Below, piece after piece: positions 1-64,000 of a DNA stretch of 64,000 nucleotides (the first letter of the stretch is position 1; every line of letters begins with the position of its first letter). Under the pieces are notes generated by a model, which worked only from the letters and a program-made list of their open reading frames with translations, was not told where the DNA came from and made no database searches. The DNA is from Anaerobaca lacustris (GTDB taxonomy: Bacteria > Planctomycetota > Phycisphaerae > Sedimentisphaerales > Anaerobacaceae). Where the stretch lies: NCBI RefSeq assembly GCF_030012215.1, contig NZ_JASCXX010000004.1, positions 1 to 64,000 of the forward strand, given 5' to 3'. The position numbers were made by a program, and so were the translations under genes.

Positions 1-2133
1 AGCAAAGCGGAACTGGTCGGCCGTACCCCAGATGTCGGTGCCGATCGCGCTCATGATGATGCTGCCGTCGGCCGTCTCCTTGAAGTCGGGCGCGTTGCCC
101 CGGACGTAGAGCACCAGCGTGTCGGCGCCGTTGCCCGTCCAGTTCTGAACCGAAGCAAACGTGCGCTCGGTCTCGGAGTAGAACGGCGCGGTCGCGTTGT
201 CGTATTGCAGCGGCATCGACTGCGTGCCGCCATGGACGATGGTCTTCTCGGCAAACGGCGTTTCGAGATAACCGACCGTCGAGCCGGTGTTGTTGACCCA
301 CCCGTCGATCCACGTGTCGAAGATCGCCTCACCGGCGTCGATGTCGTCGGTGTAGGTCTCGAAGCCTTCGACCAACGCGTATTCCTGCGTCGAGAAGCTC
401 CAGAGGGGGCTGCCCCAGACGGGGTTCGCATCGTCCGGATTGACCGCGTCGATCCTCCAGTAATAGGTGCTGCCGAACTCAAGGTTGCCCGGCGTGAACG
501 TGACGCCGGCGACCGTGCCGACCAGGGCCAGTTCGTCCGCGTCGGCGCCGAGGTACACGTCATGCGAGGCGGCATCGCGCCCGGCACGCCAGCTCAGCGC
601 ACTGGCGACATCAACGCCCGCAGCGCCATCACCCGGCTGCGGCTCGCGAGCCTGCGCCGGGATGTACAGGAAGCGCACTTCGCTGAGCCCGAACTGCCCC
701 ATCATGCCGTGGCCGCTGTTGACGTTGAGACGGACGAACCGAGCGGGAACGCCGCTGAAATCAACCACGGTGTTGGCGACATAGTCCGCCCGGGCCGTGG
801 CCTTGGCAAACTCCACGTCACCCAGGATGGTCCAGTCCTCGCCATCGGCCGAGTACTCCACTGTCACATCTTTGAGCCCGAAGCCGAGAATGGTCTCGAA
901 CTGGACGTTGTAATTCCAGACGAGCATCTCGTGGAGTTTGTAGACGCGATCGAACTCGTACTGAATGTAGAGCGGCTCGTCGCCGGGCGTTGTCAGCCAC
1001 ATGTGCGCGGCCTCGACCGAGTGCTGATCGGCGGCGTTGAGTCCGGAACCGTCGACCGTGTTCTCCGGCCCGGCGCCTGCGCTGGACTGGCCGTTGGTTG
1101 TGGCGATGATGTCCGTCACCGGATAGGCAAACGGCTCCGAGGTGAAGCTCCAAACCTCGCCTTTGAAGATCGTATTGTCGGGCGCGGCATTGACTTCATC
1201 CACGCGCCAGAAGTAGGTCGTCCCAAAATCGAGCAGCCCGGCCGGATCGTAACTGGTCGCGGCCTGACCCTGGCTGAGCAGCACGCCCATCGGGTTGGCC
1301 CGGCCGGCATCGTTGACATCGTCGAACGAGGTGCCGAAATACACATCGTGCGTGGCCGCAAACTCACCGGCGTCCCATGCCAGGACAACATCACGCGGCA
1401 CGTCGATCGCCTGATCTGTGGGTCGGGGATTCTGGGCCAGCGCCATATCTTGCAGGCCGGACATGATCCTGACGACCTCGCCATCCGTCAAGGGCCGGTC
1501 ATAAACCTGGACGTCGTCGATCATCCCATCAAACCACTGACTGTTACTCCATTGACCAATACGGGTATCGCCGACGGTCCCCTTATAGGGGGAGGCCCCG
1601 GCCTCGGCTGTCAACACGCCGTCGATGTAGATGCGTCGATTCTGATTCTCGAAGTCATACCAGAACGCAACATGGTACCAGTTGCCCGCTACAACCGTCC
1701 CGGCCGGCGTATCGAGGTCATTGTTATAGAATCCCATGCGAACGCGACCATCGCCCCAGATCCGGTAGTGCAGACTTGTGTCCGTCGCACCTGCCTGAAC
1801 CTGGGCAAAGACCACTTGCTCGTTGGCCGACAGCGACGGATTGATCCACATCGCTTGCGTAAAACTACGATCGTTGAAAGGAATATACGGAGCCCTCACG
1901 AAGGAATTCGATCCATTGAATTGCAGGGCCATGTCAAGCACGCCGGGCACCCAGACGGCGCCACCTTCGACGACACCGTCGTTGCCGTTGCCGCTGCCAT
2001 CGGCCGCTACCGTCCCACTGCCTTCGTCAAACGCCCACCAGGCAACAAGACTGGGATCCAAGGCGGCCAGCGTCGACCATGCCGGAGCCAGAATCAGAAA
2101 CGAAAGAAACACAAGAGATGATCGCTTGAACAT
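1..2133 (-). CDS. LamG / discoidin-like exported surface protein (partial)
   Basis: The reading frame is open for 711 codons from ATG at 2133 to the window edge, so the C-terminus is missing. AAGGAGG lies 7 bases upstream (2141-2147, minus strand). The protein starts with a signal peptide (KRSS, hydrophobic core, ending near TLAA). A LamG (concanavalin-like) domain follows, opening DPSLVAWWAFDEGSG and ending IDDVQVYDRPL. Next come two copies of a fibronectin-like unit with the signature HDVYFGT...TYFWRVDEVN, flanking a discoidin/F5-8C-like stretch (ENTVDGSGLN...VEYSADGEDW...ARFVRLNVNS). These modules bind glycans or mediate surface adhesion in other proteins. The specific ligand is unknown. 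The same modular style is common in Phycisphaerae, which is part of the taxonomic argument. Confidence 0.8.
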   Translation of the reverse strand, partial: MFKRSSLVFLSFLILAPAWSTLAALDPSLVAWWAFDEGSGTVAADGSGNGNDGVVEGGAVWVPGVLDMALQFNGSNSFVRAPYIPFNDRSFTQAMWINPSLSANEQVVFAQVQAGATDTSLHYRIWGDGRVRMGFYNNDLDTPAGTVVAGNWYHVAFWYDFENQNRRIYIDGVLTAEAGASPYKGTVGDTRIGQWSNSQWFDGMIDDVQVYDRPLTDGEVVRIMSGLQDMALAQNPRPTDQAIDVPRDVVLAWDAGEFAATHDVYFGTSFDDVNDAGRANPMGVLLSQGQAATSYDPAGLLDFGTTYFWRVDEVNAAPDNTIFKGEVWSFTSEPFAYPVTDIIATTNGQSSAGAGPENTVDGSGLNAADQHSVEAAHMWLTTPGDEPLYIQYEFDRVYKLHEMLVWNYNVQFETILGFGLKDVTVEYSADGEDWTILGDVEFAKATARADYVANTVVDFSGVPARFVRLNVNSGHGMMGQFGLSEVRFLYIPAQAREPQPGDGAAGVDVASALSWRAGRDAASHDVYLGADADELALVGTVAGVTFTPGNLEFGSTYYWRIDAVNPDDANPVWGSPLWSFSTQEYALVEGFETYTDDIDAGEAIFDTWIDGWVNNTGSTVGYLETPFAEKTIVHGGTQSMPLQYDNATAPFYSETERTFASVQNWTGNGADTLVLYVRGNAPDFKETADGSIIMSAIGTDIWGTADQFRFA

Positions 2134-2386
2134 AACACATCCTCCTTCAGACAGATGGACTCTACCAACCGCTCTCGGTTACATGCCGAGAACACCCCCC
2201 CTTTTCACAATGCACCGAGGAACCCTTCTTCCTCGCCGGCCCGGCCGGCTCATACTCCTCCCTCAGATGGAAAACCGTCGCAGTACTTCCCCGTTCACCT
2301 CCTTCCCGGAGAAAGGCCAAGTGTGAGAACCAATCGCAGAACTCCTTATCTTATATCACATTCGAGAGAGGAAATTCAACAACAAT

Positions 2387-2403
2387 CCCGCCCACGGGGG
2401 CGG
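2387..2403 (-). terminator. Possible terminator after uvrC
   Basis: Read on the minus strand, a CCGCC/GGCGG hairpin just past the uvrC stop is followed by a T-rich run (ATTGTTGTTG). The T tract is interrupted, so this is a moderate prediction only. The remaining bases to 2133 hold no recognisable gene. Confidence 0.35.
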
Positions 2404-2414
2404 TTAGCGGCCCG

Positions 2415-3791
2415 TCACCCGTCGTGAAACAGCTTTTTGTCGCGCAACAGGTGGTGGTAGTGCTGGGCGAAGCGGTGGGCCTCGTCGCGGACGTACTGGA
2501 GCAGCTTGCGGACGGGCGAATGGGCCGGCAGCTTCAATGGCTTGGATTGCCCCTGGAGGTAGATATCCTCCTCGCGTTTGGCGATCGAGGCCATCTTCGT
2601 ATGGGGCGGCTCCACGTCGGCGAGCCCTTCTGCCCGGCATTCGGCGATCATCGCGGCGAACGCGGCCTCGGCGGCGTGCAGGTGCCCCAGGCCCCCGTCG
2701 ATCAGGATCAGATCGGGCCACAGCTCTTCGCCCCGCAGGGCATATTTGTACCGGCGGCGCACCACCTCGGCGATCATCGCGTAGTCGTCGATGCCTTCGA
2801 CCGTCTTGATCCGGAACCGCCGGTAGCCGCTCTTGAAAGGCCGGCCATCGATGAACTTGACCAGCGAGCCGACCGACTCGGCCCCGCTGAGATTGGCGAT
2901 GTCGATCCCCTCGATGATGCGGACCTGGTTCGGGACCTGAAGGATATCCCGCAACTTGACCAGGGCCTCGGTCGGGTCGGCGGCGAAGACCTCGGGCTGG
3001 ACGTGCTCGTCGGGCGTTCCCCGGTCATCGAGGCCCTCGATCAGGCGGATGCGGTCGCGAAACATGGCCGCTTTCTCATACTGGAGGTTGCCGGCCGCCT
3101 CGTCCATCCGCTCGCGCAGCCATCGCAGGACAGTGGACCGCTTGGACCGGAGGAAGCGAATCAGGTCCTGGATCGCCCGGCGGTAGTCGGCTTTGTCGAT
3201 GCGGGCGGCGCATGGGGCGGTGCACTGCTTGATGCTGTAGAGCAGGCAGGGGCGAAAGAAGCGCCGTTTCGGGTCGGCGTCGTGAATCTCCAGGCTGCAC
3301 GTGCGGAATCGGAAGATCTTCTGGAGTTCCACCAGGACCGCCCGCAGGTCCTTGACGTTGGCGAACGGGCCGAACAGCCGCGTGCCCTTGGCTTGGGGCT
3401 TTCGCGTGATGTAAACGCCGGGGAAGTCTTCCCGCGTGGTAATTTCCAGATAAGGGAACGTCTTGTCGTCGGTCAGGTCGGTGTTGTAGGGCGGACGGAT
3501 GTCTTTGATCAGGCGGGCCTCTTTGAGCATGGCGTCGACTTCGTTCTCGGTTTCGAGGAAGTCCACCGCACAAACCTTGCCGGCCATCTCCAGGATCTTC
3601 GGCCCGCGCGAGGCCGCCAGGTCGCTGCCCGGCTGAAAGTAGCTGGCGACGCGCGATCGAAGGCTCTTGGCCTTACCGACATAGAGGACAACATCGTCAG
3701 GACCCTTCAGGAAGTACACGCCGGGTGTGGTGGGCAATTCCTTGATCCGCCCGCGAATCCGTTCGAGTCTTTCGCTCTCAGCGTTGGCCAT
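2415..3791 (-). CDS. uvrC: UvrABC excinuclease subunit C, short form without HhH domain
   Basis: Makes the two incisions in nucleotide excision repair with UvrA and UvrB. The start is ATG 3791 (MANAESERLERIRG), preceded by AGGAAAG. The upstream in-frame codons lack family similarity. In the 458 residues, a GIY-YIG domain comes first (PGVYFLKG...VLYVGKAKSLRSRV). A cysteine cluster follows (CLLYSIKQCTAPC), then a UVR helix pair (LQYEKAAMFRDRIRLIE), then the RNase H-like nuclease with EGIDIANLSG, LILIDGG and RDEAHRFA. The protein stops right after RDEAHRFAQHYHHLLRDKK. Full-length UvrC proteins continue there for some 50-60 residues with a helix-hairpin-helix DNA-binding pair, and are about 600 residues long. 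Both nuclease centres look intact. Confidence 0.93.
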   Translation of the reverse strand: MANAESERLERIRGRIKELPTTPGVYFLKGPDDVVLYVGKAKSLRSRVASYFQPGSDLAASRGPKILEMAGKVCAVDFLETENEVDAMLKEARLIKDIRPPYNTDLTDDKTFPYLEITTREDFPGVYITRKPQAKGTRLFGPFANVKDLRAVLVELQKIFRFRTCSLEIHDADPKRRFFRPCLLYSIKQCTAPCAARIDKADYRRAIQDLIRFLRSKRSTVLRWLRERMDEAAGNLQYEKAAMFRDRIRLIEGLDDRGTPDEHVQPEVFAADPTEALVKLRDILQVPNQVRIIEGIDIANLSGAESVGSLVKFIDGRPFKSGYRRFRIKTVEGIDDYAMIAEVVRRRYKYALRGEELWPDLILIDGGLGHLHAAEAAFAAMIAECRAEGLADVEPPHTKMASIAKREEDIYLQGQSKPLKLPAHSPVRKLLQYVRDEAHRFAQHYHHLLRDKKLFHDG

Positions 3792-4381
3792 CAGCCGTTG
3801 TTCTTTCCTGCACAATACGTCCTCCCCCCTCGCGACGCGTCCATTGTAGCGGTACGGCTCATTGGATGGAAGGGTTTGGCGTACCGACGCCTTCCGTACT
3901 GATATCACGGGCCGGCCCTTTATCGGTCTGCCAAAGCGCGGACAGGACCGAATCGGACGACGTCAAGTAACATGCGATCCGTTACTTCCAATCCGAGATG
4001 TCAAAGAAAGAGCAAACGACGACGCGAGCAAGTCGTCGTAGCGAAGCGAAACAGCCTCTATCGCCCGCACAACCCTGCGACGGCGATCTTCACTGTGTGC
4101 GAAGGGGTGATTTCCGGCACCGATCGGCGGGGCTTTCGGTCGATGTCACGACCGGAAAAATTTCCGCCCGCAGAGGACGCCGTAGATGACGCTATCGCAA
4201 GGAGTAAGGGCAAACCCGTCGGACCCGACCGAAAAATTTCCGTGTTTTGCTCTTTACACCTTATCGGATTCTCAGTAACTTGCCGATACTTGATTCATGG
4301 GTGTTTCAACAATACCTTGTTTAGTCCCCGTCCACGCAGACTATATGTTGTGGTTATTGTTTTGACGCATGGAGGCGCCTA
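3792..4381. other. Gene-free interval, divergent uvrC / nrdJ
   Basis: 590 bases with no convincing gene. Apart from the NrdR-like boxes next to nrdJ, it contains two near-identical copies of ACCGRAAAAATTTCCG (about 4149-4166 and 4228-4243). Each is built on an AAATTT palindrome, so these could be a second operator pair. I looked for a cobalamin riboswitch because nrdJ is B12-dependent, and saw no B12-box. Confidence 0.5.
4310..4350 (+). promoter_or_regulatory. Tandem NrdR-type boxes upstream of nrdJ
   Basis: Two 10-base cores resemble the NrdR box core CWATATATWG: CAATACCTTG at 4310-4319 (two mismatches) and CTATATGTTG at 4341-4350 (one mismatch). Their starts are exactly 31 bases apart, three helical turns, the spacing known for NrdR box pairs. 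They end 31 bases before the nrdJ start. NrdR is a dATP/ATP-sensing repressor of ribonucleotide reductase genes. Its own gene is not in the window. Confidence 0.75.
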
Positions 4382-7300
4382 ATGTCTTACAAATTCGACC
4401 CTGAGAACCCTTTCAAAGACGACCGAAAGCGAGCCCGGAAAGGCCTTACCCCTCAGGATGCGAAAGGTTTGACGATAGAGCCGCATTTCTCAACACCGAA
4501 CAAACACCCGTTCGAAGAGATCGATTGGGAGGTCCGTTCAGCAAAGATCTCCAGCGACAGCGGCCAGGCGATCTTCGAGCAGGACGACATCGAGGTGCCT
4601 GCGTCGTGGAGCCAACTGGCCACAAAGGTGGTTTCGAGCAAATACTTCTACGGCGACGCCGAACTGGGCCAGCGGGAGAACTCCGTCAAGCAACTGGTTC
4701 ACCGCGTCTGTCGAACCATCGCCGATCGCGGCTTGAAGGACGGCTACTTCAAGACCGAACAAGAGGCGGACACGTACTACCACGAACTGACGTGGCTGTG
4801 CGTCAACCAGTATGGGGCTTTCAATTCGCCTGTTTGGTTCAACGTGGGCCTGTATGACGTCTATGGGATCGGCGGCAGCAAGCACAACTATCACTGGGAC
4901 GCCGAGAAGCAGGCCGCCGTGCCCTGCGAGAACAGCTACGAGTACCCCCAAGCCTCGGCCTGCTTCATCCAGTCGGTGAAGGACTCGATGGAAGACATCA
5001 TGCGCCTGGCGACCAGCGAGGCAATGCTCTTCAAGCACGGATCGGGGACCGGAACCGACTTATCAACACTGAGAAGCAGCAAAGAGAAGCTTTCCGGCGG
5101 GGGCAAGCCCTCGGGCCCGCTGAGCTTCATGCGGGTCTACGACCAGATCGCGGCGGTGATCAAGTCCGGCGGCAAGACCCGGCGCGCCGCCAAGATGCAG
5201 TCGCTCAAGGTCGACCACCCCGACATCAAGGAGTTCATTACCTGCAAGACCGTCGAGGAGAAGAAGGCCTGGACGCTCATCGAGGCCGGCTATAGCGGCG
5301 AGTACAACAGCGAGGCCTACGACAGCGTTATGTTCCAGAACTCCAACCTCTCGGTCCGCGTGACCGATGAGTTCCTGCAGGCCGCCGAGAAGGACGACGT
5401 CTGGATCACCCACGCGGTGACCAGCGGCGAGAAGATGGGCGAGCACTCCGCCCGCGAGCTGATGCAGTTGATCGCCGAGGGCACGCGGGTCTGCGGCGAC
5501 CCCGGCGTCCAGTACCACAGCACAATCAATCGCTGGCACACCTGCCCGAACTCCGGGCCGATCAACGCCTCGAACCCCTGCAGCGAGTACATGTTCATCG
5601 ACGACTCGGCCTGCAACCTGGCCTCGCTGAACCTGATGAAATTCCGAAAAGACGATGGGACTTTCGACGTCGAAGGGTTCAAAAAGGCGGTCCGCCTGTT
5701 CATCATCGCCCAGGAGATCCTGGTCGACAACGGCAGCTATCCCGACCAGCCGATTACGGTCAACAGCCATCGATTCCGGCCCCTGGGGCTGGGTTTCGCC
5801 AACCTTGGCTCGCTGGTAATGAGCCTGGCGCTGCCGTACGATTCGGACCAGGCCCGTTCGCTGGCCTCGGCGATCGGCGCGATCATGACCGGTACCGCCT
5901 ACGCCGTAAGTGCTGAGATCGCAGAGATTAAGGGCCCATTTGTCGAATTCGAGAAGAACAAGGACCCCATGCTGAAGGTCATCAACATGCACCGTCAGCA
6001 TGCGTACGACATCCCTGAGACGCATTGCCCCGACTACCTGCGAAACGCGGCCAAGGACGCCTGGGACCAGGCGCTCGACGCCGGCAGCAAGGTGGGTTTC
6101 CGCAACGCCCAGACGACGGTCCTGGCGCCGACGGGCACGATCGGGTTCCTGATGGACTGCGACACGACCGGGATCGAGCCGGACATCGCGCTGGTCAAAT
6201 ACAAGCTGCTGGCCGGCGGCGGCATGCTCAAACTGGTCAACCGGACCGTGCCGATGGCCCTCGAACGGCTGGGCTACACCCCGGACGACATCAAGGCCAT
6301 ATGCGACTATATCGACGAGCACGAGACCATCGAAAACGCACCGAAGCTCATGGACGACCACCTGCCCGTCTTCGACTGTGCATTCAAGCCCCGAAACGGC
6401 AAACGTTTCATCAAGTCCCAGGCCCACCTGAGAATGATGGCCGCGGTACAGCCGTTCATCTCCGGCGCAATCAGCAAAACGATCAATATGTCCAAGGAGA
6501 GCACGACCGAGGATATCATGGCCGCCTACACCGAGGGCTGGAAGCTCGGGCTCAAGGCGGTGGCGATCTATCGCGACGGGTCCAAGCGTCTCCAGCCGGT
6601 ATCGACCGACAAACACAAGGAAGAGAAGGCCAAGACCGTGGTCGAGGCCCCTGCGGCGCGACCGTTCCGCAGGCGACTGCCGGACACCCGGCAGAGCATC
6701 ACGCACAAATTTTCCGTTGCCGGACACGAAGGCTATCTGACGGTGGGGCTATACGAGGATGGACAGCCTGGTGAGATGTTTATCACTATGGCCAAGGAGG
6801 GCAGCACCGTCGGAGGCCTTATGGACGTGATCGGCACCTGTACGTCGATGGCGCTGCAGTACGGGGTGCCCCTGATCACCCTGGTGGACAAGTTCCGCCA
6901 CGCCCGGTTCGAGCCGTCGGGGATGACCTCGAACCGCGACATCCCGTTCGCCAAGAGCCTGATCGACTACATCTTCTGCTGGCTGGGCTGCCAGTTCATC
7001 CCCGGCTACGCCGACAAAAACCTGCCCAATCGCTCCGGCGCCTTGGCCACCGAGAGCAAGACCACTACGACCGCCCGGGAGCTGGTGGAAAAGACCAAGG
7101 ACCTGGCGCATAAGATCGCCGAGGCCAAGGCCGCCGGCAACGGCGCCAAGAAAAAGACCGGCCGGGACAACGGCGCCAGACCCGTGCCCGCAGGACGCGA
7201 GGCCAAGGCGGAGCCCGTGATCCCCACGGACCGCCTGTCCGAAGCCACCGGCCGGATCAGGGCCCTCGTCGCCTCGACGATCCCGCAGCCCGAAGGCGCC

Positions 7301-7456
7301 CTGGACACCGAAGCCGCCGTCATGCACCAGTTCAGCGCCCAGTTCGCCCACTTCGGCGACGACGCCCCCGCCTGCGACATCTGCGGCGCCATCACCGTCC
7401 GCAACGGAACCTGCTACAAATGCTTCAACTGCGGCAACTCCATGGGTTGTTCTTGA
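4382..7456 (+). CDS. nrdJ: Adenosylcobalamin-dependent (class II) ribonucleotide reductase
   Basis: Reduces ribonucleotides to deoxyribonucleotides using a B12-derived thiyl radical, independent of oxygen. The 1024-residue length fits the long bacterial NrdJ type. Visible signatures are PQASACF near 190 (redox cysteine), NPCSE at 398-402 (the N-x-C-x-E radical-site loop), the LAPTGTIGF loop and TTGIEPDIALVKYK. A C-terminal zinc-ribbon-like tail (CDICGAI...CYKCFNCG) carries the re-reducing cysteines. The start follows GGAGG at 4371-4375. Between the catalytic core and the tail is an Ala/Lys-rich linker (about residues 900-945). An oxygen-independent enzyme fits the anaerobic gene set. Regulation by NrdR is likely from the two upstream boxes. 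Confidence 0.97.
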   Translation: MSYKFDPENPFKDDRKRARKGLTPQDAKGLTIEPHFSTPNKHPFEEIDWEVRSAKISSDSGQAIFEQDDIEVPASWSQLATKVVSSKYFYGDAELGQRENSVKQLVHRVCRTIADRGLKDGYFKTEQEADTYYHELTWLCVNQYGAFNSPVWFNVGLYDVYGIGGSKHNYHWDAEKQAAVPCENSYEYPQASACFIQSVKDSMEDIMRLATSEAMLFKHGSGTGTDLSTLRSSKEKLSGGGKPSGPLSFMRVYDQIAAVIKSGGKTRRAAKMQSLKVDHPDIKEFITCKTVEEKKAWTLIEAGYSGEYNSEAYDSVMFQNSNLSVRVTDEFLQAAEKDDVWITHAVTSGEKMGEHSARELMQLIAEGTRVCGDPGVQYHSTINRWHTCPNSGPINASNPCSEYMFIDDSACNLASLNLMKFRKDDGTFDVEGFKKAVRLFIIAQEILVDNGSYPDQPITVNSHRFRPLGLGFANLGSLVMSLALPYDSDQARSLASAIGAIMTGTAYAVSAEIAEIKGPFVEFEKNKDPMLKVINMHRQHAYDIPETHCPDYLRNAAKDAWDQALDAGSKVGFRNAQTTVLAPTGTIGFLMDCDTTGIEPDIALVKYKLLAGGGMLKLVNRTVPMALERLGYTPDDIKAICDYIDEHETIENAPKLMDDHLPVFDCAFKPRNGKRFIKSQAHLRMMAAVQPFISGAISKTINMSKESTTEDIMAAYTEGWKLGLKAVAIYRDGSKRLQPVSTDKHKEEKAKTVVEAPAARPFRRRLPDTRQSITHKFSVAGHEGYLTVGLYEDGQPGEMFITMAKEGSTVGGLMDVIGTCTSMALQYGVPLITLVDKFRHARFEPSGMTSNRDIPFAKSLIDYIFCWLGCQFIPGYADKNLPNRSGALATESKTTTTARELVEKTKDLAHKIAEAKAAGNGAKKKTGRDNGARPVPAGREAKAEPVIPTDRLSEATGRIRALVASTIPQPEGALDTEAAVMHQFSAQFAHFGDDAPACDICGAITVRNGTCYKCFNCGNSMGCS

Positions 7457-7461
7457 AGAAC

Positions 7462-7486
7462 TGATGATTCACGATTGATGATTACG
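7462..7486 (+). repeat. Heptamer-type repeat (TGATTAC family)
   Basis: The short gap after nrdJ consists of TGATGAT/TCACGAT/TGATGAT/TACGC heptads. It shares ACGATTGATGAT with the sequence in front of argS (16896-16907). It resembles short tandemly repeated heptamers. Confidence 0.5.
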
Positions 7487-7505
7487 CTGTCTATGGGAGG
7501 CCGGG

Positions 7506-7946
7506 ATGGGCGGCTTGAGAAAGCTTAAGAGGAAGGCGATCGGCGGGTGCTCGGCCGAGCCGTTGCGGGGTCCTTCCCGCCCTTCAGGCGAGAAGCTCTC
7601 GGCCGTGATCCTGGAGTTCGCCCAACCACTTACTGAGAACATCGACGATGACCAATTCGAGACCGCGATCACACTGGCGATCCTCTGTTGGAATATTGCG
7701 TTGCTCCCCGAGAGCGAGCAGGAACGGGAACTGCAACTTGTTACAGACAATATGGCGAAGGATAAGCCCGCGTGGTGGGTTCGCGATCTGGAAGGTTGGA
7801 CTCGGCGGCTCGTGGACCGGAAGAGGAACCTCTTTGGACACGACCATAGGATGGTGGTCAATTACACGATCACCGACGGGGGAGACGATTTTCACCTATA
7901 TGTCGTCTCGGCGCATATCCCGGATTCTCCTGCCACAAATTCCTGA
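7506..7946 (+). CDS. Hypothetical protein paired with SIR2-like gene
   Basis: 146 residues from ATG 7506 with GGGAGG at 7495-7500. I do not recognise a named domain. A basic, glycine/proline-rich N-terminus (1-30) is followed by a mostly helical section (LSAVILEFAQPL...ITLAILCWNIALLPESEQ). The C-terminus looks like a small beta region (RMVVNYTITDGGDDFHLYVVSAH). There is no signal peptide or membrane segment. It lies 36 bases before the SIR2-like gene in the same direction, so the two are probably co-transcribed. A functional partnership is inferred from position only. It could also be a free-standing conserved protein of general helical type. Confidence 0.7.
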   Translation: MGGLRKLKRKAIGGCSAEPLRGPSRPSGEKLSAVILEFAQPLTENIDDDQFETAITLAILCWNIALLPESEQERELQLVTDNMAKDKPAWWVRDLEGWTRRLVDRKRNLFGHDHRMVVNYTITDGGDDFHLYVVSAHIPDSPATNS

Positions 7947-7982
7947 TAGCTCGATGGAGATATTGATGCGGAGGGGCTGTTC

Positions 7983-9092
7983 ATGGATTCAAAGCGAGTC
8001 TTCATCATCGGAGCCGGCTTCTCCAAACAGGTCGGCATGCCGTTGGCAACCGAGATGACTCCACTTCTGCGTCACCAATTCGAGGAGTGCGACCACAAAG
8101 AAGCCCTCACGTGGCTTGCCTGGCTTGACGAACGTGTCAATTGGATGAATAGCAGGGCGGAGAACGGACCACACACGCCCAACATTGAGGAGCTATTCGA
8201 CCTTGCGCATTTCGACGCCCTGACGTGGAAAATGAGGCAGCAGATGTGCCCGGTCGGACGCGGCGACGGAGACACTCCCTATTCGACGGCCACCTCAATC
8301 GAGGCTTGGCTCCGTTACATGGAGGATGCCCTGGGAGACGTGATCTGGCATAAGCAAGAGGAGGCCCTCGAAGAGTTGAGCCTCATCGACAGATTCACCA
8401 CTATGCTTCAGGGCGACGATGCCGTCGTCACGTTCAACTACGACACACTGATCGAACAGTCCATGTCCAAGGCCGGGCGACTGTGGCAATACGGCTTCAC
8501 ACTCGAGAAGGGCACTGGAACATCGATCCTCAAGATGCATGGCTCGATAAACTGGGCTGTGGTCCTACGGAATCAGGCCGGGAACTTCGGCTATCCCGTT
8601 CTCTTTCGCAAGGAGGACCAGAATGTCGGCGTCGCCAACGACAAGTCCACAGGCGAGATCGAATACGACTACGCGCTCCTCCGTATCCCAGATGACAAAC
8701 TGGCTCCCCGCATTGAGAATCGGATTATCCAGTTGGGCAACAAGCAATATGGCGTAGGGATCGCGGGATTGGGGCGATATAAGCCCTTGGACCAAATACC
8801 CGGTACGGGCGAAGTCTGGCACAATGCCGGGCGCGCGTTGTACAAAGCCGACGAAATCTACGCAATTGGCTTCTCGCTCTCACCTTATGACACAATGGCA
8901 CGCCTGCATTTCGCTGGGGCGATGTGCGAGAGGGCCAAGAAGAACAGCCTGCCCCAGAAGATCACGCTGATCGACCCGTCCGGCGGCTCGTTGGAAGCCG
9001 ATTACCGGGCGGTGTTCGGCCGGCAGACACCCCTTGAAGTCGTCCAGGAGCGGGCCGAGGAGGTGGACTGGGCCGGATTGCTCTCCCCTTAG
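7983..9092 (+). CDS. SIR2-like (SIR2_2-type) NAD-binding protein
   Basis: The 369-residue protein starts at ATG 7983 behind GGAGG (7971-7975). SIR2-fold signatures are IIGAGFSKQVGMP near the N-terminus (NAD-binding GAGxS), VVTFNYDTLIE near 150 (the Asn-Asp pair of the family) and LKMHGSINW near 180 (the catalytic-His HGS motif). The C-terminus has IYAIGFSLSPYDTMARLHF, another nucleotide-pocket loop. This branch is closer to the defence-associated SIR2 NADases (as in Thoeris, DSR and SIR2-APAZ systems) than to histone-type deacetylases. No Argonaute, TIR, HerA or other known partner is adjacent, only the 146-residue protein upstream. NADase activity and an antiphage role are therefore inference. 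Confidence 0.8.
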   Translation: MDSKRVFIIGAGFSKQVGMPLATEMTPLLRHQFEECDHKEALTWLAWLDERVNWMNSRAENGPHTPNIEELFDLAHFDALTWKMRQQMCPVGRGDGDTPYSTATSIEAWLRYMEDALGDVIWHKQEEALEELSLIDRFTTMLQGDDAVVTFNYDTLIEQSMSKAGRLWQYGFTLEKGTGTSILKMHGSINWAVVLRNQAGNFGYPVLFRKEDQNVGVANDKSTGEIEYDYALLRIPDDKLAPRIENRIIQLGNKQYGVGIAGLGRYKPLDQIPGTGEVWHNAGRALYKADEIYAIGFSLSPYDTMARLHFAGAMCERAKKNSLPQKITLIDPSGGSLEADYRAVFGRQTPLEVVQERAEEVDWAGLLSP

Positions 9093-9135
9093 GCCCCATC
9101 ACACCCAAAATCCGGAAAATTCGGGGCAAAATCGT

Positions 9136-9163
9136 TTGACAGGGGGCAGGCGTTTGCTAAAAT
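9136..9163 (+). promoter_or_regulatory. Sigma70-type promoter of rplM-rpsI
   Basis: Perfect -35 TTGACA at 9136-9141, 16-base spacer, -10 TAAAAT at 9158-9163. The 5' leader is about 35 bases. This is one of the best promoter matches in the window and fits a highly expressed ribosomal operon. Confidence 0.8.
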
Positions 9164-9203
9164 GCACGGTTTCTAATCCGGAAAAAGACTAGAGAGTCCG
9201 ACT

Positions 9204-9635
9204 ATGAAAAGCTTCATGGCCAAGAACAACGAGATCGAGCAGAAATGGCTGCTGGTGGACGCCGAGGACGCGATTCTCGGGCGGATGGCCGCCAAGATCG
9301 CGCCGATTCTGATGGGCAAGACCAAGCCGACCTATACGCCCCACGTGGATGTGGGCGACTATATCGTGGTCGTCAACGCCGAGAAGGTGCGGGTCACCGG
9401 CAAGAAGGCCGAGCAGAAGGAATACGACTGGTACACCCACCATCCCGGCGGGCACAAGTACGCCAGCTTCGCGGAGATGATGCGCAAGAAGCCGGAGCGT
9501 GTGATCGAGCTGGCGGTCCGAAGGATGCTGCCGAAGAACAAGCTGGGCCGCAAGATGCTCAAGAAGATGAAAGTCTATCGTGGCCCGGACCACGAGCACC
9601 AAGCCCAGCAACCCGAGCCGATCGAACTGTCCTAA
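9204..9635 (+). CDS. rplM: Large-subunit ribosomal protein L13 (uL13)
   Basis: 143 residues, the usual family length. L13 signatures include KWLLVDAEDAILGRMAA, HVDVGDYIVVVNAEKV and TGKKAEQKEYDWYTHHPGG, then the basic RRMLPKNKLGRKMLKKMKVY segment and GPDHEHQAQQP. The start MKSFMAK at 9204 is typical of L13. It forms the standard rplM-rpsI operon, with the rpsI start 16 bases downstream of its stop, driven by the strong promoter just upstream. Confidence 0.97.
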   Translation: MKSFMAKNNEIEQKWLLVDAEDAILGRMAAKIAPILMGKTKPTYTPHVDVGDYIVVVNAEKVRVTGKKAEQKEYDWYTHHPGGHKYASFAEMMRKKPERVIELAVRRMLPKNKLGRKMLKKMKVYRGPDHEHQAQQPEPIELS

Positions 9636-9650
9636 GCGGAACCTTGAACC

Positions 9651-10142
9651 ATGACCGAAAATCACGCTGAGAACCTGAACATCGAAGTCCACACCGAAGC
9701 CAAGAAGGCCGAACCGAAGGTCGTCATGGGATCGGGCAACAAAAGCAATGAGAAGTACGGCTACTGGTGGGGCACCGGCCGCCGGAAGACCGCCATCGCC
9801 CGGGTCCGAATCCGGCCGGGCAGCGGCAAGCTTATCGTCAACAAGAAGGAATTGAACGATTTCTTCGCCCGGGAGCAGGACCGCAAGGCGGTGGTCGCGC
9901 CGCTCAAGAGCGTCCATGCCGAGAAGGCCTTCGATGTGTTCGTCAACGTCAAGGGCGGGGGCACGACCGGCCAGGCCGGAGCGGCCCTGCTAGGCGTAGC
10001 CAGGGCCCTGAGGAGCTACGACGAGAATTACATTCAGGCCCTGCGTGACGGCGGGCACCTGACGCGCGACCCGCGAATGGTCGAGAGGAAAAAGCCCGGC
10101 CAATCGGGCGCACGGCGGAGGTTCCAGTTCTCCAAGCGTTAG
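9651..10142 (+). CDS. rpsI: Small-subunit ribosomal protein S9 (uS9)
   Basis: 163 residues, longer than the usual roughly 130. The S9 core begins at YWWGTGRRKTAIARVRI (about residue 42) and ends in the diagnostic basic tail GARRRFQFSKR that reaches the P-site tRNA. The first 40 residues (TENHAENLNIEVHTEAKK...) form an extra, mostly charged N-terminal extension. It is second in the rplM-rpsI operon, followed by a clear rho-independent terminator. Confidence 0.96.
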   Translation: MTENHAENLNIEVHTEAKKAEPKVVMGSGNKSNEKYGYWWGTGRRKTAIARVRIRPGSGKLIVNKKELNDFFAREQDRKAVVAPLKSVHAEKAFDVFVNVKGGGTTGQAGAALLGVARALRSYDENYIQALRDGGHLTRDPRMVERKKPGQSGARRRFQFSKR

Positions 10143-10170
10143 AAGAAACCTTCGATTCATCGCTACCAAC

Positions 10171-10203
10171 AGCCGCCGAGAGACGATCTTGGCGGCTTTT
10201 TTT
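10171..10203 (+). terminator. Rho-independent terminator of rplM-rpsI
   Basis: GCCGCC...GGCGGC hairpin (10172-10196), extended by an AGA/TCT pairing inside, followed by seven T residues (10197-10203). Confidence 0.9.
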
Positions 10204-10286
10204 GTGGGGCGAGCGACGTCGCTCGCCGGTTGAGAGTCATCGGGATCTGAGTCGTGCGCGGACGCACGACATGCAGGAGAGCAACC

Positions 10287-11294
10287 ATGATTCGAGTCGC
10301 CATCATCGGCGCCAGCGGGTACACCGGCGCCGAGAGCATCCGCATCCTGTTTCGGCACAGCCAGGCCGAACTGACCTATCTGACCGCCCTGCCGGAAGAG
10401 TGCGGGCCTGTGGAAGAGGTATTTCCGGAGTTTCGTGGCCGCTGCGGGCTGGCCATCGAGCCGCTGGACCTCGACAAGCTGTCGCGGTTGGCGGACGTGG
10501 CACTGTGCTGCCTGCCGCACAAGGTCTCGATGGGGTTCGTGCCCAAGCTGCTCGACGCCGGCGTCAAGGTGATCGACTTCAGCGCCGACTATCGCATCAA
10601 GGACGTGGGCGTCTACGAGAAGTACTACCAGAAGCACACCGATATAGGCAACCTGGCCAAAGCGGTTTACGGTCTGCCCGAACTGTTCCGCGAGCAGATC
10701 AAGGGCACCAATCTGATCGCCAATCCCGGCTGCTTCCCCACCGGCGCGGTCCTGGCGATGGCCCCCCTGCTCAAGGAAGGGCTCATCGAGACCGACTCGG
10801 TAATCGTCAGCTCGGTGACGGGCGCCTCGGGGGCGGGCAAGAACCCTTCGAGCAAGTTCCACTTTCCCAACATGAACGAGAACCTGTTTCCGTATGGGAT
10901 CGGGGTGCATCGCCACATGCCGGAGATGGAACAGATCGCAGGCGAGGTGGCCGGGACCGGGGTGCAGATCCTCTTTCAGCCGCATGTGGGACCGTTCGAT
11001 CGCGGCATCCTGTCGAGCGTATACTGCCGACCGGCCAAAGGCCTCACGAATGAGCAGTTGCAGCCGCTCTATAACGAGTTCTACAAGGCCGAGCCGTTCG
11101 TCCGCGTCTGCAAGACCGCTCCGGCCGTCAAAGACGTCGCCGGCACGAACTATTGCCACGTCTTCCCGGCCCTGGTCAAGGGGCAGCTCGCGCTGTTCTC
11201 AGCGATCGACAACCTCGTCAAGGGCGCTTCGGGCCAGGCGATCCAGAACATGAACATCCTGTTCGGCGTCGACGAGATCATGGGACTCAAGTAG
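10287..11294 (+). CDS. argC: N-acetyl-gamma-glutamyl-phosphate reductase
   Basis: Third step of arginine/ornithine synthesis: NADPH-dependent reduction of N-acetylglutamyl-5-phosphate. ATG 10287 is chosen because the Rossmann motif MIRVAIIGASGYTGAE starts there and AGGAG lies 8 bases upstream. An in-frame start at 10254 adds only unrelated residues. The protein has 335 residues. The active-site cysteine is C149 in IANPGCFPTGA. Other family blocks are VIDFSADYRIKD and PHVGPFDRGILSS. It is co-directional with the nitrilase-family gene and argJ, making an arginine-biosynthesis neighbourhood. Confidence 0.96.
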   Translation: MIRVAIIGASGYTGAESIRILFRHSQAELTYLTALPEECGPVEEVFPEFRGRCGLAIEPLDLDKLSRLADVALCCLPHKVSMGFVPKLLDAGVKVIDFSADYRIKDVGVYEKYYQKHTDIGNLAKAVYGLPELFREQIKGTNLIANPGCFPTGAVLAMAPLLKEGLIETDSVIVSSVTGASGAGKNPSSKFHFPNMNENLFPYGIGVHRHMPEMEQIAGEVAGTGVQILFQPHVGPFDRGILSSVYCRPAKGLTNEQLQPLYNEFYKAEPFVRVCKTAPAVKDVAGTNYCHVFPALVKGQLALFSAIDNLVKGASGQAIQNMNILFGVDEIMGLK

Positions 11295-11306
11295 AGCAAG
11301 AGGCAG

Positions 11307-12167
11307 ATGGCTGGAATGCGCACGGGGATACTGAAAATCGCGACCTGCCAGTTTGCGGTCGGCCCGTCGATCGAACGGAACGCCGAGGCGATCAGCGGCT
11401 TTCTTCATCAGGCCAAAGACGCAGGCGCCGAGATCGCCCATTTCTCCGAGTGCGCGCTGAGCGGCTATGCGGGTACGGACTTCGCGAGCCTGGACGACTA
11501 CGACTGGCCCCTGCTGCGGTCCGAGACGCAGAAGATCGCCGCTCTGGCGGGGCGGCTGGGGCTCTGGGTCGTGCTCGGCAGCACGCATCCGCTGACCGAG
11601 CCGAACAAGCCGCACAACTGCCTGTACCTGATCGACGCGAAGGGCAACATCGCCGACCGCTACGACAAGCGCTTCGGCACGCCGGGCGATCTGGACCATT
11701 ACGCGCCGGGCGACCGGTTCGTCACCTTCACGCTCAACGGTGTCAAATGCGCGCTGCTGATCTGCTTCGACCTGCGTTTTCCCGAGCTCTATCGCGAGCT
11801 GTACAAACAGGGCACCCAGTGCATCTTTCAGTCGTTCTACAACGCCCGCCAGGACGGCCCGAGCGTGCACACGCACATCATGCGCCAGACGATGCAGTGC
11901 CACGCGGCGACGAACTTCTGCTGGGTGAGCCTGGCCAACTCCAGCGCCTATTGCAGCCCTTATCCATCGTGCTTCATTGAGCCGGACGGGGTGATCGCCG
12001 GACAACTGACCGACAACGAGCCGGGAATGCTCATCAGCACCGTAGACATGGCGAGGGAATTCTACGACCCGATGAAGGACTTCCGCGACCTGGCCGTCGC
12101 CGGCCGCCTGACCAACGGCCCCGGCCCCCTCGACGACCCCCGTTCCACGAACACGCGAGAACTCTGA
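11307..12167 (+). CDS. Carbon-nitrogen hydrolase (nitrilase superfamily)
   Basis: 286 residues with the Glu-Lys-Cys triad visible: Glu in HFSECALSGY (about 48), Lys in DRYDKRFGTPGD (about 116), and Cys in LLICFDLRFPELYREL (about 150). The family hydrolyses amides or nitriles, or condenses carbamoyl groups. The gene starts 12 bases after argC and precedes argJ, so it may act on an acylated intermediate of arginine metabolism, or on a carbamoyl/guanidino compound. Substrate assignment is not possible from the sequence. There is no signal peptide, so it is cytoplasmic. Confidence 0.88.
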   Translation: MAGMRTGILKIATCQFAVGPSIERNAEAISGFLHQAKDAGAEIAHFSECALSGYAGTDFASLDDYDWPLLRSETQKIAALAGRLGLWVVLGSTHPLTEPNKPHNCLYLIDAKGNIADRYDKRFGTPGDLDHYAPGDRFVTFTLNGVKCALLICFDLRFPELYRELYKQGTQCIFQSFYNARQDGPSVHTHIMRQTMQCHAATNFCWVSLANSSAYCSPYPSCFIEPDGVIAGQLTDNEPGMLISTVDMAREFYDPMKDFRDLAVAGRLTNGPGPLDDPRSTNTREL

Positions 12168-12196
12168 AGCCGCGCGGACTCGCTGCGCAAAAACGC

Positions 12197-12421
12197 TTGC
12201 TCGAAAATGGTGCTTGGGACTATCATCAAGGTATGAGAGAAGCAGATTCGAGAATAGGGGACTTTGTCCAGAAGGTCCGTGCCAGGTACAAGACCAAGAA
12301 GAAGGCAATTGAAGAAGGCCTCAGACTGCTCATCCAACTTAGCCGTCAAGAAAAGACCAGGGCGTTCCGCGGGAAGCTGTTATGGACAGGCAATCTCGCC
12401 GAGGTGAGAACTGGCAAATGA
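12197..12421 (+). CDS. VapB-like antitoxin, solitary and N-terminally divergent
   Basis: 74 codons. The second half carries the VapB-family pattern: KTKKKAIEEGLRLLIQLSRQ (the helix after the ribbon) and GKLLWTGNLAEVR, matching the conserved C-terminal G-x-x-x-W-x-G-x-L-x-x-x-R toxin-binding tail of type II antitoxins. The N-terminal DNA-binding strand expected before KTKK is not recognisable, so the start could also be ATG 12233 (MREADSR), or the 5' part could be degraded. No VapC PIN-domain toxin follows, because argJ begins 68 bases later. It is best read as an orphan or decaying antitoxin inserted between arginine genes. Confidence 0.55.
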   Translation: MLENGAWDYHQGMREADSRIGDFVQKVRARYKTKKKAIEEGLRLLIQLSRQEKTRAFRGKLLWTGNLAEVRTGK

Positions 12422-12489
12422 CTGTCGCAGGTCGCTCTGCATGGACAGCAGGCAGCGCGAAGGCAGAAGCAACGGAGACAGAATAGAAT

Positions 12490-13692
12490 ATGACGAACGA
12501 GAGCATTACGGCGGCGAAGGGGTTTTGGGCGGCGGGGTTGGCTTGCGGGATCAAGGTCTCGGGCAAGCCGGATGTCGCGCTGCTGGTCTGTCCCACCGGG
12601 GCGACGGCGGCGGCGGTGTTCACGACGAACAAGATCGTCTCGGCGGCCGTGGAGGTTGCGCGGGAGCACGCCAAGAGTTCGAAGGTCTACGCGGTCGCCG
12701 TCAATTCGGGCTGCGCCAACGCCTGCACGGGCAAGAAAGGCCTGGCCAACGCCCGCAGGATGTGCGCGGTTGCCGCCAAGGCCCTCAAGGTCGCGCCCGA
12801 GCAGGTCCTCGTCGCCTCGACGGGCATCATCGGAGAGCAGTTGCCCATCGAGAAGGCGACGGCGGGAATCGCGAAAGCCGCCGGGCAGTTGTCCGACTCG
12901 GCCGAGGCCGGAGCGGCCTTCACCCAGGCGATCATGACGACCGACACCCGACCCAAGTGCGCCGTTCGCCGGCTCGACATATCGGGACAGACCGTCACCA
13001 TCGCGGGCACCGTCAAGGGGGCCGGGATGATCGGGCCCAATATGGCGACCACCCTGTTGTTCCTCACCACCGACGTCGCCGTCAGCAAGCCGCTGCTTGC
13101 CGCCGCCCTGAAGAGCGCCATCGGCGATTCGCTCAACAAGCTCACCGTCGACGGCCACCAGAGCACCAACGACACAGCGATCCTGCTGGCCTCAGGCCTG
13201 GCGGGCAGCCGCCCCATCACGTCGCGGTGTCCCCGATTCCGCAAGTTCGCCAAGGCCCTGGCCGATCTGTGCACCGACCTGGTCCGGCAGATGGCGCTCG
13301 ACGCCGAGGGGGCCACACGGATGTTCAAGGTCGTCGTCAGGGGGGCCGCCACGACGGCCGACGCCGCCCGAGCCGCGCGGGCCGTGGCCGACTATCCGCT
13401 CATCAAGTGCGCCGTCCACGGCGGCGACCCGAACTGGGGCCGGATCATCTGCGCCGTCGGCTCCTGCGGCGTCCGGCTCGACCGAGCGAAGCTCTCGTGC
13501 AAGCTGGACGACCTGTACGTCTTCAAGAACGGCGCCCCGGCCCGATTCGACGCGCAAAAGGCCTCCGAGATCGTCTCGCAGGTCGAGCACACCATCACGA
13601 TCGACCTGGGCACAGGCAGCAAGACCGACTTCTGCTACGGCTGTGACCTCAGCGCCGAGTACGTCAGCATCAACGCCGACTACCATACGTAA
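12490..13692 (+). CDS. argJ: Bifunctional ornithine acetyltransferase / N-acetylglutamate synthase
   Basis: 400 residues. It transfers acetyl from N-acetylornithine to glutamate in the cyclic arginine pathway. The self-cleavage site is visible as KGAGMIGPNMATTLLF. By family precedent the precursor is cut between Ala186 and Thr187, Thr becoming the nucleophile of the beta chain. Other conserved blocks are NSGCANACTG, ASTGIIGEQLP, DGHQSTNDT and GGDPNWGRI. The C-terminus has the usual cluster of chain-end residues. With argC upstream it indicates acetyl recycling rather than an ArgA/ArgE linear route. Confidence 0.96.
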   Translation: MTNESITAAKGFWAAGLACGIKVSGKPDVALLVCPTGATAAAVFTTNKIVSAAVEVAREHAKSSKVYAVAVNSGCANACTGKKGLANARRMCAVAAKALKVAPEQVLVASTGIIGEQLPIEKATAGIAKAAGQLSDSAEAGAAFTQAIMTTDTRPKCAVRRLDISGQTVTIAGTVKGAGMIGPNMATTLLFLTTDVAVSKPLLAAALKSAIGDSLNKLTVDGHQSTNDTAILLASGLAGSRPITSRCPRFRKFAKALADLCTDLVRQMALDAEGATRMFKVVVRGAATTADAARAARAVADYPLIKCAVHGGDPNWGRIICAVGSCGVRLDRAKLSCKLDDLYVFKNGAPARFDAQKASEIVSQVEHTITIDLGTGSKTDFCYGCDLSAEYVSINADYHT

Positions 13693-13917
13693 GATGTAAA
13701 ACGGCGCAAGCGCGGCGGCCCCTGCCGTCGTACGTTGGGACAAAGGCGATGCCATCGGGGGCCAATCTGCGGTCGCCGGCCGCCGAAACGTGTGATTTCT
13801 ACGCCCAACGCGCGAAAAATGGTTGAAATGCGGCTTCCTTTCTGTACACTGCACGGAATTTTAGGCTGGTCGTGTGCGCACAGAGAGCAACCCATTAAAC
13901 CGAAAGGAGCAGCAACC

Positions 13918-16392
<2,475 letters not shown>

Positions 16393-16473
16393 TACCCGGC
16401 CGGCGCGGCAAGGCGGAATGGCTCCCGAACGGGACCACGCCGTTGACGCGACCGAGCGTTTGAAGTAAGCTCG

Positions 16474-16507
16474 AAGGGTGGCCAATTCCGGCCACCCTTT
16501 TTCTTTT
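16474..16507 (+). terminator. Rho-independent terminator of hppA
   Basis: A perfect 10-bp stem AAGGGTGGCC/GGCCACCCTT with a 6-base loop, followed by a T-rich run (TTTTTCTTTT). The in-frame ATG at 16478 of the next frame lies inside the 5' arm, which argues against it as the rsfS start. Confidence 0.9.
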
Positions 16508-16525
16508 GTAACTGGGAGTCGAGGA

Positions 16526-16882
16526 TTGAAAGAGCTACACAACAGCGATGCCAAAGACTTTGCGCTGGCGGCCGCCCGGCTGGCCGAGGCCAACCATTGC
16601 CGCGACATCATGGTCCTAGACCTTCGGGGCATCTCCCCCGCCACCGACTACTTCGTGATCGCCACGGGGACGAGCGACCGGCAGATGCGCACCGTAGCCG
16701 ACGAGGTCTCCGAGGCCGGGCGAGGCTCGGGCTTTCCGCGCTTCGGCCGGGCCGGATACGACCAGGGTCGCTGGATCCTGCTGGACTTCGTTAGCGTCGT
16801 GGTCCATCTGTTCGACAGCGAATACCGAGAGTACTACGACCTGGATCTGCTCTGGGGCGACGCGAAGAGAATTGATTACTGA
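16526..16882 (+). CDS. rsfS: Ribosomal silencing factor RsfS
   Basis: Binds ribosomal protein L14 and blocks subunit joining when nutrients are short. The start is set to TTG 16526: GGGAG lies at 16514-16518, the family alignment begins there (LKELHNSDAKDFALAAARLA), and the upstream ATG 16478 is inside the hppA terminator hairpin. The 118 residues match the family. Motifs are IMVLDLRGISPATDYFVIATGTSDRQ, RWILLDFVSVVVHLFDSEYREYYDLDLLWGDA. The argS start is 20 bases downstream, in the same direction. Confidence 0.93.
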   Translation: MKELHNSDAKDFALAAARLAEANHCRDIMVLDLRGISPATDYFVIATGTSDRQMRTVADEVSEAGRGSGFPRFGRAGYDQGRWILLDFVSVVVHLFDSEYREYYDLDLLWGDAKRIDY

Positions 16883-16910
16883 TTATTGGTGATTGACGAT
16901 TGATGATGAC
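16870..16910 (+). repeat. Heptamer-type repeat spanning the argS start
   Basis: ATTGATTAC TGATTAT TGG TGATTGA CGATTGA TGATGAC: heptads of the TGATTAC type run from the end of rsfS through the first argS codons. It shares 12 bases with the element at 7471-7482. Confidence 0.5.
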
Positions 16911-18903
16911 GGTTCTTGACGTCCTGGAAGAGAGAATCGGCGCGGCGATGGCGGCCGTGGTCGGAACCAACGAATGTGCCGCGATTGTCCGCCCTGCCAC
17001 GGATGCGCGGTTCGGAGACTATCAGGCCAACGGCGTCATGGCGCTGGCCAAACAGATCAAGACCAATCCGCGAAGGCTGGCCGAGCAGGTGGTCGAGCGG
17101 CTCGACGTCGCCGACCTCTGCGAGCCGCCCGAGATCGCCGGGCCGGGCTTCATCAACTTGCGTCTCAAGCCCGACTACGTCGCCGGCCAACTGCTTCGCA
17201 TCAACACCGACGACTCCGAACGTCTCGGCATCGACCCGACCGCCAAGGCGAAGAACACCGTCGTGGACTTCTCCAGCCCCAACATCGCCAAGGAGATGCA
17301 CGTCGGCCATCTGCGCAGCACGATCATCGGCGACGCCATCTGCCGCGCGCTCGAATTCCTCGGCCACCCCGTCATCCGCCAGAACCACATTGGCGACTGG
17401 GGCACACAGTTCGGAAGGGTCATTCTCGGCCTATGGCACATGTGCATGGCCGAGAAGCACGGCGAACCGCTTTACTACCGAACGGAACTCGACGAATTGA
17501 GGCGGATCGCAGGATCAGACCAAGACCTCAGAACGCTCTGCACGCGAATACGCGACCGCCACGAAGACGACTGGAGCAACGATCGCGAGGGCGAGCAGCA
17601 TTTCGCACCGTTCCTGGAAGGACTGAATGATCGTGACGTCGAAGGACTGTGGGAACAGTTCCTGTGCGTTTATCAGTACGTCAACGCCCTGGAAGACGCT
17701 CTTGCGGGAATGGGCCTGACCGTCCGCACGATCAATCGCGGCCGAGAAGAGACCATCCCCTATGAATCCCTGTCGAGGCGGATCACGGTCATGCTGCAGC
17801 GCCAAGACCGTCAGGAGTTTGACGCCTGGCAGTTCATCCGAAGACTCACCCTGGAACACTGCGGCGGCATCTACAGGAAGCTGGGCGTCCAACTGACGGA
17901 CGCCGACGTCCGTGGTGAGAGCTTCTATAACGACAAGCTGCCGACGGTGGTCGGCGATCTGCAAGCATCGGGCCTGGCAGTCGAGTCGGACGGCGCAACG
18001 TGTGTCTTTCCGGAGGGGTTCAAGACCAAGGAGGGTCAGCCGCTGCCGTTTATTATCCGCAAGTCGGACGGAGCATTTCTCTACGCGACAACGGACCTGG
18101 CGGCGCTGCGATACCGTGTCAACGAACTGCAGGCCGACCGGATTGTTTATGTGACTGACGCCCGGCAGATTCAGCACTTCCAGATGCTTTTCGCGGTGGC
18201 CGACATGGCCGGGTGGGACCGGCGGGACGGCGAGAAGGTCGAGCTGGCCCATGTAACGTTCGGCAGCGTTCTGGGCGAGGACGCCCGGCCGCTCAAGACG
18301 CGCTCCGGCGAGAACATCAAACTCAAGGACCTGCTCGACGAGGCCGTCGAGCGGGCGAAATCGGTCGTCGAGGAGAAGAACCCCGACCTGCCGCCCGAGC
18401 GGAAAGCCGAGATCGCCAAAGCCGTCGGGATCGGCGCGGTCAAGTACGCCGACTACTCGAACAATCGCACCAGCGACTACGTCTTCAGCTTCGACAAGAT
18501 GCTGGCGATGGACGGCAACACGGCGCCATACATGCAGTACGCCTACGCCCGGATCAAGTCCATCGAGCGAAAGGCCGAGAGCAAGGGCGTTCATATCGAG
18601 GACGAGCTGCACGGGATTGCGGCCCTCGATCTCAGCGAGCCGACGGAACTGGATTTGGGCAAGCACCTGGCCCGCTACGGCGAGGCCATCGAATCGGCCG
18701 CCGCCGATTACCGACCCAACTACCTGACCGCATATTTGTACGAGCTGGCACAGAAATTCAGTGCGTTTTACACGAATTGCCCCGTGCTCGACGCCCCGGT
18801 GGCGAAGCGGCCGACGCGACTGCTGTTGTGTGACCTGACGGCCCGGACGATCCGCCACGGGCTGAGCGAACTGCTCGGCATCGGCGTGGTCGACCAGATG
18901 TGA
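16903..18903 (+). CDS. argS: Arginyl-tRNA synthetase
   Basis: Charges tRNA-Arg. It is about 666 residues if ATG 16903 is used. ATG 16906 is equally possible, since neither has a strong ribosome site and both lie in the heptamer repeat. The N-terminal additional domain (Add-1) is followed by the class I HIGH-type motif HVGHLRSTIIGD and by NHIGDWGTQFG. The KMSKS position is occupied by KTRSG (ARPLKTRSGENIKL), as in many ArgRS. The C-terminal anticodon-binding domain includes DGNTAPYMQYAYARIKSI and YELAQKFSAFYTNCPVL. About 100 extra residues between GDWGTQFG and the second half of the catalytic fold form a large insertion, longer than in E. coli ArgRS. Confidence 0.96.
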   Translation: MMTVLDVLEERIGAAMAAVVGTNECAAIVRPATDARFGDYQANGVMALAKQIKTNPRRLAEQVVERLDVADLCEPPEIAGPGFINLRLKPDYVAGQLLRINTDDSERLGIDPTAKAKNTVVDFSSPNIAKEMHVGHLRSTIIGDAICRALEFLGHPVIRQNHIGDWGTQFGRVILGLWHMCMAEKHGEPLYYRTELDELRRIAGSDQDLRTLCTRIRDRHEDDWSNDREGEQHFAPFLEGLNDRDVEGLWEQFLCVYQYVNALEDALAGMGLTVRTINRGREETIPYESLSRRITVMLQRQDRQEFDAWQFIRRLTLEHCGGIYRKLGVQLTDADVRGESFYNDKLPTVVGDLQASGLAVESDGATCVFPEGFKTKEGQPLPFIIRKSDGAFLYATTDLAALRYRVNELQADRIVYVTDARQIQHFQMLFAVADMAGWDRRDGEKVELAHVTFGSVLGEDARPLKTRSGENIKLKDLLDEAVERAKSVVEEKNPDLPPERKAEIAKAVGIGAVKYADYSNNRTSDYVFSFDKMLAMDGNTAPYMQYAYARIKSIERKAESKGVHIEDELHGIAALDLSEPTELDLGKHLARYGEAIESAAADYRPNYLTAYLYELAQKFSAFYTNCPVLDAPVAKRPTRLLLCDLTARTIRHGLSELLGIGVVDQM

Positions 18904-18913
18904 GGAAAACGCC

Positions 18914-19324
18914 ATGAAGGTGGTTCAAGAGGAATTCCGCATAGGCACGCGCAGCCGCAACGAGATGATCGATATCACCGCACATGTCGAATCCATCGTC
19001 CGCAATTCCGGGATCGGCAATGGCCAGGCGATCGTCTTCTGCCCGCACACGACGGCCGCGATCACGATCAACGAGAACGCCGACCCGTCCGTCCCTCACG
19101 ATATCCTCCTGACACTCAACGAACTGCTGCCCCACCACCGGGCCGGCTATCGCCACAGCGAGGGCAATTCCGACGCCCACTGCAAGTGTTCGCTCGTCGG
19201 GGCCAGCGAGCAGGTGCTCCTCCGAGACGGACGGCTGACGCTGGGGACCTGGCAGGGCATCTTCTTCTGTGAGTTCGACGGTCCGCGAAACCGGAAGGTG
19301 ATCGTGCAGGTCAGTGGGCAGTGA
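18914..19324 (+). CDS. yjbQ: YjbQ/UPF0047 family protein
   Basis: 136 residues. The family signature is IVFCPHTTAAITINENADPSVPHDI, with HRAGYRHSEGNSDAHCKCSLVGASEQVLL and GTWQGIFFCEFDGPRNRKV. The conserved His and Glu/Asp residues form the presumed active site. The family is annotated as a weak, secondary thiamine-phosphate synthase, and its physiological role is unsettled. It begins 10 bases after argS with GAGGAAAA as ribosome site, so it is probably the last gene of that transcription unit. Confidence 0.9.
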   Translation: MKVVQEEFRIGTRSRNEMIDITAHVESIVRNSGIGNGQAIVFCPHTTAAITINENADPSVPHDILLTLNELLPHHRAGYRHSEGNSDAHCKCSLVGASEQVLLRDGRLTLGTWQGIFFCEFDGPRNRKVIVQVSGQ

Positions 19325-19400
19325 ACCCGACCGATCCGTCTGAAGTGCGAGACAGGACGATCCGCCGTCCGCGTCCCCTCAAAATGCGCGCAGAAAAATG

Positions 19401-19452
19401 GCGAGGTGGTGGTTCCGGCTGGGGGGGAGACCGGTGGACCACGCTGCCTCGC
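19401..19452. other. Strong stem-loop of unknown role
   Basis: GCGAGG/CCTCGC closes the stem, continued by GTGGTTCC/GGACCAC and an inner CCGG/CCGG pairing. There is no T tract, so it is not a plain rho-independent terminator. Confidence 0.4.
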
Positions 19453-20022
19453 CGAGGTTTATTAGCTGTCGTACACAGCTCAATTCGGTAAAATCAAAGA
19501 GCAAGTGTAATGTTTCCGACCGACCTGTCAAACACCTTCCCCGAAAACCAAGCACATACCAGGGTGATTCAGCCACCCCATTTCACTCCATTGAATACGC
19601 CAATTATACCTCGTTTAACACCCCACTGCAAGACAAAAAAACGCGATTTTCGCATTTTCCTGCACGGACGCCGGGATTCACCGAGTCCGGTAAGTCCTGC
19701 TCCGACAAGTCTTTGTGAAATCCGCCCGCATTGGCCCTCGCCCGACGGCCTCCAATCGGACACTGACGACGGCCTTTCTTGACGCAAGCGGCGTGCGACG
19801 ACGCCGTCCGGCAAGCCGGCCGAGTTCGCGCGCCGGCGCTGCAAGAAACAGTCGATCGCCCCACCGCCAAATACAATACCAACCGAATCCAATATAGCTT
19901 TAATTAGTCGCTGGCGCCGCCGAAATCGACACGACGAAGGGCCACCCGGCGCGCCATGCGAGCCACGCCCGGTTTGGCGTCGGCTGGGCCGGAGATCCGC
20001 CCGATTTTTCGGCTTAGTTGCT

Positions 20023-20050
20023 TGTGGACGACGGCAAAACCCCCTACACT
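20023..20050 (+). promoter_or_regulatory. Candidate promoter of the YggS gene
   Basis: -35 TTGTGG (20023-20028), 16-base spacer, -10 TACACT (20045-20050), about 70 bases before the start. Confidence 0.45.
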
Positions 20051-20119
20051 GACCCGCTTGATGAGCGCTGTGTTCTCAACGAACAGGATGGTTCCTCCTT
20101 GCATTGATGATTTCTACAG

Positions 20120-20845
20120 ATGACGAAACTCGCAGAGAGAATTGAACGCGTCAAAAAATCGATTGCCTCTGCCTGCGCGCGATCGAGCCGGGAGCCGGAG
20201 GATGTCAAACTGGTCATCGTAACGAAGTCGGCCGGGATCGAGGAGATCGAGGAAGTCGTCCGGCTGGGCTTCAATCATCTCGGGGAGAATCGGGTGCTGC
20301 AACTGAAGAAGGTGGCGGGCCAGTTGGCCGAGTTTCTTCAGCAACACGCCGACGATGAAACCCTGCCGAAGGAGATTCACTGGCACATGATCGGACACCT
20401 CCAGCGCAACAAGGTCCGGCAGGTGCTGGCAACCACCAGCCTGATCCATTCAGTGGACACGCTGCGACTGGCCGAAGAGATCAACGCCGCCGCCGGCAAA
20501 CTGAACCTGCGCCCGCGCGTGCTGCTCCAGGTCAACACGTCCAACGAGCCACAGAAGTACGGCGTGCCCGTCGGGGCCGCCACCCACCTGGCCGAGCAAA
20601 TCGAGACACTGCCCCACCTTCGACTCATCGGGCTGATGACCATGGCCCCGCTGACGCGCGACCAGGATGTGATCCGCGCCTGCTTCATGCGGGCCCGCGA
20701 GCTGTTCTACGAGGTGCAGGGAGAGAAGATCGTCGGCAGCGAATTCACCGAGCTGAGCATGGGAATGAGTTCCGACTACGAGATCGCCATCGAAGAGGGA
20801 GCGACCATCCTGCGGATCGGCTCGGCGATCTTCGCCGGCTCGTAG
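20120..20845 (+). CDS. YggS/PLPBP family pyridoxal phosphate homeostasis protein
   Basis: 241 residues with the fold of alanine racemase domain I. It binds PLP and balances B6 vitamers and amino/keto acid pools, without known catalysis. The PLP lysine is K36 in LVIVTKSAG. The family blocks GENRVLQLKK, WHMIGHLQRNKV, IHSVDTLRLAEEI, LLQVNTSNEPQKYG and ELSMGMSSDYEIAIEEGATILRIGSAIFA are all present. The start ATG 20120 opens directly on the family N-terminus (MTKLAERIERVKKSI). A modest promoter lies upstream. It is separated by about 145 bases from the phosphatase gene that follows. Confidence 0.95.
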   Translation: MTKLAERIERVKKSIASACARSSREPEDVKLVIVTKSAGIEEIEEVVRLGFNHLGENRVLQLKKVAGQLAEFLQQHADDETLPKEIHWHMIGHLQRNKVRQVLATTSLIHSVDTLRLAEEINAAAGKLNLRPRVLLQVNTSNEPQKYGVPVGAATHLAEQIETLPHLRLIGLMTMAPLTRDQDVIRACFMRARELFYEVQGEKIVGSEFTELSMGMSSDYEIAIEEGATILRIGSAIFAGS

Positions 20846-20990
20846 CGCGCCCGCAAGGGCCGGCGACACCCCAGGAGAAAAGGCGAGAATCCCCAAAGTC
20901 ACCCTCCCATTCAGACGACATGAGGGTAGCGAACACAACCCGCACGGACGGGGTGTTGCGCTGTGCGCTGCAAGACAGAAGGCGATCACT

Positions 20991-22268
20991 ATGGGGAAAA
21001 CACAAGTAGGAAGCGGCATCGAAGCACCCGGTAGCTTCACCGACGTGGTTTATCTGTCCGATAAACGCGAGCTGCCTCTGGAAGTCAAACGTCTGTTTCG
21101 ACAGAAGAGGCTGTCGTTTCGCCTTCTGCCGATGGAGGGCTATCGGACGGTTCACCTTCGTCCCGATCTCGTCGGCACCGTGGTCATCGACGCCGAGGGC
21201 ATCGATACCTCGCACGACCAGCGATTGGGGCGCGTTCTCGAATCCCTGGAGCGGGACAACCTCGGCATCATTCTGCTGACCCAGCGCGTCAAGCGCCCGG
21301 TCCGCAGCTTCTCCCTGATGCCATCGGACAGCAGCTTCTTCATGACCGACAAGGTCGCGTCCGTTTCGCTCGACGCGTTGTGGGCCCGGATCAGCGTCCA
21401 CCTGGCCGACCGCAAGAACCAGGATTCGGGGATCGCGGTCAAACCGCCGTCGGCCCTCAGCGCCGCTCAGCGATTCGGAACGAGCGGGCCGGCCCAATCA
21501 GGCGACGAATCCGATCGTCCTTCGGACAACCTGACCGAGCAGTTGCGGCTGGCCGGCCTGGTCCAGCGCGACTTCCTGCCGGCCCACCTGCCCAACAGCG
21601 ACGCCGCATCGTGGGCGGTCACGTTCATCCCGGCCGAGTGGGTTTCCGGCGACATTTACGATGTGACACGCATCGACGAGCAGCACATCGGCTTCTACAT
21701 CGCCGACGCGGTCGGCCACTCGATGCCGGCGGCCCTGCTGACCATCTTCATCAAGCAGGCGATGGTGATGCGCGAGACGCTCGACAAGAGCTACCGCATC
21801 TTCTCGCCGACCGAGGTCATCACCAACCTCAATCTCAAAATGCTCGGCCAGAAGCTGTCGGGCTATCAGTTCGCGACGTGCTGCTACTGCCTGCTGAACG
21901 TCAAAACCCGACAACTGAGCTTCGCCCGAGCGGGCCACCCCTATCCGATCCTGTTTCGTGAAGGTCACGAGCCGCAACAACTGGAGACGCGCGGCGCCCT
22001 GCTCGGCGTCTTCGACAGCGCCGAATTCACCCAAAGTTCCGTTCAGCTCCAGTCGGGAGACAGGCTACTGCTTTACTCCGACGGCGCCGAATCCCTGGTC
22101 GGCCAGCTCATCGACAACGCCGGCTTCCAGTTCAACGAGGAACTGCTCGCCCTGCGCGACGCGCCGATCCACCAGATCGTCGATCACCTGACGGAGCTGC
22201 AGAGCCAGCGCCACATCACGCCGGAAGAAGTCGACGATTTCACCCTCGTCGGCCTCGAAATCCCCTGA
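20991..22268 (+). CDS. SpoIIE-type PP2C serine phosphatase with N-terminal sensor-like domain
   Basis: 425 residues. The C-terminal half is a PPM/SpoIIE phosphatase, as in RsbU. It shows AEWVSGDIYDV and YIADAVGHSMPAALLT (metal-binding Asp residues), FARAGHPYPILFREG, LLLYSDGAES and DDFTLVGLEI. The preceding LAGLVQRDFLPAHLP is the usual linker helix. The N-terminal 140 residues have a receiver-like alternation (VVYLSDK..., TVVIDAEG..., IILLTQRV..., FFMTDKVAS) but lack a clear phosphoacceptor Asp, so this may be a pseudo-receiver. Such enzymes dephosphorylate anti-anti-sigma factors in partner-switching cascades. No kinase or STAS gene is next to it. Confidence 0.88.
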   Translation: MGKTQVGSGIEAPGSFTDVVYLSDKRELPLEVKRLFRQKRLSFRLLPMEGYRTVHLRPDLVGTVVIDAEGIDTSHDQRLGRVLESLERDNLGIILLTQRVKRPVRSFSLMPSDSSFFMTDKVASVSLDALWARISVHLADRKNQDSGIAVKPPSALSAAQRFGTSGPAQSGDESDRPSDNLTEQLRLAGLVQRDFLPAHLPNSDAASWAVTFIPAEWVSGDIYDVTRIDEQHIGFYIADAVGHSMPAALLTIFIKQAMVMRETLDKSYRIFSPTEVITNLNLKMLGQKLSGYQFATCCYCLLNVKTRQLSFARAGHPYPILFREGHEPQQLETRGALLGVFDSAEFTQSSVQLQSGDRLLLYSDGAESLVGQLIDNAGFQFNEELLALRDAPIHQIVDHLTELQSQRHITPEEVDDFTLVGLEIP

Positions 22269-22522
22269 GCCGGCCGACAGAAGACGCAGGGGCGAATGAT
22301 GGTTCGGCGTTGCCGGTCGGCGGTGTGCCTGCGAGGGCATACGGGGAAGTAACGCCTTGCCGCACCACTGCAGATATTCCCCCAAAGAATACGTATTTCC
22401 CGCAATAGAATCCCCTTGGGCGTGGTGGGTATAATTGCTGTCAAAGTAGCCCAGTGATTGAACCGGCGTGTTTGCATGTCCGGGGTGTGGCTACAGACAG
22501 GGGCTTGCTCTCGGTGAGCGAT

Positions 22523-23326
22523 ATGAAACGCCAAGAAGGTTTCACGCTGATCGAGCTTCTGGTCGTCATCGCGGTGATCGCCATTCTGATGGCGCTGCTC
22601 ATGCCCGTCCTGCATCGCATGAGGGAGCAAGGCCAGCGGGCAGTCTGTCTCAGCAACGTCAAGCAGTTGGCCATCGCCTGGAACCTCTACGCCGACGACC
22701 ACGATGACCGGATCGTCAGCGGCAACACCACGCTGGGGGCCCACAACCGTGATGGAGCCTGCTGGGTTTATTGGCCGGGCACCGACAGCACAGAAGACAA
22801 GCGCATCCGGGGAATCGTGGATGGACTGCTCCATCGCTACTGCCCGAACGTCAAGTCGTACAAATGCCCGACCGGCCTGCGCGGCGAGGTGGTGACCTAC
22901 GCGATCCCCGATTCCATGAACGGTTACTATCACATCCCGGGCGCCCAGGGCCAGATCAAGAGACGCCGCAGCCAGGTCCGCAACGCCAGTGTCCAGATCG
23001 TGTTTCTCGACGAGGGCCGGCTCAGTCCGGACAGTTGGACGGTTTACTATGACGACGAACGATGGTGGGATCAGGTCACGGTTCGTCACGCCGACGGAAC
23101 GAATCTGTCGTTTGCCGACGGCCACAGCGAGTACTGGAAATGGAAAGACCCTCGCACCCTCGACGTTGCCAGGATGGATATGCTCCTGTGGCAGTCGACG
23201 GGCCGCCACAGTGAACTGGCGGTTTCGCCCGGCAATGAGGACCTGCATCGCGTCCAGAGAGGGGTCTTCGGTGAACTGGGATACGCCCCTGTGATGTGTC
23301 TCGATGGTGTCTGCCCCTTGCCTTGA
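22523..23326 (+). CDS. Type II/IV pseudopilin-like protein with H-X9-DG motif
   Basis: 267 residues from ATG 22523. The start is chosen because MKRQEGFTLIELLVVIAVIA, a class III prepilin leader cut by PilD after Gly, begins there. The hydrophobic helix (residues 8-30) is followed by a globular domain. This domain ends with ADGTNLSFADGHSEYWKW, the H-X9-DG type motif of the planctomycete DUF1559-like and general-secretion-pathway pseudopilin families. Four cysteines could form disulfides outside the inner membrane. No other secretion gene is nearby; planctomycetes carry many such isolated genes. The exact role is unknown. Confidence 0.85.
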   Translation: MKRQEGFTLIELLVVIAVIAILMALLMPVLHRMREQGQRAVCLSNVKQLAIAWNLYADDHDDRIVSGNTTLGAHNRDGACWVYWPGTDSTEDKRIRGIVDGLLHRYCPNVKSYKCPTGLRGEVVTYAIPDSMNGYYHIPGAQGQIKRRRSQVRNASVQIVFLDEGRLSPDSWTVYYDDERWWDQVTVRHADGTNLSFADGHSEYWKWKDPRTLDVARMDMLLWQSTGRHSELAVSPGNEDLHRVQRGVFGELGYAPVMCLDGVCPLP

Positions 23327-23406
23327 GAGGCAGGGGCACGGAAGCATTCGGTATCGTTGTATTGCTTTTTCAACATATTGTGCATGTCCAGCGAAGGAGG
23401 TGTACC

Positions 23407-25686
23407 GTAAAGAGACGTTCGATTCATGTACTGACAGCAGCCGTGATCGCTGCGATGAGCGTCGGGGCAACGGCGCAAATCAAGACCGTGCTGCTGGAAC
23501 AACACACAGCGGCCTGGTGCGGCTGGTGTCCCGATGGGAGCGTGGTGGTTGACCAGATTGTCGCACGGTATGGCGACCGAGTCACGGCGGTGAAGATCCA
23601 TAGCGGCGACGCCATGGAAATCCCTGAACAGCGAATCATCGGCAACGCCCTCGGGCTGACCGGGTTCCCCACCGCTTCGGTAGACAGAAAGAGCTTTGGA
23701 GACTCCGTATTTCTGAATCGAGACGTCTGGAAGACCACGTGCGAGTCGCAGATGCAGCAGAAGGCGAAGGCGGAGGTGGATTGTTTCTACACGCTCAACA
23801 GAAGCACGCGCACGGTGCGCATCCGGGTGACGGCCAACATCACGGAATCCATGAGTTATCCCCTTCGGTTCAACGCCTATATTGTCGAGAACGATGTGAC
23901 GGGCACGGGCAGCGGCTACGATCAGGCGAACTATCTGTCCCACCGTTCCGGTTATGAAGGCCATCCGTACTACGACAAGGCCCCCATCATCGCAGGATAC
24001 CATCATATGAGCGTGGTCCGCCGGATGCTCGGCGGGGCCTGGGGAACACCCGGTGGGCTTCCATCCTCGGTGCAGGCAGGCGAGTTCTACGAGTACGAGT
24101 TCGAGTCGCAGATTGACAGCCAATGGAACATGGACAATCTGTACTTCGTGGGAATCCTGCAGGCGAACGCCGAAGACAACAAGGAGATCGTCAACTGCGC
24201 CGTAGCCGTCGAAAATGGTGCCCTGCTGAACCGAATTATCAATTCCGACGCTCCCACGACCAGGGTTCTTCCCGCCGGATCGGATCTTGCCAACACATAC
24301 ACCCTCGAGAATGCCACAACGGCCCAGCAAACGTACGCTGTCACCCTATCGACGACGGAGAGGACACCCGCCGATTGGTCGGCGGTGCTCACCTGCGGCG
24401 CGACAACGCTCACTGCGTCCGGCGCCAATGCCGCCACGGGACAGATCGTCGTACCGGCGAATTCGGCGGTCGAACTGGCGCTGACTCTGCAGATCGGGGC
24501 GACCTTGGGCATCGGAGACGCCGCGGTGCTCCTCCGGTTGCAGGGGACACCGACAGTTGAGAGATCGCGCGTCCTCACCGGAATCACGACGGAAATCGAG
24601 CACGTGCTGGTCGAAACCGGATCCGATTACTCGATGGTGCCGTATATCACCCGTCCCGCCTACAGCGACACGGTGATTCTCGAACCGAGCGACTACCTGG
24701 CACTGGCGAACGACCTGCCAAACGTCAAGGTGGTGATCTGGAACAAAGGACCGTCCGGCAGTCTCTCGCCCGAGGAAGTGCAGGCCATCAAACGTCCAGG
24801 CAATGTGAATCACTTCATCTGTGGGGATGCCGTGGTCTACGGTCTGGCCAACCCCAACAACCTCAACTACTTCGGCCTGGAGTACATCGGCTGGAACCTC
24901 GAGGCCCGAGGATGGACCTACAGTATCTGGGTCTCCGGGCAGCAAGGGGACGTGATCACCGCGAGTCTGGGCGAGCACATCGAAGGACAGTTGATCAACT
25001 GTTACATCGACATGGTCCGGATTACCGATCCTGCGAACGTGTTCCCGATCCTGCACTTCGAAGAGGATGGACTGCGACGGTGTGACGGCTCGATCTACTA
25101 CATCCCGGCAGAGGAAGCCATCTTCGGCGTACGATCGACCCGAAACAATCGACGCACCGTCCTTCTGGCCATATGCCCCTATGTGATCGTTCGGGGGGAC
25201 ACCCGCGAGGCTCTGGTCGGCAAGATTCTTGACTGGCTCGAGGCTCCCTCCGGACAGGCGGCAGGCGCCGCGACCAGTCCGGCCTTCGAGGACTTTGAGA
25301 CGGCGGACTTTCTGCGCTTGCCCTGGCAGCACTCCGGGAACCGATCCTGGACCATCAGTTCGGCGGAAGCCTACAGCGGAAACTACAGCGCTCAGGCCGG
25401 CGCGATCGGTCACGGGCAGAACTCCGCCCTGAACGTGACACTGACCTGCGTTGCCGGTGATGTGTCGTTTTGGGTTAAGGTCTCCTCCGAGTCGCGGTAT
25501 GACAAGCTGAGTTTCCTGATCGACGGAGTGCAGGCGCGCGAGTGGTCCGGGCAACAGGACTGGGTGTCGGCGTCCATTCCCGTGGAGGCGGGGACGCACG
25601 TATTTGAGTGGAGGTACATGAAAGACGAATCGATTTCCCAAGGTCAAGACACCGCCTGGATCGATGATATCGCCTTTCCCCTGTGA
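23407..25686 (+). CDS. Exported Omp28-like thioredoxin-fold protein with extra C-terminal domains
   Basis: 759 residues if initiated at 23407. A perfect AAGGAGG (23394-23400) is 6 bases before codon 23407 and a good signal peptide follows (KRRSIHVLTAAVIAAMSVGATAQ). That codon is GTA, not a usual start. The nearest in-frame GTG (23380) and ATG (23296, inside the previous gene) lack ribosome sites. The mature protein opens with an Omp28-type domain (TVLLEQHTAAWCGWCPDGS, thioredoxin-like CGWC). A central region (HVLVETGSDYSMVPYI...VKVVIWNKGPSGSLSPEE) resembles class I amidotransferase-like folds. The C-terminus (FEDFETADF...WIDDIAFPL) looks like a jelly-roll carbohydrate-binding module. Location would be periplasmic or surface. 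Confidence 0.75.
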   Translation, partial: VKRRSIHVLTAAVIAAMSVGATAQIKTVLLEQHTAAWCGWCPDGSVVVDQIVARYGDRVTAVKIHSGDAMEIPEQRIIGNALGLTGFPTASVDRKSFGDSVFLNRDVWKTTCESQMQQKAKAEVDCFYTLNRSTRTVRIRVTANITESMSYPLRFNAYIVENDVTGTGSGYDQANYLSHRSGYEGHPYYDKAPIIAGYHHMSVVRRMLGGAWGTPGGLPSSVQAGEFYEYEFESQIDSQWNMDNLYFVGILQANAEDNKEIVNCAVAVENGALLNRIINSDAPTTRVLPAGSDLANTYTLENATTAQQTYAVTLSTTERTPADWSAVLTCGATTLTASGANAATGQIVVPANSAVELALTLQIGATLGIGDAAVLLRLQGTPTVERSRVLTGITTEIEHVLVETGSDYSMVPYITRPAYSDTVILEPSDYLALANDLPNVKVVIWNKGPSGSLSPEEVQAIKRPGNVNHFICGDAVVYGLANPNNLNYFGLEYIGWNLEARGWTYSIWVSGQQGDVITASLGEHIEGQLINCYIDMVRITDPANVFPILHFEEDGLRRCDGSIYYIPAEEAIFGVRSTRNNRRTVLLAICPYVIVRGDTREALVGKILDWLEAPSGQAAGAATSPAFEDFETADFLRLPWQHSGNRSWTISSAEAYSGNYSAQAGAIGHGQNSALNVTLTCVAGDVSFWVKVSSESRYDKLSFLIDGVQAREWSGQQDWVSASIPVEAGTHVFEWRYMKDESISQGQDTAWIDDIAFPL

Positions 25687-25744
25687 TGACCAAGACCGAG
25701 GACGGGGCACGAGGCGCCGGCGAGCGCTTCGGTGAGGGCGACGC

Positions 25745-26359
25745 CTATTTCTCGGGAAGGATGTCGTCGAAGCAGGCGCCGGCGCGGTCGGCCAGGATGC
25801 TCAGCATGGCGCGGCAGGCGTCGCGAATTTCCCACTGGGCCTTGGCGCTGGTGCGCAGCTTGAAGATATGACGCCATTCGCGGAAGTTTGCCGAGACGAC
25901 GATCTCGCTGGTGCAGGCGTTGGGCAGCACGAAGCGGGCGTCCTCTTTGCGGAGGCCGCGATCGCGCCACTTGCGGTACATCTGCTGGATCGTTCTCATG
26001 TCCTGATGGAAGTCGTCGGCGTACTCGGCCGGAAGGCTCTCGGGCACGACGTAGGCGAACTCGTCCTCGTCCACGTAGCGCTGCGATTGCTGGGAGACGC
26101 TCATCAGCCGATGCCGCACGAGCTGATGTGTCATCGCACGGGAGCAGTTACGGATGCGGAACGTCGCACAGGCGTGCTCCAGCGGCGACTCATGCCCCAT
26201 CTTGATGAGCCGTCGAATGAAGGCCTGATGCGAATCCTCTTCGATGCGGTCGAAGCTCAGATAGCATGTCCGGCCCGCCTGCTCGATGACGCGCTCCGGG
26301 TCGGGCGTGATGGCCAGAAGCTCCACTTCCAGCCGACGGTCGCAAACCTGTTGATTCAT
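25745..26359 (-). CDS. thyX: FAD-dependent thymidylate synthase
   Basis: Makes dTMP from dUMP using methylene-tetrahydrofolate and reduced FAD. The 204-residue protein has the ThyX motif RHR-x7-S at 82-92 (RHRLMSVSQQS) and conserved QRYVDEDEFAYVVPE. ATG 26359 is preferred over an in-frame GTG at 26365 because GGAG of the preceding gene's last codon is 5 bases upstream. The gene starts 2 bases after the stop of the homocysteine methyltransferase/MTHFR gene, so both folate enzymes share a transcript and compete for methylene-THF. No thyA is seen here. Confidence 0.95.
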   Translation of the reverse strand: MNQQVCDRRLEVELLAITPDPERVIEQAGRTCYLSFDRIEEDSHQAFIRRLIKMGHESPLEHACATFRIRNCSRAMTHQLVRHRLMSVSQQSQRYVDEDEFAYVVPESLPAEYADDFHQDMRTIQQMYRKWRDRGLRKEDARFVLPNACTSEIVVSANFREWRHIFKLRTSAKAQWEIRDACRAMLSILADRAGACFDDILPEK

Positions 26360-26361
26360 AC

Positions 26362-28215
26362 TCACTCCAGAACCGCCAGGGCGGTTCGTACGTTGCCGAA
26401 CGGGGCACTAACGGCAAAACCGGCCACGTGTCCGCGCACCTTCGCCACCAGCTCACGCGCGATCTGGACGCCCAGGGCCAGCCCCTGCTCCTTGCCGGTG
26501 GCGGCGCTCATCCGGTCGAGCAATGCCTTGGGGACGACCACGCCGGGAACTTCGTTGGCCATGAACTCGGCGTTCTTGAAACTCGTAAACGGCCAGATCC
26601 CCGCGACGACAGGGATCCGGAATCCCTCGATCGCATCGAGAAAGCGAAACAGCGAGTCGGCGTCGAAGACCGGCTGCGTGACCGCGTATTCCGCGCCGGC
26701 CGCCACCTTGTTCCGAAACCGCTCGACCTCTCGATCCCAGTCGGCAGCCACAGGATTGGCGCCGACGCCGATCGTCAGTGCGGTCGGCGGCTCGATGCGA
26801 TTGCCCCCGATGTCCAAGCCCCGGTTGAGGTTGTGAACGACGTTGGTCAGCGCGATCGAATCCATATCGAAGACCGCCGTGGCGTTGGGATAATCGCCCA
26901 GCTTCGGTGGATCGCCCGTGATGATCAGCAGGTTCTTCAGCCCGATCGCGGAAGCCCCGAGGATGTCCGACTGCATCCCGATCAGATTCCGGTCCCGGCA
27001 GCAGAAGTGCAGGATCGTCTCCACACCCGCCTCCCGCTGGATCCGAACGGCCGTGACCATCGGCGACAGGCGCGAACTGGCGCGCGGTCCGTCCGGGATA
27101 TTGATCGCATCGATGCCCGCCGCGGCGCACTGCCGGGCCCTCTCCAGGATTGTCGTCATGTCCACACCGCGTGGCGGGGTCATCTCGACGGCCGTGACCT
27201 CCTGCCCCGCAGCGAGCTTAGCGCCGAACTGCGACTTTTCCTGGAGCGGCACCGCCGGCAGCGATACCACCTCCTGCGCCCGATCGGGCCCTACCGTGAC
27301 CGATCCCGTGGTTCGAGCGACGGCCCTGCCCACCGAGCGGACGGCCCGTGCAATCTCCCGGATGTGGTCCGGTGTCGTGCCACAGCAGCCGCCGATGATT
27401 CGCGCGCCCTTCTCGAAGAACCGCTTGGCGTATTCGGCCATGTATTCGGGGGTGCACATGTAGAGCTGCCGGCCCTCGACCGACCGGGGCATCCCGGCGT
27501 TGGGCTGGACGGAGACAGGCTTGTCGGTGATGCCCCGGACCAGTTCCAGGCTGCTGAGCATGCTCGACGGGCCCACAGCGCAGTTCAGACCAATTGCCGT
27601 GACGGCATCGTGTGCGGCGATCCGGCTCAGCGCCTGATCGACCCGCTCCCCGTAGATCGTCTCGTTCCGTTCGTTGACAGTCATCTGGGCGACAATGGCA
27701 ACGTCCGCGAGGGTCCCAACGGCGTCCAAGGCCACGAGCAACTCGTCGGAGTTGGAGAAGGTCTCCAGGATCAGGAAATCCACGTCGGCCTCAGTGAGGG
27801 CCGCACCCTGCTGGCGGAATATCTGCCGGGCCTGCTCCAACGTCATCGGGCCGAATTCCGTCAATTCACACCCGAGCGGACCGATCGCCCCGGCCACGAG
27901 CACCGCCTGCCCGGCGGCGGCCCTGGCCACCTCGACGGCGGCCCGATTGATCTTATCGACGTCGTCGGCCAACCCGTAGGGCGAAAGCTTGACGCGGTTG
28001 GCGCCGAAAGTGTTCGTCTCGACGAAATCCGCGCCGGCCTCGACATAGGCCGCGTGGACCCCCTGAACAAGCATCGGATCGGTGAGGTTCAGCTCGTCGA
28101 AACAGCGGTTCAGGAAGACCCCGCGCTGGTAGAGCATGGTCCCCATAGCCCCATCACCGATCAGCACCCCATCCGACACGCGGCTGAGAAAAGCAATACG
28201 ATCCACTCGATCCAT
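26362..28215 (-). CDS. Fusion of homocysteine S-methyltransferase and methylenetetrahydrofolate reductase
   Basis: 617 residues from ATG 28215. The start is chosen because MDRVDRIAFLSRVSDGVLIGDGAMGTMLYQRG is the family N-terminus; the 104 in-frame codons upstream are unrelated. Residues 1-300 form the Hcy-methyltransferase barrel, with zinc cysteines in GLNCAVGP and GGCCGTTPDHI. Residues about 330-617 form the MTHFR barrel (TAVEMTPPRGVD, IPDGPRASSRLSP, NLLIITGDPPKLGDYPNA, YAVTQPVFD). This two-domain form, as in B. subtilis YitJ, couples methyl-THF production to methionine formation. It lacks the cobalamin domain of MetH. It is followed almost without gap by thyX. Confidence 0.94.
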   Translation of the reverse strand: MDRVDRIAFLSRVSDGVLIGDGAMGTMLYQRGVFLNRCFDELNLTDPMLVQGVHAAYVEAGADFVETNTFGANRVKLSPYGLADDVDKINRAAVEVARAAAGQAVLVAGAIGPLGCELTEFGPMTLEQARQIFRQQGAALTEADVDFLILETFSNSDELLVALDAVGTLADVAIVAQMTVNERNETIYGERVDQALSRIAAHDAVTAIGLNCAVGPSSMLSSLELVRGITDKPVSVQPNAGMPRSVEGRQLYMCTPEYMAEYAKRFFEKGARIIGGCCGTTPDHIREIARAVRSVGRAVARTTGSVTVGPDRAQEVVSLPAVPLQEKSQFGAKLAAGQEVTAVEMTPPRGVDMTTILERARQCAAAGIDAINIPDGPRASSRLSPMVTAVRIQREAGVETILHFCCRDRNLIGMQSDILGASAIGLKNLLIITGDPPKLGDYPNATAVFDMDSIALTNVVHNLNRGLDIGGNRIEPPTALTIGVGANPVAADWDREVERFRNKVAAGAEYAVTQPVFDADSLFRFLDAIEGFRIPVVAGIWPFTSFKNAEFMANEVPGVVVPKALLDRMSAATGKEQGLALGVQIARELVAKVRGHVAGFAVSAPFGNVRTALAVLE

Positions 28216-28498
28216 ACCCCATTGTGTTCGTCGTCTCTGCGACGTTGGACAAAATACCCGCAGGATTCTGCCGGTGCAAGCCTTTTCGGCCGTCGCCCTG
28301 CTTACGGAGCCCCAAACAGCCGCTTCGAACACCGGGCGTCTCGTCCGACCGCCCAGAACGACTGAAGAGATGGCTTTTATAGGACAGACGACAAGCCGGC
28401 CGCCATCTTCGGACACGATTTGACGTCCCAGCCACATTCGTCCGGCTTGAGATAAGTGCCACGATGCCGCAGAGGCACAAACTGCCCATATTAACACA

Positions 28499-28527
28499 TA
28501 CATAACCATTGACTTAAACTTGCACAA
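28499..28527 (-). promoter_or_regulatory. Candidate promoter of the methionine/thymidylate operon
   Basis: On the minus strand, -35 TTGTGC (28527-28522), 17-base spacer, -10 TATGTA (28504-28499). It overlaps the plus-strand promoter. Confidence 0.4.
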
Positions 28528-28538
28528 AATGGTATAAT
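28509..28538 (+). promoter_or_regulatory. Promoter toward the DUF11 lipoprotein
   Basis: -35 TTGACT (28509-28514), 18-base spacer, perfect -10 TATAAT (28533-28538), about 310 bases before the ATG, giving a long 5' leader. Confidence 0.6.
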
Positions 28539-28848
28539 AAGGGAATAATTCGAGGTCTGGGCCCTATGCTCAGAGGGGCTTCCTATCGTATACTATATTT
28601 GGAAAAGTACCGTATCGGCAGTGAATGACGCCTCTGACCGCCGCCGGCCAGTTCCGGCAGGTCGGCGCAGAGGGTCGTTTCCTGCACGGGGGAAGGGGTA
28701 GTTGCCCCACTTGCCGCCAGAGCGGCGATATCGGGCACTTCGCAGGGCCCATTTCCTTCGCCGACAGCGGTCTTTTCCACCAGAGGTTCCAATCCGGGGC
28801 GGTTCCGGTGTCTACCGGCAAGCTTGAGGATTCGAAAGGAGCGGTGTG

Positions 28849-30654
28849 ATGAAGAAGGTATTGACGGTATCGTTGGCAATCTGTGCCATGCTCTTGTCCG
28901 GATGCGGGGTGTCGGACGGCGAGCAAGACGGCCAGGCCAAGCCCGCCGTGGCCCGATCGGGCCGCAGCTACTTCTGGGACAAGGACCTTCGGCCCACCGT
29001 TGCCGTGCCGGCCAGACGAGAGACCAGGACGGACGAAACGACTGAGACAGCGGAGCCGCAGCTTGCGGCCCGGGAAGAGGTACCGTCCGGACTCTACATC
29101 GAACCGGAACAGGCGCCGGAGGCCCCGCAGAGGAGCCAGGCGGAACTGGTCACCGCTACGGTGGAGGACCTCAAGCCGATCACACCGCAACGTGCCCCCG
29201 CCGCACAGCTTCACGGCGAGCGATTCGTGCTCGATACCGACCTTGTGGCAGTCGATGAGGGCGGCGCGCATGCCCTGTCCATGGTCTATCCGAGACCGGA
29301 CTACGGCATCATCCAGGTCGACAAGACCATGCCTCAGGAGGTCCGGCTGAACAGGCCGTTCGCCTACATCATCAAGGTCACGAACCTCACGAACATGATG
29401 CTGACCGACGTGGTCATCACCGAAACGCTCTCCGAGCAGTTCGAGTTCAAAGGGTCCGAACCCACCGCCCGCAGCGAGGGCACCAAGCTCATCTGGGAGA
29501 TCGATTCGCTCGGCCCCAGGGCCAACAAGAGCATTCGAATCTCCGGCATCGCCAGCGGATCGAGCCCTCTGGAACACTGCACCGCCATCACCCATACGAT
29601 TCGCGACTGCGCCATGGTCAAGGTAGTCGAGCCGACACTGGAAATCGGACGAGACGCTCCAAGTCAGGCGGTCCTGTGCGAGCCGATCCCAATCGACTAC
29701 GTCGTGACCAACACGGGAACCGGTGCCGCCCAGAACGTCCAGATCGTCGACACGCTGCCCGTCGGCCTGCAAACCGCCGACGGCAAGGGCAAGGTGGTCC
29801 TCGACGCCGGGACGCTCCTGGCAGGCGAGTCCAGACGCTTCTCGATCAAGCTCCGCGCTACGAAGACGGGCGCGTATGTCAGCAAGGCCGTCGCGACGTC
29901 GGCTTCGGGCTTGCTCGCCGAGTCGGAATCGACGCTGACCAGCGTCCGACAGCCCATCCTGAGCATGACCAAGTCCGGACCGCAGCGGCAATTCCTCGGC
30001 CGTGCGGTGACGTACGAGATCACGGTCCTGAACAAAGGCGACGGACCCGCCCGTGATACCGTGGTCGAAGATCTGATCCCGCCGGGAGTGACCTCCGTCG
30101 AGGCGACCGCCGGCGCACAATCGGCCGGCTCCAAACTGGTGTGGGAGCTTGGCACGCTCGAGCCCAACGCCGCCAAGACGGTCCGCGTCTCTTACACCCC
30201 CACCCGGGAGGGCGACTTGATGTCGACCGCAACCGCAACCGCCTACTGTGCCGAGACGGTCACCGATTCGGCCAGGACGTCCGTCACCGGGATTCCGGCC
30301 TCGCGTCTGCAGGTCATCGACCTGGAGGACCCGATCGAGGTCTCCAGCACCACGACGTATCTGATTACGGTGGTCAACGAGGGTTCGGCCGCCGATACAA
30401 ACGTCCGCATCATCTGCACGCTGGACGACAAGGTGCAATACGTCTCCTCGGCCGGCGCCACCGCCGGATCGATCATGGGCAAGACCGTCAGCTTCGCCCC
30501 GCTGCGAACCCTCGAGCCCAAGGCCAAGGCCACGTGGCGCGTCGTCGTACGAGGGGCCCGGGCCGGCGACGTGAGGTTCAAGGTCAGCATGCACACCGAC
30601 CACCTCGCGCTGCCCATCGAGCATACGGAGGCCACGCACATCTACCAGCATTAG
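28849..30654 (+). CDS. DUF11-repeat (OmcB-like) lipoprotein
   Basis: 601 residues from ATG 28849, with GAAAGGAG 7 bases upstream. The N-terminus KKVLTVSLAICAMLLSGC is a lipoprotein signal with lipobox LSGC at about residue 19. A proline/glutamate-rich low-complexity linker (about 25-130) follows. Then come four conserved-repeat-domain B (DUF11) units, each with a pattern like YIIKVTNLTNMMLTDVVITETL, IDYVVTNTGTGAAQNVQIVDTLP and YEITVLNKGDGPARDTVVEDLIPPG. These immunoglobulin-like repeats are typical of planctomycete and chlamydial envelope proteins. The likely role is structural at the cell surface. A strong terminator follows. Confidence 0.88.
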   Translation: MKKVLTVSLAICAMLLSGCGVSDGEQDGQAKPAVARSGRSYFWDKDLRPTVAVPARRETRTDETTETAEPQLAAREEVPSGLYIEPEQAPEAPQRSQAELVTATVEDLKPITPQRAPAAQLHGERFVLDTDLVAVDEGGAHALSMVYPRPDYGIIQVDKTMPQEVRLNRPFAYIIKVTNLTNMMLTDVVITETLSEQFEFKGSEPTARSEGTKLIWEIDSLGPRANKSIRISGIASGSSPLEHCTAITHTIRDCAMVKVVEPTLEIGRDAPSQAVLCEPIPIDYVVTNTGTGAAQNVQIVDTLPVGLQTADGKGKVVLDAGTLLAGESRRFSIKLRATKTGAYVSKAVATSASGLLAESESTLTSVRQPILSMTKSGPQRQFLGRAVTYEITVLNKGDGPARDTVVEDLIPPGVTSVEATAGAQSAGSKLVWELGTLEPNAAKTVRVSYTPTREGDLMSTATATAYCAETVTDSARTSVTGIPASRLQVIDLEDPIEVSSTTTYLITVVNEGSAADTNVRIICTLDDKVQYVSSAGATAGSIMGKTVSFAPLRTLEPKAKATWRVVVRGARAGDVRFKVSMHTDHLALPIEHTEATHIYQH

Positions 30655-30685
30655 TCAGGACCCGAACGTTGCACAGAGGTATTCA

Positions 30686-30723
30686 CGCCGCGGCGCCAAT
30701 GGCGCCGCGGCGTTTGCTTTTTT
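30686..30723 (+). terminator. Rho-independent terminator of the DUF11 gene
   Basis: A perfect 12-bp GC stem CGCCGCGGCGCC/GGCGCCGCGGCG, AAT loop, then TTTGCTTTTTT. Confidence 0.9.
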
Positions 30724-30790
30724 GCCAGCAACGCTCATTCTTGCGCCCCGGTGCAACCCTCCCCATCCCGCCGACAACCACGAAATTGTA

Positions 30791-30818
30791 TTGCATGAAC
30801 CCGTCAAACCGCTATACT
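30791..30818 (+). promoter_or_regulatory. Promoter of accBC
   Basis: -35 TTGCAT (30791-30796), 16-base spacer, -10 TATACT (30813-30818). The leader contains a short CCCC/GGGG hairpin followed by TTTTTG (about 30848-30866), which might attenuate transcription. That reading is weak. Confidence 0.6.
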
Positions 30819-30914
30819 GACGCAGAATTCGGAATGCTGTCCAGATCCCCGTCAGGGGACTTTTTGTAGGGGCCTTCCAGGAAATCGTCTCCGGTTTCCA
30901 GAAAGGACACGGTT

Positions 30915-31385
30915 ATGGCCGAAAAAGACGCCGACGTGCAGAAGATACAAGAGCTGATCAAGATAATGAAAGACAACGATCTTGTGAAGATCGATATCAA
31001 GCACGGCAACGACCGGATCTCTTTGCGGCGGGCCGGACCACCGCAGCCCGCGGCAGCCAATCCGATCATCGCTTCGCTGCCCGGAGCCCCGGTCGGCCTG
31101 GCCGCCCCGCACGCACAGCCGGCGGCGGGACAAGCCACCGACGACCTGCTCGATATCAAGTCGCCGATCGTCGGAACGTTCTACGAAACGCCCAGCCCGG
31201 ATTCCGATCCCTATGTCGAGATCGGCTCCCACGTCAACGCACAGTCGGTCGTCTGCATCATCGAGGCGATGAAGGTGATGAACGAGATCAAGGCCGAAAT
31301 CAGCGGCACGATCGTCGACAGATGCGTCGCCAACGGACAGGCCGTGGAGTACGGGCAGGTGCTGTTCAAGGTCAGACCCGAATGA
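30915..31385 (+). CDS. accB: Biotin carboxyl carrier protein of acetyl-CoA carboxylase
   Basis: 156 residues. The N-terminal helix ([20 protein letters not shown]) is followed by an Ala/Pro linker (about 41-75) and a biotinyl domain. The biotinylated lysine is K120 in [11 protein letters not shown]. The domain ends with [13 protein letters not shown]. It carries CO2 on biotin from AccC to the carboxyltransferase in fatty acid synthesis. accC follows after 74 bases as the usual accBC pair. The carboxyltransferase genes accA/accD are not in the window. Confidence 0.96.
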
Positions 31386-31459
31386 CGCGGCCGCAGGCGC
31401 GTCAGTACACGCAGGCGGACGGCAGTGTATCCCGCCTTCCAGGAAAAGGGTAACGGCCA

Positions 31460-32797
31460 ATGCTATCACGAATCCTGATCGCCAATCGAGGTGAAATCGC
31501 GCTTCGCGTCATCCGGGCGTGCCACGAGATGGGCATCGAGACCGTCGCGGTCTACTCCGAGGCCGACCGAAACGCCTCCTACGTGCGACTGGCGAACGAA
31601 TCGGTCTGCATCGGGCCGCCCGACTGCACCCAGAGCTACCTCAATATCGCACGCATCATCAGCGCCGCCGAGGTCACCAACGTCGACGCCATCCACCCCG
31701 GATACGGATTCCTGGCCGAAAACGCCAACTTCGCTGAGATCTGCAGAGACTGCGGCATCACGTTCATCGGGCCTCCGGTCGAGGCGATGCGCCAGTTGGG
31801 CGACAAAGTGGAGGCCCGCAAGCTCGCGCGCCGGGCCAAGGTCCCGGTCGTCCCCGGCTCCGAAGGCATCATCGAGAACGAGAAAGAGGCGCTCCGTCTG
31901 GCCAACGAAATCGGCTATCCGATCATCATCAAGGCCGTCGCCGGCGGCGGCGGTCGCGGCATGCGCGTCGTGCACAACGACATCAGCCTGCATGCCGCCC
32001 TGGCGTCGGCGCGGGCTGAGGCCGAGGTCGCCTTCGGCGAGGGCAGCGTCTACATGGAGAAGTTCATCGTCGAGCCGCGACACGTCGAGGTCCAGGTCAT
32101 GGCCGACCAGGAAGGCAACGTCGTGCACTTCTTCGAACGCGACTGCTCCATCCAGCGACGGCACCAGAAGATGATCGAGGAGTCGCCCTGTCCGGTCCTG
32201 GAGGAGCGGGACCGTGAACGGCTGGCCGAGGCGGCATGCCGCCTGATCAAGGAAGCCAACTACGTCAACGCCGCCACCGTCGAGTTCCTGCTGGACAAGG
32301 AAGGAGACTTCTATTTCATCGAGGTCAATACCCGTATCCAGGTCGAACATCCGGTCACGGAAATGGTCACGGGCCAGGACCTCATCAAATGGCAGCTCCG
32401 CATCGCCGGCGGCGAACCGATGACGCTGCGTCAGAAGGACATCCGGCACCAGGGCGTGGCCATCGAATGCCGCATCAACGCCGAAGATCCGGCCAACAAC
32501 TTCTCCCCGTGTCCGGGAACGATCTCCAGGTACATCGCGCCAGGAGGCCTGGGCGTCCGAATCGATACGCACGTGCACCAGGGCTGGACGATCAGCCCGA
32601 ATTACGATTCGCTCATCGCCAAGATCATCGTCCATCAGCCGACGCGGGCCGAGGCCATTGCGACGATGCGCCGCGCGCTGCAGGAATTCGTCATCGAGCC
32701 CGTCAAGACCACGATTCCCGCCTGTCTCGATATCCTCTCGCACAACCTGTTCGTCAAAGGCAAAGTCGACACGGGATTCGTCGAGCGCAGTCTCTGA
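31460..32797 (+). CDS. accC: Biotin carboxylase of acetyl-CoA carboxylase
   Basis: 445 residues, the family length. ATP-grasp enzyme that carboxylates biotin on AccB. Visible motifs are the N-terminal [28 protein letters not shown], the glycine-rich loop [14 protein letters not shown], the active-site block [30 protein letters not shown], and [14 protein letters not shown]. It ends with [28 protein letters not shown], typical of AccC. The gene converges with lysA, leaving 33 bases between them. Confidence 0.97.
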
Positions 32798-32830
32798 TCG
32801 CGCGGGCGGCCCCGACTTTCGATGCAGGCC

Positions 32831-34120
32831 TTATCGTTCCAGGGCCACCAGATCTTCATAGCTCTCTCGCCGGCGAACGACACGGAAGGTGTCGCCATCC
32901 ACGAGAACTTCAGCGGCGCGGCATCGGCCGTTGTAGTTGCTGCTCATCGTGAACCCATAGGCGCCCGCCGTGAAGACAGCGACCAGGTCGCCCCGTTCGA
33001 CGTGCGGGATAGGACGGTCCTTGGCGAGAAAATCCGCCCCTTCGCACACGGGCCCGACGAGGTCCACCACCTCGCTGCCTTCGATGTGCAGGCCCTTGCT
33101 GCGGACGGCCGGCGCGAAACGCGGTTCCACCTGCGCCGGCCAGATGAAGTGAAACGCATCGTACAACGAGGGACGGATCAGGTCGTTCATCGCCGCATCG
33201 ACGATGACGAACCTCTTGCTTCCGCCCTGCTTGGTGTAGAGCACGCGCGTCAGCAGGATTCCTGCGTTGGCGCAGATGCTCTTGCCGGGCTCCAGGATCA
33301 GCTTGAGGTCTCTGCCCCGGATCAGCGGCACGATTCCTGCGGCGTACTCGGCCGCCGAGGGCACCGTCTCGGTCTCGTAGTCGGCGCCATACCCTCCGCC
33401 AAGATCCAACGCCCCAATTCGGTGCCCCTTCTGGCGCAGCCGATCAATGAGAACGAGGACCTTTTCCAGCGCTTCGACGTATGGATCGATGGTCTTGCCA
33501 CCCGTGCCGAGGTGGACGTGCAGCGCACAGAGATCGACCGAGGGATTGTCGGCATAGGCGTCGAAGACGGCAACCGCCCGCTCGATATCGACCCCGAACT
33601 TCGTTTCTTTCTTTCCCGTTCGGAGGAACGCATGGGTCTCGTAGTCCACATCGGGATTCACTCGCAGTGCCGCCCTGGGCCGGCTCCGGCCAGCCGCAAC
33701 GTGCGGCCGGGCCAGTTGAATCAGGTTCGCCAGTTCTTCTTCGGATTCGATGTTGAAGTACCCGATCCCGGCATCGAGGGCCTCAACGATCTCGCGGTCC
33801 GTCTTGCCCACGCCGGCGTAGACCACCTTGGACGGGTCCGCCCCCGCCTCGAGCACGCGATAGAGTTCGCCCCCGCTGACGATGTCGAACCCGCTGCCCT
33901 CGGCCGCCATGAGCTTGAGGATGCCCACGTTGCCGCACGCCTTGACGGAGAAGCAGACGGTGGTTTCCAGCGATTCGTAGGCCTTCTGGACCTTGTGCAG
34001 ATGGTCCCGCAACGTGGCCGCGCTGTATACGTAGGCGGGCGTCCCCACTTCGGATGCGATGCGTTCGGCCTCAACCTGTTCGGCGAACAGCCTGCCGGCA
34101 TTGTAGTTGAAAAAGTCCAT
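32831..34120 (-). CDS. lysA: Diaminopimelate decarboxylase
   Basis: Last step of lysine synthesis; PLP enzyme of the alanine-racemase-like fold type III. The 429-residue protein has the PLP lysine K60 in CFSVKACGN. Family blocks are SGFDIVSGGELYRVLEAGAD, ALHVHLGTGG, LDLGGGYGADYE, LEPGKSICANAGILLTRVLYTK and the partner-subunit active-site GPVCEGADFLAKDR. The ATG at 34120 has GAGGAG about 11 bases upstream. The family-typical N-terminus (FFNYNAGRLFAEQV) supports this start. Confidence 0.96.
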   Translation of the reverse strand: MDFFNYNAGRLFAEQVEAERIASEVGTPAYVYSAATLRDHLHKVQKAYESLETTVCFSVKACGNVGILKLMAAEGSGFDIVSGGELYRVLEAGADPSKVVYAGVGKTDREIVEALDAGIGYFNIESEEELANLIQLARPHVAAGRSRPRAALRVNPDVDYETHAFLRTGKKETKFGVDIERAVAVFDAYADNPSVDLCALHVHLGTGGKTIDPYVEALEKVLVLIDRLRQKGHRIGALDLGGGYGADYETETVPSAAEYAAGIVPLIRGRDLKLILEPGKSICANAGILLTRVLYTKQGGSKRFVIVDAAMNDLIRPSLYDAFHFIWPAQVEPRFAPAVRSKGLHIEGSEVVDLVGPVCEGADFLAKDRPIPHVERGDLVAVFTAGAYGFTMSSNYNGRCRAAEVLVDGDTFRVVRRRESYEDLVALER

Positions 34121-34432
34121 CGACCGGGTGTCTCCTCAAGCAGTGTTCTCTGTTTGTGCGACACGGCGAGCAAATGGCTCGGCCGCGAGGACAGTATAGA
34201 GGAAACAGACCCGATTGCAAGGGACCTTGGGTGAGCTTGCCCTCCGCCAGTTACGTCCCGCAGCGCCGTCCGTCGCATCCGCCGGCGCCACAACCCCCCA
34301 AAAAGAATGGAAGACTCCCCTTGTCCAGGAGAGTCTTCCATTTTCCGGAAGTCTGCCCCAAGCCATCCGGATCGATCACCCTTGCGGGCGCTGCCCGGAC
34401 GACGCAGGCAGGCTTCGGGCGAAGTACGCGTC
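34121..34432. other. Interval between lysA and the Lys/Ala-rich small gene
   Basis: 312 bases with no gene. It contains the terminator of the small histone-like gene; the rest is GC-rich leader sequence of lysA. Confidence 0.5.
34300..34342 (-). terminator. Terminator of the histone-like gene
   Basis: A perfect 12-bp stem AATGGAAGACTC/GAGTCTTCCATT (34306-34317, 34331-34342). On the minus strand it is followed by CTTTTTGG. It lies about 90 bases after the small gene's stop and insulates lysA from it. Confidence 0.8.
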
Positions 34433-34564
34433 CTACTTCTTCTTCTTTGCCACTTTCTTCTTCGCAGCCTTCTTCTTCGTGGCTTTCTTCTTCGTCGCCT
34501 TCTTCACAGCCTTCTTCGTGGCTTTCTTGGCGACCTTCTTCTTTGCCGCTTTCTTCTTGGCCAT
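34433..34564 (-). CDS. 43-residue Lys/Ala-rich histone H1-like protein
   Basis: ATG 34564 with AAGGAG 9 bases upstream opens a 43-codon frame composed only of Met, Lys, Ala, Val and Thr: MAKKKAAKKKVAKKATKK, then more of the same, ending VAKKKK. Over half the residues are lysine and no acidic residue occurs. This is the composition of bacterial histone H1-like tails (chlamydial Hc1/Hc2-type and planctomycete AAKKK proteins). It should bind and compact DNA or RNA. It is much shorter than most such proteins and is free-standing. A dedicated terminator and inverted repeats upstream suggest a genuine, regulated gene. The long overlapping Glu-rich frame on the same strand is its shadow. Confidence 0.8.
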   Translation of the reverse strand: MAKKKAAKKKVAKKATKKAVKKATKKKATKKKAAKKKVAKKKK

Positions 34565-35079
34565 ACCTTTTCTCCTTCAAGCTGACCACTAATCAATTCT
34601 TTGTGTATTCAGTTTGCTCGATAACAGGCAACACACATGTTATCGCGAACACCAATGCCATTATCGAAAATGATAATAGCATCTGTTATGTTCTGTATCG
34701 TCCATTTATTCCGAAATACTTCATAAAAATTTTCTCACGAGACAGAGTATTCGATGGGCGTGACGAAGCGAAGGCCGCGCGCCGCAACTGTCTTGGCCTT
34801 GCGCGACCCCTGCGAATGATGTCACGACATATCCTTGTTGTCCTGGAATCCATCGAGTCCAAATGCCTTGTTTGCACGCGTGCAATGGCGCGCTTCGCGC
34901 TTCCGCACAAGGGACAACTCGCCGTCGAACGCGCCATCGTCATGCGAAGTCCCTCCCGGAGAAGTCTCTTGACTTTCGCGCGCGCACCGTGTCTTCTACT
35001 TCGATGTTGCATTGAGATTTTCTTGCACACGATGATCCGTATCGGCAGAAAGATCGCACAACTTCATTGTTAATTGTTT
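34565..35079. other. AT-rich intergenic region upstream of the histone-like gene and nadD
   Basis: 515 bases. The left third is AT-rich with two inverted repeats. The right part (34740-35030) is GC-rich with no recognisable gene. A 114-codon arginine-rich minus frame there has no ribosome site. Confidence 0.45.
34619..34677. promoter_or_regulatory. Paired TTATC/GATAA inverted repeats
   Basis: CGATAACA (34619-34626) and TGTTATCG (34638-34645) form a perfect 8-bp inverted repeat with an 11-base gap. ATTATC (34660-34665) and GATAAT (34672-34677) form a second with a 6-base gap. They lie 55-113 bases upstream of the histone-like start. A regulator-binding array or RNA stems are possible. Confidence 0.5.
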
Positions 35080-35703
35080 ATGGCGAAACGGAAGATCGCA
35101 CTGTTTGGTGGCACGTTTGATCCGATCCACCTCGGTCACACGCGCGTTGCCGAAGCCGCGGCGAAGCAGATCGACGCGGAGAACGTCGTCTTCATCCCTG
35201 CAAAGTGCTCGCCGTTGAAAGGGTTTTCTCCCAACGCGACGGACGACGACCGACTGCGCATGATCGAACTGGCCACGCGGGGCAACGAACGGTTTTCCGT
35301 CAGCGACTGCGAGCTACACCGACCGGCGCCGAGCTATACGCTCGACACCGTCAAGCACTTTCAGAGAGAATGCGGCGACGATGCATTGATCTACTGGTTG
35401 ATCGGCGCCGACAGCGTGGACGACCTGGTCTTGTGGCATCGCATCGACGAGCTGATCGACGTCTGCCGTCTGGCGGTGATGGTTCGCGGAGGGTATGCGG
35501 CGCCATCGTTCGACAGACACCTTCAAGTGCTCGGCCGCAATCGAGTGGAGAAGCTTCGCAGGAACGTGATCGAGACCCCGTCGATCGACATCAGCAGTAC
35601 GCTGATTCGCCGCCGTCTGGCCGCCGGGGAAGACGTCGGCGATATGCTCTGCCCCGATGTGATGGACTACATTCGAAAACGCGGCCTCTATCGGCGCAAC
35701 TGA
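35080..35703 (+). CDS. nadD: Nicotinate-nucleotide adenylyltransferase
   Basis: Transfers AMP to nicotinate mononucleotide in NAD synthesis. It is 207 residues from ATG 35080. A TTG two codons earlier is possible and neither has a clear ribosome site. Motifs are IALFGGTFDPIHLGHTRVAE (the nucleotidyltransferase GTFDPxHxGH), SPLKGFSPNATDDDRLRMIELA, PSYTLDTVKHF, WLIGADSVDDLVLWHRIDEL and the C-terminal ISSTLIRRRL (ISxTxxR). It converges with hypB and the two coding regions overlap by 16 bases at their 3' ends. Confidence 0.95.
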   Translation: MAKRKIALFGGTFDPIHLGHTRVAEAAAKQIDAENVVFIPAKCSPLKGFSPNATDDDRLRMIELATRGNERFSVSDCELHRPAPSYTLDTVKHFQRECGDDALIYWLIGADSVDDLVLWHRIDELIDVCRLAVMVRGGYAAPSFDRHLQVLGRNRVEKLRRNVIETPSIDISSTLIRRRLAAGEDVGDMLCPDVMDYIRKRGLYRRN

Positions 35704-36353
35704 CGCACCTGCGCCGCCAGCCAATCGTACCACGCCTGCATACCTTCGCCCGTCTTGGCGGAGACGGGGAAGATTTCGATGCTCTTGTTCAGGCGTCGCG
35801 CATCGACCTTGACCTTGTCGAGGTCGAAGTCCACGAGCGAACCGCTGAGTAGATCGACCTTGTTGATCAGCAGCGCCTTCGACTTGGCGAAGATGCCGGG
35901 ATACTTGACGGGCTTGTCGTCGCCCTCGGCCACGGAGAGCACGACAATCTTCCCAGTTTCACCCAGCTCGAACGCCGATGGACACACCAGATTGCCGACG
36001 TTCTCAATCACGACCGCATCGAGGGTATCGAGAGGCAGTTTCGCCAGGGCCTCGTACACTTGGCGGGCTGAAAGGTGGCACGCCCCCTCCGTGTTGATCT
36101 GAACGGCTGGTGCCTGCGTCGCGCGGATGCGTTCGGCGTCGATATCCGTTTGAATGTCGCCTTCGATCACCCCGATCCGAACCTCCTTCTTCAGATCGGT
36201 GATCGTCCGCACGAGAATCGTCGTCTTGCCCGAGCCTGGAGAAGAGATCATATTCAGACACAACTGCTTGCGTTGTGCCAGCAGTTCAACGTTCTTCATC
36301 GCATACTGGTCGTTGGCGCTGAGGATGCGCGTGCCGACGTTCACCTTCTCCAT
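35688..36353 (-). CDS. hypB: Hydrogenase nickel incorporation GTPase HypB
   Basis: GTPase that works with HypA to load nickel into [NiFe] hydrogenase. 221 residues with the P-loop SSPGSGKTT near 37-45, metal/switch segment IEGDIQTDIDAERI, zinc/nickel site NTEGACHLSA, INKVDLL and SAKTGEGMQAW. The N-terminal histidine-rich nickel store found in many HypB proteins is absent. It starts 3 bases after the hypA stop and is the last gene of the minus-strand hypCDEAB unit. Confidence 0.97.
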   Translation of the reverse strand: MEKVNVGTRILSANDQYAMKNVELLAQRKQLCLNMISSPGSGKTTILVRTITDLKKEVRIGVIEGDIQTDIDAERIRATQAPAVQINTEGACHLSARQVYEALAKLPLDTLDAVVIENVGNLVCPSAFELGETGKIVVLSVAEGDDKPVKYPGIFAKSKALLINKVDLLSGSLVDFDLDKVKVDARRLNKSIEIFPVSAKTGEGMQAWYDWLAAQVRQLRR

Positions 36354-36356
36354 CGC

Positions 36357-36701
36357 TTACTCCTTTTCGAACTCGATCTCATCCAACACCAAAGGGGCGT
36401 CGGGAAGCAATTCAAAGTCGTCGCCGGCGCAGCGCGGACATCGCGCATCCGATAAATCTATTGCGAATGCACTCTCGCACGCCCGGCATTTCGCCTGCAG
36501 CGGCTTGTGTTCGATCTCCAATGCCATGCCTTCGCACGGCGTTCCCTCGGCAATCGCTTCAAACGCGAAGCGAAGCACCTCATCATTGACCGCGTTGAGT
36601 CGGCCGCAACTCATCTTCGCGCGGACCGGCCGGCCGCCCTGCTTGTCCGCCTCCTGAAGGATCGCCTCGATCAAACCTTGCGCCACCGCCGTCTCGTGCA
36701 T
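36357..36701 (-). CDS. hypA: Hydrogenase nickel incorporation protein HypA
   Basis: Nickel metallochaperone of 114 residues. MHETAVAQGL gives the conserved N-terminal His2 nickel ligand. The zinc site is a pair of CxxC motifs: CRACESAF near 70 and CPRC near 87. Its start codon overlaps the hypE stop by one base (TGATG arrangement) and hypB begins 3 bases after its end, so it is translationally coupled. Confidence 0.96.
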   Translation of the reverse strand: MHETAVAQGLIEAILQEADKQGGRPVRAKMSCGRLNAVNDEVLRFAFEAIAEGTPCEGMALEIEHKPLQAKCRACESAFAIDLSDARCPRCAGDDFELLPDAPLVLDEIEFEKE

Positions 36702-37723
36702 CAGCAGATCCTTGGCAACTCACGTCCGTAGGGCATCTGCACGATCCGCTTGCCGCCGATCTTCGTGCGAAGCTCGACGAGCGGCGCGCCCTGCGACGCA
36801 ACCACCTCACCAATCAGGGCAGCGTCGCGGCCCAACGGATGGGAGCGACAAATGCTCAGGCACGCATCCGCCGTCGCCGGCGATACAACCGCCACGAATT
36901 TGCCCTCGTTGGCGATGTTCAGGACGTCGAAGCCAAGCATATCGGCGGCCGCCTGAACGGACGGCTTGATAGGAATGTCGGTGTCGCGAATCTCGATGCC
37001 GAAGTCGGCGCCCTCGACCATCTCGTTGAGTACGGCGGCCAGTCCTCCGCGCGTTGCATCCCGCATGAACTTGACGCCTCCGGCCTGCTCGAAAAGCCGG
37101 CACGTCAGGTCAGCCAGAGCGGCACAGTCGCTGGCCAATCGCGACTCGAATCGAATCCCCTCTCTCTGCGAGATGATCGTCATCCCGTGATCGCCGATCG
37201 TGCCATTGATGAGAATCCTGTCTCCGACCGCGATTCGGTCCAGTCCGGGATTCACACCCGGCAGCCGAATACCGATTCCGGCCGTGTTGATGAAAACCCC
37301 GTCGGCCGAGCCACGCTCCACGGTTTTGGTATCCCCCGTCACAATCGAAACGTGGCTCTCACGCGCCGTCCGGCCGATGCTCTCGAGAATTCTCTCCAGC
37401 AGTCCCATCTCGAAGCCTTCTTCGACGATCAGCGACAGCGTCAGGGCCACCGGTCTCGACCCGGCCACCGCCAGATCGTTGATCGTCCCACAGACCGCCA
37501 GCTTGCCGATGTCGCCGCCGTGGAAGAACAGCGGTTTGACCACGTAGCTGTCGGTCGTCAGGCAGATCGACGTCGATGCCAGCTCCAAACAGGCCGAATC
37601 GCCGAGCGACGACAAGGCCTCGTTCTTCAGGTGGGGCAGAATCAGTTCGCGAATGAGCTGACTGGTCAGTTGCCCACCGCCGCCGTGGGCCAGCAGGACT
37701 CTCTGCGGTTCATCGTGTGCCAT
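36701..37723 (-). CDS. hypE: Hydrogenase maturation protein HypE
   Basis: Dehydrates the thiocarboxamide on its own C-terminal cysteine to thiocyanate, giving the cyanide ligands of the Fe centre. 340 residues from ATG 37723, 8 bases after the hypD stop. In-frame codons upstream belong to hypD sequence. PurM/HypE motifs are LLAHGGGGQLTSQLI, TDSYVVKPLFFHGGDIGKLAVCGTINDLAVAGSRP, TGDTKTVERG and MRDATRGGLAAVLNE. The C-terminus ends PRIC, the required modification tail. Confidence 0.97.
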   Translation of the reverse strand: MAHDEPQRVLLAHGGGGQLTSQLIRELILPHLKNEALSSLGDSACLELASTSICLTTDSYVVKPLFFHGGDIGKLAVCGTINDLAVAGSRPVALTLSLIVEEGFEMGLLERILESIGRTARESHVSIVTGDTKTVERGSADGVFINTAGIGIRLPGVNPGLDRIAVGDRILINGTIGDHGMTIISQREGIRFESRLASDCAALADLTCRLFEQAGGVKFMRDATRGGLAAVLNEMVEGADFGIEIRDTDIPIKPSVQAAADMLGFDVLNIANEGKFVAVVSPATADACLSICRSHPLGRDAALIGEVVASQGAPLVELRTKIGGKRIVQMPYGRELPRIC

Positions 37724-37731
37724 CGCCGGCC

Positions 37732-38802
37732 CTAATCCCTTCTCCCGTATTTGTACCACGCAGCACAGGTGCCCTCCGAACTGACCATGCAGGGTCCGAC
37801 GGGCCTGTGCGGCGTGCACTGCGAGCCGAACAACGCGCACTGCATCGGTTCAATCAGCCCGCACAGGACTTCGCCGCACCGACATCCGCTGAGGTCTTCG
37901 CCCGGCTCATCGGTCAGGCCGAACCGCTTGAACCCATCGAACTCCCTATACCCTTCTTTCAGCACCAGCGTGCTCTTTTCTATCTTCCCAAGTCCGCGCC
38001 AGTACCCGTCGGCGTCGTCGAAACACTTGGCAATGATCCGCTGGGCGGCTGTGTTGCCTTGGTCGGTGACGACCGCGCTGTAGATTGACTTGAGTTCCGG
38101 CTTGCCTGCGCAGAGTTGCCGGCAGATCTCCGCCAGACCTTCGATGATCTGCAGCGGCTCGAAACCGGCCACGACGCAGGGCCGTCCGAAATCGTCGACG
38201 ATCTCCGCGAACGCGCCGGCGCCGATGATGACGCTGACGTGCCCCGGACAAAGAAACGCGTCGACGCGGTCGTTCATCCCGCTCAGCAGCGCGCGCATCG
38301 CAGGGAGGATGAGCTTGTGGCCGCTGAGGATGCAGAAGTTCTCGATCCCCTCTTCGGCCGCCTCCTTCACGACCACGGCGGTGGCCGGTGCGGTCGTCTC
38401 GAACCCGACCGCCACGAACACGACCGTCTTGTGCGGGTTGTCTCGGGCCAGTTGCAGCGCATCTTCGCTGCTAAGAACGATCCGGACATCGGCGCGGGCG
38501 GCGCGGGTCTCCAGCGATCCGGCCTTGCCCGGCACACGAATCATGTCTCCGTAGGTGGCGATGATGCAATCGTCGCGCTTCGTCAGCTCCAGAACGGCAT
38601 CGATATAGCCCTGATCGGTCACGCAGACCGGGCAGCCGGGCCCCGACAGGAGCTTGAGCCCCTCCGGCAGCGTGGAGCGGATGCCGCTGCGAAAGATCGC
38701 CACCGTGTGCGTGCCGCACACTTCCATAACGGTGATCGGCCGGCCCAGCGTTTGGCACGCCTCGCCGATCTGCTGCTGTGCTTTGGCGATCCTGTCGAAC
38801 AT
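37732..38802 (-). CDS. hypD: Hydrogenase maturation protein HypD
   Basis: Iron-sulfur scaffold on which, with HypC, the Fe(CN)2CO unit is built. 356 residues. Cysteine motifs are VMEVCGTHTVAIFRSGI (CGTHT), LLSGPGCPVCVTDQGYID, PCVVAGFEPLQI and the C-terminal SGCRCGEVLCGLIEPMQCALFGSQCTPHRPVGPCMVSSEGTCAAWYKYG with the [4Fe-4S] ligands. It starts 6 bases after hypC and leads into hypE. Confidence 0.97.
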   Translation of the reverse strand: MFDRIAKAQQQIGEACQTLGRPITVMEVCGTHTVAIFRSGIRSTLPEGLKLLSGPGCPVCVTDQGYIDAVLELTKRDDCIIATYGDMIRVPGKAGSLETRAARADVRIVLSSEDALQLARDNPHKTVVFVAVGFETTAPATAVVVKEAAEEGIENFCILSGHKLILPAMRALLSGMNDRVDAFLCPGHVSVIIGAGAFAEIVDDFGRPCVVAGFEPLQIIEGLAEICRQLCAGKPELKSIYSAVVTDQGNTAAQRIIAKCFDDADGYWRGLGKIEKSTLVLKEGYREFDGFKRFGLTDEPGEDLSGCRCGEVLCGLIEPMQCALFGSQCTPHRPVGPCMVSSEGTCAAWYKYGRRD

Positions 38803-38808
38803 ATGGCC

Positions 38809-39051
38809 TTATCCCGAGACCCGATTCTGCGTCTTCTCGAAGTTCTCGATCTCGGCGAACAGCTCCCACGTCTTCTTGGCCTCTTCTTCATCGACCCGCG
38901 CGATGGCAAAACCGGCGTGCACCAGGACAACGTCGCCCAGCTTCACGTCGGGCAGCAGCGTCGTCTTGGCCGCAAAGCGATTGCCCATCGCATCGACCGT
39001 CGCACGATCCTCATCCAACTCCACAATTCTTGCCGGTATGGCTAGGCACAT
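38809..39051 (-). CDS. hypC: Hydrogenase assembly chaperone HypC
   Basis: 80 residues from ATG 39051, chosen because the processed N-terminus must begin MCLAIPARIVE with Cys2, which carries the Fe ligand group. Longer in-frame starts bury it. Conserved VDAMGNRFAAKTTLLPDVKLGDVVLVHAGFAI is the OB-fold core. A candidate minus-strand promoter lies about 75 bases upstream, so it is the first gene of hypCDEAB. hypF sits about 1.5 kb further upstream, beyond the islet. Confidence 0.95.
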   Translation of the reverse strand: MCLAIPARIVELDEDRATVDAMGNRFAAKTTLLPDVKLGDVVLVHAGFAIARVDEEEAKKTWELFAEIENFEKTQNRVSG

Positions 39052-39124
39052 CTTTCGTCGCTCGTCTGTCGTGAACCAACGTTCGGCCCCGAAAACCCAC
39101 TGACGAGGCTCAGGCCGAATCGCT

Positions 39125-39153
39125 ATGGTATCCGCGACATCCGCGCGCGTCAA
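39125..39153 (-). promoter_or_regulatory. Candidate promoter of hypCDEAB
   Basis: On the minus strand, -35 TTGACG (39153-39148), 17-base spacer, -10 TACCAT (39130-39125). It would restore transcription of hypCDEAB downstream of the opposite-strand islet. Confidence 0.5.
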
Positions 39154-39160
39154 CGCAGTC

Positions 39161-39189
39161 TTGACACGGTGCCAGCAAGTGCTTACCCT
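39161..39189 (+). promoter_or_regulatory. Promoter of the MNT gene
   Basis: Perfect -35 TTGACA (39161-39166), 17-base spacer, -10 TACCCT (39184-39189), about 50 bases upstream of the nucleotidyltransferase start. Confidence 0.6.
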
Positions 39190-39240
39190 CAATCTCGGTG
39201 TTGGCTACGGAAGACATGACTTTTCAGGGTGTCATAGTCC

Positions 39241-39531
39241 ATGGGTATCAGACAAGTCCTACAGGCCAGACGGGACGAGATCGTCGAGATCGCAGCAAGA
39301 CACGGCGCACACAATCTTCGCCTGTTCGGCTCGGTCGCTCGCGGCCAGGACACGGCAGACAGCGATATAGACCTCCTGGTCGCCACCGGCCCAACCACGA
39401 GTTCGTGGTTCCCGGCAGGGCTTATCCTTGACCTGGAACAGATTCTCGGGCGACGCGTCGAAATCGTGACGGAGAAGGGGCTCAATCCCCACCTGCGAGA
39501 GAAGGTGCTTGGCGAGGCGGTCCCGTTATGA
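39241..39531 (+). CDS. MNT-type minimal nucleotidyltransferase (MntA antitoxin-like)
   Basis: 96 residues of the Pol-beta nucleotidyltransferase fold. The signature LRLFGSVARGQDTADSDIDLLVATG has the G-S-x10-D-x-D metal motif. In HEPN/MNT toxin-antitoxin pairs this protein AMPylates or otherwise neutralises the HEPN RNase encoded immediately downstream. Its stop overlaps the next ATG (ATGA), the usual coupled arrangement, but the HEPN frame ends after 18 codons. The MNT gene looks intact, with its own promoter. It sits on the opposite strand to the hyp genes. Confidence 0.85.
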   Translation: MGIRQVLQARRDEIVEIAARHGAHNLRLFGSVARGQDTADSDIDLLVATGPTTSSWFPAGLILDLEQILGRRVEIVTEKGLNPHLREKVLGEAVPL

Positions 39532-39584
39532 AGGACGACCGCATCTATTGCGCACAGGACGTTTGCTCCGGCGGACCCACATGA
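39528..39584 (+). pseudogene. Truncated HEPN (DUF86-type) toxin remnant
   Basis: The ATG overlaps the MNT stop. The frame reads MKDDRIYCAQDVCSGGPT and stops. The first seven residues match the usual start of DUF86/HEPN partners (M-x-K-D-D-R-x-Y), then similarity is lost, so the toxin body is deleted. This is a recognition from a very short stretch. Confidence 0.5.
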
Positions 39585-39616
39585 CACAGTAGCGATCAAT
39601 TGCGAGGATACCTCCT

Positions 39617-40504
39617 ATGTGTATTCCCTTTGGGTTCTATCAGGGCAATCGTTCCGAGTACTTGGCGATTCCGGCCCTCAGCAAACTGGGGTTCACAATC
39701 CCGATTCCACGCCAAGAGGACCATTTCGGCTTGGACTTCATAGTGCATCTCGCCAAGAATGTGAACAATACGGTGACCCCTACGGGCCGAGCGTTCGGTA
39801 TCCAGATCAAATCGGACAAGACCCCTCTCGCCTTCGACACTCAGGACAAGAGAGACTGTCTGTACAACTCTTCTTTGCCATTCTTCTTGGGGGTGATCAG
39901 CCGGGCGGACCTCACTCTCACAGTGTACAATACACTGAACAGGTTGTATTTCTTCAGGGAAGGCGCAACGCAGGATTTCACAATAGCGTTTGAGGATGGA
40001 CAAGAGGGCCTGCCAAAGCCAGACCTCGATGACGGGATCGTGAGAACGGGGAGACCAATACTTGAGGTGAGCATCGCAGAACCTCCTACGCATGAGAAGA
40101 GACTCAAGGAGATTGAAGTCCTCCAATCTACGATGCGGCGTTGGGTGAACCTCGAAAACAAGAATCTGTCCTTGAAGGAACAGGGGATTGGCTTGCTGTT
40201 CTGGCCATCCAAGTATACAACAAATGAACCTCTGGCGGAGGAGGTCAAGCTGGAGACGCACACCTTCACCAAGATTGCCCGTCCGGATGGTCTACCGCGT
40301 GTATGCAGAGCAACAGAAGAAGCGTTGACCTCGCTTTCGTTTTACCTCCGCAAACTGCCGCGGGACGATCAAGCGAACAATACTGCTCAGAAAATGGATG
40401 AGATGGTCCAGAAGGTGGAGTCACTCAGAGATGAGTGCGAGAAGCTCCGTGCGCAGTGGGCCATTGACGCGCGACCGTCCGTAACGCCTTCGGACGGTCG
40501 GTAA
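39617..40504 (+). CDS. DUF4365-like protein, possible PD-(D/E)XK nuclease fold
   Basis: 295 residues from ATG 39617. The N-terminal 160 residues follow the DUF4365 plan: EYLAIPALSKLGFTIPIPRQEDHFGLDFIVHL, then RAFGIQIKSDKTPLAF and LPFFLGVISRADLTLTVYNT. The Asp in GLDF and the Q-x-K in GIQIKSD would be nuclease-like active-site residues. The C-terminal part is a charged region ending in a coiled-coil-like helix (AQKMDEMVQKVESLRDECEKLRAQ). Base composition is visibly more AT-rich than the flanking hyp genes, and with the MNT remnant it suggests acquired DNA. Nuclease or defence function is inference. Confidence 0.7.
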   Translation: MCIPFGFYQGNRSEYLAIPALSKLGFTIPIPRQEDHFGLDFIVHLAKNVNNTVTPTGRAFGIQIKSDKTPLAFDTQDKRDCLYNSSLPFFLGVISRADLTLTVYNTLNRLYFFREGATQDFTIAFEDGQEGLPKPDLDDGIVRTGRPILEVSIAEPPTHEKRLKEIEVLQSTMRRWVNLENKNLSLKEQGIGLLFWPSKYTTNEPLAEEVKLETHTFTKIARPDGLPRVCRATEEALTSLSFYLRKLPRDDQANNTAQKMDEMVQKVESLRDECEKLRAQWAIDARPSVTPSDGR

Positions 40505-40534
40505 GGCCAACCTCCGGGAGCCACTGGCAAGGTC

Positions 40535-42832
40535 CTACTTGTCTGCCATCCGGGCGGCGACGGCGGCCTGGCCGAGAGCGATGCCGCCGTCGTTGGCCGG
40601 GACGTCCCGGTTGCATAATACCGCAAAGCCGGCCTCTTTGAAACGGCGAATCAGGCGATCGGCAAGATAGCGGTTGCAGAAGACGCCCCCGCTGGATGCG
40701 ACGACGTCCAGATCGGTCTTCCGTCGGGCCACCTGCGCCACGGCCAGCAGGGCTTCGACGAGCGTGTTGTGGAACTTCGCAGAGAGCCTGCCCACATCGG
40801 CGCCCTGTCGGGCCTCTTCCACGATTTGTCGGATCGTCATACGCAGGTCGATCCTGACCGGTTCACCCTCGATCAGATCGAACGGATAGCAGGCGTCGAC
40901 GTGCCAATCGGCGACCGATTCGAGCGCCATGGGCAATTGGGCATCAAAATGATTGTATATACCCAAGCCGAGAACAGCGGCGACAGCATCGAAGACGCGG
41001 CCCAGGCTCGACGTGCTGACCGTATTGACGCCCTTCTCGATCTGCTCAAGGATCATACCAAGCCTTGCCCGCTCCGGCTCGATGCGTTCGAGCAGCCAGG
41101 CGAAGTCGTCGAGGCGGAAGCCGTCGCCATACGCTTGACGCAGCAGACTCAGGAGAGGTCGAACCGCCTCTTTGCTCGCACGATCGGCGCCTGCGAGCGG
41201 GTAGTAGTCGAGATGACCGAATCGTTCGAACTGCGTCAGCGAAGCGATCATGCACTCACAGCCCCAGATGGCGCCGTCGGTGCCGTAGCCGGTGCCATCG
41301 CACTCGATACCGATGACCGGCCCATCATGTCCGTGCTCGACCAGCACCGAGGCGATGTGGGCCCAGTGGTGCTGGATCGGGATGACCTTCACGTTGGAAA
41401 GCGATCGAGCATAATGGGTGGAAAGGTAGCCGGGGTGAAGATCGCAGGCGACCACCTCCGGCTGCACCTCGAAAAGCCCGCGCAAGTGCTCGATGGAACC
41501 AACGTAGTGCCGATAGACCTCGGCGTCTTCGAGGTCACCGATATGCTCGCTGAGGATGAGCTGGTTCTGCTTGACCAGGCAGAACGTATTCTTCAGGTCG
41601 GCGCCAACCGCAAGAATGTCCGGACCCGCGCTGCGATCGATCAGGATCGGCGTCGGCACATACCCTCTTGCGCGGCGCAGCGGGACCGGCTCGTCGTCGA
41701 TCAGGTGGATGATGGAATCGTCCACCTGCCGGTGGATCTGCCGGTCGTGCATGACGAAGGCATCGGCCACCTCGCCCAATCGTTGCAGCGCGACGTGGTT
41801 CTTGCAGATCAGCGGCTCGTCCGAGAGGTTCGCACTGGTCATCACGAGGACGTCGAGCCCTTCGGCGAAGAGCAATGCGTGCAGCGGTGCATAGCAGAGC
41901 ACAAAGCCGAATGTGCCGACCCCTTCGGCCACGGACGGCGCGATCGGCGTGCCCGGCCTCTTCGGCAGCAGCACGATCGGCGCGACCGGACTTCTCAGGA
42001 CCTCCTCGGCCGCGCCATCGACGACGGCGTACGTGCGGATCGCATCGACCGAAGCGGCCATCATGGCAAAGGGTTTGTGGTCGCGACGTTTGCGCTGCCT
42101 CAGTCGGACCACCGCCTGCTCGTTCAGCGCATCGACGGCCAAGTGAAACCCGCCGACGCCCTTGATAGCGAGGATCTTTCCAGCGCGCAGCAACCGGGCC
42201 GCTTCGGACAGCACACCGTCGGTCCCGGTTCGCAGGACAGTGCCGCCGGGTCCCAGCAACTGGATGCTCGGCCCGCACGCGGGGCATGCAACGGGTTGAG
42301 CGTGAAACCGCCGGTCGCAGATGTCGCCGTGCTGAGCCGCGCACCGATCGCACATCGGGAAGATCGCCATCGTCGTATTCGGGCGATCGTATGGAATGGT
42401 CCTGAGGATGGAGTATCGAGGCCCACAGTTGGTGCAGTTGATGAAGGGATAACGATAGCGGAAATCGTTCGGGTCGCCCAATTCTGCCAGACAATCCCGG
42501 CAGGTGGCGATATCGGCCGTCACCTGAGACATGGCCTCTCCGGCTGAATCGCTCCGGCCGATGCTGAAGACCTCCTGCCCCTCGACCGGCTCGACATCTA
42601 CTCTTATACACGACTGAATCGAGGCCAGAGGCGGCTTGTCCGGCCGGGATTGCAGGCGGCGAAGGAACTCGTCGATGCGGTCTTTCCGGCCCTGAAGCTC
42701 GACCGTGACCCCTTGCGTATCGTTGTAGACCGTGCCCGCCAGGCCCAGCTCCCTCGCCAGCCTGTAGACGGCGGGCCGAAATCCCACACCCTGGACCCGG
42801 CCGGTGATTCGTATGCGTTCTCGCTTGACCAA
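40535..42832 (-). CDS. hypF: Carbamoyltransferase HypF
   Basis: Makes the cyanide precursor of the hydrogenase Fe site by carbamoylating HypE. The start is set to TTG 42832: GGAAGGA is 9 bases upstream, the acylphosphatase domain begins at once (VKRERIRITGRVQGVGFRPAVYRLA), and the longer frame runs through tRNA-Ala. 765 residues, the normal size. In order: acylphosphatase, two zinc fingers (CRDC...CTNCG; CDRC...CPACG), YrdC-like domain (ILAIKGVGGFHLAVDA, PLRRARGYVPTP), then the Kae1-like carbamoyltransferase (VIGIECDGTGYGTDGAIWGCE, HHWAH, SSGGVFCN). It is separated from hypC by the islet. Confidence 0.96.
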   Translation of the reverse strand: MVKRERIRITGRVQGVGFRPAVYRLARELGLAGTVYNDTQGVTVELQGRKDRIDEFLRRLQSRPDKPPLASIQSCIRVDVEPVEGQEVFSIGRSDSAGEAMSQVTADIATCRDCLAELGDPNDFRYRYPFINCTNCGPRYSILRTIPYDRPNTTMAIFPMCDRCAAQHGDICDRRFHAQPVACPACGPSIQLLGPGGTVLRTGTDGVLSEAARLLRAGKILAIKGVGGFHLAVDALNEQAVVRLRQRKRRDHKPFAMMAASVDAIRTYAVVDGAAEEVLRSPVAPIVLLPKRPGTPIAPSVAEGVGTFGFVLCYAPLHALLFAEGLDVLVMTSANLSDEPLICKNHVALQRLGEVADAFVMHDRQIHRQVDDSIIHLIDDEPVPLRRARGYVPTPILIDRSAGPDILAVGADLKNTFCLVKQNQLILSEHIGDLEDAEVYRHYVGSIEHLRGLFEVQPEVVACDLHPGYLSTHYARSLSNVKVIPIQHHWAHIASVLVEHGHDGPVIGIECDGTGYGTDGAIWGCECMIASLTQFERFGHLDYYPLAGADRASKEAVRPLLSLLRQAYGDGFRLDDFAWLLERIEPERARLGMILEQIEKGVNTVSTSSLGRVFDAVAAVLGLGIYNHFDAQLPMALESVADWHVDACYPFDLIEGEPVRIDLRMTIRQIVEEARQGADVGRLSAKFHNTLVEALLAVAQVARRKTDLDVVASSGGVFCNRYLADRLIRRFKEAGFAVLCNRDVPANDGGIALGQAAVAARMADK

Positions 42833-42970
42833 AACGAGCGATCCTTCCCTATTATATAGATGGGGCCGAGCCAAGGTCCGAGAATCCCACAGGCCATCGG
42901 CGGCCGCCGGCCCCCAGAGTCTATTTGCAGCCGGCCCCGCTGCAAGGGCAAAATATGCGCGAAAAATCGC

Positions 42971-42999
42971 TTGCCTGGCCGTAGCGGGTGTGCTAACAT
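42971..42999 (+). promoter_or_regulatory. Promoter of tRNA-Ala
   Basis: -35 TTGCCT (42971-42976), 17-base spacer, -10 TAACAT (42994-42999), placing the transcript start a few bases before the tRNA. Confidence 0.55.
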
Positions 43000-43009
43000 A
43001 TTGCGAAAC

Positions 43010-43082
<73 letters not shown>

Positions 43083-43244
43083 TTTTCCGTGTTCTGCCCG
43101 CTTTTTCCGTCCGCTTGTCGTCCCTGGTCACATGTCTGCCGAGGCGGCAAATGCGTCCGAGCCGCCAATTCCGGCTTGAACTGCTCCAGCCCGGTTCGTA
43201 TGCTTTGTGAAAAATCCACGGACCGACTCAGAAGGAGCACGCCT

Positions 43245-44069
43245 ATGACCGCGAAGCAAGACCGCACACCCGCCCAGCAGAATCTCCTCCGAACCCTTGC
43301 CGTGGTCCTGGTCGGTGTCATATGCTCGACTGGCTGCGCATCGCAGGCGGGCAAGTCCGCCGAAGGCCGCTGGATTTCCCTGTTCAACGGCAAGGACCTC
43401 AAGGGATGGCACCCCAAGATCACCGGCTACGACCTCGACGACAACTTCGGCAACACGTTCCGCGTCGAAGATGGGCTCCTGAAGGTCCGCTACGACCAGT
43501 ATGAGAAGTTCGACGGCAAGTTCGGGCACTTGTTCTATGAGACGCCCTTTTCGCACTACCGCATGCGCGTGGAATACCGTTTCGTCGGAGAGCAGACGCC
43601 GGGCGGCCCCGGCTGGGCCTTCCGCAACAGCGGCATCATGTTCCACTGCCAGCCGCCCAAGAGCATGCGAAAGGACCAGGACTTTCCCGTCTCCATCGAG
43701 GCGCAGATGCTGGGCGGCAACGGCACCGACAAGCGCTCGACCGCCAATTTGTGCACGCCGGGAACGCACATCGTCATGAACGATCGACTCATCACGCAGC
43801 ACTGCATCAACTCGAAATCAGAAACGTATCATGGCGACCAGTGGGTGACGATGGAGATCGAGGTCCACGGAAACGAGAAGATCAGGCACCTCGTCAACGG
43901 CGAGGTCGTGCTCGAATACGAGCGGCCCCAGCTCGATGACGGCGACGCGGACGCCCGGAAGTTGATCAAGGATGGCAACACGACGCTCGGCGCGGGTTAT
44001 GTTGCCTTGCAGGCCGAAAGCCACCCGCTGGAGTTTCGCAAGGTGGAATTGATGCCTCTGGAGAAGTGA
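43245..44069 (+). CDS. DUF1080 (3-keto-disaccharide hydrolase-like) lipoprotein
   Basis: 274 residues from ATG 43245, with GAAGGAG 7 bases upstream. N-terminal lipoprotein signal (LRTLAVVLVGVICSTGC, lipid Cys about 31). The DUF1080 jelly-roll domain covers most of the rest: WISLFNGKDLKGWHPK, FRVEDGLLKVRYDQYEKFDGKFGHLFYETPFSHYRMRVEYRF, NSGIMFHC, EAQMLGG, and VEVHG-type WVTMEIEVHGNEKIRHLVNGEVVLEYERP, ending LEFRKVELMPLE. Some members hydrolyse 3-keto-glycosides made by Gfo/Idh-type dehydrogenases, and two such dehydrogenases occur in the window. Periplasmic or surface location. Confidence 0.9.
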   Translation: MTAKQDRTPAQQNLLRTLAVVLVGVICSTGCASQAGKSAEGRWISLFNGKDLKGWHPKITGYDLDDNFGNTFRVEDGLLKVRYDQYEKFDGKFGHLFYETPFSHYRMRVEYRFVGEQTPGGPGWAFRNSGIMFHCQPPKSMRKDQDFPVSIEAQMLGGNGTDKRSTANLCTPGTHIVMNDRLITQHCINSKSETYHGDQWVTMEIEVHGNEKIRHLVNGEVVLEYERPQLDDGDADARKLIKDGNTTLGAGYVALQAESHPLEFRKVELMPLEK

Positions 44070-44116
44070 CAACGGAAATGTGTCGCCGAGTCCTTCATCA
44101 CCCCAGGCACATGAAG

Positions 44117-44587
44117 CTACCGTGCGCTCGCCACAGGGTCGGGACCGCCCATGGACCGGAACGCATCGACAATCCTCAGTTCGGCGCGTGTGCCCTGGTC
44201 CTGCCGTCCGAACGAGTAGGTGAAGGGCCAGACCTCACCGGGCGCGATGTTGCTTCCAGCCGCCGGACAGAAGTGGCCGACCGCCAGCAGCCGGTCGTCG
44301 GCATCCCGCAGGGCCGCCTGCAACTCGACACCTCGCGTGGCGTCGCCGACGTTCTCGATTTCGCCGATGACGTGCACCCTGCCGTATTCGTCGCGAATCA
44401 CTCGGAAGTCTCGGATGGCAAACCCGCGTCGCACCAGTTGCGGACGCGAATCGGCCTGGTCGACCGCAATACCCGACTCGTCGTGCGACCCGAGCGGATC
44501 GCCGGCCGATCCGTCCGGCGCGACGGAGCATCCGAACGTGAGACTCGCCAAGCCGACGAAAAACAGCCCCATGTAGATCGCCTTCAT
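44117..44587 (-). CDS. FxLYD-like small lipoprotein
   Basis: 156 residues from ATG 44587, with AAAGGA 8 bases upstream. KAIYMGLFFVGLASLTFGC is a lipoprotein signal (lipobox TFGC, Cys about 20). After a short acidic linker the domain RGFAIRDFRVIRDEYGRVHVIGEIENVGDATRGVELQAALRDADDRLLAVGHF...LAPGE-type IAPGEVWPFTYSF follows the FxLYD/transglutaminase-associated pattern of beta-sandwich domains. No function can be assigned. Convergent with the DUF1080 gene. Confidence 0.75.
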   Translation of the reverse strand: MKAIYMGLFFVGLASLTFGCSVAPDGSAGDPLGSHDESGIAVDQADSRPQLVRRGFAIRDFRVIRDEYGRVHVIGEIENVGDATRGVELQAALRDADDRLLAVGHFCPAAGSNIAPGEVWPFTYSFGRQDQGTRAELRIVDAFRSMGGPDPVASAR

Positions 44588-44712
44588 CACCCGGTCCTTT
44601 CGTCAGCAGCACCCTCAGGCCGCTGGAGAACACCCTGTTTGCTTTCCATATGTGGGATTGTCACATTTATCGGACGTCCTGTCAAGAGATTCGACGCATC
44701 CTGCGAGGAGCC

Positions 44713-44909
44713 GGGACGTTCCACAGTCCCAGTCGGCAGGAGAGGGGGCTCATAGGGCTGAGGCGTGGAGCGGCGCCGGTGCGACAGACAGACGGGGGTC
44801 TTCCGATTCGCTGAAGACCAGGATGCAGAAAGGGAGGAGCACCGCCGAGGCAGGGCTCCAGATGGGTTAGGCGCCCCTTGAAGCCCAAAGGGGGGTTTGG
44901 CGGTGCTCC
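44713..44909. ncRNA. Candidate structured RNA region
   Basis: Three consecutive perfect stems: GGGAC/GTCCC (44713-44730), GGTCTTC/GAAGACC (44797-44819), and GGAGCACCGCC/GGCGGTGCTCC (44837-44847 with 44899-44909). The last encloses an inner GGGCT/AGCCC pair. Strand and boundaries are unknown. No known RNA family recognised. Confidence 0.35.
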
Positions 44910-45381
44910 GAGTGGTCATCGATTCCATGCAATTCACATTGCAGGCGTATGGAGCGCTGCAAATGTGGATGCCCTTTTTCGGAATCTGCGTTTTTTTTTG
45001 TCGGCTCCTCCGGCGACCGTGCGAGCCGTCAAGTCAAGCAACCTGCGACATCTGGTGAGGCAATTCGCCCACCCGAATCTGGAATTCTGCACAGCTCGCG
45101 AGAGCGGGAGGATGCGTATGAAACCCGGTCGGTATTCCTGTATTTCGCCGCCTCGGGAAAGGTCCGGGTGACCGGCGAAATCCACTCAAGAAAACACGTC
45201 GGTCTGGCCGATGGTGAAGAATGAACAAGTTCAGAACGGTGGCTCGAAGCTGAAGACCAGCAAGGTCCTCTTAGCCAAAACCGGCGCGACCGGCTCGATC
45301 TTGCACGTAGGCCAGGTCCGGCACGGGACGACGCGCGGGGAGGTTAGGAACAAAAGGAGAGAGCCACGAATAACTCAGTCG

Positions 45382-45468
45382 GGCCCCTGTGATAGCAGCA
45401 GGCAGGTATTGCGTGCGACTTGATGAAAGCACGAGCCAATACCTCTGTGTCCTCCTGCCACAGGGGCC
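45382..45468. ncRNA. 87-base long imperfect hairpin
   Basis: Nested perfect helices: GGCCCCTGTG/CACAGGGGCC (10 bp), GCAGG/CCTGC (5 bp), AGGTATTG/CAATACCT (8 bp), CGTGC/GCACG (5 bp), closing a 12-base loop. 28 paired positions with only small internal loops. It could be a small RNA, an mRNA 3' structure of the glycosyltransferase gene on the minus strand, or a miniature palindromic element. Confidence 0.45.
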
Positions 45469-45518
45469 TTGTTCTCACATCTCCGCCCCGATACCGCCCC
45501 TTCTCAGAGAGACCGCCA

Positions 45519-46637
45519 TCATGGCGCCCCGGTCAGCAGATGATCGTAGAATGCCGTCGTCCGCGCCACCAAACTCCTGTAAGAAAGCTTCTGCTCGGCC
45601 CAGACTCTGGCGGCGGCGCCAAGTCTACGGCGCCTCTCAGGACGGCGCAAGAGGTCGTCGAGCACACGCGCCAGGGCGACAGGGTCAGCGGTCGGAGTCA
45701 CAACCGCCGTTTCACCGTCGCGCAAATGGATGGACTCCCCCGGCTTGGTGAATCCAGCTGAAACCACGCAGAGACCACAACTCATGGCCTCATACATGAC
45801 GGATCCACCCGACAGACTCACCAGTACGTCGAGCGAGTTGAGTACGGAGGGCATGTCGTGCCTCCTGCCGGTGAAGATGAACTGCCCATTCAAGCCACTG
45901 GCCGCAACCAGACGATTCACGCGGGCCCCGTAGTCGTGATTGCGGACCTCCCCGATGAGTATGAAGCGTACCCCCGCGGCCCAGCGACGTTTCACTTCAA
46001 TCGCGGTCCGGATGAATTCCAATTGCCGCTTGGCCGGCTCAATGCGCCCGACCAGACCAACATTGAGCACGGGACCTGACCCGCGAGGCCTGGACAGGTC
46101 CACAGGTCGGGCCTCGGACGGCTTGAAACGCTCAATGTCGACGGCATCCTCAATCTGAACCATCCGATCAGCATCGACACGGACCTCTCGCAAGACACGA
46201 GTGATCTTCTCAGAGATGGAAATCACACCCGTCGCAGCACGCAACCGGTGCTTCCGCACCCCTCGTCGCGTGACCGGTCCGCGGACATGCACCACTGAAG
46301 GCACCTGCAATCGCCAGCGCAGCCAATTCAGATAGTTGCCCAGCCACATGTCGGATGCGTGGATGCAAACGGGCTCCGACCGCCTGGCCAACGCGACGAG
46401 TTTCTCCGCATCCCAATAGCGGCACAAGCCGTTTCGCAGCTTCCTCCATGGACGCAACGACAGCACCTCGGTGCGAATCCCGGCAGACCTCAACTCCTCG
46501 ACGACCTCGCCTTCTGTCATGCAGACGACCGTCGGGTCGTATGAGGCGTCCAGACCTCTTAGCAGAAGCAGAAGCTGGCGGTGACTGCCGCCAATGTTGC
46601 CTCCCTTGGACAAATACAGAATTCTTCTTGCACACAT
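45519..46637 (-). CDS. GT4-family glycosyltransferase
   Basis: 372 residues of the GT-B fold. N-terminal Rossmann half (ILYLSKGGNIGGSHRQLLLLLRGL). C-terminal GT4 half has VGLVGRIEPAKRQLEFI, FILIGEVRN, FTGRRHDMPSVLNSLDVLVSLS and the E-x7-E type nucleotide-sugar site GSVMYEAMSCGLCVVSAG. It transfers a sugar from an NDP- or polyprenyl donor, probably for cell-surface glycan. It is divergent from the ATP-grasp gene across a 311-base gap, which links it by position to the ATP-grasp/radical SAM cluster. The start ATG 46637 lacks a strong ribosome site. Confidence 0.88.
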   Translation of the reverse strand: MCARRILYLSKGGNIGGSHRQLLLLLRGLDASYDPTVVCMTEGEVVEELRSAGIRTEVLSLRPWRKLRNGLCRYWDAEKLVALARRSEPVCIHASDMWLGNYLNWLRWRLQVPSVVHVRGPVTRRGVRKHRLRAATGVISISEKITRVLREVRVDADRMVQIEDAVDIERFKPSEARPVDLSRPRGSGPVLNVGLVGRIEPAKRQLEFIRTAIEVKRRWAAGVRFILIGEVRNHDYGARVNRLVAASGLNGQFIFTGRRHDMPSVLNSLDVLVSLSGGSVMYEAMSCGLCVVSAGFTKPGESIHLRDGETAVVTPTADPVALARVLDDLLRRPERRRRLGAAARVWAEQKLSYRSLVARTTAFYDHLLTGAP

Positions 46638-46948
46638 ATCCGTCTATTCCCATCGCCGCCGACCAAGTGCGGTTGCGCAGCGATTCTACCATCGCTCAAA
46701 CAAGGTTGCCAGCACCTGCCGGGGGACTTTGCCACGAAACGCATAGGAATGCCTGTGTCGGGCCCGCTTTCACAGGAGGCAAAATGCTTCCGGCCCAGCA
46801 TCGCCGTGGTACTCCGCCGGCATCCGCCGAGACCAGCGGACACCAACCATGATTGCGGTACCGCACGCTTCCGTGGTATGCTCCATCCACCGTGGCCGAT
46901 AGGATAATGTAGAAGAGCCGTACAACACCGCTGCAAGTACCCGTAACC
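46638..46948. other. Divergent intergenic region, glycosyltransferase / ATP-grasp
   Basis: 311 bases, no gene. It contains the candidate plus promoter at 46853-46882. Nothing else recognised. Confidence 0.5.
46853..46882 (+). promoter_or_regulatory. Candidate promoter of ATP-grasp gene 1
   Basis: -35 TTGCGG (46853-46858), 18-base spacer, -10 TATGCT (46877-46882). The same TTGCGG hexamer heads the promoter in the duplicated element at 48112. Confidence 0.45.
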
Positions 46949-48055
46949 ATGCGCAGAAGACTGCTTCACAGAGCCCGGCAGATCATCGATGTCGCCAGAT
47001 ACGCCCGGCGAGCCTCGCCCGCATATCGCGTCAGCGCGATCACCCTGTTTGCACGGACCGTCCCCATCTGCCTGAAGCACCAATTCAGCGGGGCCGAGGC
47101 ATATCGCCTGGGCCTCTTCGATCCGACCACCCAGGCGGCCGACCTGAGCCACTACTGCAGTAGAAAGCGCCTTACGAAGATCCAGAGGTCTCTCAACCCT
47201 CCCTCTCTGGCGCCGCTGTTGCGAAACAAGGCCATTTTCTATCGGTTCTGCCTGGCCCACGGCATTCCCGTCCCCGCCCTGTACGCTGTCGTCTTTGGGC
47301 CGACTCGGGGCTGGACGTACCGCGATCGGGCCGCCGCCGGGATCGAGCAGTGGGCCACATTCCTGGAGCGCGATCTGCCCGCCGAGTTTGTCATCAAGCC
47401 GGTGGAGGCCGCGTTCGGCCACGGCGTTATGCTGTTTCGCCGACAGGATGACCGTTTCATCGATCCGGCCGGAACGCTATTCCGTGCCGCTGCGCTCTGC
47501 GAGAGCCTTTGCACCAACGGGCGGCACGACGGATTCCTGATCCAGGAACGTCTGCACAACCACCCACAACTGCTTGAACTGACTGGTGTCGAATACCTTC
47601 AGACGGTCCGCATGACCACTCTGGTTGACGCCGATCATCGGGCCCATGTGATCCATGCCGCGTGCAAACTGATCGCCGGATCGAATGTCACCGACAACTT
47701 CCATGGCGGAATCACCGGGAATATCCAGGCCTGCGTCGACCTTCGGGACGGTCGGCTGTTTCGTCCGGTCACCGCCTCGCCCGATACGCCGGGCTACAAC
47801 ACACTGCGAAAGCACCCAAACACGGGATTGGACATTGAGGGCTTTCACCTGCCACTCTGGGATCAGGCGTGCACGCTGGTCCGTAAGGCCGCCGTGCAAT
47901 TTCTCCCCGTCAGAACCATCGGCTGGGACGTCGCGATGACCCCCAGTGGCCCGATAATCGTCGAGGGAAACATCTGGTGGAACCCTCCCAACCAGCACCG
48001 GAACCTGCACACGATCCTACAGACCATCCGCGACCTCTGTCCCTTCCTGGCGTAA
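46949..48055 (+). CDS. Sugar-transfer-associated ATP-grasp protein, copy 1
   Basis: 368 residues, ATPgrasp_ST (PF14397)-like. Basic N-terminus, then SGAEAYRLGLFDP, YCSRKRLTKIQRSLNPP, LLRNKAIFYRFCLAHGIPVPALYAVV and the ATP-grasp core EFVIKPVEAAFGHGVMLFRR. It continues with GFLIQERLHNH, GVEYLQTVRMTTLVD and IGWDVAMTPSGPIIVEGNIWWNPPNQ, where the Asp, Glu and Asn bind Mg-ATP. ATP-grasp enzymes join a carboxylate to an amine, thiol or other nucleophile. This subfamily is found in polysaccharide clusters. It is clearly paralogous to the gene at 50204-51307. The substrate is unknown. No signal peptide. Confidence 0.88.
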   Translation: MRRRLLHRARQIIDVARYARRASPAYRVSAITLFARTVPICLKHQFSGAEAYRLGLFDPTTQAADLSHYCSRKRLTKIQRSLNPPSLAPLLRNKAIFYRFCLAHGIPVPALYAVVFGPTRGWTYRDRAAAGIEQWATFLERDLPAEFVIKPVEAAFGHGVMLFRRQDDRFIDPAGTLFRAAALCESLCTNGRHDGFLIQERLHNHPQLLELTGVEYLQTVRMTTLVDADHRAHVIHAACKLIAGSNVTDNFHGGITGNIQACVDLRDGRLFRPVTASPDTPGYNTLRKHPNTGLDIEGFHLPLWDQACTLVRKAAVQFLPVRTIGWDVAMTPSGPIIVEGNIWWNPPNQHRNLHTILQTIRDLCPFLA

Positions 48056-48071
48056 CCGGCCCCGCAACCAG

Positions 48072-48190
48072 ACACGAAACGGCGTGCGTGGAAAAAGGAG
48101 CGAAGCAGGCTTTGCGGACCACCGCAACAGCAGGTACAATCTCAGCGTACAAAGAGCAGCCCTGTTTTGTGTTTTCACAGCCGAGAACCT
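48072..48190 (+). repeat. Duplicated promoter element, copy 1
   Basis: About 118 bases, roughly 80 percent identical by eye to 51329-51446. It includes a GCGAAGCAGGCTTTGC palindrome, the promoter TTGCGG/TACAAT, the block TACAATCTCAG and a shared CAC(A/G)GCCGAGAAC end. It begins 16 bases after the ATP-grasp 1 stop. Confidence 0.85.
48112..48140 (+). promoter_or_regulatory. Promoter of the Dus-like/radical SAM/ATP-grasp operon
   Basis: -35 TTGCGG (48112-48117), 17-base spacer, -10 TACAAT (48135-48140). It is conserved in the second copy of the element, which supports it. Confidence 0.7.
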
Positions 48191-48191
48191 C

Positions 48192-49124
48192 GTGAAGAGA
48201 TGCATTGGAACTGTGGGCTTGGAAAACAGGCTCATTCTGGCGCCGATGGGGGGCATGTTGCGGCCTTCGGTCCGTTTGACCTATCGGCGGCTCGGCGCCG
48301 CGATGACGTGCATCGGCGTCATCGACGCCCGAGCCGTAGCCAGAGCCGAAAGCGATGAACTGATCAATATCTTAGGCAGGCGCGAAGTCACATATGAGGA
48401 GGAACGGCCGGTCAGCGTCCAGCTCATCGGCGCCAACGTTGACGAAGTCGCCGCTGCCGCCAATCGGATACAACGATTCGCCAGCGTGATTGACCTGAAT
48501 TGCAGCGGCCCTCTCCAACGCCTGATCGACCAGGGCTATGGAGCAGCCGATCTGCTGCGCGATCCGGCTTTCATCAAGGAGATGGTCCACGCAGTCGTCG
48601 AGAGAACTCGCCTTCCCATCACTGTGAAGATCCGGATCGGCATGGAGGGCCCCGATGTGGACGTCGTGGGCATCGCGCAGAATTGCCAGGAGGCCGGGGC
48701 CGCCGCCATAGCGGTACATGCCCGTTTCGTTCGGCAGATGTACTTCGGACCCGCACACTGGGAGTGGATCAAGACCGTCAAAGAAAATGTGGATATCCCC
48801 GTCGTCGGCAACGGCGCCGTGCACTCGGCTTTCGATGCGCAAGCCATGCTCGAACGGACGGGGTGCGACTTCGTCATGATCGGCACGGGCGCATTCATCA
48901 ATCCGCTGATCTTCCTTCAAACCAACGAGCTTCTGGAGACGGGCCACTGCCCAACGATCAGTAACACGCGAACGTTGCTGCGATTCTTCCGGGAGTACTT
49001 TGCCTCCGCCAGGAGGATGGAATCCAGGGGACTCGTGAGATTTCTGCGAAGCTCCTGTAAGAACTTTCTCAAGGTCCGGTCGTTCATGCAGGGAATTCAA
49101 AGCGGCCGTGTCACACTCAAGTAG
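48192..49124 (+). CDS. Divergent Dus-family (dihydrouridine synthase-like) flavoprotein
   Basis: 310 residues from GTG 48192 (VKRCIGTVGLENRLILAPMGG is the family N-terminus). An FMN-binding TIM barrel with LAPMGGMLRPSVRL, SVQLIGANVDEV, VKIRIGMEG (Lys146), AIAVHARFVRQMYFGPAHWEWIK (His176), IPVVGNGAVHSA and MIGTGAFINPLIF. In Dus enzymes the motif D-x-N-x-G-C-P carries the catalytic cysteine. Here residues 101-107 are DLNCSGP, so the Cys is two positions early and Gly takes its place. The FMN sites look preserved. It could therefore reduce or oxidise something other than tRNA uridine. The radical SAM gene starts 7 bases later. Confidence 0.82.
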   Translation: MKRCIGTVGLENRLILAPMGGMLRPSVRLTYRRLGAAMTCIGVIDARAVARAESDELINILGRREVTYEEERPVSVQLIGANVDEVAAAANRIQRFASVIDLNCSGPLQRLIDQGYGAADLLRDPAFIKEMVHAVVERTRLPITVKIRIGMEGPDVDVVGIAQNCQEAGAAAIAVHARFVRQMYFGPAHWEWIKTVKENVDIPVVGNGAVHSAFDAQAMLERTGCDFVMIGTGAFINPLIFLQTNELLETGHCPTISNTRTLLRFFREYFASARRMESRGLVRFLRSSCKNFLKVRSFMQGIQSGRVTLK

Positions 49125-49131
49125 GACGCAT

Positions 49132-50187
49132 ATGGCCGATCGTGAAGAGGGATGGATCGTCCGGCTGCCAGAAGCCGTACGCGACGTATCGTACCGAATC
49201 AGGCTCCTGCTCGGCAAGGGCCCCAAGGTGCGCATGCTGTATCTCGAAGTGACGCATCGCTGCAATGCCCGTTGCATCACCTGTTACACGGGTGCGGGAA
49301 AGGAGAAAGACGATGCGCTCACGTTCGAGGAACAGAAATCGGTGGTCCAGCAGGCCAGGCAGCTCGGCGCCCGCACCGTATCGGTGAGCGGCAGCGGTGA
49401 GCCGCTGCTATGTCCTCACCTCTTCGATCTGATCGATTTCGTCCGTCTGCAGAACATGCAAGTGGTCATGTTCACCAACGGCACGACGGTTGACCGAGCT
49501 TGTGCCGAGCGACTGATTCACAACAACGTGATCACCTACTTCAAGTTGTTCAGTCTCGATCCGGGTACGTTCGACCGGATGATGGGCAAGGCGAACGCCT
49601 ATGAGTGGGTCTCGCACTCGTACCCGTACGGCGATTCCAGCAAGAACGTCTGCCTGCCCAGCGGTCTGAAGTGCCTGCTCGACGCCCAGGAGGCCGCCGG
49701 GACCAAGGGCCTGGTCAGGGTCGAGTCGCTGATCACCAGGCTGAACCGCGCCACGCTGCCGGACGTGGCGCGGCTCTGCAGAGACTTGGACTTGACTCTG
49801 CACCTGGAAACCCCTGTCTTTGCGGGGCGTGCGATCGAGAACTATGCGGACATTGCTCTGCACAGCGATGAATACGAGAACCTCTACCACGAACTCGTGG
49901 CCATCTTGGGACAGGAGTATTTCAGCGAGCTTCGAGCCCATCCGTGTCCGGTGGAGCGCAATCCGACGGTCTGGACGAACGGCGACATCGGGCTTTGCAG
50001 CAGTCGACCGGCCCATGTCGGGAATGTGCGGCAAGCCTCTCTCAAGAGCTTGTTCCACAGGGCGCTAATGCAGAAACGCAAAGAAGATCGTCACCTCACT
50101 CCATCCAGCGGTGAAGGGCGATATTTTCGCACGTGTCCCGCGCGACAGTACTACCAACTGCAGCACGGGATCCCATGCGACTACTGA
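49132..50187 (+). CDS. Radical SAM protein with SPASM-like C-terminus
   Basis: 351 residues from ATG 49132, 7 bases after the Dus-like gene. The [4Fe-4S] motif THRCNARCITC (C44, C48, C51) is canonical Cx3Cx2C, and SVSGSGEPLLCPHL matches the SAM-binding GGEP position. The barrel continues through VVMFTNGTTV and LVRVESLITRLN. The C-terminal part has cysteines in HPCPVERNPTVWTNGDIGLCSS and FRTCPARQYYQLQHGIPCDY, as in SPASM or twitch domains that hold auxiliary clusters. Such enzymes modify peptides, proteins or sugars. The arrangement between a flavoprotein and an ATP-grasp gene suggests one multi-step modification. Target unknown. Confidence 0.9.
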   Translation: MADREEGWIVRLPEAVRDVSYRIRLLLGKGPKVRMLYLEVTHRCNARCITCYTGAGKEKDDALTFEEQKSVVQQARQLGARTVSVSGSGEPLLCPHLFDLIDFVRLQNMQVVMFTNGTTVDRACAERLIHNNVITYFKLFSLDPGTFDRMMGKANAYEWVSHSYPYGDSSKNVCLPSGLKCLLDAQEAAGTKGLVRVESLITRLNRATLPDVARLCRDLDLTLHLETPVFAGRAIENYADIALHSDEYENLYHELVAILGQEYFSELRAHPCPVERNPTVWTNGDIGLCSSRPAHVGNVRQASLKSLFHRALMQKRKEDRHLTPSSGEGRYFRTCPARQYYQLQHGIPCDY

Positions 50188-50203
50188 CCGCAGGAGAGCG
50201 ACC

Positions 50204-51307
50204 TTGCGAAAGCTATTACGCCGGCTTCATCGAAAATCGCATCGGTTCGGCGAGATTGTGGTTTTCTGGCGTCGGGCGAATCCACTGTGGCACTGGAAGT
50301 CCGTCTCGGCGTTTCGGCGCGCCTTGCGCGTCTGCAAGAGAGACCGATTCGAGCCCGCCGAGGCGTTTCGCCTGGGCCTGTTCCGTCCGCCCCCGGCCCA
50401 CGATGGGCCGTCACCCTATGTCAGCCGTAAACGCTTGACGAAAGCCCAGGAAGCCCTGAATCCTCCCGGCTGGGCACCCCTGCTGAAGAACAAGGACCTG
50501 TTCTATCGATACAGCGCTGCTCTGGGCATACCTGTCCCGCAATTGTACGCAGTCATTCAAGGATCCGCACCAGATTGGTCTTCTGTGGGCCGCGCGATCG
50601 GGACACGAGATGACTGGAAGACCTTCTTCGAACGCCACCTGCCGACCGAATTCGCCGTCAAACCAGCGATCGGGGCCTACGGAAAAGGGTTCAATGTCTA
50701 CCGAAAGATGGACGGCGGCTACGTCGATGCCTCCCATACTCGTCTGGAGTTCAGCGACTTATACGATGCGCTCGTTTCGGCGGGCCATGACCGATACGTG
50801 ATCCAGGAGCGCCTTCAGAGCCATTCGGAACTGATACGCCTCAGTGGGACCGAGGCATTGCAGACCGTCCGAATGATTACCCTCGTGGACAGCGCCGGGG
50901 ATGCACACATCCTGCACGCCCATTTGAAGGTCATCGAGGCCGAGGAAATCGTCGACACCCTGATCGACGGCCTGACCGGCAACGTCGAGGCACCGGTAGA
51001 CCTGGAGTCCGGCCGCCTGAAATCCGCCAATCGAATTCCAGACACAGGCACCGGCGTTGTCACGATCGAGGTCCACCCCAAGACGAGGATTCCATTCGCT
51101 GAGTTTGCACTGCCGTTCTGGCCACAGGCGCGGGATTTGGTGCGGCAGACCTCACAGCACTTCTTACCTTTGCGAACCATCGGCTGGGACGTCGCTCTGA
51201 CTCCGGCCGGTCCGGTGATCGTCGAGGGAAACGTCTGGTGGGACCCGCCCAACCAGCATCATGCCCTGCAAGCCATTCTGGGGGCTATCCGCGAGCTTTG
51301 TCCGTGA
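50204..51307 (+). CDS. Sugar-transfer-associated ATP-grasp protein, copy 2
   Basis: 367 residues from TTG 50204: AGGAGA at 50192-50197 is well placed, and the in-frame ATG at 50111 lies inside the radical SAM gene. Paralog of the gene at 46949-48055: RFEPAEAFRLGLFRP, YVSRKRLTKAQEALNPP, LLKNKDLFYRYSAALGIPVPQLYAVI, EFAVKPAIGAYGKGFNVYRK, YVIQERLQSHSEL, GTEALQTVRMITLVD and IGWDVALTPAGPVIVEGNVWWDPPNQ. The same catalytic residues are kept in both copies, so both are probably active with different acceptors. It lies 16 bases after the radical SAM gene. Confidence 0.88.
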   Translation: MRKLLRRLHRKSHRFGEIVVFWRRANPLWHWKSVSAFRRALRVCKRDRFEPAEAFRLGLFRPPPAHDGPSPYVSRKRLTKAQEALNPPGWAPLLKNKDLFYRYSAALGIPVPQLYAVIQGSAPDWSSVGRAIGTRDDWKTFFERHLPTEFAVKPAIGAYGKGFNVYRKMDGGYVDASHTRLEFSDLYDALVSAGHDRYVIQERLQSHSELIRLSGTEALQTVRMITLVDSAGDAHILHAHLKVIEAEEIVDTLIDGLTGNVEAPVDLESGRLKSANRIPDTGTGVVTIEVHPKTRIPFAEFALPFWPQARDLVRQTSQHFLPLRTIGWDVALTPAGPVIVEGNVWWDPPNQHHALQAILGAIRELCP

Positions 51308-51328
51308 CGTGACTGAGGCGGCAGCGGA

Positions 51329-51446
51329 ACACGAGACGGCGGGCGTGGGAAAAAGGGCAAAGCAGGCTTTGCAGGCGACTGCGACAGCGGGTACAATCTC
51401 AGTGTGCAAAAAGCGGCCCTGCTCTGTTCTTTCACGGCCGAGAACA
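51329..51446 (+). repeat. Duplicated promoter element, copy 2
   Basis: Direct repeat of 48072-48190, beginning 22 bases after the ATP-grasp 2 stop. It keeps the GCAAAGCAGGCTTTGC palindrome and the promoter hexamers, while spacer bases differ. Confidence 0.85.
51369..51397 (+). promoter_or_regulatory. Promoter of the TAT-exported Gfo/Idh gene
   Basis: -35 TTGCAG (51369-51374), 17-base spacer, -10 TACAAT (51392-51397), inside copy 2 of the duplicated element. Confidence 0.7.
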
Positions 51447-51472
51447 CCGGCTCCAAAGACGGGAGGCATGTC

Positions 51473-52843
51473 ATGAGTGGCAGGAGCATCGATCGACGAA
51501 CATTCCTCAAGACGACGGCTGCCGGTGCGCTGGCCTTTCCGACGGTGGTTCGATCTTCCGCGCTTGGCGGGAGCGGTTACGTCGCACCGAGCGAGCGGGT
51601 GACGATGGGGTTCATCGGCGTCGGCGGCATGGGCACCAGCAATATGCGGGCCTTTCTGGCCCAGCCTGACGTGCAGGTGCTGGCGGTCTGCGATCCCGTC
51701 AAGGCCAGCGACCAGTACGGGCATTGGTATAAGAGGGGCTGGAACGGCGCCTGGTTCGGGCGCGAGCCGGCCGCCAAGATCGTCGAAAACGATTATGCCA
51801 GCAAGGACGGTTCGGGCCGGTACAAAGGGTGTGCCGCCTATGTGGATTTCCGCGAGCTGATCGCCCGGGACGACATCGACGCGGTGTGCATCACGACGCC
51901 CGATCACTGGCATGCCATCTGCGCCATCGAGGCCGCGGTGGCAGGCAAGGATATCTACTGCGAGAAGCCCATGAGCCTGACCGTCGCCGAAGGACGGGCC
52001 ATGGCCGAGGCCGTACGGCGATACAACGTGGTCTTCCAGACGGGCACGCAGCGCCGGTCGAGCCAGACATACCGCTTCATCTGCGAGCTGATCCGCAACG
52101 GGCGGATCGGCAAGCTCCAGAAGGCCCTGGTCGCGATCGGCCCGAACAACAAGCAGGCCCCGCCGAGCGACTGGGCTGCAATGCCGGTGCCTGATTGGCT
52201 TGACTATGAGATGTGGCTTGGTCCGGCGCCTTGGGCCCCCTATCACAAGGACCGCTGTCTCTACACGTTCCGATTTCTGGAGGACTATTCCGGCGGCCAG
52301 ACGACCAACCTGGGCGCACACGGCATTGACGTCGTCCAATGGGCCAACGGCACAGACGAGACGGGCCCCGTCGAGGTCGAGGACCTCGGCGCCGAGTTCC
52401 CCAGCGACGGCCTGTTCACCACCGCCACCAAGGTGAACTTCCGAGCCCGCTATGCCAACGGCGCCGAGTTGGTCTGCCGAACCCAGAAGGACGAGATCTA
52501 CCGCTTCGAGGGAACCGAGGGCTGGATCCAGGTGCCGGTCTATTCGGACGAGATCACCTGCCATCCCGAATCGCTGAAGACCACGGTCATCGGCCCGGAT
52601 GAGATTCATCTCTATGTGAGCAACGATCACCACCGCAACTTCGTCGATTGCATCAAGACGCGGGGCCAGACGGCCGCCCCGGTCGAGGTCGGCCATCGCT
52701 CGGTGACGATCTGCCATCTGGGCAATATCGCAATGAAGCTCAAGGGCAAATTCCAGTGGGACCCCGCGAGCGAACGCTTCACCGACAGCCAACAGGCAAA
52801 TGCACTGCTCTCAAAGGCAATGCGAGGCCCGTGGCGTCTGTAG
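51473..52843 (+). CDS. Gfo/Idh/MocA oxidoreductase with twin-arginine signal
   Basis: 456 residues from ATG 51473, with GGGAGG at 51461-51466. TAT signal IDRRTFLKTTAAGALAFPTVV, so it is exported folded with its NAD(P) cofactor. Rossmann part: VTMGFIGVGGMGTSNMRAF, TTPDHWHAICAIEAAVAGKDIYCEKPMSLTVAEG, where EKP is the conserved catalytic/cofactor motif. The C-terminal domain includes GGQTTNLGAHGIDVVQWANGTDETGPVEVEDLG and HHRNFVDCIKTRG, typical of the planctomycete secreted clade. The likely reaction is sugar or glycoside oxidation at C3, consistent with the DUF1080 lipoprotein elsewhere in the window. Substrate unknown. Confidence 0.92.
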   Translation: MSGRSIDRRTFLKTTAAGALAFPTVVRSSALGGSGYVAPSERVTMGFIGVGGMGTSNMRAFLAQPDVQVLAVCDPVKASDQYGHWYKRGWNGAWFGREPAAKIVENDYASKDGSGRYKGCAAYVDFRELIARDDIDAVCITTPDHWHAICAIEAAVAGKDIYCEKPMSLTVAEGRAMAEAVRRYNVVFQTGTQRRSSQTYRFICELIRNGRIGKLQKALVAIGPNNKQAPPSDWAAMPVPDWLDYEMWLGPAPWAPYHKDRCLYTFRFLEDYSGGQTTNLGAHGIDVVQWANGTDETGPVEVEDLGAEFPSDGLFTTATKVNFRARYANGAELVCRTQKDEIYRFEGTEGWIQVPVYSDEITCHPESLKTTVIGPDEIHLYVSNDHHRNFVDCIKTRGQTAAPVEVGHRSVTICHLGNIAMKLKGKFQWDPASERFTDSQQANALLSKAMRGPWRL

Positions 52844-52868
52844 CAGGAACGAAGTTGGGAGGAAACGC

Positions 52869-53630
52869 ATGGATCGCAACCATCTCTGCGCGTGTTCGAC
52901 CCTTTTGGTGAGCATTGTCCTGGCGTGGAATACCCCACTCGCTCAGGCGGACGAGCCGGTTACCCTCGACACCGATCCCAATCTCGCCGCGTGGTGGAAG
53001 TTCGACGAGACCTCCGGAACAACGGCGGCCGATGCCTCGAAGCATGGACGAAACGCCGCACTCAAAGGCGAGTTGTCCTTCGACAAGAATTCGGCCGCCG
53101 GACGGACGGGCGGAGCGGTTCGCCTTGATGCCGGAGAAGGCCATCTTGAGGCGACCAGGTACAAGGGCGTCGGTGGAACCCAGCCTCGGACGCTCGCGGC
53201 CTGGATCAAGACTGTGGCAACCACGGGAGAGATCGTCTCGTGGGGGACCAACGACTTCGGCAGGATGTGGACGTTTGGCTTCGTTCGCGGTCGCATCGGC
53301 GTCACACCCCACGGCGGATACCTGTACATGAACGCCGAGACGCACGACGACCAATGGCATCACGTCACCGTGGTGGTCGGGCAGGCGGAATCGCCCAATT
53401 TGCACGATGATGTGACGCTCTATCTGGACGGAGAGGTGGCCGTCATCCACGACATCGGTCTCCTGGACCTCTGGCCGATCGACACGGGCGACGAGCTCGA
53501 CGTCCGAATCGGGCGGAACTTCAAGGGCCTCATCGACGATCTTCGCATCTACAATCGTGCGCTCTCTGAAGAGGAGATTCTCGCCCTGTTCAAACTGGAG
53601 AGCAACCGCCCATTGACCCCATCTCGATAA
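52869..53630 (+). CDS. Exported LamG-domain protein
   Basis: 253 residues from ATG 52869, with GGAGG 6 bases upstream. Signal peptide (NHLCACSTLLVSIVLAWNTPLAQA) followed by a single LamG domain: DPNLAAWWKFDETSGTTAADASKHGRNAALKG, TLAAWIKTVATTGEIVSWG, WHHVTVVVG, VTLYLDGEVAV, and FKGLIDDLRIYNRALSEEEILAL at the C-terminus. Carbohydrate- or matrix-binding role expected. It lies between the Gfo/Idh and AKR-like genes in the same direction with short gaps (25 and 15 bases), so the three probably form an operon. Confidence 0.88.
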   Translation: MDRNHLCACSTLLVSIVLAWNTPLAQADEPVTLDTDPNLAAWWKFDETSGTTAADASKHGRNAALKGELSFDKNSAAGRTGGAVRLDAGEGHLEATRYKGVGGTQPRTLAAWIKTVATTGEIVSWGTNDFGRMWTFGFVRGRIGVTPHGGYLYMNAETHDDQWHHVTVVVGQAESPNLHDDVTLYLDGEVAVIHDIGLLDLWPIDTGDELDVRIGRNFKGLIDDLRIYNRALSEEEILALFKLESNRPLTPSR

Positions 53631-53645
53631 GCAAAGGGAGCAGCC

Positions 53646-54644
53646 ATGAAGGACGAACGACGGACACGACGCGAATTCATGCGCGACACGGCAACCACCG
53701 CAGCGGGCATCGCGGTCGGTATGGGTATAGCGAAAGCGGCCGGAAGCGCCCCAGAGACGTCGAAGATCCTCAGCTACGATCCCGACATGGAGTACCGGCG
53801 GCTCGGCAAGACAAATATCATGGTCTCGGCCGTCGGCCTGGGAGGCCACGCACGCAGCAACGACAAGGAGCGGACCGAGATCATCAGCCGCTGCCTGGAC
53901 AAGGGCATCAACTACATCGACGCCTGCTGGGACAACGAGGTCAAGCGCGACGCCAAAGCGCTGAAGGGACGGCGGGACAAGGTCTATCTGGCCCTGTCGC
54001 ACGGCGCCAAGGAAGTGCGCAACGAGGATTTCCGCACCTCGAAGAAGCTGCTGGAATCACTCGACGAGCTGCTGCGGGACTCGAATCAGGAATACACCGA
54101 TCTGTGGCGGATCACCTGCCTGGAGCCGGGCGGACGGCACTCGTTCAATACCGCCTGTGAGATCGTCGACGCGCTGGAGAAGGCCAAAAAGCAGGGCAAA
54201 ACCCGTTTCATCGGCTTCTCTTCCCACGACCGCCGATGGATTCAATTCATGATCGAGTATTTCCCGCAGATCGAAGTGGTCTGCTTCCCGTTCACCACAA
54301 TGACCAAGAAAGCCCCGCAGGACAGTCTGTTCGACGCCTTGAAGCAGCGTGACGTTGGCGCCTTCGGAATCAAACCGTTCGCGGCCGCGTCGCTGTTCGC
54401 CGGTGACGCCGAGCAGGACAACCGTCGCGGTCGTCTGGCGTTGCGTTACATCCTCCACAGCAACACCGTGATTCCCATCCCCGGCGTGAACCGCATGGAA
54501 GAGGTGGACAACGTCATCAAGGCCGTATCGGAACGCCGCCAGTTGGACGTCCAGGAGAACGCGGAGCTGGAGAGCGTCGGCCGAGAGGCATTCGCCAGAC
54601 TGCCGCAACAGTATCAGTGGCTCAAGAACTGGCAGTACGTCTGA
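53646..54644 (+). CDS. Aldo/keto reductase-fold protein with TAT-like signal and degenerate active site
   Basis: 332 residues. N-terminus RRTRREFMRDTATTAAGIAVGMG resembles a twin-arginine leader. AKR barrel blocks: MEYRRLGKTNIMVSAVGLGG, IISRCLDKGINYIDACWDNE, EIVDALEKAKKQGKTRFIGFSSHD and ALRYILHSNTVIPIPGVNRMEEVDNVI (cofactor side). The catalytic tetrad Asp-Tyr-Lys-His looks incomplete: after Asp the Tyr region reads CWDNEV, the Lys strand reads VYLALSHGA, and the His strand reads TDLWRITCLEP. It may be a binding protein or use other chemistry. Confidence 0.85.
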   Translation: MKDERRTRREFMRDTATTAAGIAVGMGIAKAAGSAPETSKILSYDPDMEYRRLGKTNIMVSAVGLGGHARSNDKERTEIISRCLDKGINYIDACWDNEVKRDAKALKGRRDKVYLALSHGAKEVRNEDFRTSKKLLESLDELLRDSNQEYTDLWRITCLEPGGRHSFNTACEIVDALEKAKKQGKTRFIGFSSHDRRWIQFMIEYFPQIEVVCFPFTTMTKKAPQDSLFDALKQRDVGAFGIKPFAAASLFAGDAEQDNRRGRLALRYILHSNTVIPIPGVNRMEEVDNVIKAVSERRQLDVQENAELESVGREAFARLPQQYQWLKNWQYV

Positions 54645-54687
54645 TCGACAGCCCCCGCCACTGCACCGAGGGAAACGGGAGACACGG

Positions 54688-55275
54688 ATGCCTCAGATCA
54701 TCACCGCAATACGATCCCAGCCGGGAGTCCATCTTGTCGCCGTCATGTTGGCCGCCATCGTCCTGACCGTCAATGGCTGCGAACGCAACCCGAGCGTCTC
54801 GGGCGCTCGGACCCATGTCGCAGGGTCATCGCCTGTGGTCCAGCCAGCGGCAACCTCTGACGGACCTTTGCTGCTGGAGGATGAGCCGCTTCTGCTGCTG
54901 GACGATGAACCGACAGCGGCGGCAGCAGACAAACCAGCGGCTGACAACAGCCGATGCTTCGTCTGCCACGCCAACTACCTGGACGAGAAGATCGCGGTCA
55001 CTCACGCCCACGCCGGCATCGGCTGCGCCAAATGCCACGGCCCCAGCGACGCGCATATCGCCGACGAATCCTGGGCCTCCGGCGGCAACGGCACGGCGCC
55101 CGAGATCATGTACCCCAAAGACCAGATCAATCCTTCGTGCATGGCGTGCCATCCCAAAAGCACAATCGACACGGCCGATCACAAACCCCTGTTCGCTGAA
55201 TCACCGGCCCCCAAGACGTGCACCGATTGCCATGGCAACCACCGCCTGCCGATACGCCGGAGCAAGTGGAAGTAG
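54688..55275 (+). CDS. Tetraheme c-type cytochrome lipoprotein
   Basis: 195 residues. Lipoprotein-like N-terminus (HLVAVMLAAIVLTVNGC, Cys31), an Ala/Leu/acidic linker, then four CxxCH heme sites: CFVCH, CAKCH, CMACH and CTDCH, with extra histidines (TH-AHAGIG, SDAH, DH) for sixth ligands. The spacing resembles cytochrome c3/NapC-like periplasmic electron carriers. It sits just upstream of the oxidative-stress block, and may link quinone or hydrogen-derived electrons to a terminal reductase. Partner unknown. Confidence 0.88.
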   Translation: MPQIITAIRSQPGVHLVAVMLAAIVLTVNGCERNPSVSGARTHVAGSSPVVQPAATSDGPLLLEDEPLLLLDDEPTAAAADKPAADNSRCFVCHANYLDEKIAVTHAHAGIGCAKCHGPSDAHIADESWASGGNGTAPEIMYPKDQINPSCMACHPKSTIDTADHKPLFAESPAPKTCTDCHGNHRLPIRRSKWK

Positions 55276-55437
55276 ACCACCGGGTCGGTGATAAGACGAA
55301 ATCTCATGGGTTAACCATCCCATAGACAACACTTCCTCGAGATCTTTGCAGAACCCCTGATTCCATTGGAGCGTAAGGCGTTCGCAGGCAGGCACTTGCG
55401 CGCATGAAAAAACCGTCGAAAGAAATTGAGAGGAGGC

Positions 55438-55469
55438 TTGATAATACGGAATAACTACTATATAGTAGT
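55438..55469 (+). promoter_or_regulatory. Promoter with perfect operator palindrome of the Fur-family gene
   Basis: -35 TTGATA (55438-55443), 17-base spacer, -10 TATAGT (55461-55466). A perfect 16-bp palindrome ACTACTATATAGTAGT (55454-55469) covers the -10 element, followed by a partial repeat CTACTACTAC. The likely operator for autoregulation by the downstream repressor. Confidence 0.7.
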
Positions 55470-55498
55470 CCCTACTACTACCGTCCGTCGAAGGTTGT

Positions 55499-56017
55499 AT
55501 GGCACTCGACGGAGGCGCGAAACGAGGCAAGCACTTGCAGGGACCTGCCGTGAACGGGAAGGCAAAGGGCAATCACGATAGGCAAACGAAGCAGACGCTG
55601 GATGCGTTTCAGACCCGGTGTCACGAGGCGGGGCTGAAGGTCACACCCCAGCGGGTCGCCGTCTACCAGACGCTCGTGGAGACGGACGAGCACCCTTCGG
55701 CCGAGATGGTCTTCCGTCGCGTGCGTCGGACCTACCCCAACATCTCGCTCGACACGGTCAACCGGACGCTCCTGACGCTCAGCGAGATCGGCGTCGCCTT
55801 CATCGTTGAAGGATCGGGGGACGCCAAGCGATTCGACGCGAATCTGGGCGATCATCAGCATTTCAGATGCGTCAAATGCCGGAGAATTGTGGATTTTCAC
55901 CATGAACCGTTCGACCGAATCGCCGTACCGGAGAGTCTGACGGGCGGATTCACTGTATTGAGAACGACCGTGTGCGTCGAAGGCGTATGCGACCGATGTC
56001 GCGCCAACGAATCGTGA
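55499..56017 (+). CDS. Fur/PerR-family metalloregulator
   Basis: 172 residues. After a 35-residue basic N-terminal extension comes the Fur winged helix: RCHEAGLKVTPQRVAVYQTLVETDEHPSAEMVFRRVRRTYPNISLDTVNRTLLTLSEIG. Then the metal domain has HQHFRCVKCRRIVDFHHE and the second CxxC VCDRCRANES, giving the structural zinc site. Its neighbours (rubrerythrin, thiol peroxidase, flavodiiron protein, ferritins, rubredoxin) make a PerR-like peroxide sensor more likely than an iron-uptake Fur. The palindrome over its own promoter indicates autoregulation. Confidence 0.9.
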   Translation: MALDGGAKRGKHLQGPAVNGKAKGNHDRQTKQTLDAFQTRCHEAGLKVTPQRVAVYQTLVETDEHPSAEMVFRRVRRTYPNISLDTVNRTLLTLSEIGVAFIVEGSGDAKRFDANLGDHQHFRCVKCRRIVDFHHEPFDRIAVPESLTGGFTVLRTTVCVEGVCDRCRANES

Positions 56018-56076
56018 CGATGGGCATTTTCCGTAAGTATTGATAGATCAACACTATATGTAAATGGAGGCACCGA

Positions 56077-56649
56077 ATGAGTCTGAAAGGCACCGAGACG
56101 GAAAAGAACCTGCTGACGGCCTTTGCGGGTGAATCGCAGGCGCGCAATCGCTACAGTTACTACGCCAGCAAGGCCAAGAAGGACGGCTACGAGCAGATCG
56201 CGGCCATCTTCGAGGAGACGGCCAACCAGGAGAAGGAACACGCCAAGCGTCTTTTCAAGTTCCTCGAAGGTGGCGAGGTCGAGATCCAGGCCGCATTTCC
56301 GGCCGGTGTCATCGGAACGACCCTGGAGAACCTCAAAGAGGCCGCGGCCGGCGAGCACTACGAGACCACGGAGATGTACCCCGGCTTTGCCAAGATCGCC
56401 GAGAAAGAAGGCTTTGTGGAGATCGCCGCCGTCTTCCAGAAAATCGCCGTGGCCGAGAAACGGCATGAGGACCGGTACGTCAAACTGGCCAAGAACATCG
56501 CCGACAGCGCCGTCTTCAAACGTCCTGCGCCGGTCCGCTGGGTGTGTCGAAACTGCGGCTACGTTCACGAGGACACCGATGCGCTGAAGATGTGTCCGGC
56601 TTGTGCCCATTCTCAGGCCCATTTCGAGATCGAGGCGACCAACTATTGA
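56077..56649 (+). CDS. Rubrerythrin
   Basis: Non-heme di-iron peroxidase that reduces hydrogen peroxide with electrons from rubredoxin. 190 residues. The four-helix domain has paired E-x-x-H type ligands ([75 protein letters not shown]). The C-terminal rubredoxin-like domain binds one Fe with CRNCGY and CPAC. Classical order and length. GGAGG lies 7 bases before the ATG. ACACTATATGT just upstream partly resembles the Fur-family palindrome, so co-regulation is possible. Confidence 0.96.
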
Positions 56650-56701
56650 CCGACCGACGCCTGCGCCGAAACGAAGCGTGAGGCGAACGCCGGTCGCGCC
56701 T

Positions 56702-57325
56702 ATGCAGACGTGTAGAAGATCGACCCGGATCCGCGCGTGCCTGCTGATCTGGGCAACCGTGATTGCAGTAACAGGATGTGATAGCCCCCGTGAGGGGAAG
56801 GAGAAACCCATGCAAGAGCGAACAGGTTTGGTGACCTCGAAAGGCAACCCGGTCACCCTTCTGGGGCCGGAGGTCAAGGTCGGCCAGCCGGCACCGGACG
56901 TAGAGTTGACGGCTAACGATCTCTCGACGGTTAAGCTGTCGAGCTTCAAAGGCAAGGTCTGCATCATCGCGTCGGTGCCGTCGCTGGAAACGTCTGTCTG
57001 CGACACGGAAACCCGCCGATTCAACGAGGCCGCCTCCAAGATGGGTGACGATGTCGCCGTCCTGGCGGTCAGTATGGACCTGCCGTTCGCACAGGCCCGC
57101 TGGTGTGGAGCCGCCGGGGTCAAAAACGTCCAGACGCTGTCGGACCATCGCGACGCCGCGTTCGGCGCCTCCTATGGCGTGCTCATCAAGGGCCTGCGAC
57201 TTCTGGCCCGGGCGGTGTTCGTAGTGGACAGACAGGGCGTGGTCCGGTATACGGAACTGGTCAAGGAGGTCGGCAGCGAACCGGACTACGAGGCGGCGCT
57301 GGCCGCCGCCGGGCAACTGCTATAA
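56702..57325 (+). CDS. tpx: Thiol peroxidase (Tpx), probably a lipoprotein form
   Basis: Peroxiredoxin of the Tpx class. Two starts are possible. ATG 56702 gives 207 residues beginning with a convincing lipoprotein signal (TRIRACLLIWATVIAVTGC, Cys26). ATG 56810 has an excellent AAGGAG site and gives the standard 171-residue cytoplasmic enzyme (MQERTGLVTSKGNPVTLLG). Catalytic residues: peroxidatic Cys in SLETSVCDTE (T-x-x-C; Cys100 long numbering) and resolving Cys in ARWCGAAG (Cys135). It follows rubrerythrin by 52 bases and precedes the flavodiiron gene by 53, within one redox-defence run. Confidence 0.92.
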   Translation: MQTCRRSTRIRACLLIWATVIAVTGCDSPREGKEKPMQERTGLVTSKGNPVTLLGPEVKVGQPAPDVELTANDLSTVKLSSFKGKVCIIASVPSLETSVCDTETRRFNEAASKMGDDVAVLAVSMDLPFAQARWCGAAGVKNVQTLSDHRDAAFGASYGVLIKGLRLLARAVFVVDRQGVVRYTELVKEVGSEPDYEAALAAAGQLL

Positions 57326-57378
57326 GGACCGGCCGTACAACCAGAGAGGAACGGCTGCTTGTTGGGAGGACCGCACAG

Positions 57379-58560
57379 ATGAAACAGATCAGACCCAACG
57401 TGTATTCGGTCGGGGCGATCGATTGGGACCGCAGGCTCTTTGACGAGCTGATCCCTTTGCCGGAGGGAACGACATACAACGCCTACGTCGTCAAAGGCAG
57501 CGAGAAGGTGGCGTTGTTGGATACGGTCGATCCGACCAAGAGCGAAACGCTGATGGGCAACCTGGTCTCGCTGGGCATCGACAGGATCGACTACGTCGTC
57601 GCCCACCACGCCGAACAGGACCACTCCGGGACGATCCCGGAGATCCTGATGCTCTATCCCGGCGCGAAGGTGGTCACCAACGCCAAGTGCCGCGCGATGC
57701 TCATCGACCTTCTCCACATCGAAGCCGATCAGTTCCTCGTCGTCGAAGAGAACGCGACCCTGCCCCTGGGCGGCAAGACCCTTCGTTTCATCTACACCCC
57801 GTGGGTCCACTGGCCCGAGACGATGTGCACCTACCTGGAGGAGGACAAGGTCCTGTTCTCGTGCGACTTTTTCGGTGCGCATCTGGCCGAGAGCAGTCTG
57901 TTCGTGGCCGACGAGCCGCTCGTCTACGAGGCCGCCAAGCGGTATTACGCCGAGATCATGATGCCCTTCCGCCCGACCATCCGGAAGAACCTCGACAAGG
58001 TCGATGCGCTCGACATCGAGATCATCGCCCCCAGCCACGGGCCCATCTATGACAACCCCCGGTTCATCGTGGACGCCTACAAGGACTGGGTCGGCGACGA
58101 CGTCAAGAACGAGGTGGTCCTGGCCTACGTGTCGATGCACGAGAGCACGCAGAAGATGGCCGAACACCTGATCGATGCATTGATCGACCGCGGCATCGTC
58201 GTCCGACCGTTCAATCTGACGCATACGGACCTGGGCAAGCTGGCCATCGCGCTGGTCGACGCCGCGACGGTCGTGCTCGGCAGCCCCACCGTTCTGACGG
58301 GCGCCCACCCGAAGGCGGCTTACGCTGCTCTCGTGGCCAACGCACTGCGGCCCAAGACGCGGTTCGCCTCGATCATCGGGTCGTTCGGCTGGGCCGGCAA
58401 GATGACCGAACAGCTCGCGGGCCTGATCTCGAATCTCAAGGTCGAACTGATTCCTCCGGTCGTGGCCAAGGGGCATCCGAGCGATGAGGATTTCCTCGCA
58501 CTGGATAAGCTGGCCGACGAGATTCTGAGTCGGCACAAGGCGATCGGCATCGCCAGGTGA
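57379..58560 (+). CDS. Class A flavodiiron protein (rubredoxin:oxygen oxidoreductase type)
   Basis: Reduces O2 (or NO) to water at a di-iron site using FMN and rubredoxin. 393 residues from ATG 57379 with GGGAGGA 8 bases upstream. The N-terminal beta-lactamase-like di-iron domain has HHAEQDHSG (H-x-E-x-D-H), TPWVHWPETM, SCDFFGAH and APSHGPIYDN. The C-terminal flavodoxin has VVLAYVSMHESTQKMAEHLIDAL and VVLGSPTVLTG. There is no extra fused domain, so class A. The rubredoxin gene four positions downstream is the probable electron donor. Confidence 0.96.
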   Translation: MKQIRPNVYSVGAIDWDRRLFDELIPLPEGTTYNAYVVKGSEKVALLDTVDPTKSETLMGNLVSLGIDRIDYVVAHHAEQDHSGTIPEILMLYPGAKVVTNAKCRAMLIDLLHIEADQFLVVEENATLPLGGKTLRFIYTPWVHWPETMCTYLEEDKVLFSCDFFGAHLAESSLFVADEPLVYEAAKRYYAEIMMPFRPTIRKNLDKVDALDIEIIAPSHGPIYDNPRFIVDAYKDWVGDDVKNEVVLAYVSMHESTQKMAEHLIDALIDRGIVVRPFNLTHTDLGKLAIALVDAATVVLGSPTVLTGAHPKAAYAALVANALRPKTRFASIIGSFGWAGKMTEQLAGLISNLKVELIPPVVAKGHPSDEDFLALDKLADEILSRHKAIGIAR

Positions 58561-58620
58561 CGCTGCGTCGGATCCCATCAGAAGAAATTCAACACACACC
58601 TATCGGAAGGCATGACAACC

Positions 58621-59127
58621 ATGATGAGCAAGAAGATGGAAAAAGCACTCAACGAGCAGATCAATGCGGAGGCTTATTCGGCCTACCTGTATCTGGCGAT
58701 GGCCGCCTATTTCGAGGCGGAGAACCTGCCCGGCATGGCGAACTGGATGCGCATCCAGACCCAGGAGGAGACCGCCCACGCCCTGAAGTTCTTCGATTTC
58801 GTCAACGAGCGTCGCGGCCGGGTCGTCCTGAAGGCCATCGACCAGCCTCAGAAGGAGTGGAAGTCCCCGCTGGCGGCCTTCGAAGCGGCCTTCGCGCACG
58901 AGCAGTTGGTCACCGGGCGAATCGACGACCTGGTCAACCTGGCGATCCAGGCGAAGGACCATGCCACCGCCGCCTTCCTTCAATGGTTCGTCGACGAGCA
59001 GGTCGAGGAGGAGAGCTCGGTTGACAGGATCGTCCAGATGCTTAAGATGGCCGAGAAGGCCCCCGGCGCGATGTTCATGATCGACCGCGATCTGGGCCAG
59101 CGAACGTTCACACCACCGGCAGAGTAA
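58621..59127 (+). CDS. ftn: Bacterial non-heme ferritin
   Basis: Iron storage 24-mer subunit, 168 residues. ATG 58621 is preferred because GGAAGG (58605-58610) is 10 bases upstream, while ATG 58612 would be almost on top of it. Ferroxidase ligands are in ALNEQINAEAYSAYLYLAMAAYFE (Glu), QTQEETAHALKFFDFV (Glu, His) and FEAAFAHEQLVTGRID. FLQWFVDEQVEEE is the fourth-helix motif of FtnA. Storing iron limits Fenton chemistry alongside the peroxide-reducing neighbours. Confidence 0.94.
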   Translation: MMSKKMEKALNEQINAEAYSAYLYLAMAAYFEAENLPGMANWMRIQTQEETAHALKFFDFVNERRGRVVLKAIDQPQKEWKSPLAAFEAAFAHEQLVTGRIDDLVNLAIQAKDHATAAFLQWFVDEQVEEESSVDRIVQMLKMAEKAPGAMFMIDRDLGQRTFTPPAE

Positions 59128-59139
59128 GGAGAGCACCGC

Positions 59140-59640
59140 ATGAGCGTGACATTCAACGCGAATGAAGTTTTCGAGATGGCCGAACAGATCGAGCGGAACG
59201 GCGCCAAGTTCTATCGCGAGGCGGCCACCAACACGGCCGCCCGCGACATGAAAGACATGTTCCTGAACATGGCCGCGATGGAAGATGGACACCTCAAGAC
59301 CTTCGAGGCCATGAGGAAGGAACTGGCGGCCCAGGAAAAGGCCGAGACCGTCTTCGATCCCTACAATGAGGCCACGCTGTATCTCCAGACGATGGCCGAC
59401 AGCAAGGGCAGCGAGGGGCTCAAGAGCCCCACGGAGAAGCTGACGGGCAATGAGTCGGCCCAGGAACTGCTGGAGATCGCCATCGGCGCCGAGAAGAACT
59501 CAGTGCTGTTCTACGTGGGACTGAAGGACCTGGTCAGCGCCCAGGCCGGCCGGGACAAAGTCGAGGCCATCATCCGGGAAGAAGTCCGGCACGTGGCCGA
59601 CCTGAGAAAACAACTGATCGCGTTGAATGAAAGGAAATAG
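59140..59640 (+). CDS. Ferritin-like / rubrerythrin-type di-iron protein without rubredoxin domain
   Basis: 166 residues of the COG1633 ferritin-like family. Four helices with E-x-x-H ligand pattern: [55 protein letters not shown] and [17 protein letters not shown]. No C-terminal rubredoxin cysteines, unlike the rubrerythrin at 56077. It lies between ferritin (12-base gap) and rubredoxin (2-base gap). A peroxidase or iron-handling role with rubredoxin as donor is plausible. Confidence 0.88.
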
Positions 59641-59642
59641 CG

Positions 59643-59798
59643 ATGAAGTACGAGTGCATCCTCTGCGGCTACATCTACGATCCGGCCGTTGGCGATCCCG
59701 ACAACGGAATCAAGCCGGGGACCGCATTTGCCGACCTGCCGGATGACTGGGTCTGCCCGGAATGCGGGGCCGGCAAGGACCAGTTCGAGCCGGCCTGA
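59643..59798 (+). CDS. Rubredoxin
   Basis: 51 residues, full-length rubredoxin: [18 protein letters not shown], then [32 protein letters not shown]. The two CxxCG knuckles (CILCG, CPECG) bind one iron. Electron carrier for the flavodiiron protein and rubrerythrin encoded just upstream. It begins 2 bases after the ferritin-like gene, so it is translationally linked. Confidence 0.96.
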
Positions 59799-59933
59799 GA
59801 CGCCGCTCGAGCGCCGCACAGACGAGAGACGATGGATTGCCGAGCCTCTGAGACCCCGAGGCTCGGATCCACCAATCGCATTGATGTCATGGGCAACCGT
59901 CGGGCCGCGTCGGGCCCGCAGGAGATCACGCGA

Positions 59934-61481
59934 ATGACTGTCCAGGACATTCACCCTTCCGTTGCCGCGATGGAGATCGTCTGCGCCGAAACGGCCGCCC
60001 CGCCGACAGCGATGGTCGTGTTCGGCGCCTCGGGCGATCTGGTCACGCGCAAGCTCCTGCCCAGCCTCGCCCAGATTCAAGAACGGGGGCTTCTGAGCGA
60101 GCACTTCTGTCTGATCGGCTGCGGGCGAACGGAGTATTCCGACGAGCAGTTCCGGCGCATCGCCCGGGATGCTCTCGGTGAATACGCCAAAGGCATTCCC
60201 CACGACACCGCCGCGTCGTTCGTCGAGAAGCTGTATTATGTCAGCGGCGACTACAATGATCCGACCTTGTATCAGCGAATCAAGGACCGCCTCGCCGAAC
60301 TGAAGCATCGGCACGACGTTCACGGGTGCGACGTCTTCTATCTGGCGGTGCCGCCGGTCCTCTATGGCAGCATCAGCGAACACCTCGGCGCGGCCGGCCT
60401 GTCGTGCAAGGACCAGCCCGACTGTCACCAGCAGGCCCGACTGGTGGTGGAAAAGCCTTTCGGAAGGGACCTCGCCAGTGCCACCGAGTTGAACCGGGTC
60501 CTGGACAAGTGGTTCAAGGAGGAGCAGATCTACCGGATCGACCATTACCTGGGCAAGGAGACCGTCCAGAACCTCATGATCTTCCGGTTTGCCAACGGCC
60601 TCTTCGAGCCCGTCTGGAATCGCAGCCATATCGACAACATTCAGATCACCATCGCCGAGACTTTGGGCGTCGAGCACCGTGCCAGCTATTACGATCAGTC
60701 CGGCGCACTGCGCGACATGTTCCAGAACCATATGCTCCAGATGCTGGCGTTGGTGGCGATGGAGCCGCCCAGTTCGTTCGACGCCGACCGCGTTCGCGAC
60801 GAAAAGGCCAAGCTCCTGCGGTCGATCCGCCCGTTTCAGTTGGACGCATGGAACAGCCCGTTCGTGCGGGGTCGGTATGGAGCGGGCGTCGTGAACGGCC
60901 AGGAGGTGCCGCCCTATCGCGACGAGCCGGGCGTGGCGGCAGACTCGATCACGGAGACCTTTGTCGCGGCCCGACTCTTCGTGGACAACTGGCGGTGGAA
61001 GGACGTCCCGTTCTATCTGCGGACCGGCAAGCGGCTGGCCCGCAAGAGCACGGAGATCGCCATCACGTTCAAACAGGTGCCGCACTCGCTGTTCGGCTCG
61101 GTCGGCCTCGACGAGCTGCCTGCCAACATTCTCGTGTTCCGCATCCAGCCGGAAGAGGGCATGTCTCTGCACTTCCAGGCCAAGCGGCCCGGCTCGAAGA
61201 TCTGTATGGGCACGCTCAACATGAGCTTCGCCTATAAGGACATCTTCAACGCGGACATGCCGGAGGCCTACGAGCGGCTTCTGCTCGATTGCATGACGGG
61301 CGACCAGACACTGTTCACGCGGTTTGACGCCGTGGACCTGGCCTGGCGGCTGCTGACGCCCGTTCTCGACGCCTGGCACGACGGCAAGACGCCCCTGCCG
61401 GAATACCCCGCCGGCAGCGAGAGCTTCCCCCAGGCCGACGCCCTGCCCGCCGCCGACGGCCACCGCTGGCGCCGCCTCTGA
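59934..61481 (+). CDS. zwf: Glucose-6-phosphate 1-dehydrogenase
   Basis: First step of the oxidative pentose phosphate pathway, making NADPH. 515 residues from ATG 59934 (GGAGA 8 bases upstream); the ATG at 59832 adds residues without similarity. NADP-binding MVVFGASGDLVTRKLLPSL, substrate site RIDHYLGKETVQNL, VVEKPFGRDL, and DVPFYLRTGKRLARK near the C-terminal half. It follows the redox-defence genes in the same direction, fitting a role in supplying reducing power against oxidants. Confidence 0.96.
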   Translation: MTVQDIHPSVAAMEIVCAETAAPPTAMVVFGASGDLVTRKLLPSLAQIQERGLLSEHFCLIGCGRTEYSDEQFRRIARDALGEYAKGIPHDTAASFVEKLYYVSGDYNDPTLYQRIKDRLAELKHRHDVHGCDVFYLAVPPVLYGSISEHLGAAGLSCKDQPDCHQQARLVVEKPFGRDLASATELNRVLDKWFKEEQIYRIDHYLGKETVQNLMIFRFANGLFEPVWNRSHIDNIQITIAETLGVEHRASYYDQSGALRDMFQNHMLQMLALVAMEPPSSFDADRVRDEKAKLLRSIRPFQLDAWNSPFVRGRYGAGVVNGQEVPPYRDEPGVAADSITETFVAARLFVDNWRWKDVPFYLRTGKRLARKSTEIAITFKQVPHSLFGSVGLDELPANILVFRIQPEEGMSLHFQAKRPGSKICMGTLNMSFAYKDIFNADMPEAYERLLLDCMTGDQTLFTRFDAVDLAWRLLTPVLDAWHDGKTPLPEYPAGSESFPQADALPAADGHRWRRL

Positions 61482-61515
61482 TCGGGGCCGTCGTCACGCC
61501 CCCACATCCTGATTC

Positions 61516-62541
61516 CTACCGCGACGCGTCGAGGAGAGCTTGGATGTTTTCGGTGGGGACGTCGGGGGGCATTCCGCCGCCGCAGGAGAGGAGGATTCGT
61601 CGTCGGTCGTCTATCGAGTCCAACGCAGCTTTGACGCTGGCGATCACGTCCTCGGGTGTGCCCTGTGCCAGCACGTCGCGGGGCGGGATGTTGCCCAGCA
61701 GCGTCACCGTATCGCCGGCCCGCTCGCGCATCTCGCCCAACGAATGCTCGAAGGCAAAGTTGAACAGATTGACGCCGATCTCGGCTAGGTACGGTGCACA
61801 GACCAGACCCTGCGCATCGTTGTGGAAGAATCGCACGGGCACATCGAGACAGCCGAAAACTCGCTTGAGATAGGGCAACGCCGATTCCTTGAAATCCGCG
61901 TCGCCAAGGAAGCCGACGATGTCGTCGAGGATGAAGACACCCTCAATGGACGGGAAGCACTCCTTCTGGAGTCGCAGCCAGTCGATCGAGAAATCGGCAA
62001 TCAGCGTCAGCAGCTTCTGGATCGGTTCGGGGTCCGTGCGCATCGCCATGAGGAACTCGGTCGTGCCCATCAAAAAGGTCGCAATATTCAGCGGGCCTCG
62101 CGCCACGGCGAACCGAATGCGGTGGCCCGCTTCCTCGATCTGCGGTTGCAGGAGCTTGAGCCGTCGCAACACGAAGGGCAGCAGGCCATCGGTCTTTGGG
62201 TCGGGCTTCTCGATGTTCGCGATATCGTCGATGGAGCGAATGATCTTGTCTGCATAGGGCAGCGCGTTCTCTTCCCAGCGGCACTTGGTTCCGAACGCCG
62301 ACGGCTCGGTGCACATGCCGTACTCCGACCAGAAGCCGGGGAGGAACAGGACGTCGGGAAAGGTCCGAATCGCCTTGAGGTTCGCATCAAGCCACACACG
62401 ATCGCTGCTGTAATAGTCCAGAACGGTCTGTCCCGCCCAGCCGGGTAGCCACGGGCTGTCGATGATGAAGCCGACCGGAAGCGGATCGACCACGTCACCC
62501 GCCAGAACCGCCAACAACTTCTCCCACTGCTCGTTCGTCAT
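61516..62541 (-). CDS. Uroporphyrinogen decarboxylase (URO-D) superfamily protein
   Basis: 341 residues. URO-D-like barrel: VGFIIDSPWLPGW, FPDVLFLPGFWSEYGMCTEPSAFG, ARGPLNIATFLMG, GVFILDDIVGFLG, VRFFHNDAQGLVCAPYLAEIGVNLFNFAFEHSLGEMRERAGDTVTLLGNIPPRDVLAQGTPEDV. The C-terminal SCGGGMPPDVPTENI loop is typical of the MtaA/CmuA-like and catabolic branches, not of heme-pathway HemE. Many relatives are methyltransferases or demethylases. It starts 24 bases after the Gfo/Idh gene in a minus-strand operon of apparent sugar or aromatic catabolism. Substrate unknown. Confidence 0.85.
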   Translation of the reverse strand: MTNEQWEKLLAVLAGDVVDPLPVGFIIDSPWLPGWAGQTVLDYYSSDRVWLDANLKAIRTFPDVLFLPGFWSEYGMCTEPSAFGTKCRWEENALPYADKIIRSIDDIANIEKPDPKTDGLLPFVLRRLKLLQPQIEEAGHRIRFAVARGPLNIATFLMGTTEFLMAMRTDPEPIQKLLTLIADFSIDWLRLQKECFPSIEGVFILDDIVGFLGDADFKESALPYLKRVFGCLDVPVRFFHNDAQGLVCAPYLAEIGVNLFNFAFEHSLGEMRERAGDTVTLLGNIPPRDVLAQGTPEDVIASVKAALDSIDDRRRILLSCGGGMPPDVPTENIQALLDASR

Positions 62542-62565
62542 CGTCTCAGGTGTCCCAAAGAAATC

Positions 62566-63741
62566 TCAGAATCGTTTGACCTCGACCTCCCCCCCGGCCC
62601 GCTCGGCCGAGACGTAGGCGCTGTAGGTTGTCGCAATGCAGTCGGCCGCCAGAGAACTGTCGCTTTCGACGGGCTCGCCATAGGCGGCGGTGCGGTAGAA
62701 CGCCTCGATCTCCTGCGGGTAGCCCGTGAACCAATCCTCGTCGGGCGAGGGGTTCGACCAGCCCTGCTTGGTGCCGATCTTCTCGACGACGTAGATGTCC
62801 TTGAAATTCGCTTCCGCCGGGTTGTAGGCCTGCATCGCTGTGTTCGGATTGATGTTGCAGACCGACCGGTGGTTGTTGGCCGCGACCTCCAGCCAGTTGT
62901 GGATGCCGCCGAGGATGATGTCCGACGCGAAAATCGTCGCGAGCGTATCGTCCTCGAAGACCACGTGCATCACCGAGAAATCGTCGATATCGAAATAGTC
63001 GCAGCGGATGTGTCCCTCGTCGCGGAAGTTTGGCAGGCGGGTCAGTGCGTGGGTGCGCGCGGTGACGGACTTGGGCCGGATCGGCTTGCCGTCGCGGGCC
63101 TTGCCCTCGACGCGCTTGAGATAGAGCGCCGCGGTCAGCGGATGACAGCCCTTGCCGATCATGACGCCGCCGCCGGAGTACTTCCAATAGGCATAGGTGC
63201 GGGCGTGCGAGCCGGAATGGGCCTCTTCGCCGTGAATCCAGAGGATCTGGGCGCCGGTCTTCTCGATGATCTCCCGCTCCTTCTGGATCGAGGGGGCATA
63301 GACCCAATTCTCGGCGTAGAGAATCCTGCCCTTGCTCCTGGCCTCCGCCTTGAGCATGCGTTCGACGCTGGCCAGCGCGCTCTTCCTCGCGGCCGTCTTG
63401 GAGAAGGCCTCGCCGTTGAAATCCTCCGAGCCGTCGCCGAAGAAGCCGGTCAGCGGTTTCTCCACGATCACGAACTTGTCGCGCTGGAGCGCTGCAATCG
63501 CAACGGGCTCGTGCGCCGAGGCCGTCGTACAGCAATGGACGACATCCACGTCGTCCAGGAGGGCTTCAAGACTGCCATAGGCGGCGATGTCGCGCTGCTT
63601 GGCATAGGCTTCGCCTCCTTCGAGCGCGTAGACCCCCTTGACCTCGACGTTGGTACCATAGACTTTTCGGATCGCTTCGAAGTGAAACGAGGCCGAGAAC
63701 CCGGCGCCGACGATGCCGGCGCGAACGGTCTTCTTGTTCAT
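62566..63741 (-). CDS. Cytoplasmic Gfo/Idh/MocA oxidoreductase
   Basis: 391 residues from ATG 63741, with AAGGAG upstream. No signal peptide. Rossmann domain: VRAGIVGAGFSASFHFEAIRKVYG, VVHCCTTASAHEPVAIAALQRDKFVIVEKPLTG (EKP motif). The C-terminal domain has GGGVMIGKGCHPLTAALYLKRVEG (the GGG...D/CHP substrate site) and IDDFSVMHVVFEDDTLATIFASDIILGG. Likely NAD(P)-dependent sugar or inositol-type dehydrogenase. It lies between the PmoA-like gene (45-base gap) and the URO-D-like gene. Confidence 0.92.
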   Translation of the reverse strand: MNKKTVRAGIVGAGFSASFHFEAIRKVYGTNVEVKGVYALEGGEAYAKQRDIAAYGSLEALLDDVDVVHCCTTASAHEPVAIAALQRDKFVIVEKPLTGFFGDGSEDFNGEAFSKTAARKSALASVERMLKAEARSKGRILYAENWVYAPSIQKEREIIEKTGAQILWIHGEEAHSGSHARTYAYWKYSGGGVMIGKGCHPLTAALYLKRVEGKARDGKPIRPKSVTARTHALTRLPNFRDEGHIRCDYFDIDDFSVMHVVFEDDTLATIFASDIILGGIHNWLEVAANNHRSVCNINPNTAMQAYNPAEANFKDIYVVEKIGTKQGWSNPSPDEDWFTGYPQEIEAFYRTAAYGEPVESDSSLAADCIATTYSAYVSAERAGGEVEVKRF

Positions 63742-63786
63742 GCAACTCTCCTTTTCATGGGCGCCGTGTTCATTCGTGACCGATCG

Positions 63787-64000
63787 TCAGCGGTTGACAG
63801 ACGCCGCGTACTCGGCAAACAACATCGCGATCCCGGCCTCCCTGGCATCGCCATCATGTACAACGACACGATAGCGCAGCGTCAAGGGCTGGCCCTTGGG
63901 GATCTCGGTATACTCGCCTTCGGGCCAGTACATGGGCGTGGGCGAGAAGAATCCATAGTCTCGTGTGAACCATCGGGATGGATACCAGCGATTGGTCGGG
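63787..64000 (-). CDS. PmoA / DUF6807 family protein (partial, C-terminus only)
   Basis: The last 70 residues are in the window; the 5' part lies beyond the edge. The tail reads NRWYPSRWFTRDYGFFSPTPMYWPEGEYTEIP, then LTLRYRVVVHDGDARE and a short end. WF-x-RDYGFF and the LRYRVVVHDGD strand are typical of the PmoA-like (DUF6807) family common in planctomycete sugar-catabolic clusters. It is the first visible gene of the minus-strand operon with the Gfo/Idh and URO-D-like genes. Confidence 0.75.
   Translation of the reverse strand, partial: PTNRWYPSRWFTRDYGFFSPTPMYWPEGEYTEIPKGQPLTLRYRVVVHDGDAREAGIAMLFAEYAASVNR

What the first reader, a model, noticed from the sequence alone, without database searches (positions are those of the whole stretch)
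46949..51307. Unrecognised modification cluster: ATP-grasp / Dus-like flavoprotein / radical SAM / ATP-grasp
Seen: two paralogous sugar-transfer-type ATP-grasp genes flank a Dus-like FMN barrel and a radical SAM protein with extra C-terminal cysteines. The last three genes have gaps of 7 and 16 bases and share one promoter. A GT4 glycosyltransferase faces the cluster. Known: ATP-grasp enzymes form amide-like bonds, radical SAM/SPASM enzymes remodel peptides or sugars, and Dus proteins reduce C=C bonds. I know of no described pathway with this set. Inference: a multi-step modification of a surface glycan, peptide or nucleoside-like molecule, with each ATP-grasp ligating a different group.
Basis: partly seen in the sequence, partly recalled or inferred. 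Interest (0 to 1): 0.8.

Follow-up and report, generated by a model that had tools for sequence, protein, structure and literature searches.

The report
Sugar-ligase cluster with altered flavoenzyme
A small gene cluster in an uncultured planctomycete, shared with unrelated bacteria, pairs a sugar-transfer enzyme and peptide-bond-type ligases with a radical enzyme and a tRNA-type flavin enzyme that has lost its usual catalytic residue; it probably builds a decorated sugar compound not yet described.

Summary
The genes are real and at the stated places. The set is not a one-genome accident. Full-length orthologs of the radical SAM (rSAM) gene were found in six genomes from three bacterial groups (Phycisphaerae, Desulfuromonadales-type bacteria, Elusimicrobia). 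It lies close to ATPgrasp_ST genes in 5 of 6, to the GT4 gene in 4 of 6, and to the Dus-like gene in 3 of 6, with a Dus remnant in a fourth. Pelobacter sp. UBA6812 has GT4 facing Dus, rSAM and three ATP-grasp genes in one run. The "flanking" ATP-grasps are a local rearrangement: one congener has GT4-ATPgrasp1 and another GT4-Dus-rSAM-ATPgrasp2 at this site; the window has both. The Dus-like protein has lost the catalytic cysteine (3 of 3 cluster copies; 0 of 20 other Dus examined) but is under purifying selection, so tRNA dihydrouridylation is unlikely. Most likely reading: the GT4 makes a glycoside, ATP-grasps amidate it, and the rSAM and Cys-less flavoprotein tailor it. Substrate and product are unknown. 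My paper searches found no description of this set. Rated a new variant of a known kind.

The parts
45519..46637 (-). GT4-type glycosyltransferase, divergent from the cluster; core partner of the ATP-grasp genes
   Evidence: PF00534/PF13439; relatives beside the cluster in G003, G267 and Pelobacter
46949..48055 (+). ATPgrasp_ST ligase 1 (AG1); absent from the site in G003, present in G001
   Evidence: PF14397 161 bits; synteny
48072..48188 (.). Copy 1 of a duplicated upstream block (holds TACAAT), now in front of the Dus-like gene
   Evidence: 82% identical to copy 2; alignment
48192..49124 (+). Dus-like FMN-barrel protein, 310 aa, with the catalytic cysteine replaced and the C-terminal domain shortened
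   Evidence: PF01207 185 bits, DusB equivalog 211 bits under its cut-off 293.3; alignments
48498..48512 (+). NCSGP motif where the Dus enzymes examined have N-x-(G/A)-C-P
49132..50187 (+). Radical SAM protein with a reduced, twitch-like C-terminal domain
   Evidence: PF04055; AlphaFold2 model pLDDT 87.7; best structural match SkfB, Z 24.5
49261..49284 (+). CxxxCxxC motif of the SAM-binding [4Fe-4S] cluster
   Evidence: invariant in 6 of 6 orthologs
49945..50178 (+). Putative auxiliary-cluster cysteines C272, C289 (C-x11-G-x4-C), C335 and C349
   Evidence: first three invariant in 6 of 6, C349 in 5 of 6
50204..51307 (+). ATPgrasp_ST ligase 2 (AG2), TTG start
   Evidence: PF14397 146 bits; model pLDDT 86.6; RimK/ArgX/Ddl-like, Z about 14
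51329..51445 (.). Copy 2 of the duplicated block, in front of the Gfo/Idh/MocA-type gene; not part of the cluster

Best explanation
A horizontally moving glycoconjugate-tailoring cassette. The GT4 attaches a sugar to an unknown acceptor. One to three ATPgrasp_ST enzymes then activate a carboxylate with ATP and join it to an amine, as the ATP-grasp amidoligase of the Campylobacter capsule does on glucuronic acid. The radical SAM/twitch enzyme then abstracts hydrogen from the amidated sugar or its aminoacyl group, to form a bond, desaturate or epimerise. The Cys-less Dus-like flavoprotein reduces or oxidises a C=C or C-N bond of the same product. Shown: the genes, their co-occurrence, kept ATP-grasp and radical-SAM motifs, loss of the Dus cysteine, purifying selection. 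Inferred: every reaction, their order, the product, and the horizontal transfer (from the scattered distribution). GT4 plus ATP-grasp is the core; Dus plus rSAM is an accessory module.
For: Co-occurrence in G003, G267 (other family) and Pelobacter sp. UBA6812, and rSAM plus three ATP-grasps in a Desulfuromonadaceae MAG. In a tree with 13 other homologs the six rSAMs sit on one side of a branch (support 95/98). GT4 lies next to an ATP-grasp of this subfamily in 10 of the 12 order-sample genomes holding one. In the order, the 3 genomes with the full-length rSAM are all among the 12 ATP-grasp genomes of 159 searched (hypergeometric 3e-4, relatedness ignored). ATP-grasp residues K153, D329, E341, N343 are kept in all ten subfamily rows. 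Campylobacter precedent: PMC11800379, passages read. Cys loss in 3 of 3 cluster Dus, with pN/pS 0.23.
Against: No sugar or acceptor is known. The Campylobacter ligase is described in that paper as a TupA-like ATP-grasp, not ATPgrasp_ST. Elusimicrobia keeps the rSAM without a neighbouring ATP-grasp, GT4 of this family or Dus-like gene; the Desulfuromonadaceae contig (10 kb) has no Dus-like gene or GT4; in G267 the Dus-like gene is a remnant. So the four families are not an obligate unit. In G281 three ATP-grasps of the subfamily have no GT4 of this family within the 14 kb fetched around each, and the G086 copy has none in 8 kb. No flippase, polymerase or exporter appears among the 18 window proteins scanned with Pfam. 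The rSAM tree carries a tool warning about long branches. Several of these genomes are draft metagenome assemblies, so missing genes and the remnant could in part be assembly effects.
Confidence: 0.5

Rival explanations
1. Soluble small-molecule or cofactor pathway: the GT4 makes a glycoside (as MshA/BshA-type GT4s do for thiol cofactors; recalled), the ATP-grasps add amino acids non-ribosomally, and rSAM and flavoprotein mature it; no surface polymer is involved.
For: No polymerase, flippase or exporter among the window proteins scanned or the Pelobacter and G267 neighbours scanned. GT4 profile matches include mycothiol MshA and BshA, far below their cut-offs. ATP-grasp model closest to RimK, ArgX and D-Ala-D-Ala ligases.
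Against: GT4 and ATP-grasp genes lie beside a second glycosyltransferase in G116, and the Elusimicrobia rSAM lies 3-6 kb from GT2, GT4 and ABC-2 exporter genes, which suits a glycan.
Confidence: 0.25
2. RiPP pathway: the rSAM modifies a ribosomal peptide and the ATP-grasps are peptide ligases of the microviridin or pheganomycin type (recalled names).
For: Closest solved structures of the rSAM model are the RiPP maturases SkfB (Z 24.5) and SuiB (Z 23.0).
Against: Among 96 intergenic ORFs of 18-110 aa at the six loci, no two from different loci matched at E 1e-3. G003 leaves only 139 bases between GT4 and the Dus gene. The rSAM has about 30 residues before its core, little room for a leader-binding domain.
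Confidence: 0.08
3. A tRNA or other nucleic-acid modification island: the Dus-like enzyme still makes dihydrouridine or a related base and the others extend it.
For: PF01207 over its cut-off and residues K146 and H176, shared with other Dus, kept.
Against: Catalytic Cys lost in 3 of 3; the C-terminal domain lacks about 25 residues and the Arg after (M)IG is Thr; the three genomes with an intact cluster copy also have a housekeeping Dus with its Cys; the constant partner of the ATP-grasps is a GT4.
Confidence: 0.07
4. A chance gathering of unrelated genes at a variable site between the Hyp and Gfo/Idh genes.
For: The site differs among congeners and the Dus-like gene is missing or broken in 3 of 6 rSAM loci.
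Against: Same order Dus-rSAM-ATPgrasp2, with divergent GT4, in Pelobacter, at 45-58% identity.
Confidence: 0.1

Closest known systems
ATPgrasp_ST (PF14397, 'Sugar-transfer associated ATP-grasp')
   Same: Both window ATP-grasps pass the cut-off; GT4 neighbour as the family name implies
   Different: Dus-like and rSAM partners, and two or three paralogs in tandem; I saw only the name of the Pfam entry, not its text
Campylobacter jejuni capsule amidoligase Cj1438 (TupA-like ATP-grasp fused to a GT2), PMC11800379, passages read
   Same: Glycosyltransferase paired with an ATP-grasp that amidates a sugar carboxylate
   Different: Different ATP-grasp branch and GT family; no rSAM or flavoprotein named in the passages read
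DusB tRNA-dihydrouridine synthase
   Same: FMN barrel; 6ei9, named tRNA-dihydrouridine synthase B (from E. coli as I recall), is the best solved relative (E 6e-45)
   Different: Catalytic Cys lost, shortened C-terminal domain, below the DusB equivalog cut-off
SkfB / SuiB / MoaA / BlsE radical SAM enzymes
   Same: SAM barrel plus a C-terminal domain aligned over most of its length
   Different: 13-21% identity; the CX2CX5C run of a full SPASM domain is absent; no shared precursor peptide found
Mycofactocin pathway (recalled: MftC rSAM, MftD FMN barrel, MftF glycosyltransferase)
   Same: rSAM plus FMN-barrel flavoprotein plus glycosyltransferase
   Different: rSAM far below TIGR03962 cut-off (64.8 vs 265); no shared small ORF; ATP-grasps instead

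Membership tests
tRNA-dihydrouridine synthase (DusB) | Catalytic Cys in N-x-(G/A)-C-P | tested here: not met
   G, S and G at that column in 3 of 3 cluster copies; Cys in 8 of 8 housekeeping Dus and 12 of 12 next-best class hits
tRNA-dihydrouridine synthase (DusB) | NCBIfam DusB equivalog cut-off | tested here: not met
   211 bits against 293.3
tRNA-dihydrouridine synthase (DusB) | FMN-binding TIM barrel | tested here: met
   PF01207 185 bits; K146 and H176 kept. FMN binding itself untested
tRNA-dihydrouridine synthase (DusB) | C-terminal RNA-binding helical domain | tested here: inconclusive
   about 25 residues shorter in the alignments; no structure made
Radical SAM superfamily | CxxxCxxC and SAM barrel | tested here: met
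SPASM-domain radical SAM | PF13186 cut-off and the CX2CX5C(X2-3)C run | tested here: not met
   16.6 bits against 21.5; run absent in the six, while several distant relatives show CX2CX5CX2C
ATPgrasp_ST (PF14397) | Curated cut-off and ATP/Mg residues | tested here: met
   161 and 146 bits against 31.4; K153, D329, E341, N343
ATPgrasp_ST (PF14397) | Association with sugar transferase | tested here: met
   GT4 adjacent in 10 of 12 genomes of the order sample
RiPP pathway | Precursor peptide gene in the cluster | tested here: not met
   no small intergenic ORF shared among the six loci at E 1e-3; precursor genes elsewhere in the genomes not tested
Mycofactocin | MftC equivalog score | tested here: not met
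   64.8 bits against 265
Mycofactocin | MftA precursor peptide | tested here: inconclusive
   no shared small ORF at the loci; the MftA model itself was not searched

The most novel reading that the evidence does not exclude
The cluster makes an undescribed redox-active glycopeptide-like cofactor or natural product by a mycofactocin-like logic, with ATP-grasp ligases in place of a ribosomal precursor: sugar by the GT4, aminoacyl units by two or three ATP-grasps, then radical SAM and a flavin barrel that has given up its proton-donor cysteine for a new, perhaps dehydrogenating, reaction. It moves between phyla.
Probability: 0.12. Interest if true: 0.8.

Novelty: new variant of a known kind. Interest (0 to 1): 0.5.

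Why it matters
It gives a defined, recurring set (GT4, ATPgrasp_ST, radical SAM/twitch, Cys-less Dus-like) with loci in more than one bacterial phylum, so an orphan chemistry can be tested by expression. The Dus-like enzyme would be a case of a tRNA-modifying flavoenzyme fold recruited to small-molecule or glycan chemistry through loss of its catalytic acid. The natural alleles at one site (with and without the Dus-rSAM-ATPgrasp2 module) separate the core from the accessory module.

Tried and rejected
Chance gathering: set aside because of the Pelobacter locus. RiPP: no shared small ORF. Dispersed repeat for the duplicated block: in six genomes of the genus, the window's own included, only the two window copies matched over more than 100 bases; the other hits were 91 bases at 72% in G003, at the same syntenic place, and pieces of 22-39 bases in G002 and G005. 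That call also missed the G001 copy, which is visible in the direct alignment. Plasmid carriage: 65 plasmid records match the rSAM, all under 60% identity; the 8 rows shown are 21-32%. Viral carriage: one distant match, 34% over residues 30-120. ATP-grasp against PDB sequences: no match at E 1. Ladderane or aryl-polyene link: the nearest other rSAMs (25-30% identity to the window protein) lie, where I looked, among ORFs whose starts look like ketosynthase, ACP and exporter genes (my reading of ORF starts, no Pfam run). Of the eight rows that I labelled FAS in the tree, the neighbourhood of G1122 was not looked at and that of G677 was unclear. I do not carry that function over, because the window clade is separate and no ketosynthase or ACP gene was found beside it. 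Papers: searches found nothing; one gave two papers that look unrelated (listing only); one gave three Dus papers, of which I opened one, PMC11162810, and saw one passage; one gave PMC11800379 (passages read); PMC2649909 and PMC9821293 seen in the listing only. The library is open-licence PMC only. In some searches the row W_Gfo was read one base out of frame, so its matches there are not evidence; synteny rests on DNA.

Rows chosen by hand: A9 uses 13 of the 22 rSAM candidates plus the six cluster members. In one search the first 60 residues of the Pelobacter third ATP-grasp were cut. In one search its start was assumed.
Full report
What is there. The window holds GT4 (45519-46637, -), ATPgrasp_ST 1 (46949-48055), a Dus-like flavoprotein (48192-49124), a radical SAM protein (49132-50187) and ATPgrasp_ST 2 (50204-51307), followed by a Gfo/Idh/MocA-type gene. 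Pfam names the ATP-grasps 'Sugar-transfer associated'. Codon changes against congeners show purifying selection on all five (pN/pS 0.23-0.33).

Distribution of the radical SAM gene. Matches stronger than 1e-100: 2 of 89 genomes of the family, 3 of 397 of the class sample, 3 of 161 of the order and 1 of 392 of the phylum sample. These counts include the window's own genome, and the samples overlap. The named-genome scan confirmed seven loci: five at 51-79% identity and two archaeal ones at 24-25%. The other three are Pelobacter sp. UBA6812, a Desulfuromonadaceae MAG and Elusimicrobia GWA2_56_46. In the order of the Pelobacter genome 2 of 136 have it; in the Elusimicrobia phylum sample 1 of 198. 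So it is rare and scattered over distant groups. In a tree with 13 other homologs the six sequences sit on one side of a branch (support 95/98), and against the eight nearest relatives they are one side of a branch in 100% of bootstrap trees; the tool warns of long branches there. The scatter suggests horizontal transfer, which I did not test with species trees.

Neighbourhoods of the six. Window: GT4 | AG1, Dus, rSAM, AG2. G003: GT4 | Dus, rSAM, AG2. Pelobacter: GT4 | Dus, rSAM, AG2, AG3, AG1 (gaps of 42, 3, -13 and 13 bases within the run, the AG3 start being assumed). Desulfuromonadaceae: rSAM, AG2, AG3, AG1, without GT4 or Dus-like gene on a 10-kb contig. G267: AG, GT4, a Dus remnant (N- and C-terminal pieces only, at L066 8132-8370), rSAM. 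Elusimicrobia: rSAM alone, with GT2, GT4 (not of this family) and ABC-2 exporter genes 3-6 kb away. AG labels follow best matches and the tree, where AG3 is well supported (100/99), AG2 weakly (65/47, 95% of bootstrap trees) and AG1 is not one group.

The GT4 link. Of 159 genomes of the order searched with the AG1/AG2 profile, 12 have a member (E <= 1e-45). A GT4 of the same family lies beside at least one of them in 10 of these 12 (G000, G001, G003, G012, G065, G080, G116, G267, G436, G448; in G080 and G436 the ATP-grasp match is a fragment). It is not near the three copies of G281, nor the G086 copy, which sits at a contig end. In G116 a second glycosyltransferase gene lies beside them. GT4 plus ATP-grasp is therefore the wider unit, and Dus plus rSAM ride on it.

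Why the ATP-grasps flank the other genes. Three congeners share the site between the same neighbours. G001 has GT4 | AG1 and then the Gfo gene; G003 has GT4 | Dus, rSAM, AG2 and then the Gfo gene; the window has both modules. The last 200 bases of the two window ATP-grasp genes are 71% identical, against 58% for the earlier parts. The block behind them (48072-48188 and 51329-51445, 82%) occurs twice in the window but once, in more diverged form and before the Gfo gene, in the other two. The simplest reading is recombination through the ATP-grasp 3' ends, which put a copy of the Gfo upstream block before the Dus gene. The direction of change is not shown.

The Dus-like protein. The nearest solved relative is a DusB (6ei9, E 6e-45). 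The catalytic cysteine of N-x-(G/A)-C-P is G, S and G in the window, G003 and Pelobacter copies. It is present in 8 of 8 housekeeping Dus of eight genomes and in 12 of 12 next-best matches in the class. In the class sample the Cys-less form was found only in the window genome and G003 (E about 1e-194; next 8e-54; 397 genomes). The C-terminal domain is about 25 residues shorter and the Arg after (M)IG is Thr. That this cysteine is the proton donor in Dus enzymes is recalled knowledge.

The radical SAM protein. The AlphaFold2 model (19-row alignment, pLDDT 87.7, pTM 0.85) is closest to SkfB (Z 24.5, rmsd 3.1, 275 aligned), SuiB (23.0), anSME, viperin, MoaA and BlsE. As I recall, these act on peptides, nucleotides and a nucleoside sugar, so structure alone does not name the substrate. 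The conserved cysteines (C272, C289, C335, and C349 in 5 of 6) fit a single auxiliary cluster of twitch type, not a full SPASM domain; cluster binding is inferred.

The ATP-grasps. The model of AG2 (14-row alignment, pLDDT 86.6) matches ArgX, RimK and D-Ala-D-Ala ligases (Z 13-14), amide- or ester-forming ligases working through acyl phosphates (recalled). Residues K153, D329, E341 and N343 are kept in all ten AG1/AG2-type rows.

Mechanism. I commit to a GT4-made glycoside, amidated by ATP-grasps and tailored by rSAM and the Cys-less flavoprotein (confidence 0.5). The experimental precedent for the first half is the Campylobacter jejuni capsule, where an ATP-grasp domain amidates glucuronic acid with serinol phosphate or ethanolamine phosphate before the next sugar is added (PMC11800379, passages read). 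The second half rests on the neighbourhoods alone. Results against: the set is complete only in three genomes, the Dus-like gene is missing or broken in three of six, the promoter scan shows nothing above chance, and nothing names the substrate.

Novelty. No paper in the open-licence library held dihydrouridine synthase, radical SAM and ATP-grasp together (and with 'gene cluster'). Subscription literature is not covered. Each family is known and glycosyltransferase plus ATP-grasp is a known logic, so I call it a new variant of a known kind.

Noticed in passing
L132 7964-9016; L133 7188-8222; L147 7816-8640; L148 7390-8193: The nearest other radical SAM subfamily, with a fuller SPASM-type cysteine set, lies among ORFs whose starts look like ketosynthase, ACP and exporter genes, in Pelobacter and in a Planctomycetota family; possibly ladderane or aryl-polyene-type pathways.
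   Followed up: partly
L066 8132-8370: Remnant of the Dus-like gene in G267: the N- and C-terminal ends remain and the core is gone, between an intact GT4 and an intact radical SAM gene.
   Followed up: partly
window 48072-48188 and 51329-51445: Duplicated upstream block that gives two neighbouring operons similar leader DNA, a likely trace of recombination in ATP-grasp 3' ends.
   Followed up: yes
window 36701-43423: Hydrogenase-maturation genes (AIRS-type, HypD, HypF) upstream of the cluster.
   Followed up: no
L136 7305-9664 and on: G267 has a second GT4 locus with an AG1-like and an AG3-like ATP-grasp and no radical SAM gene matched in the locus fetched.
   Followed up: partly
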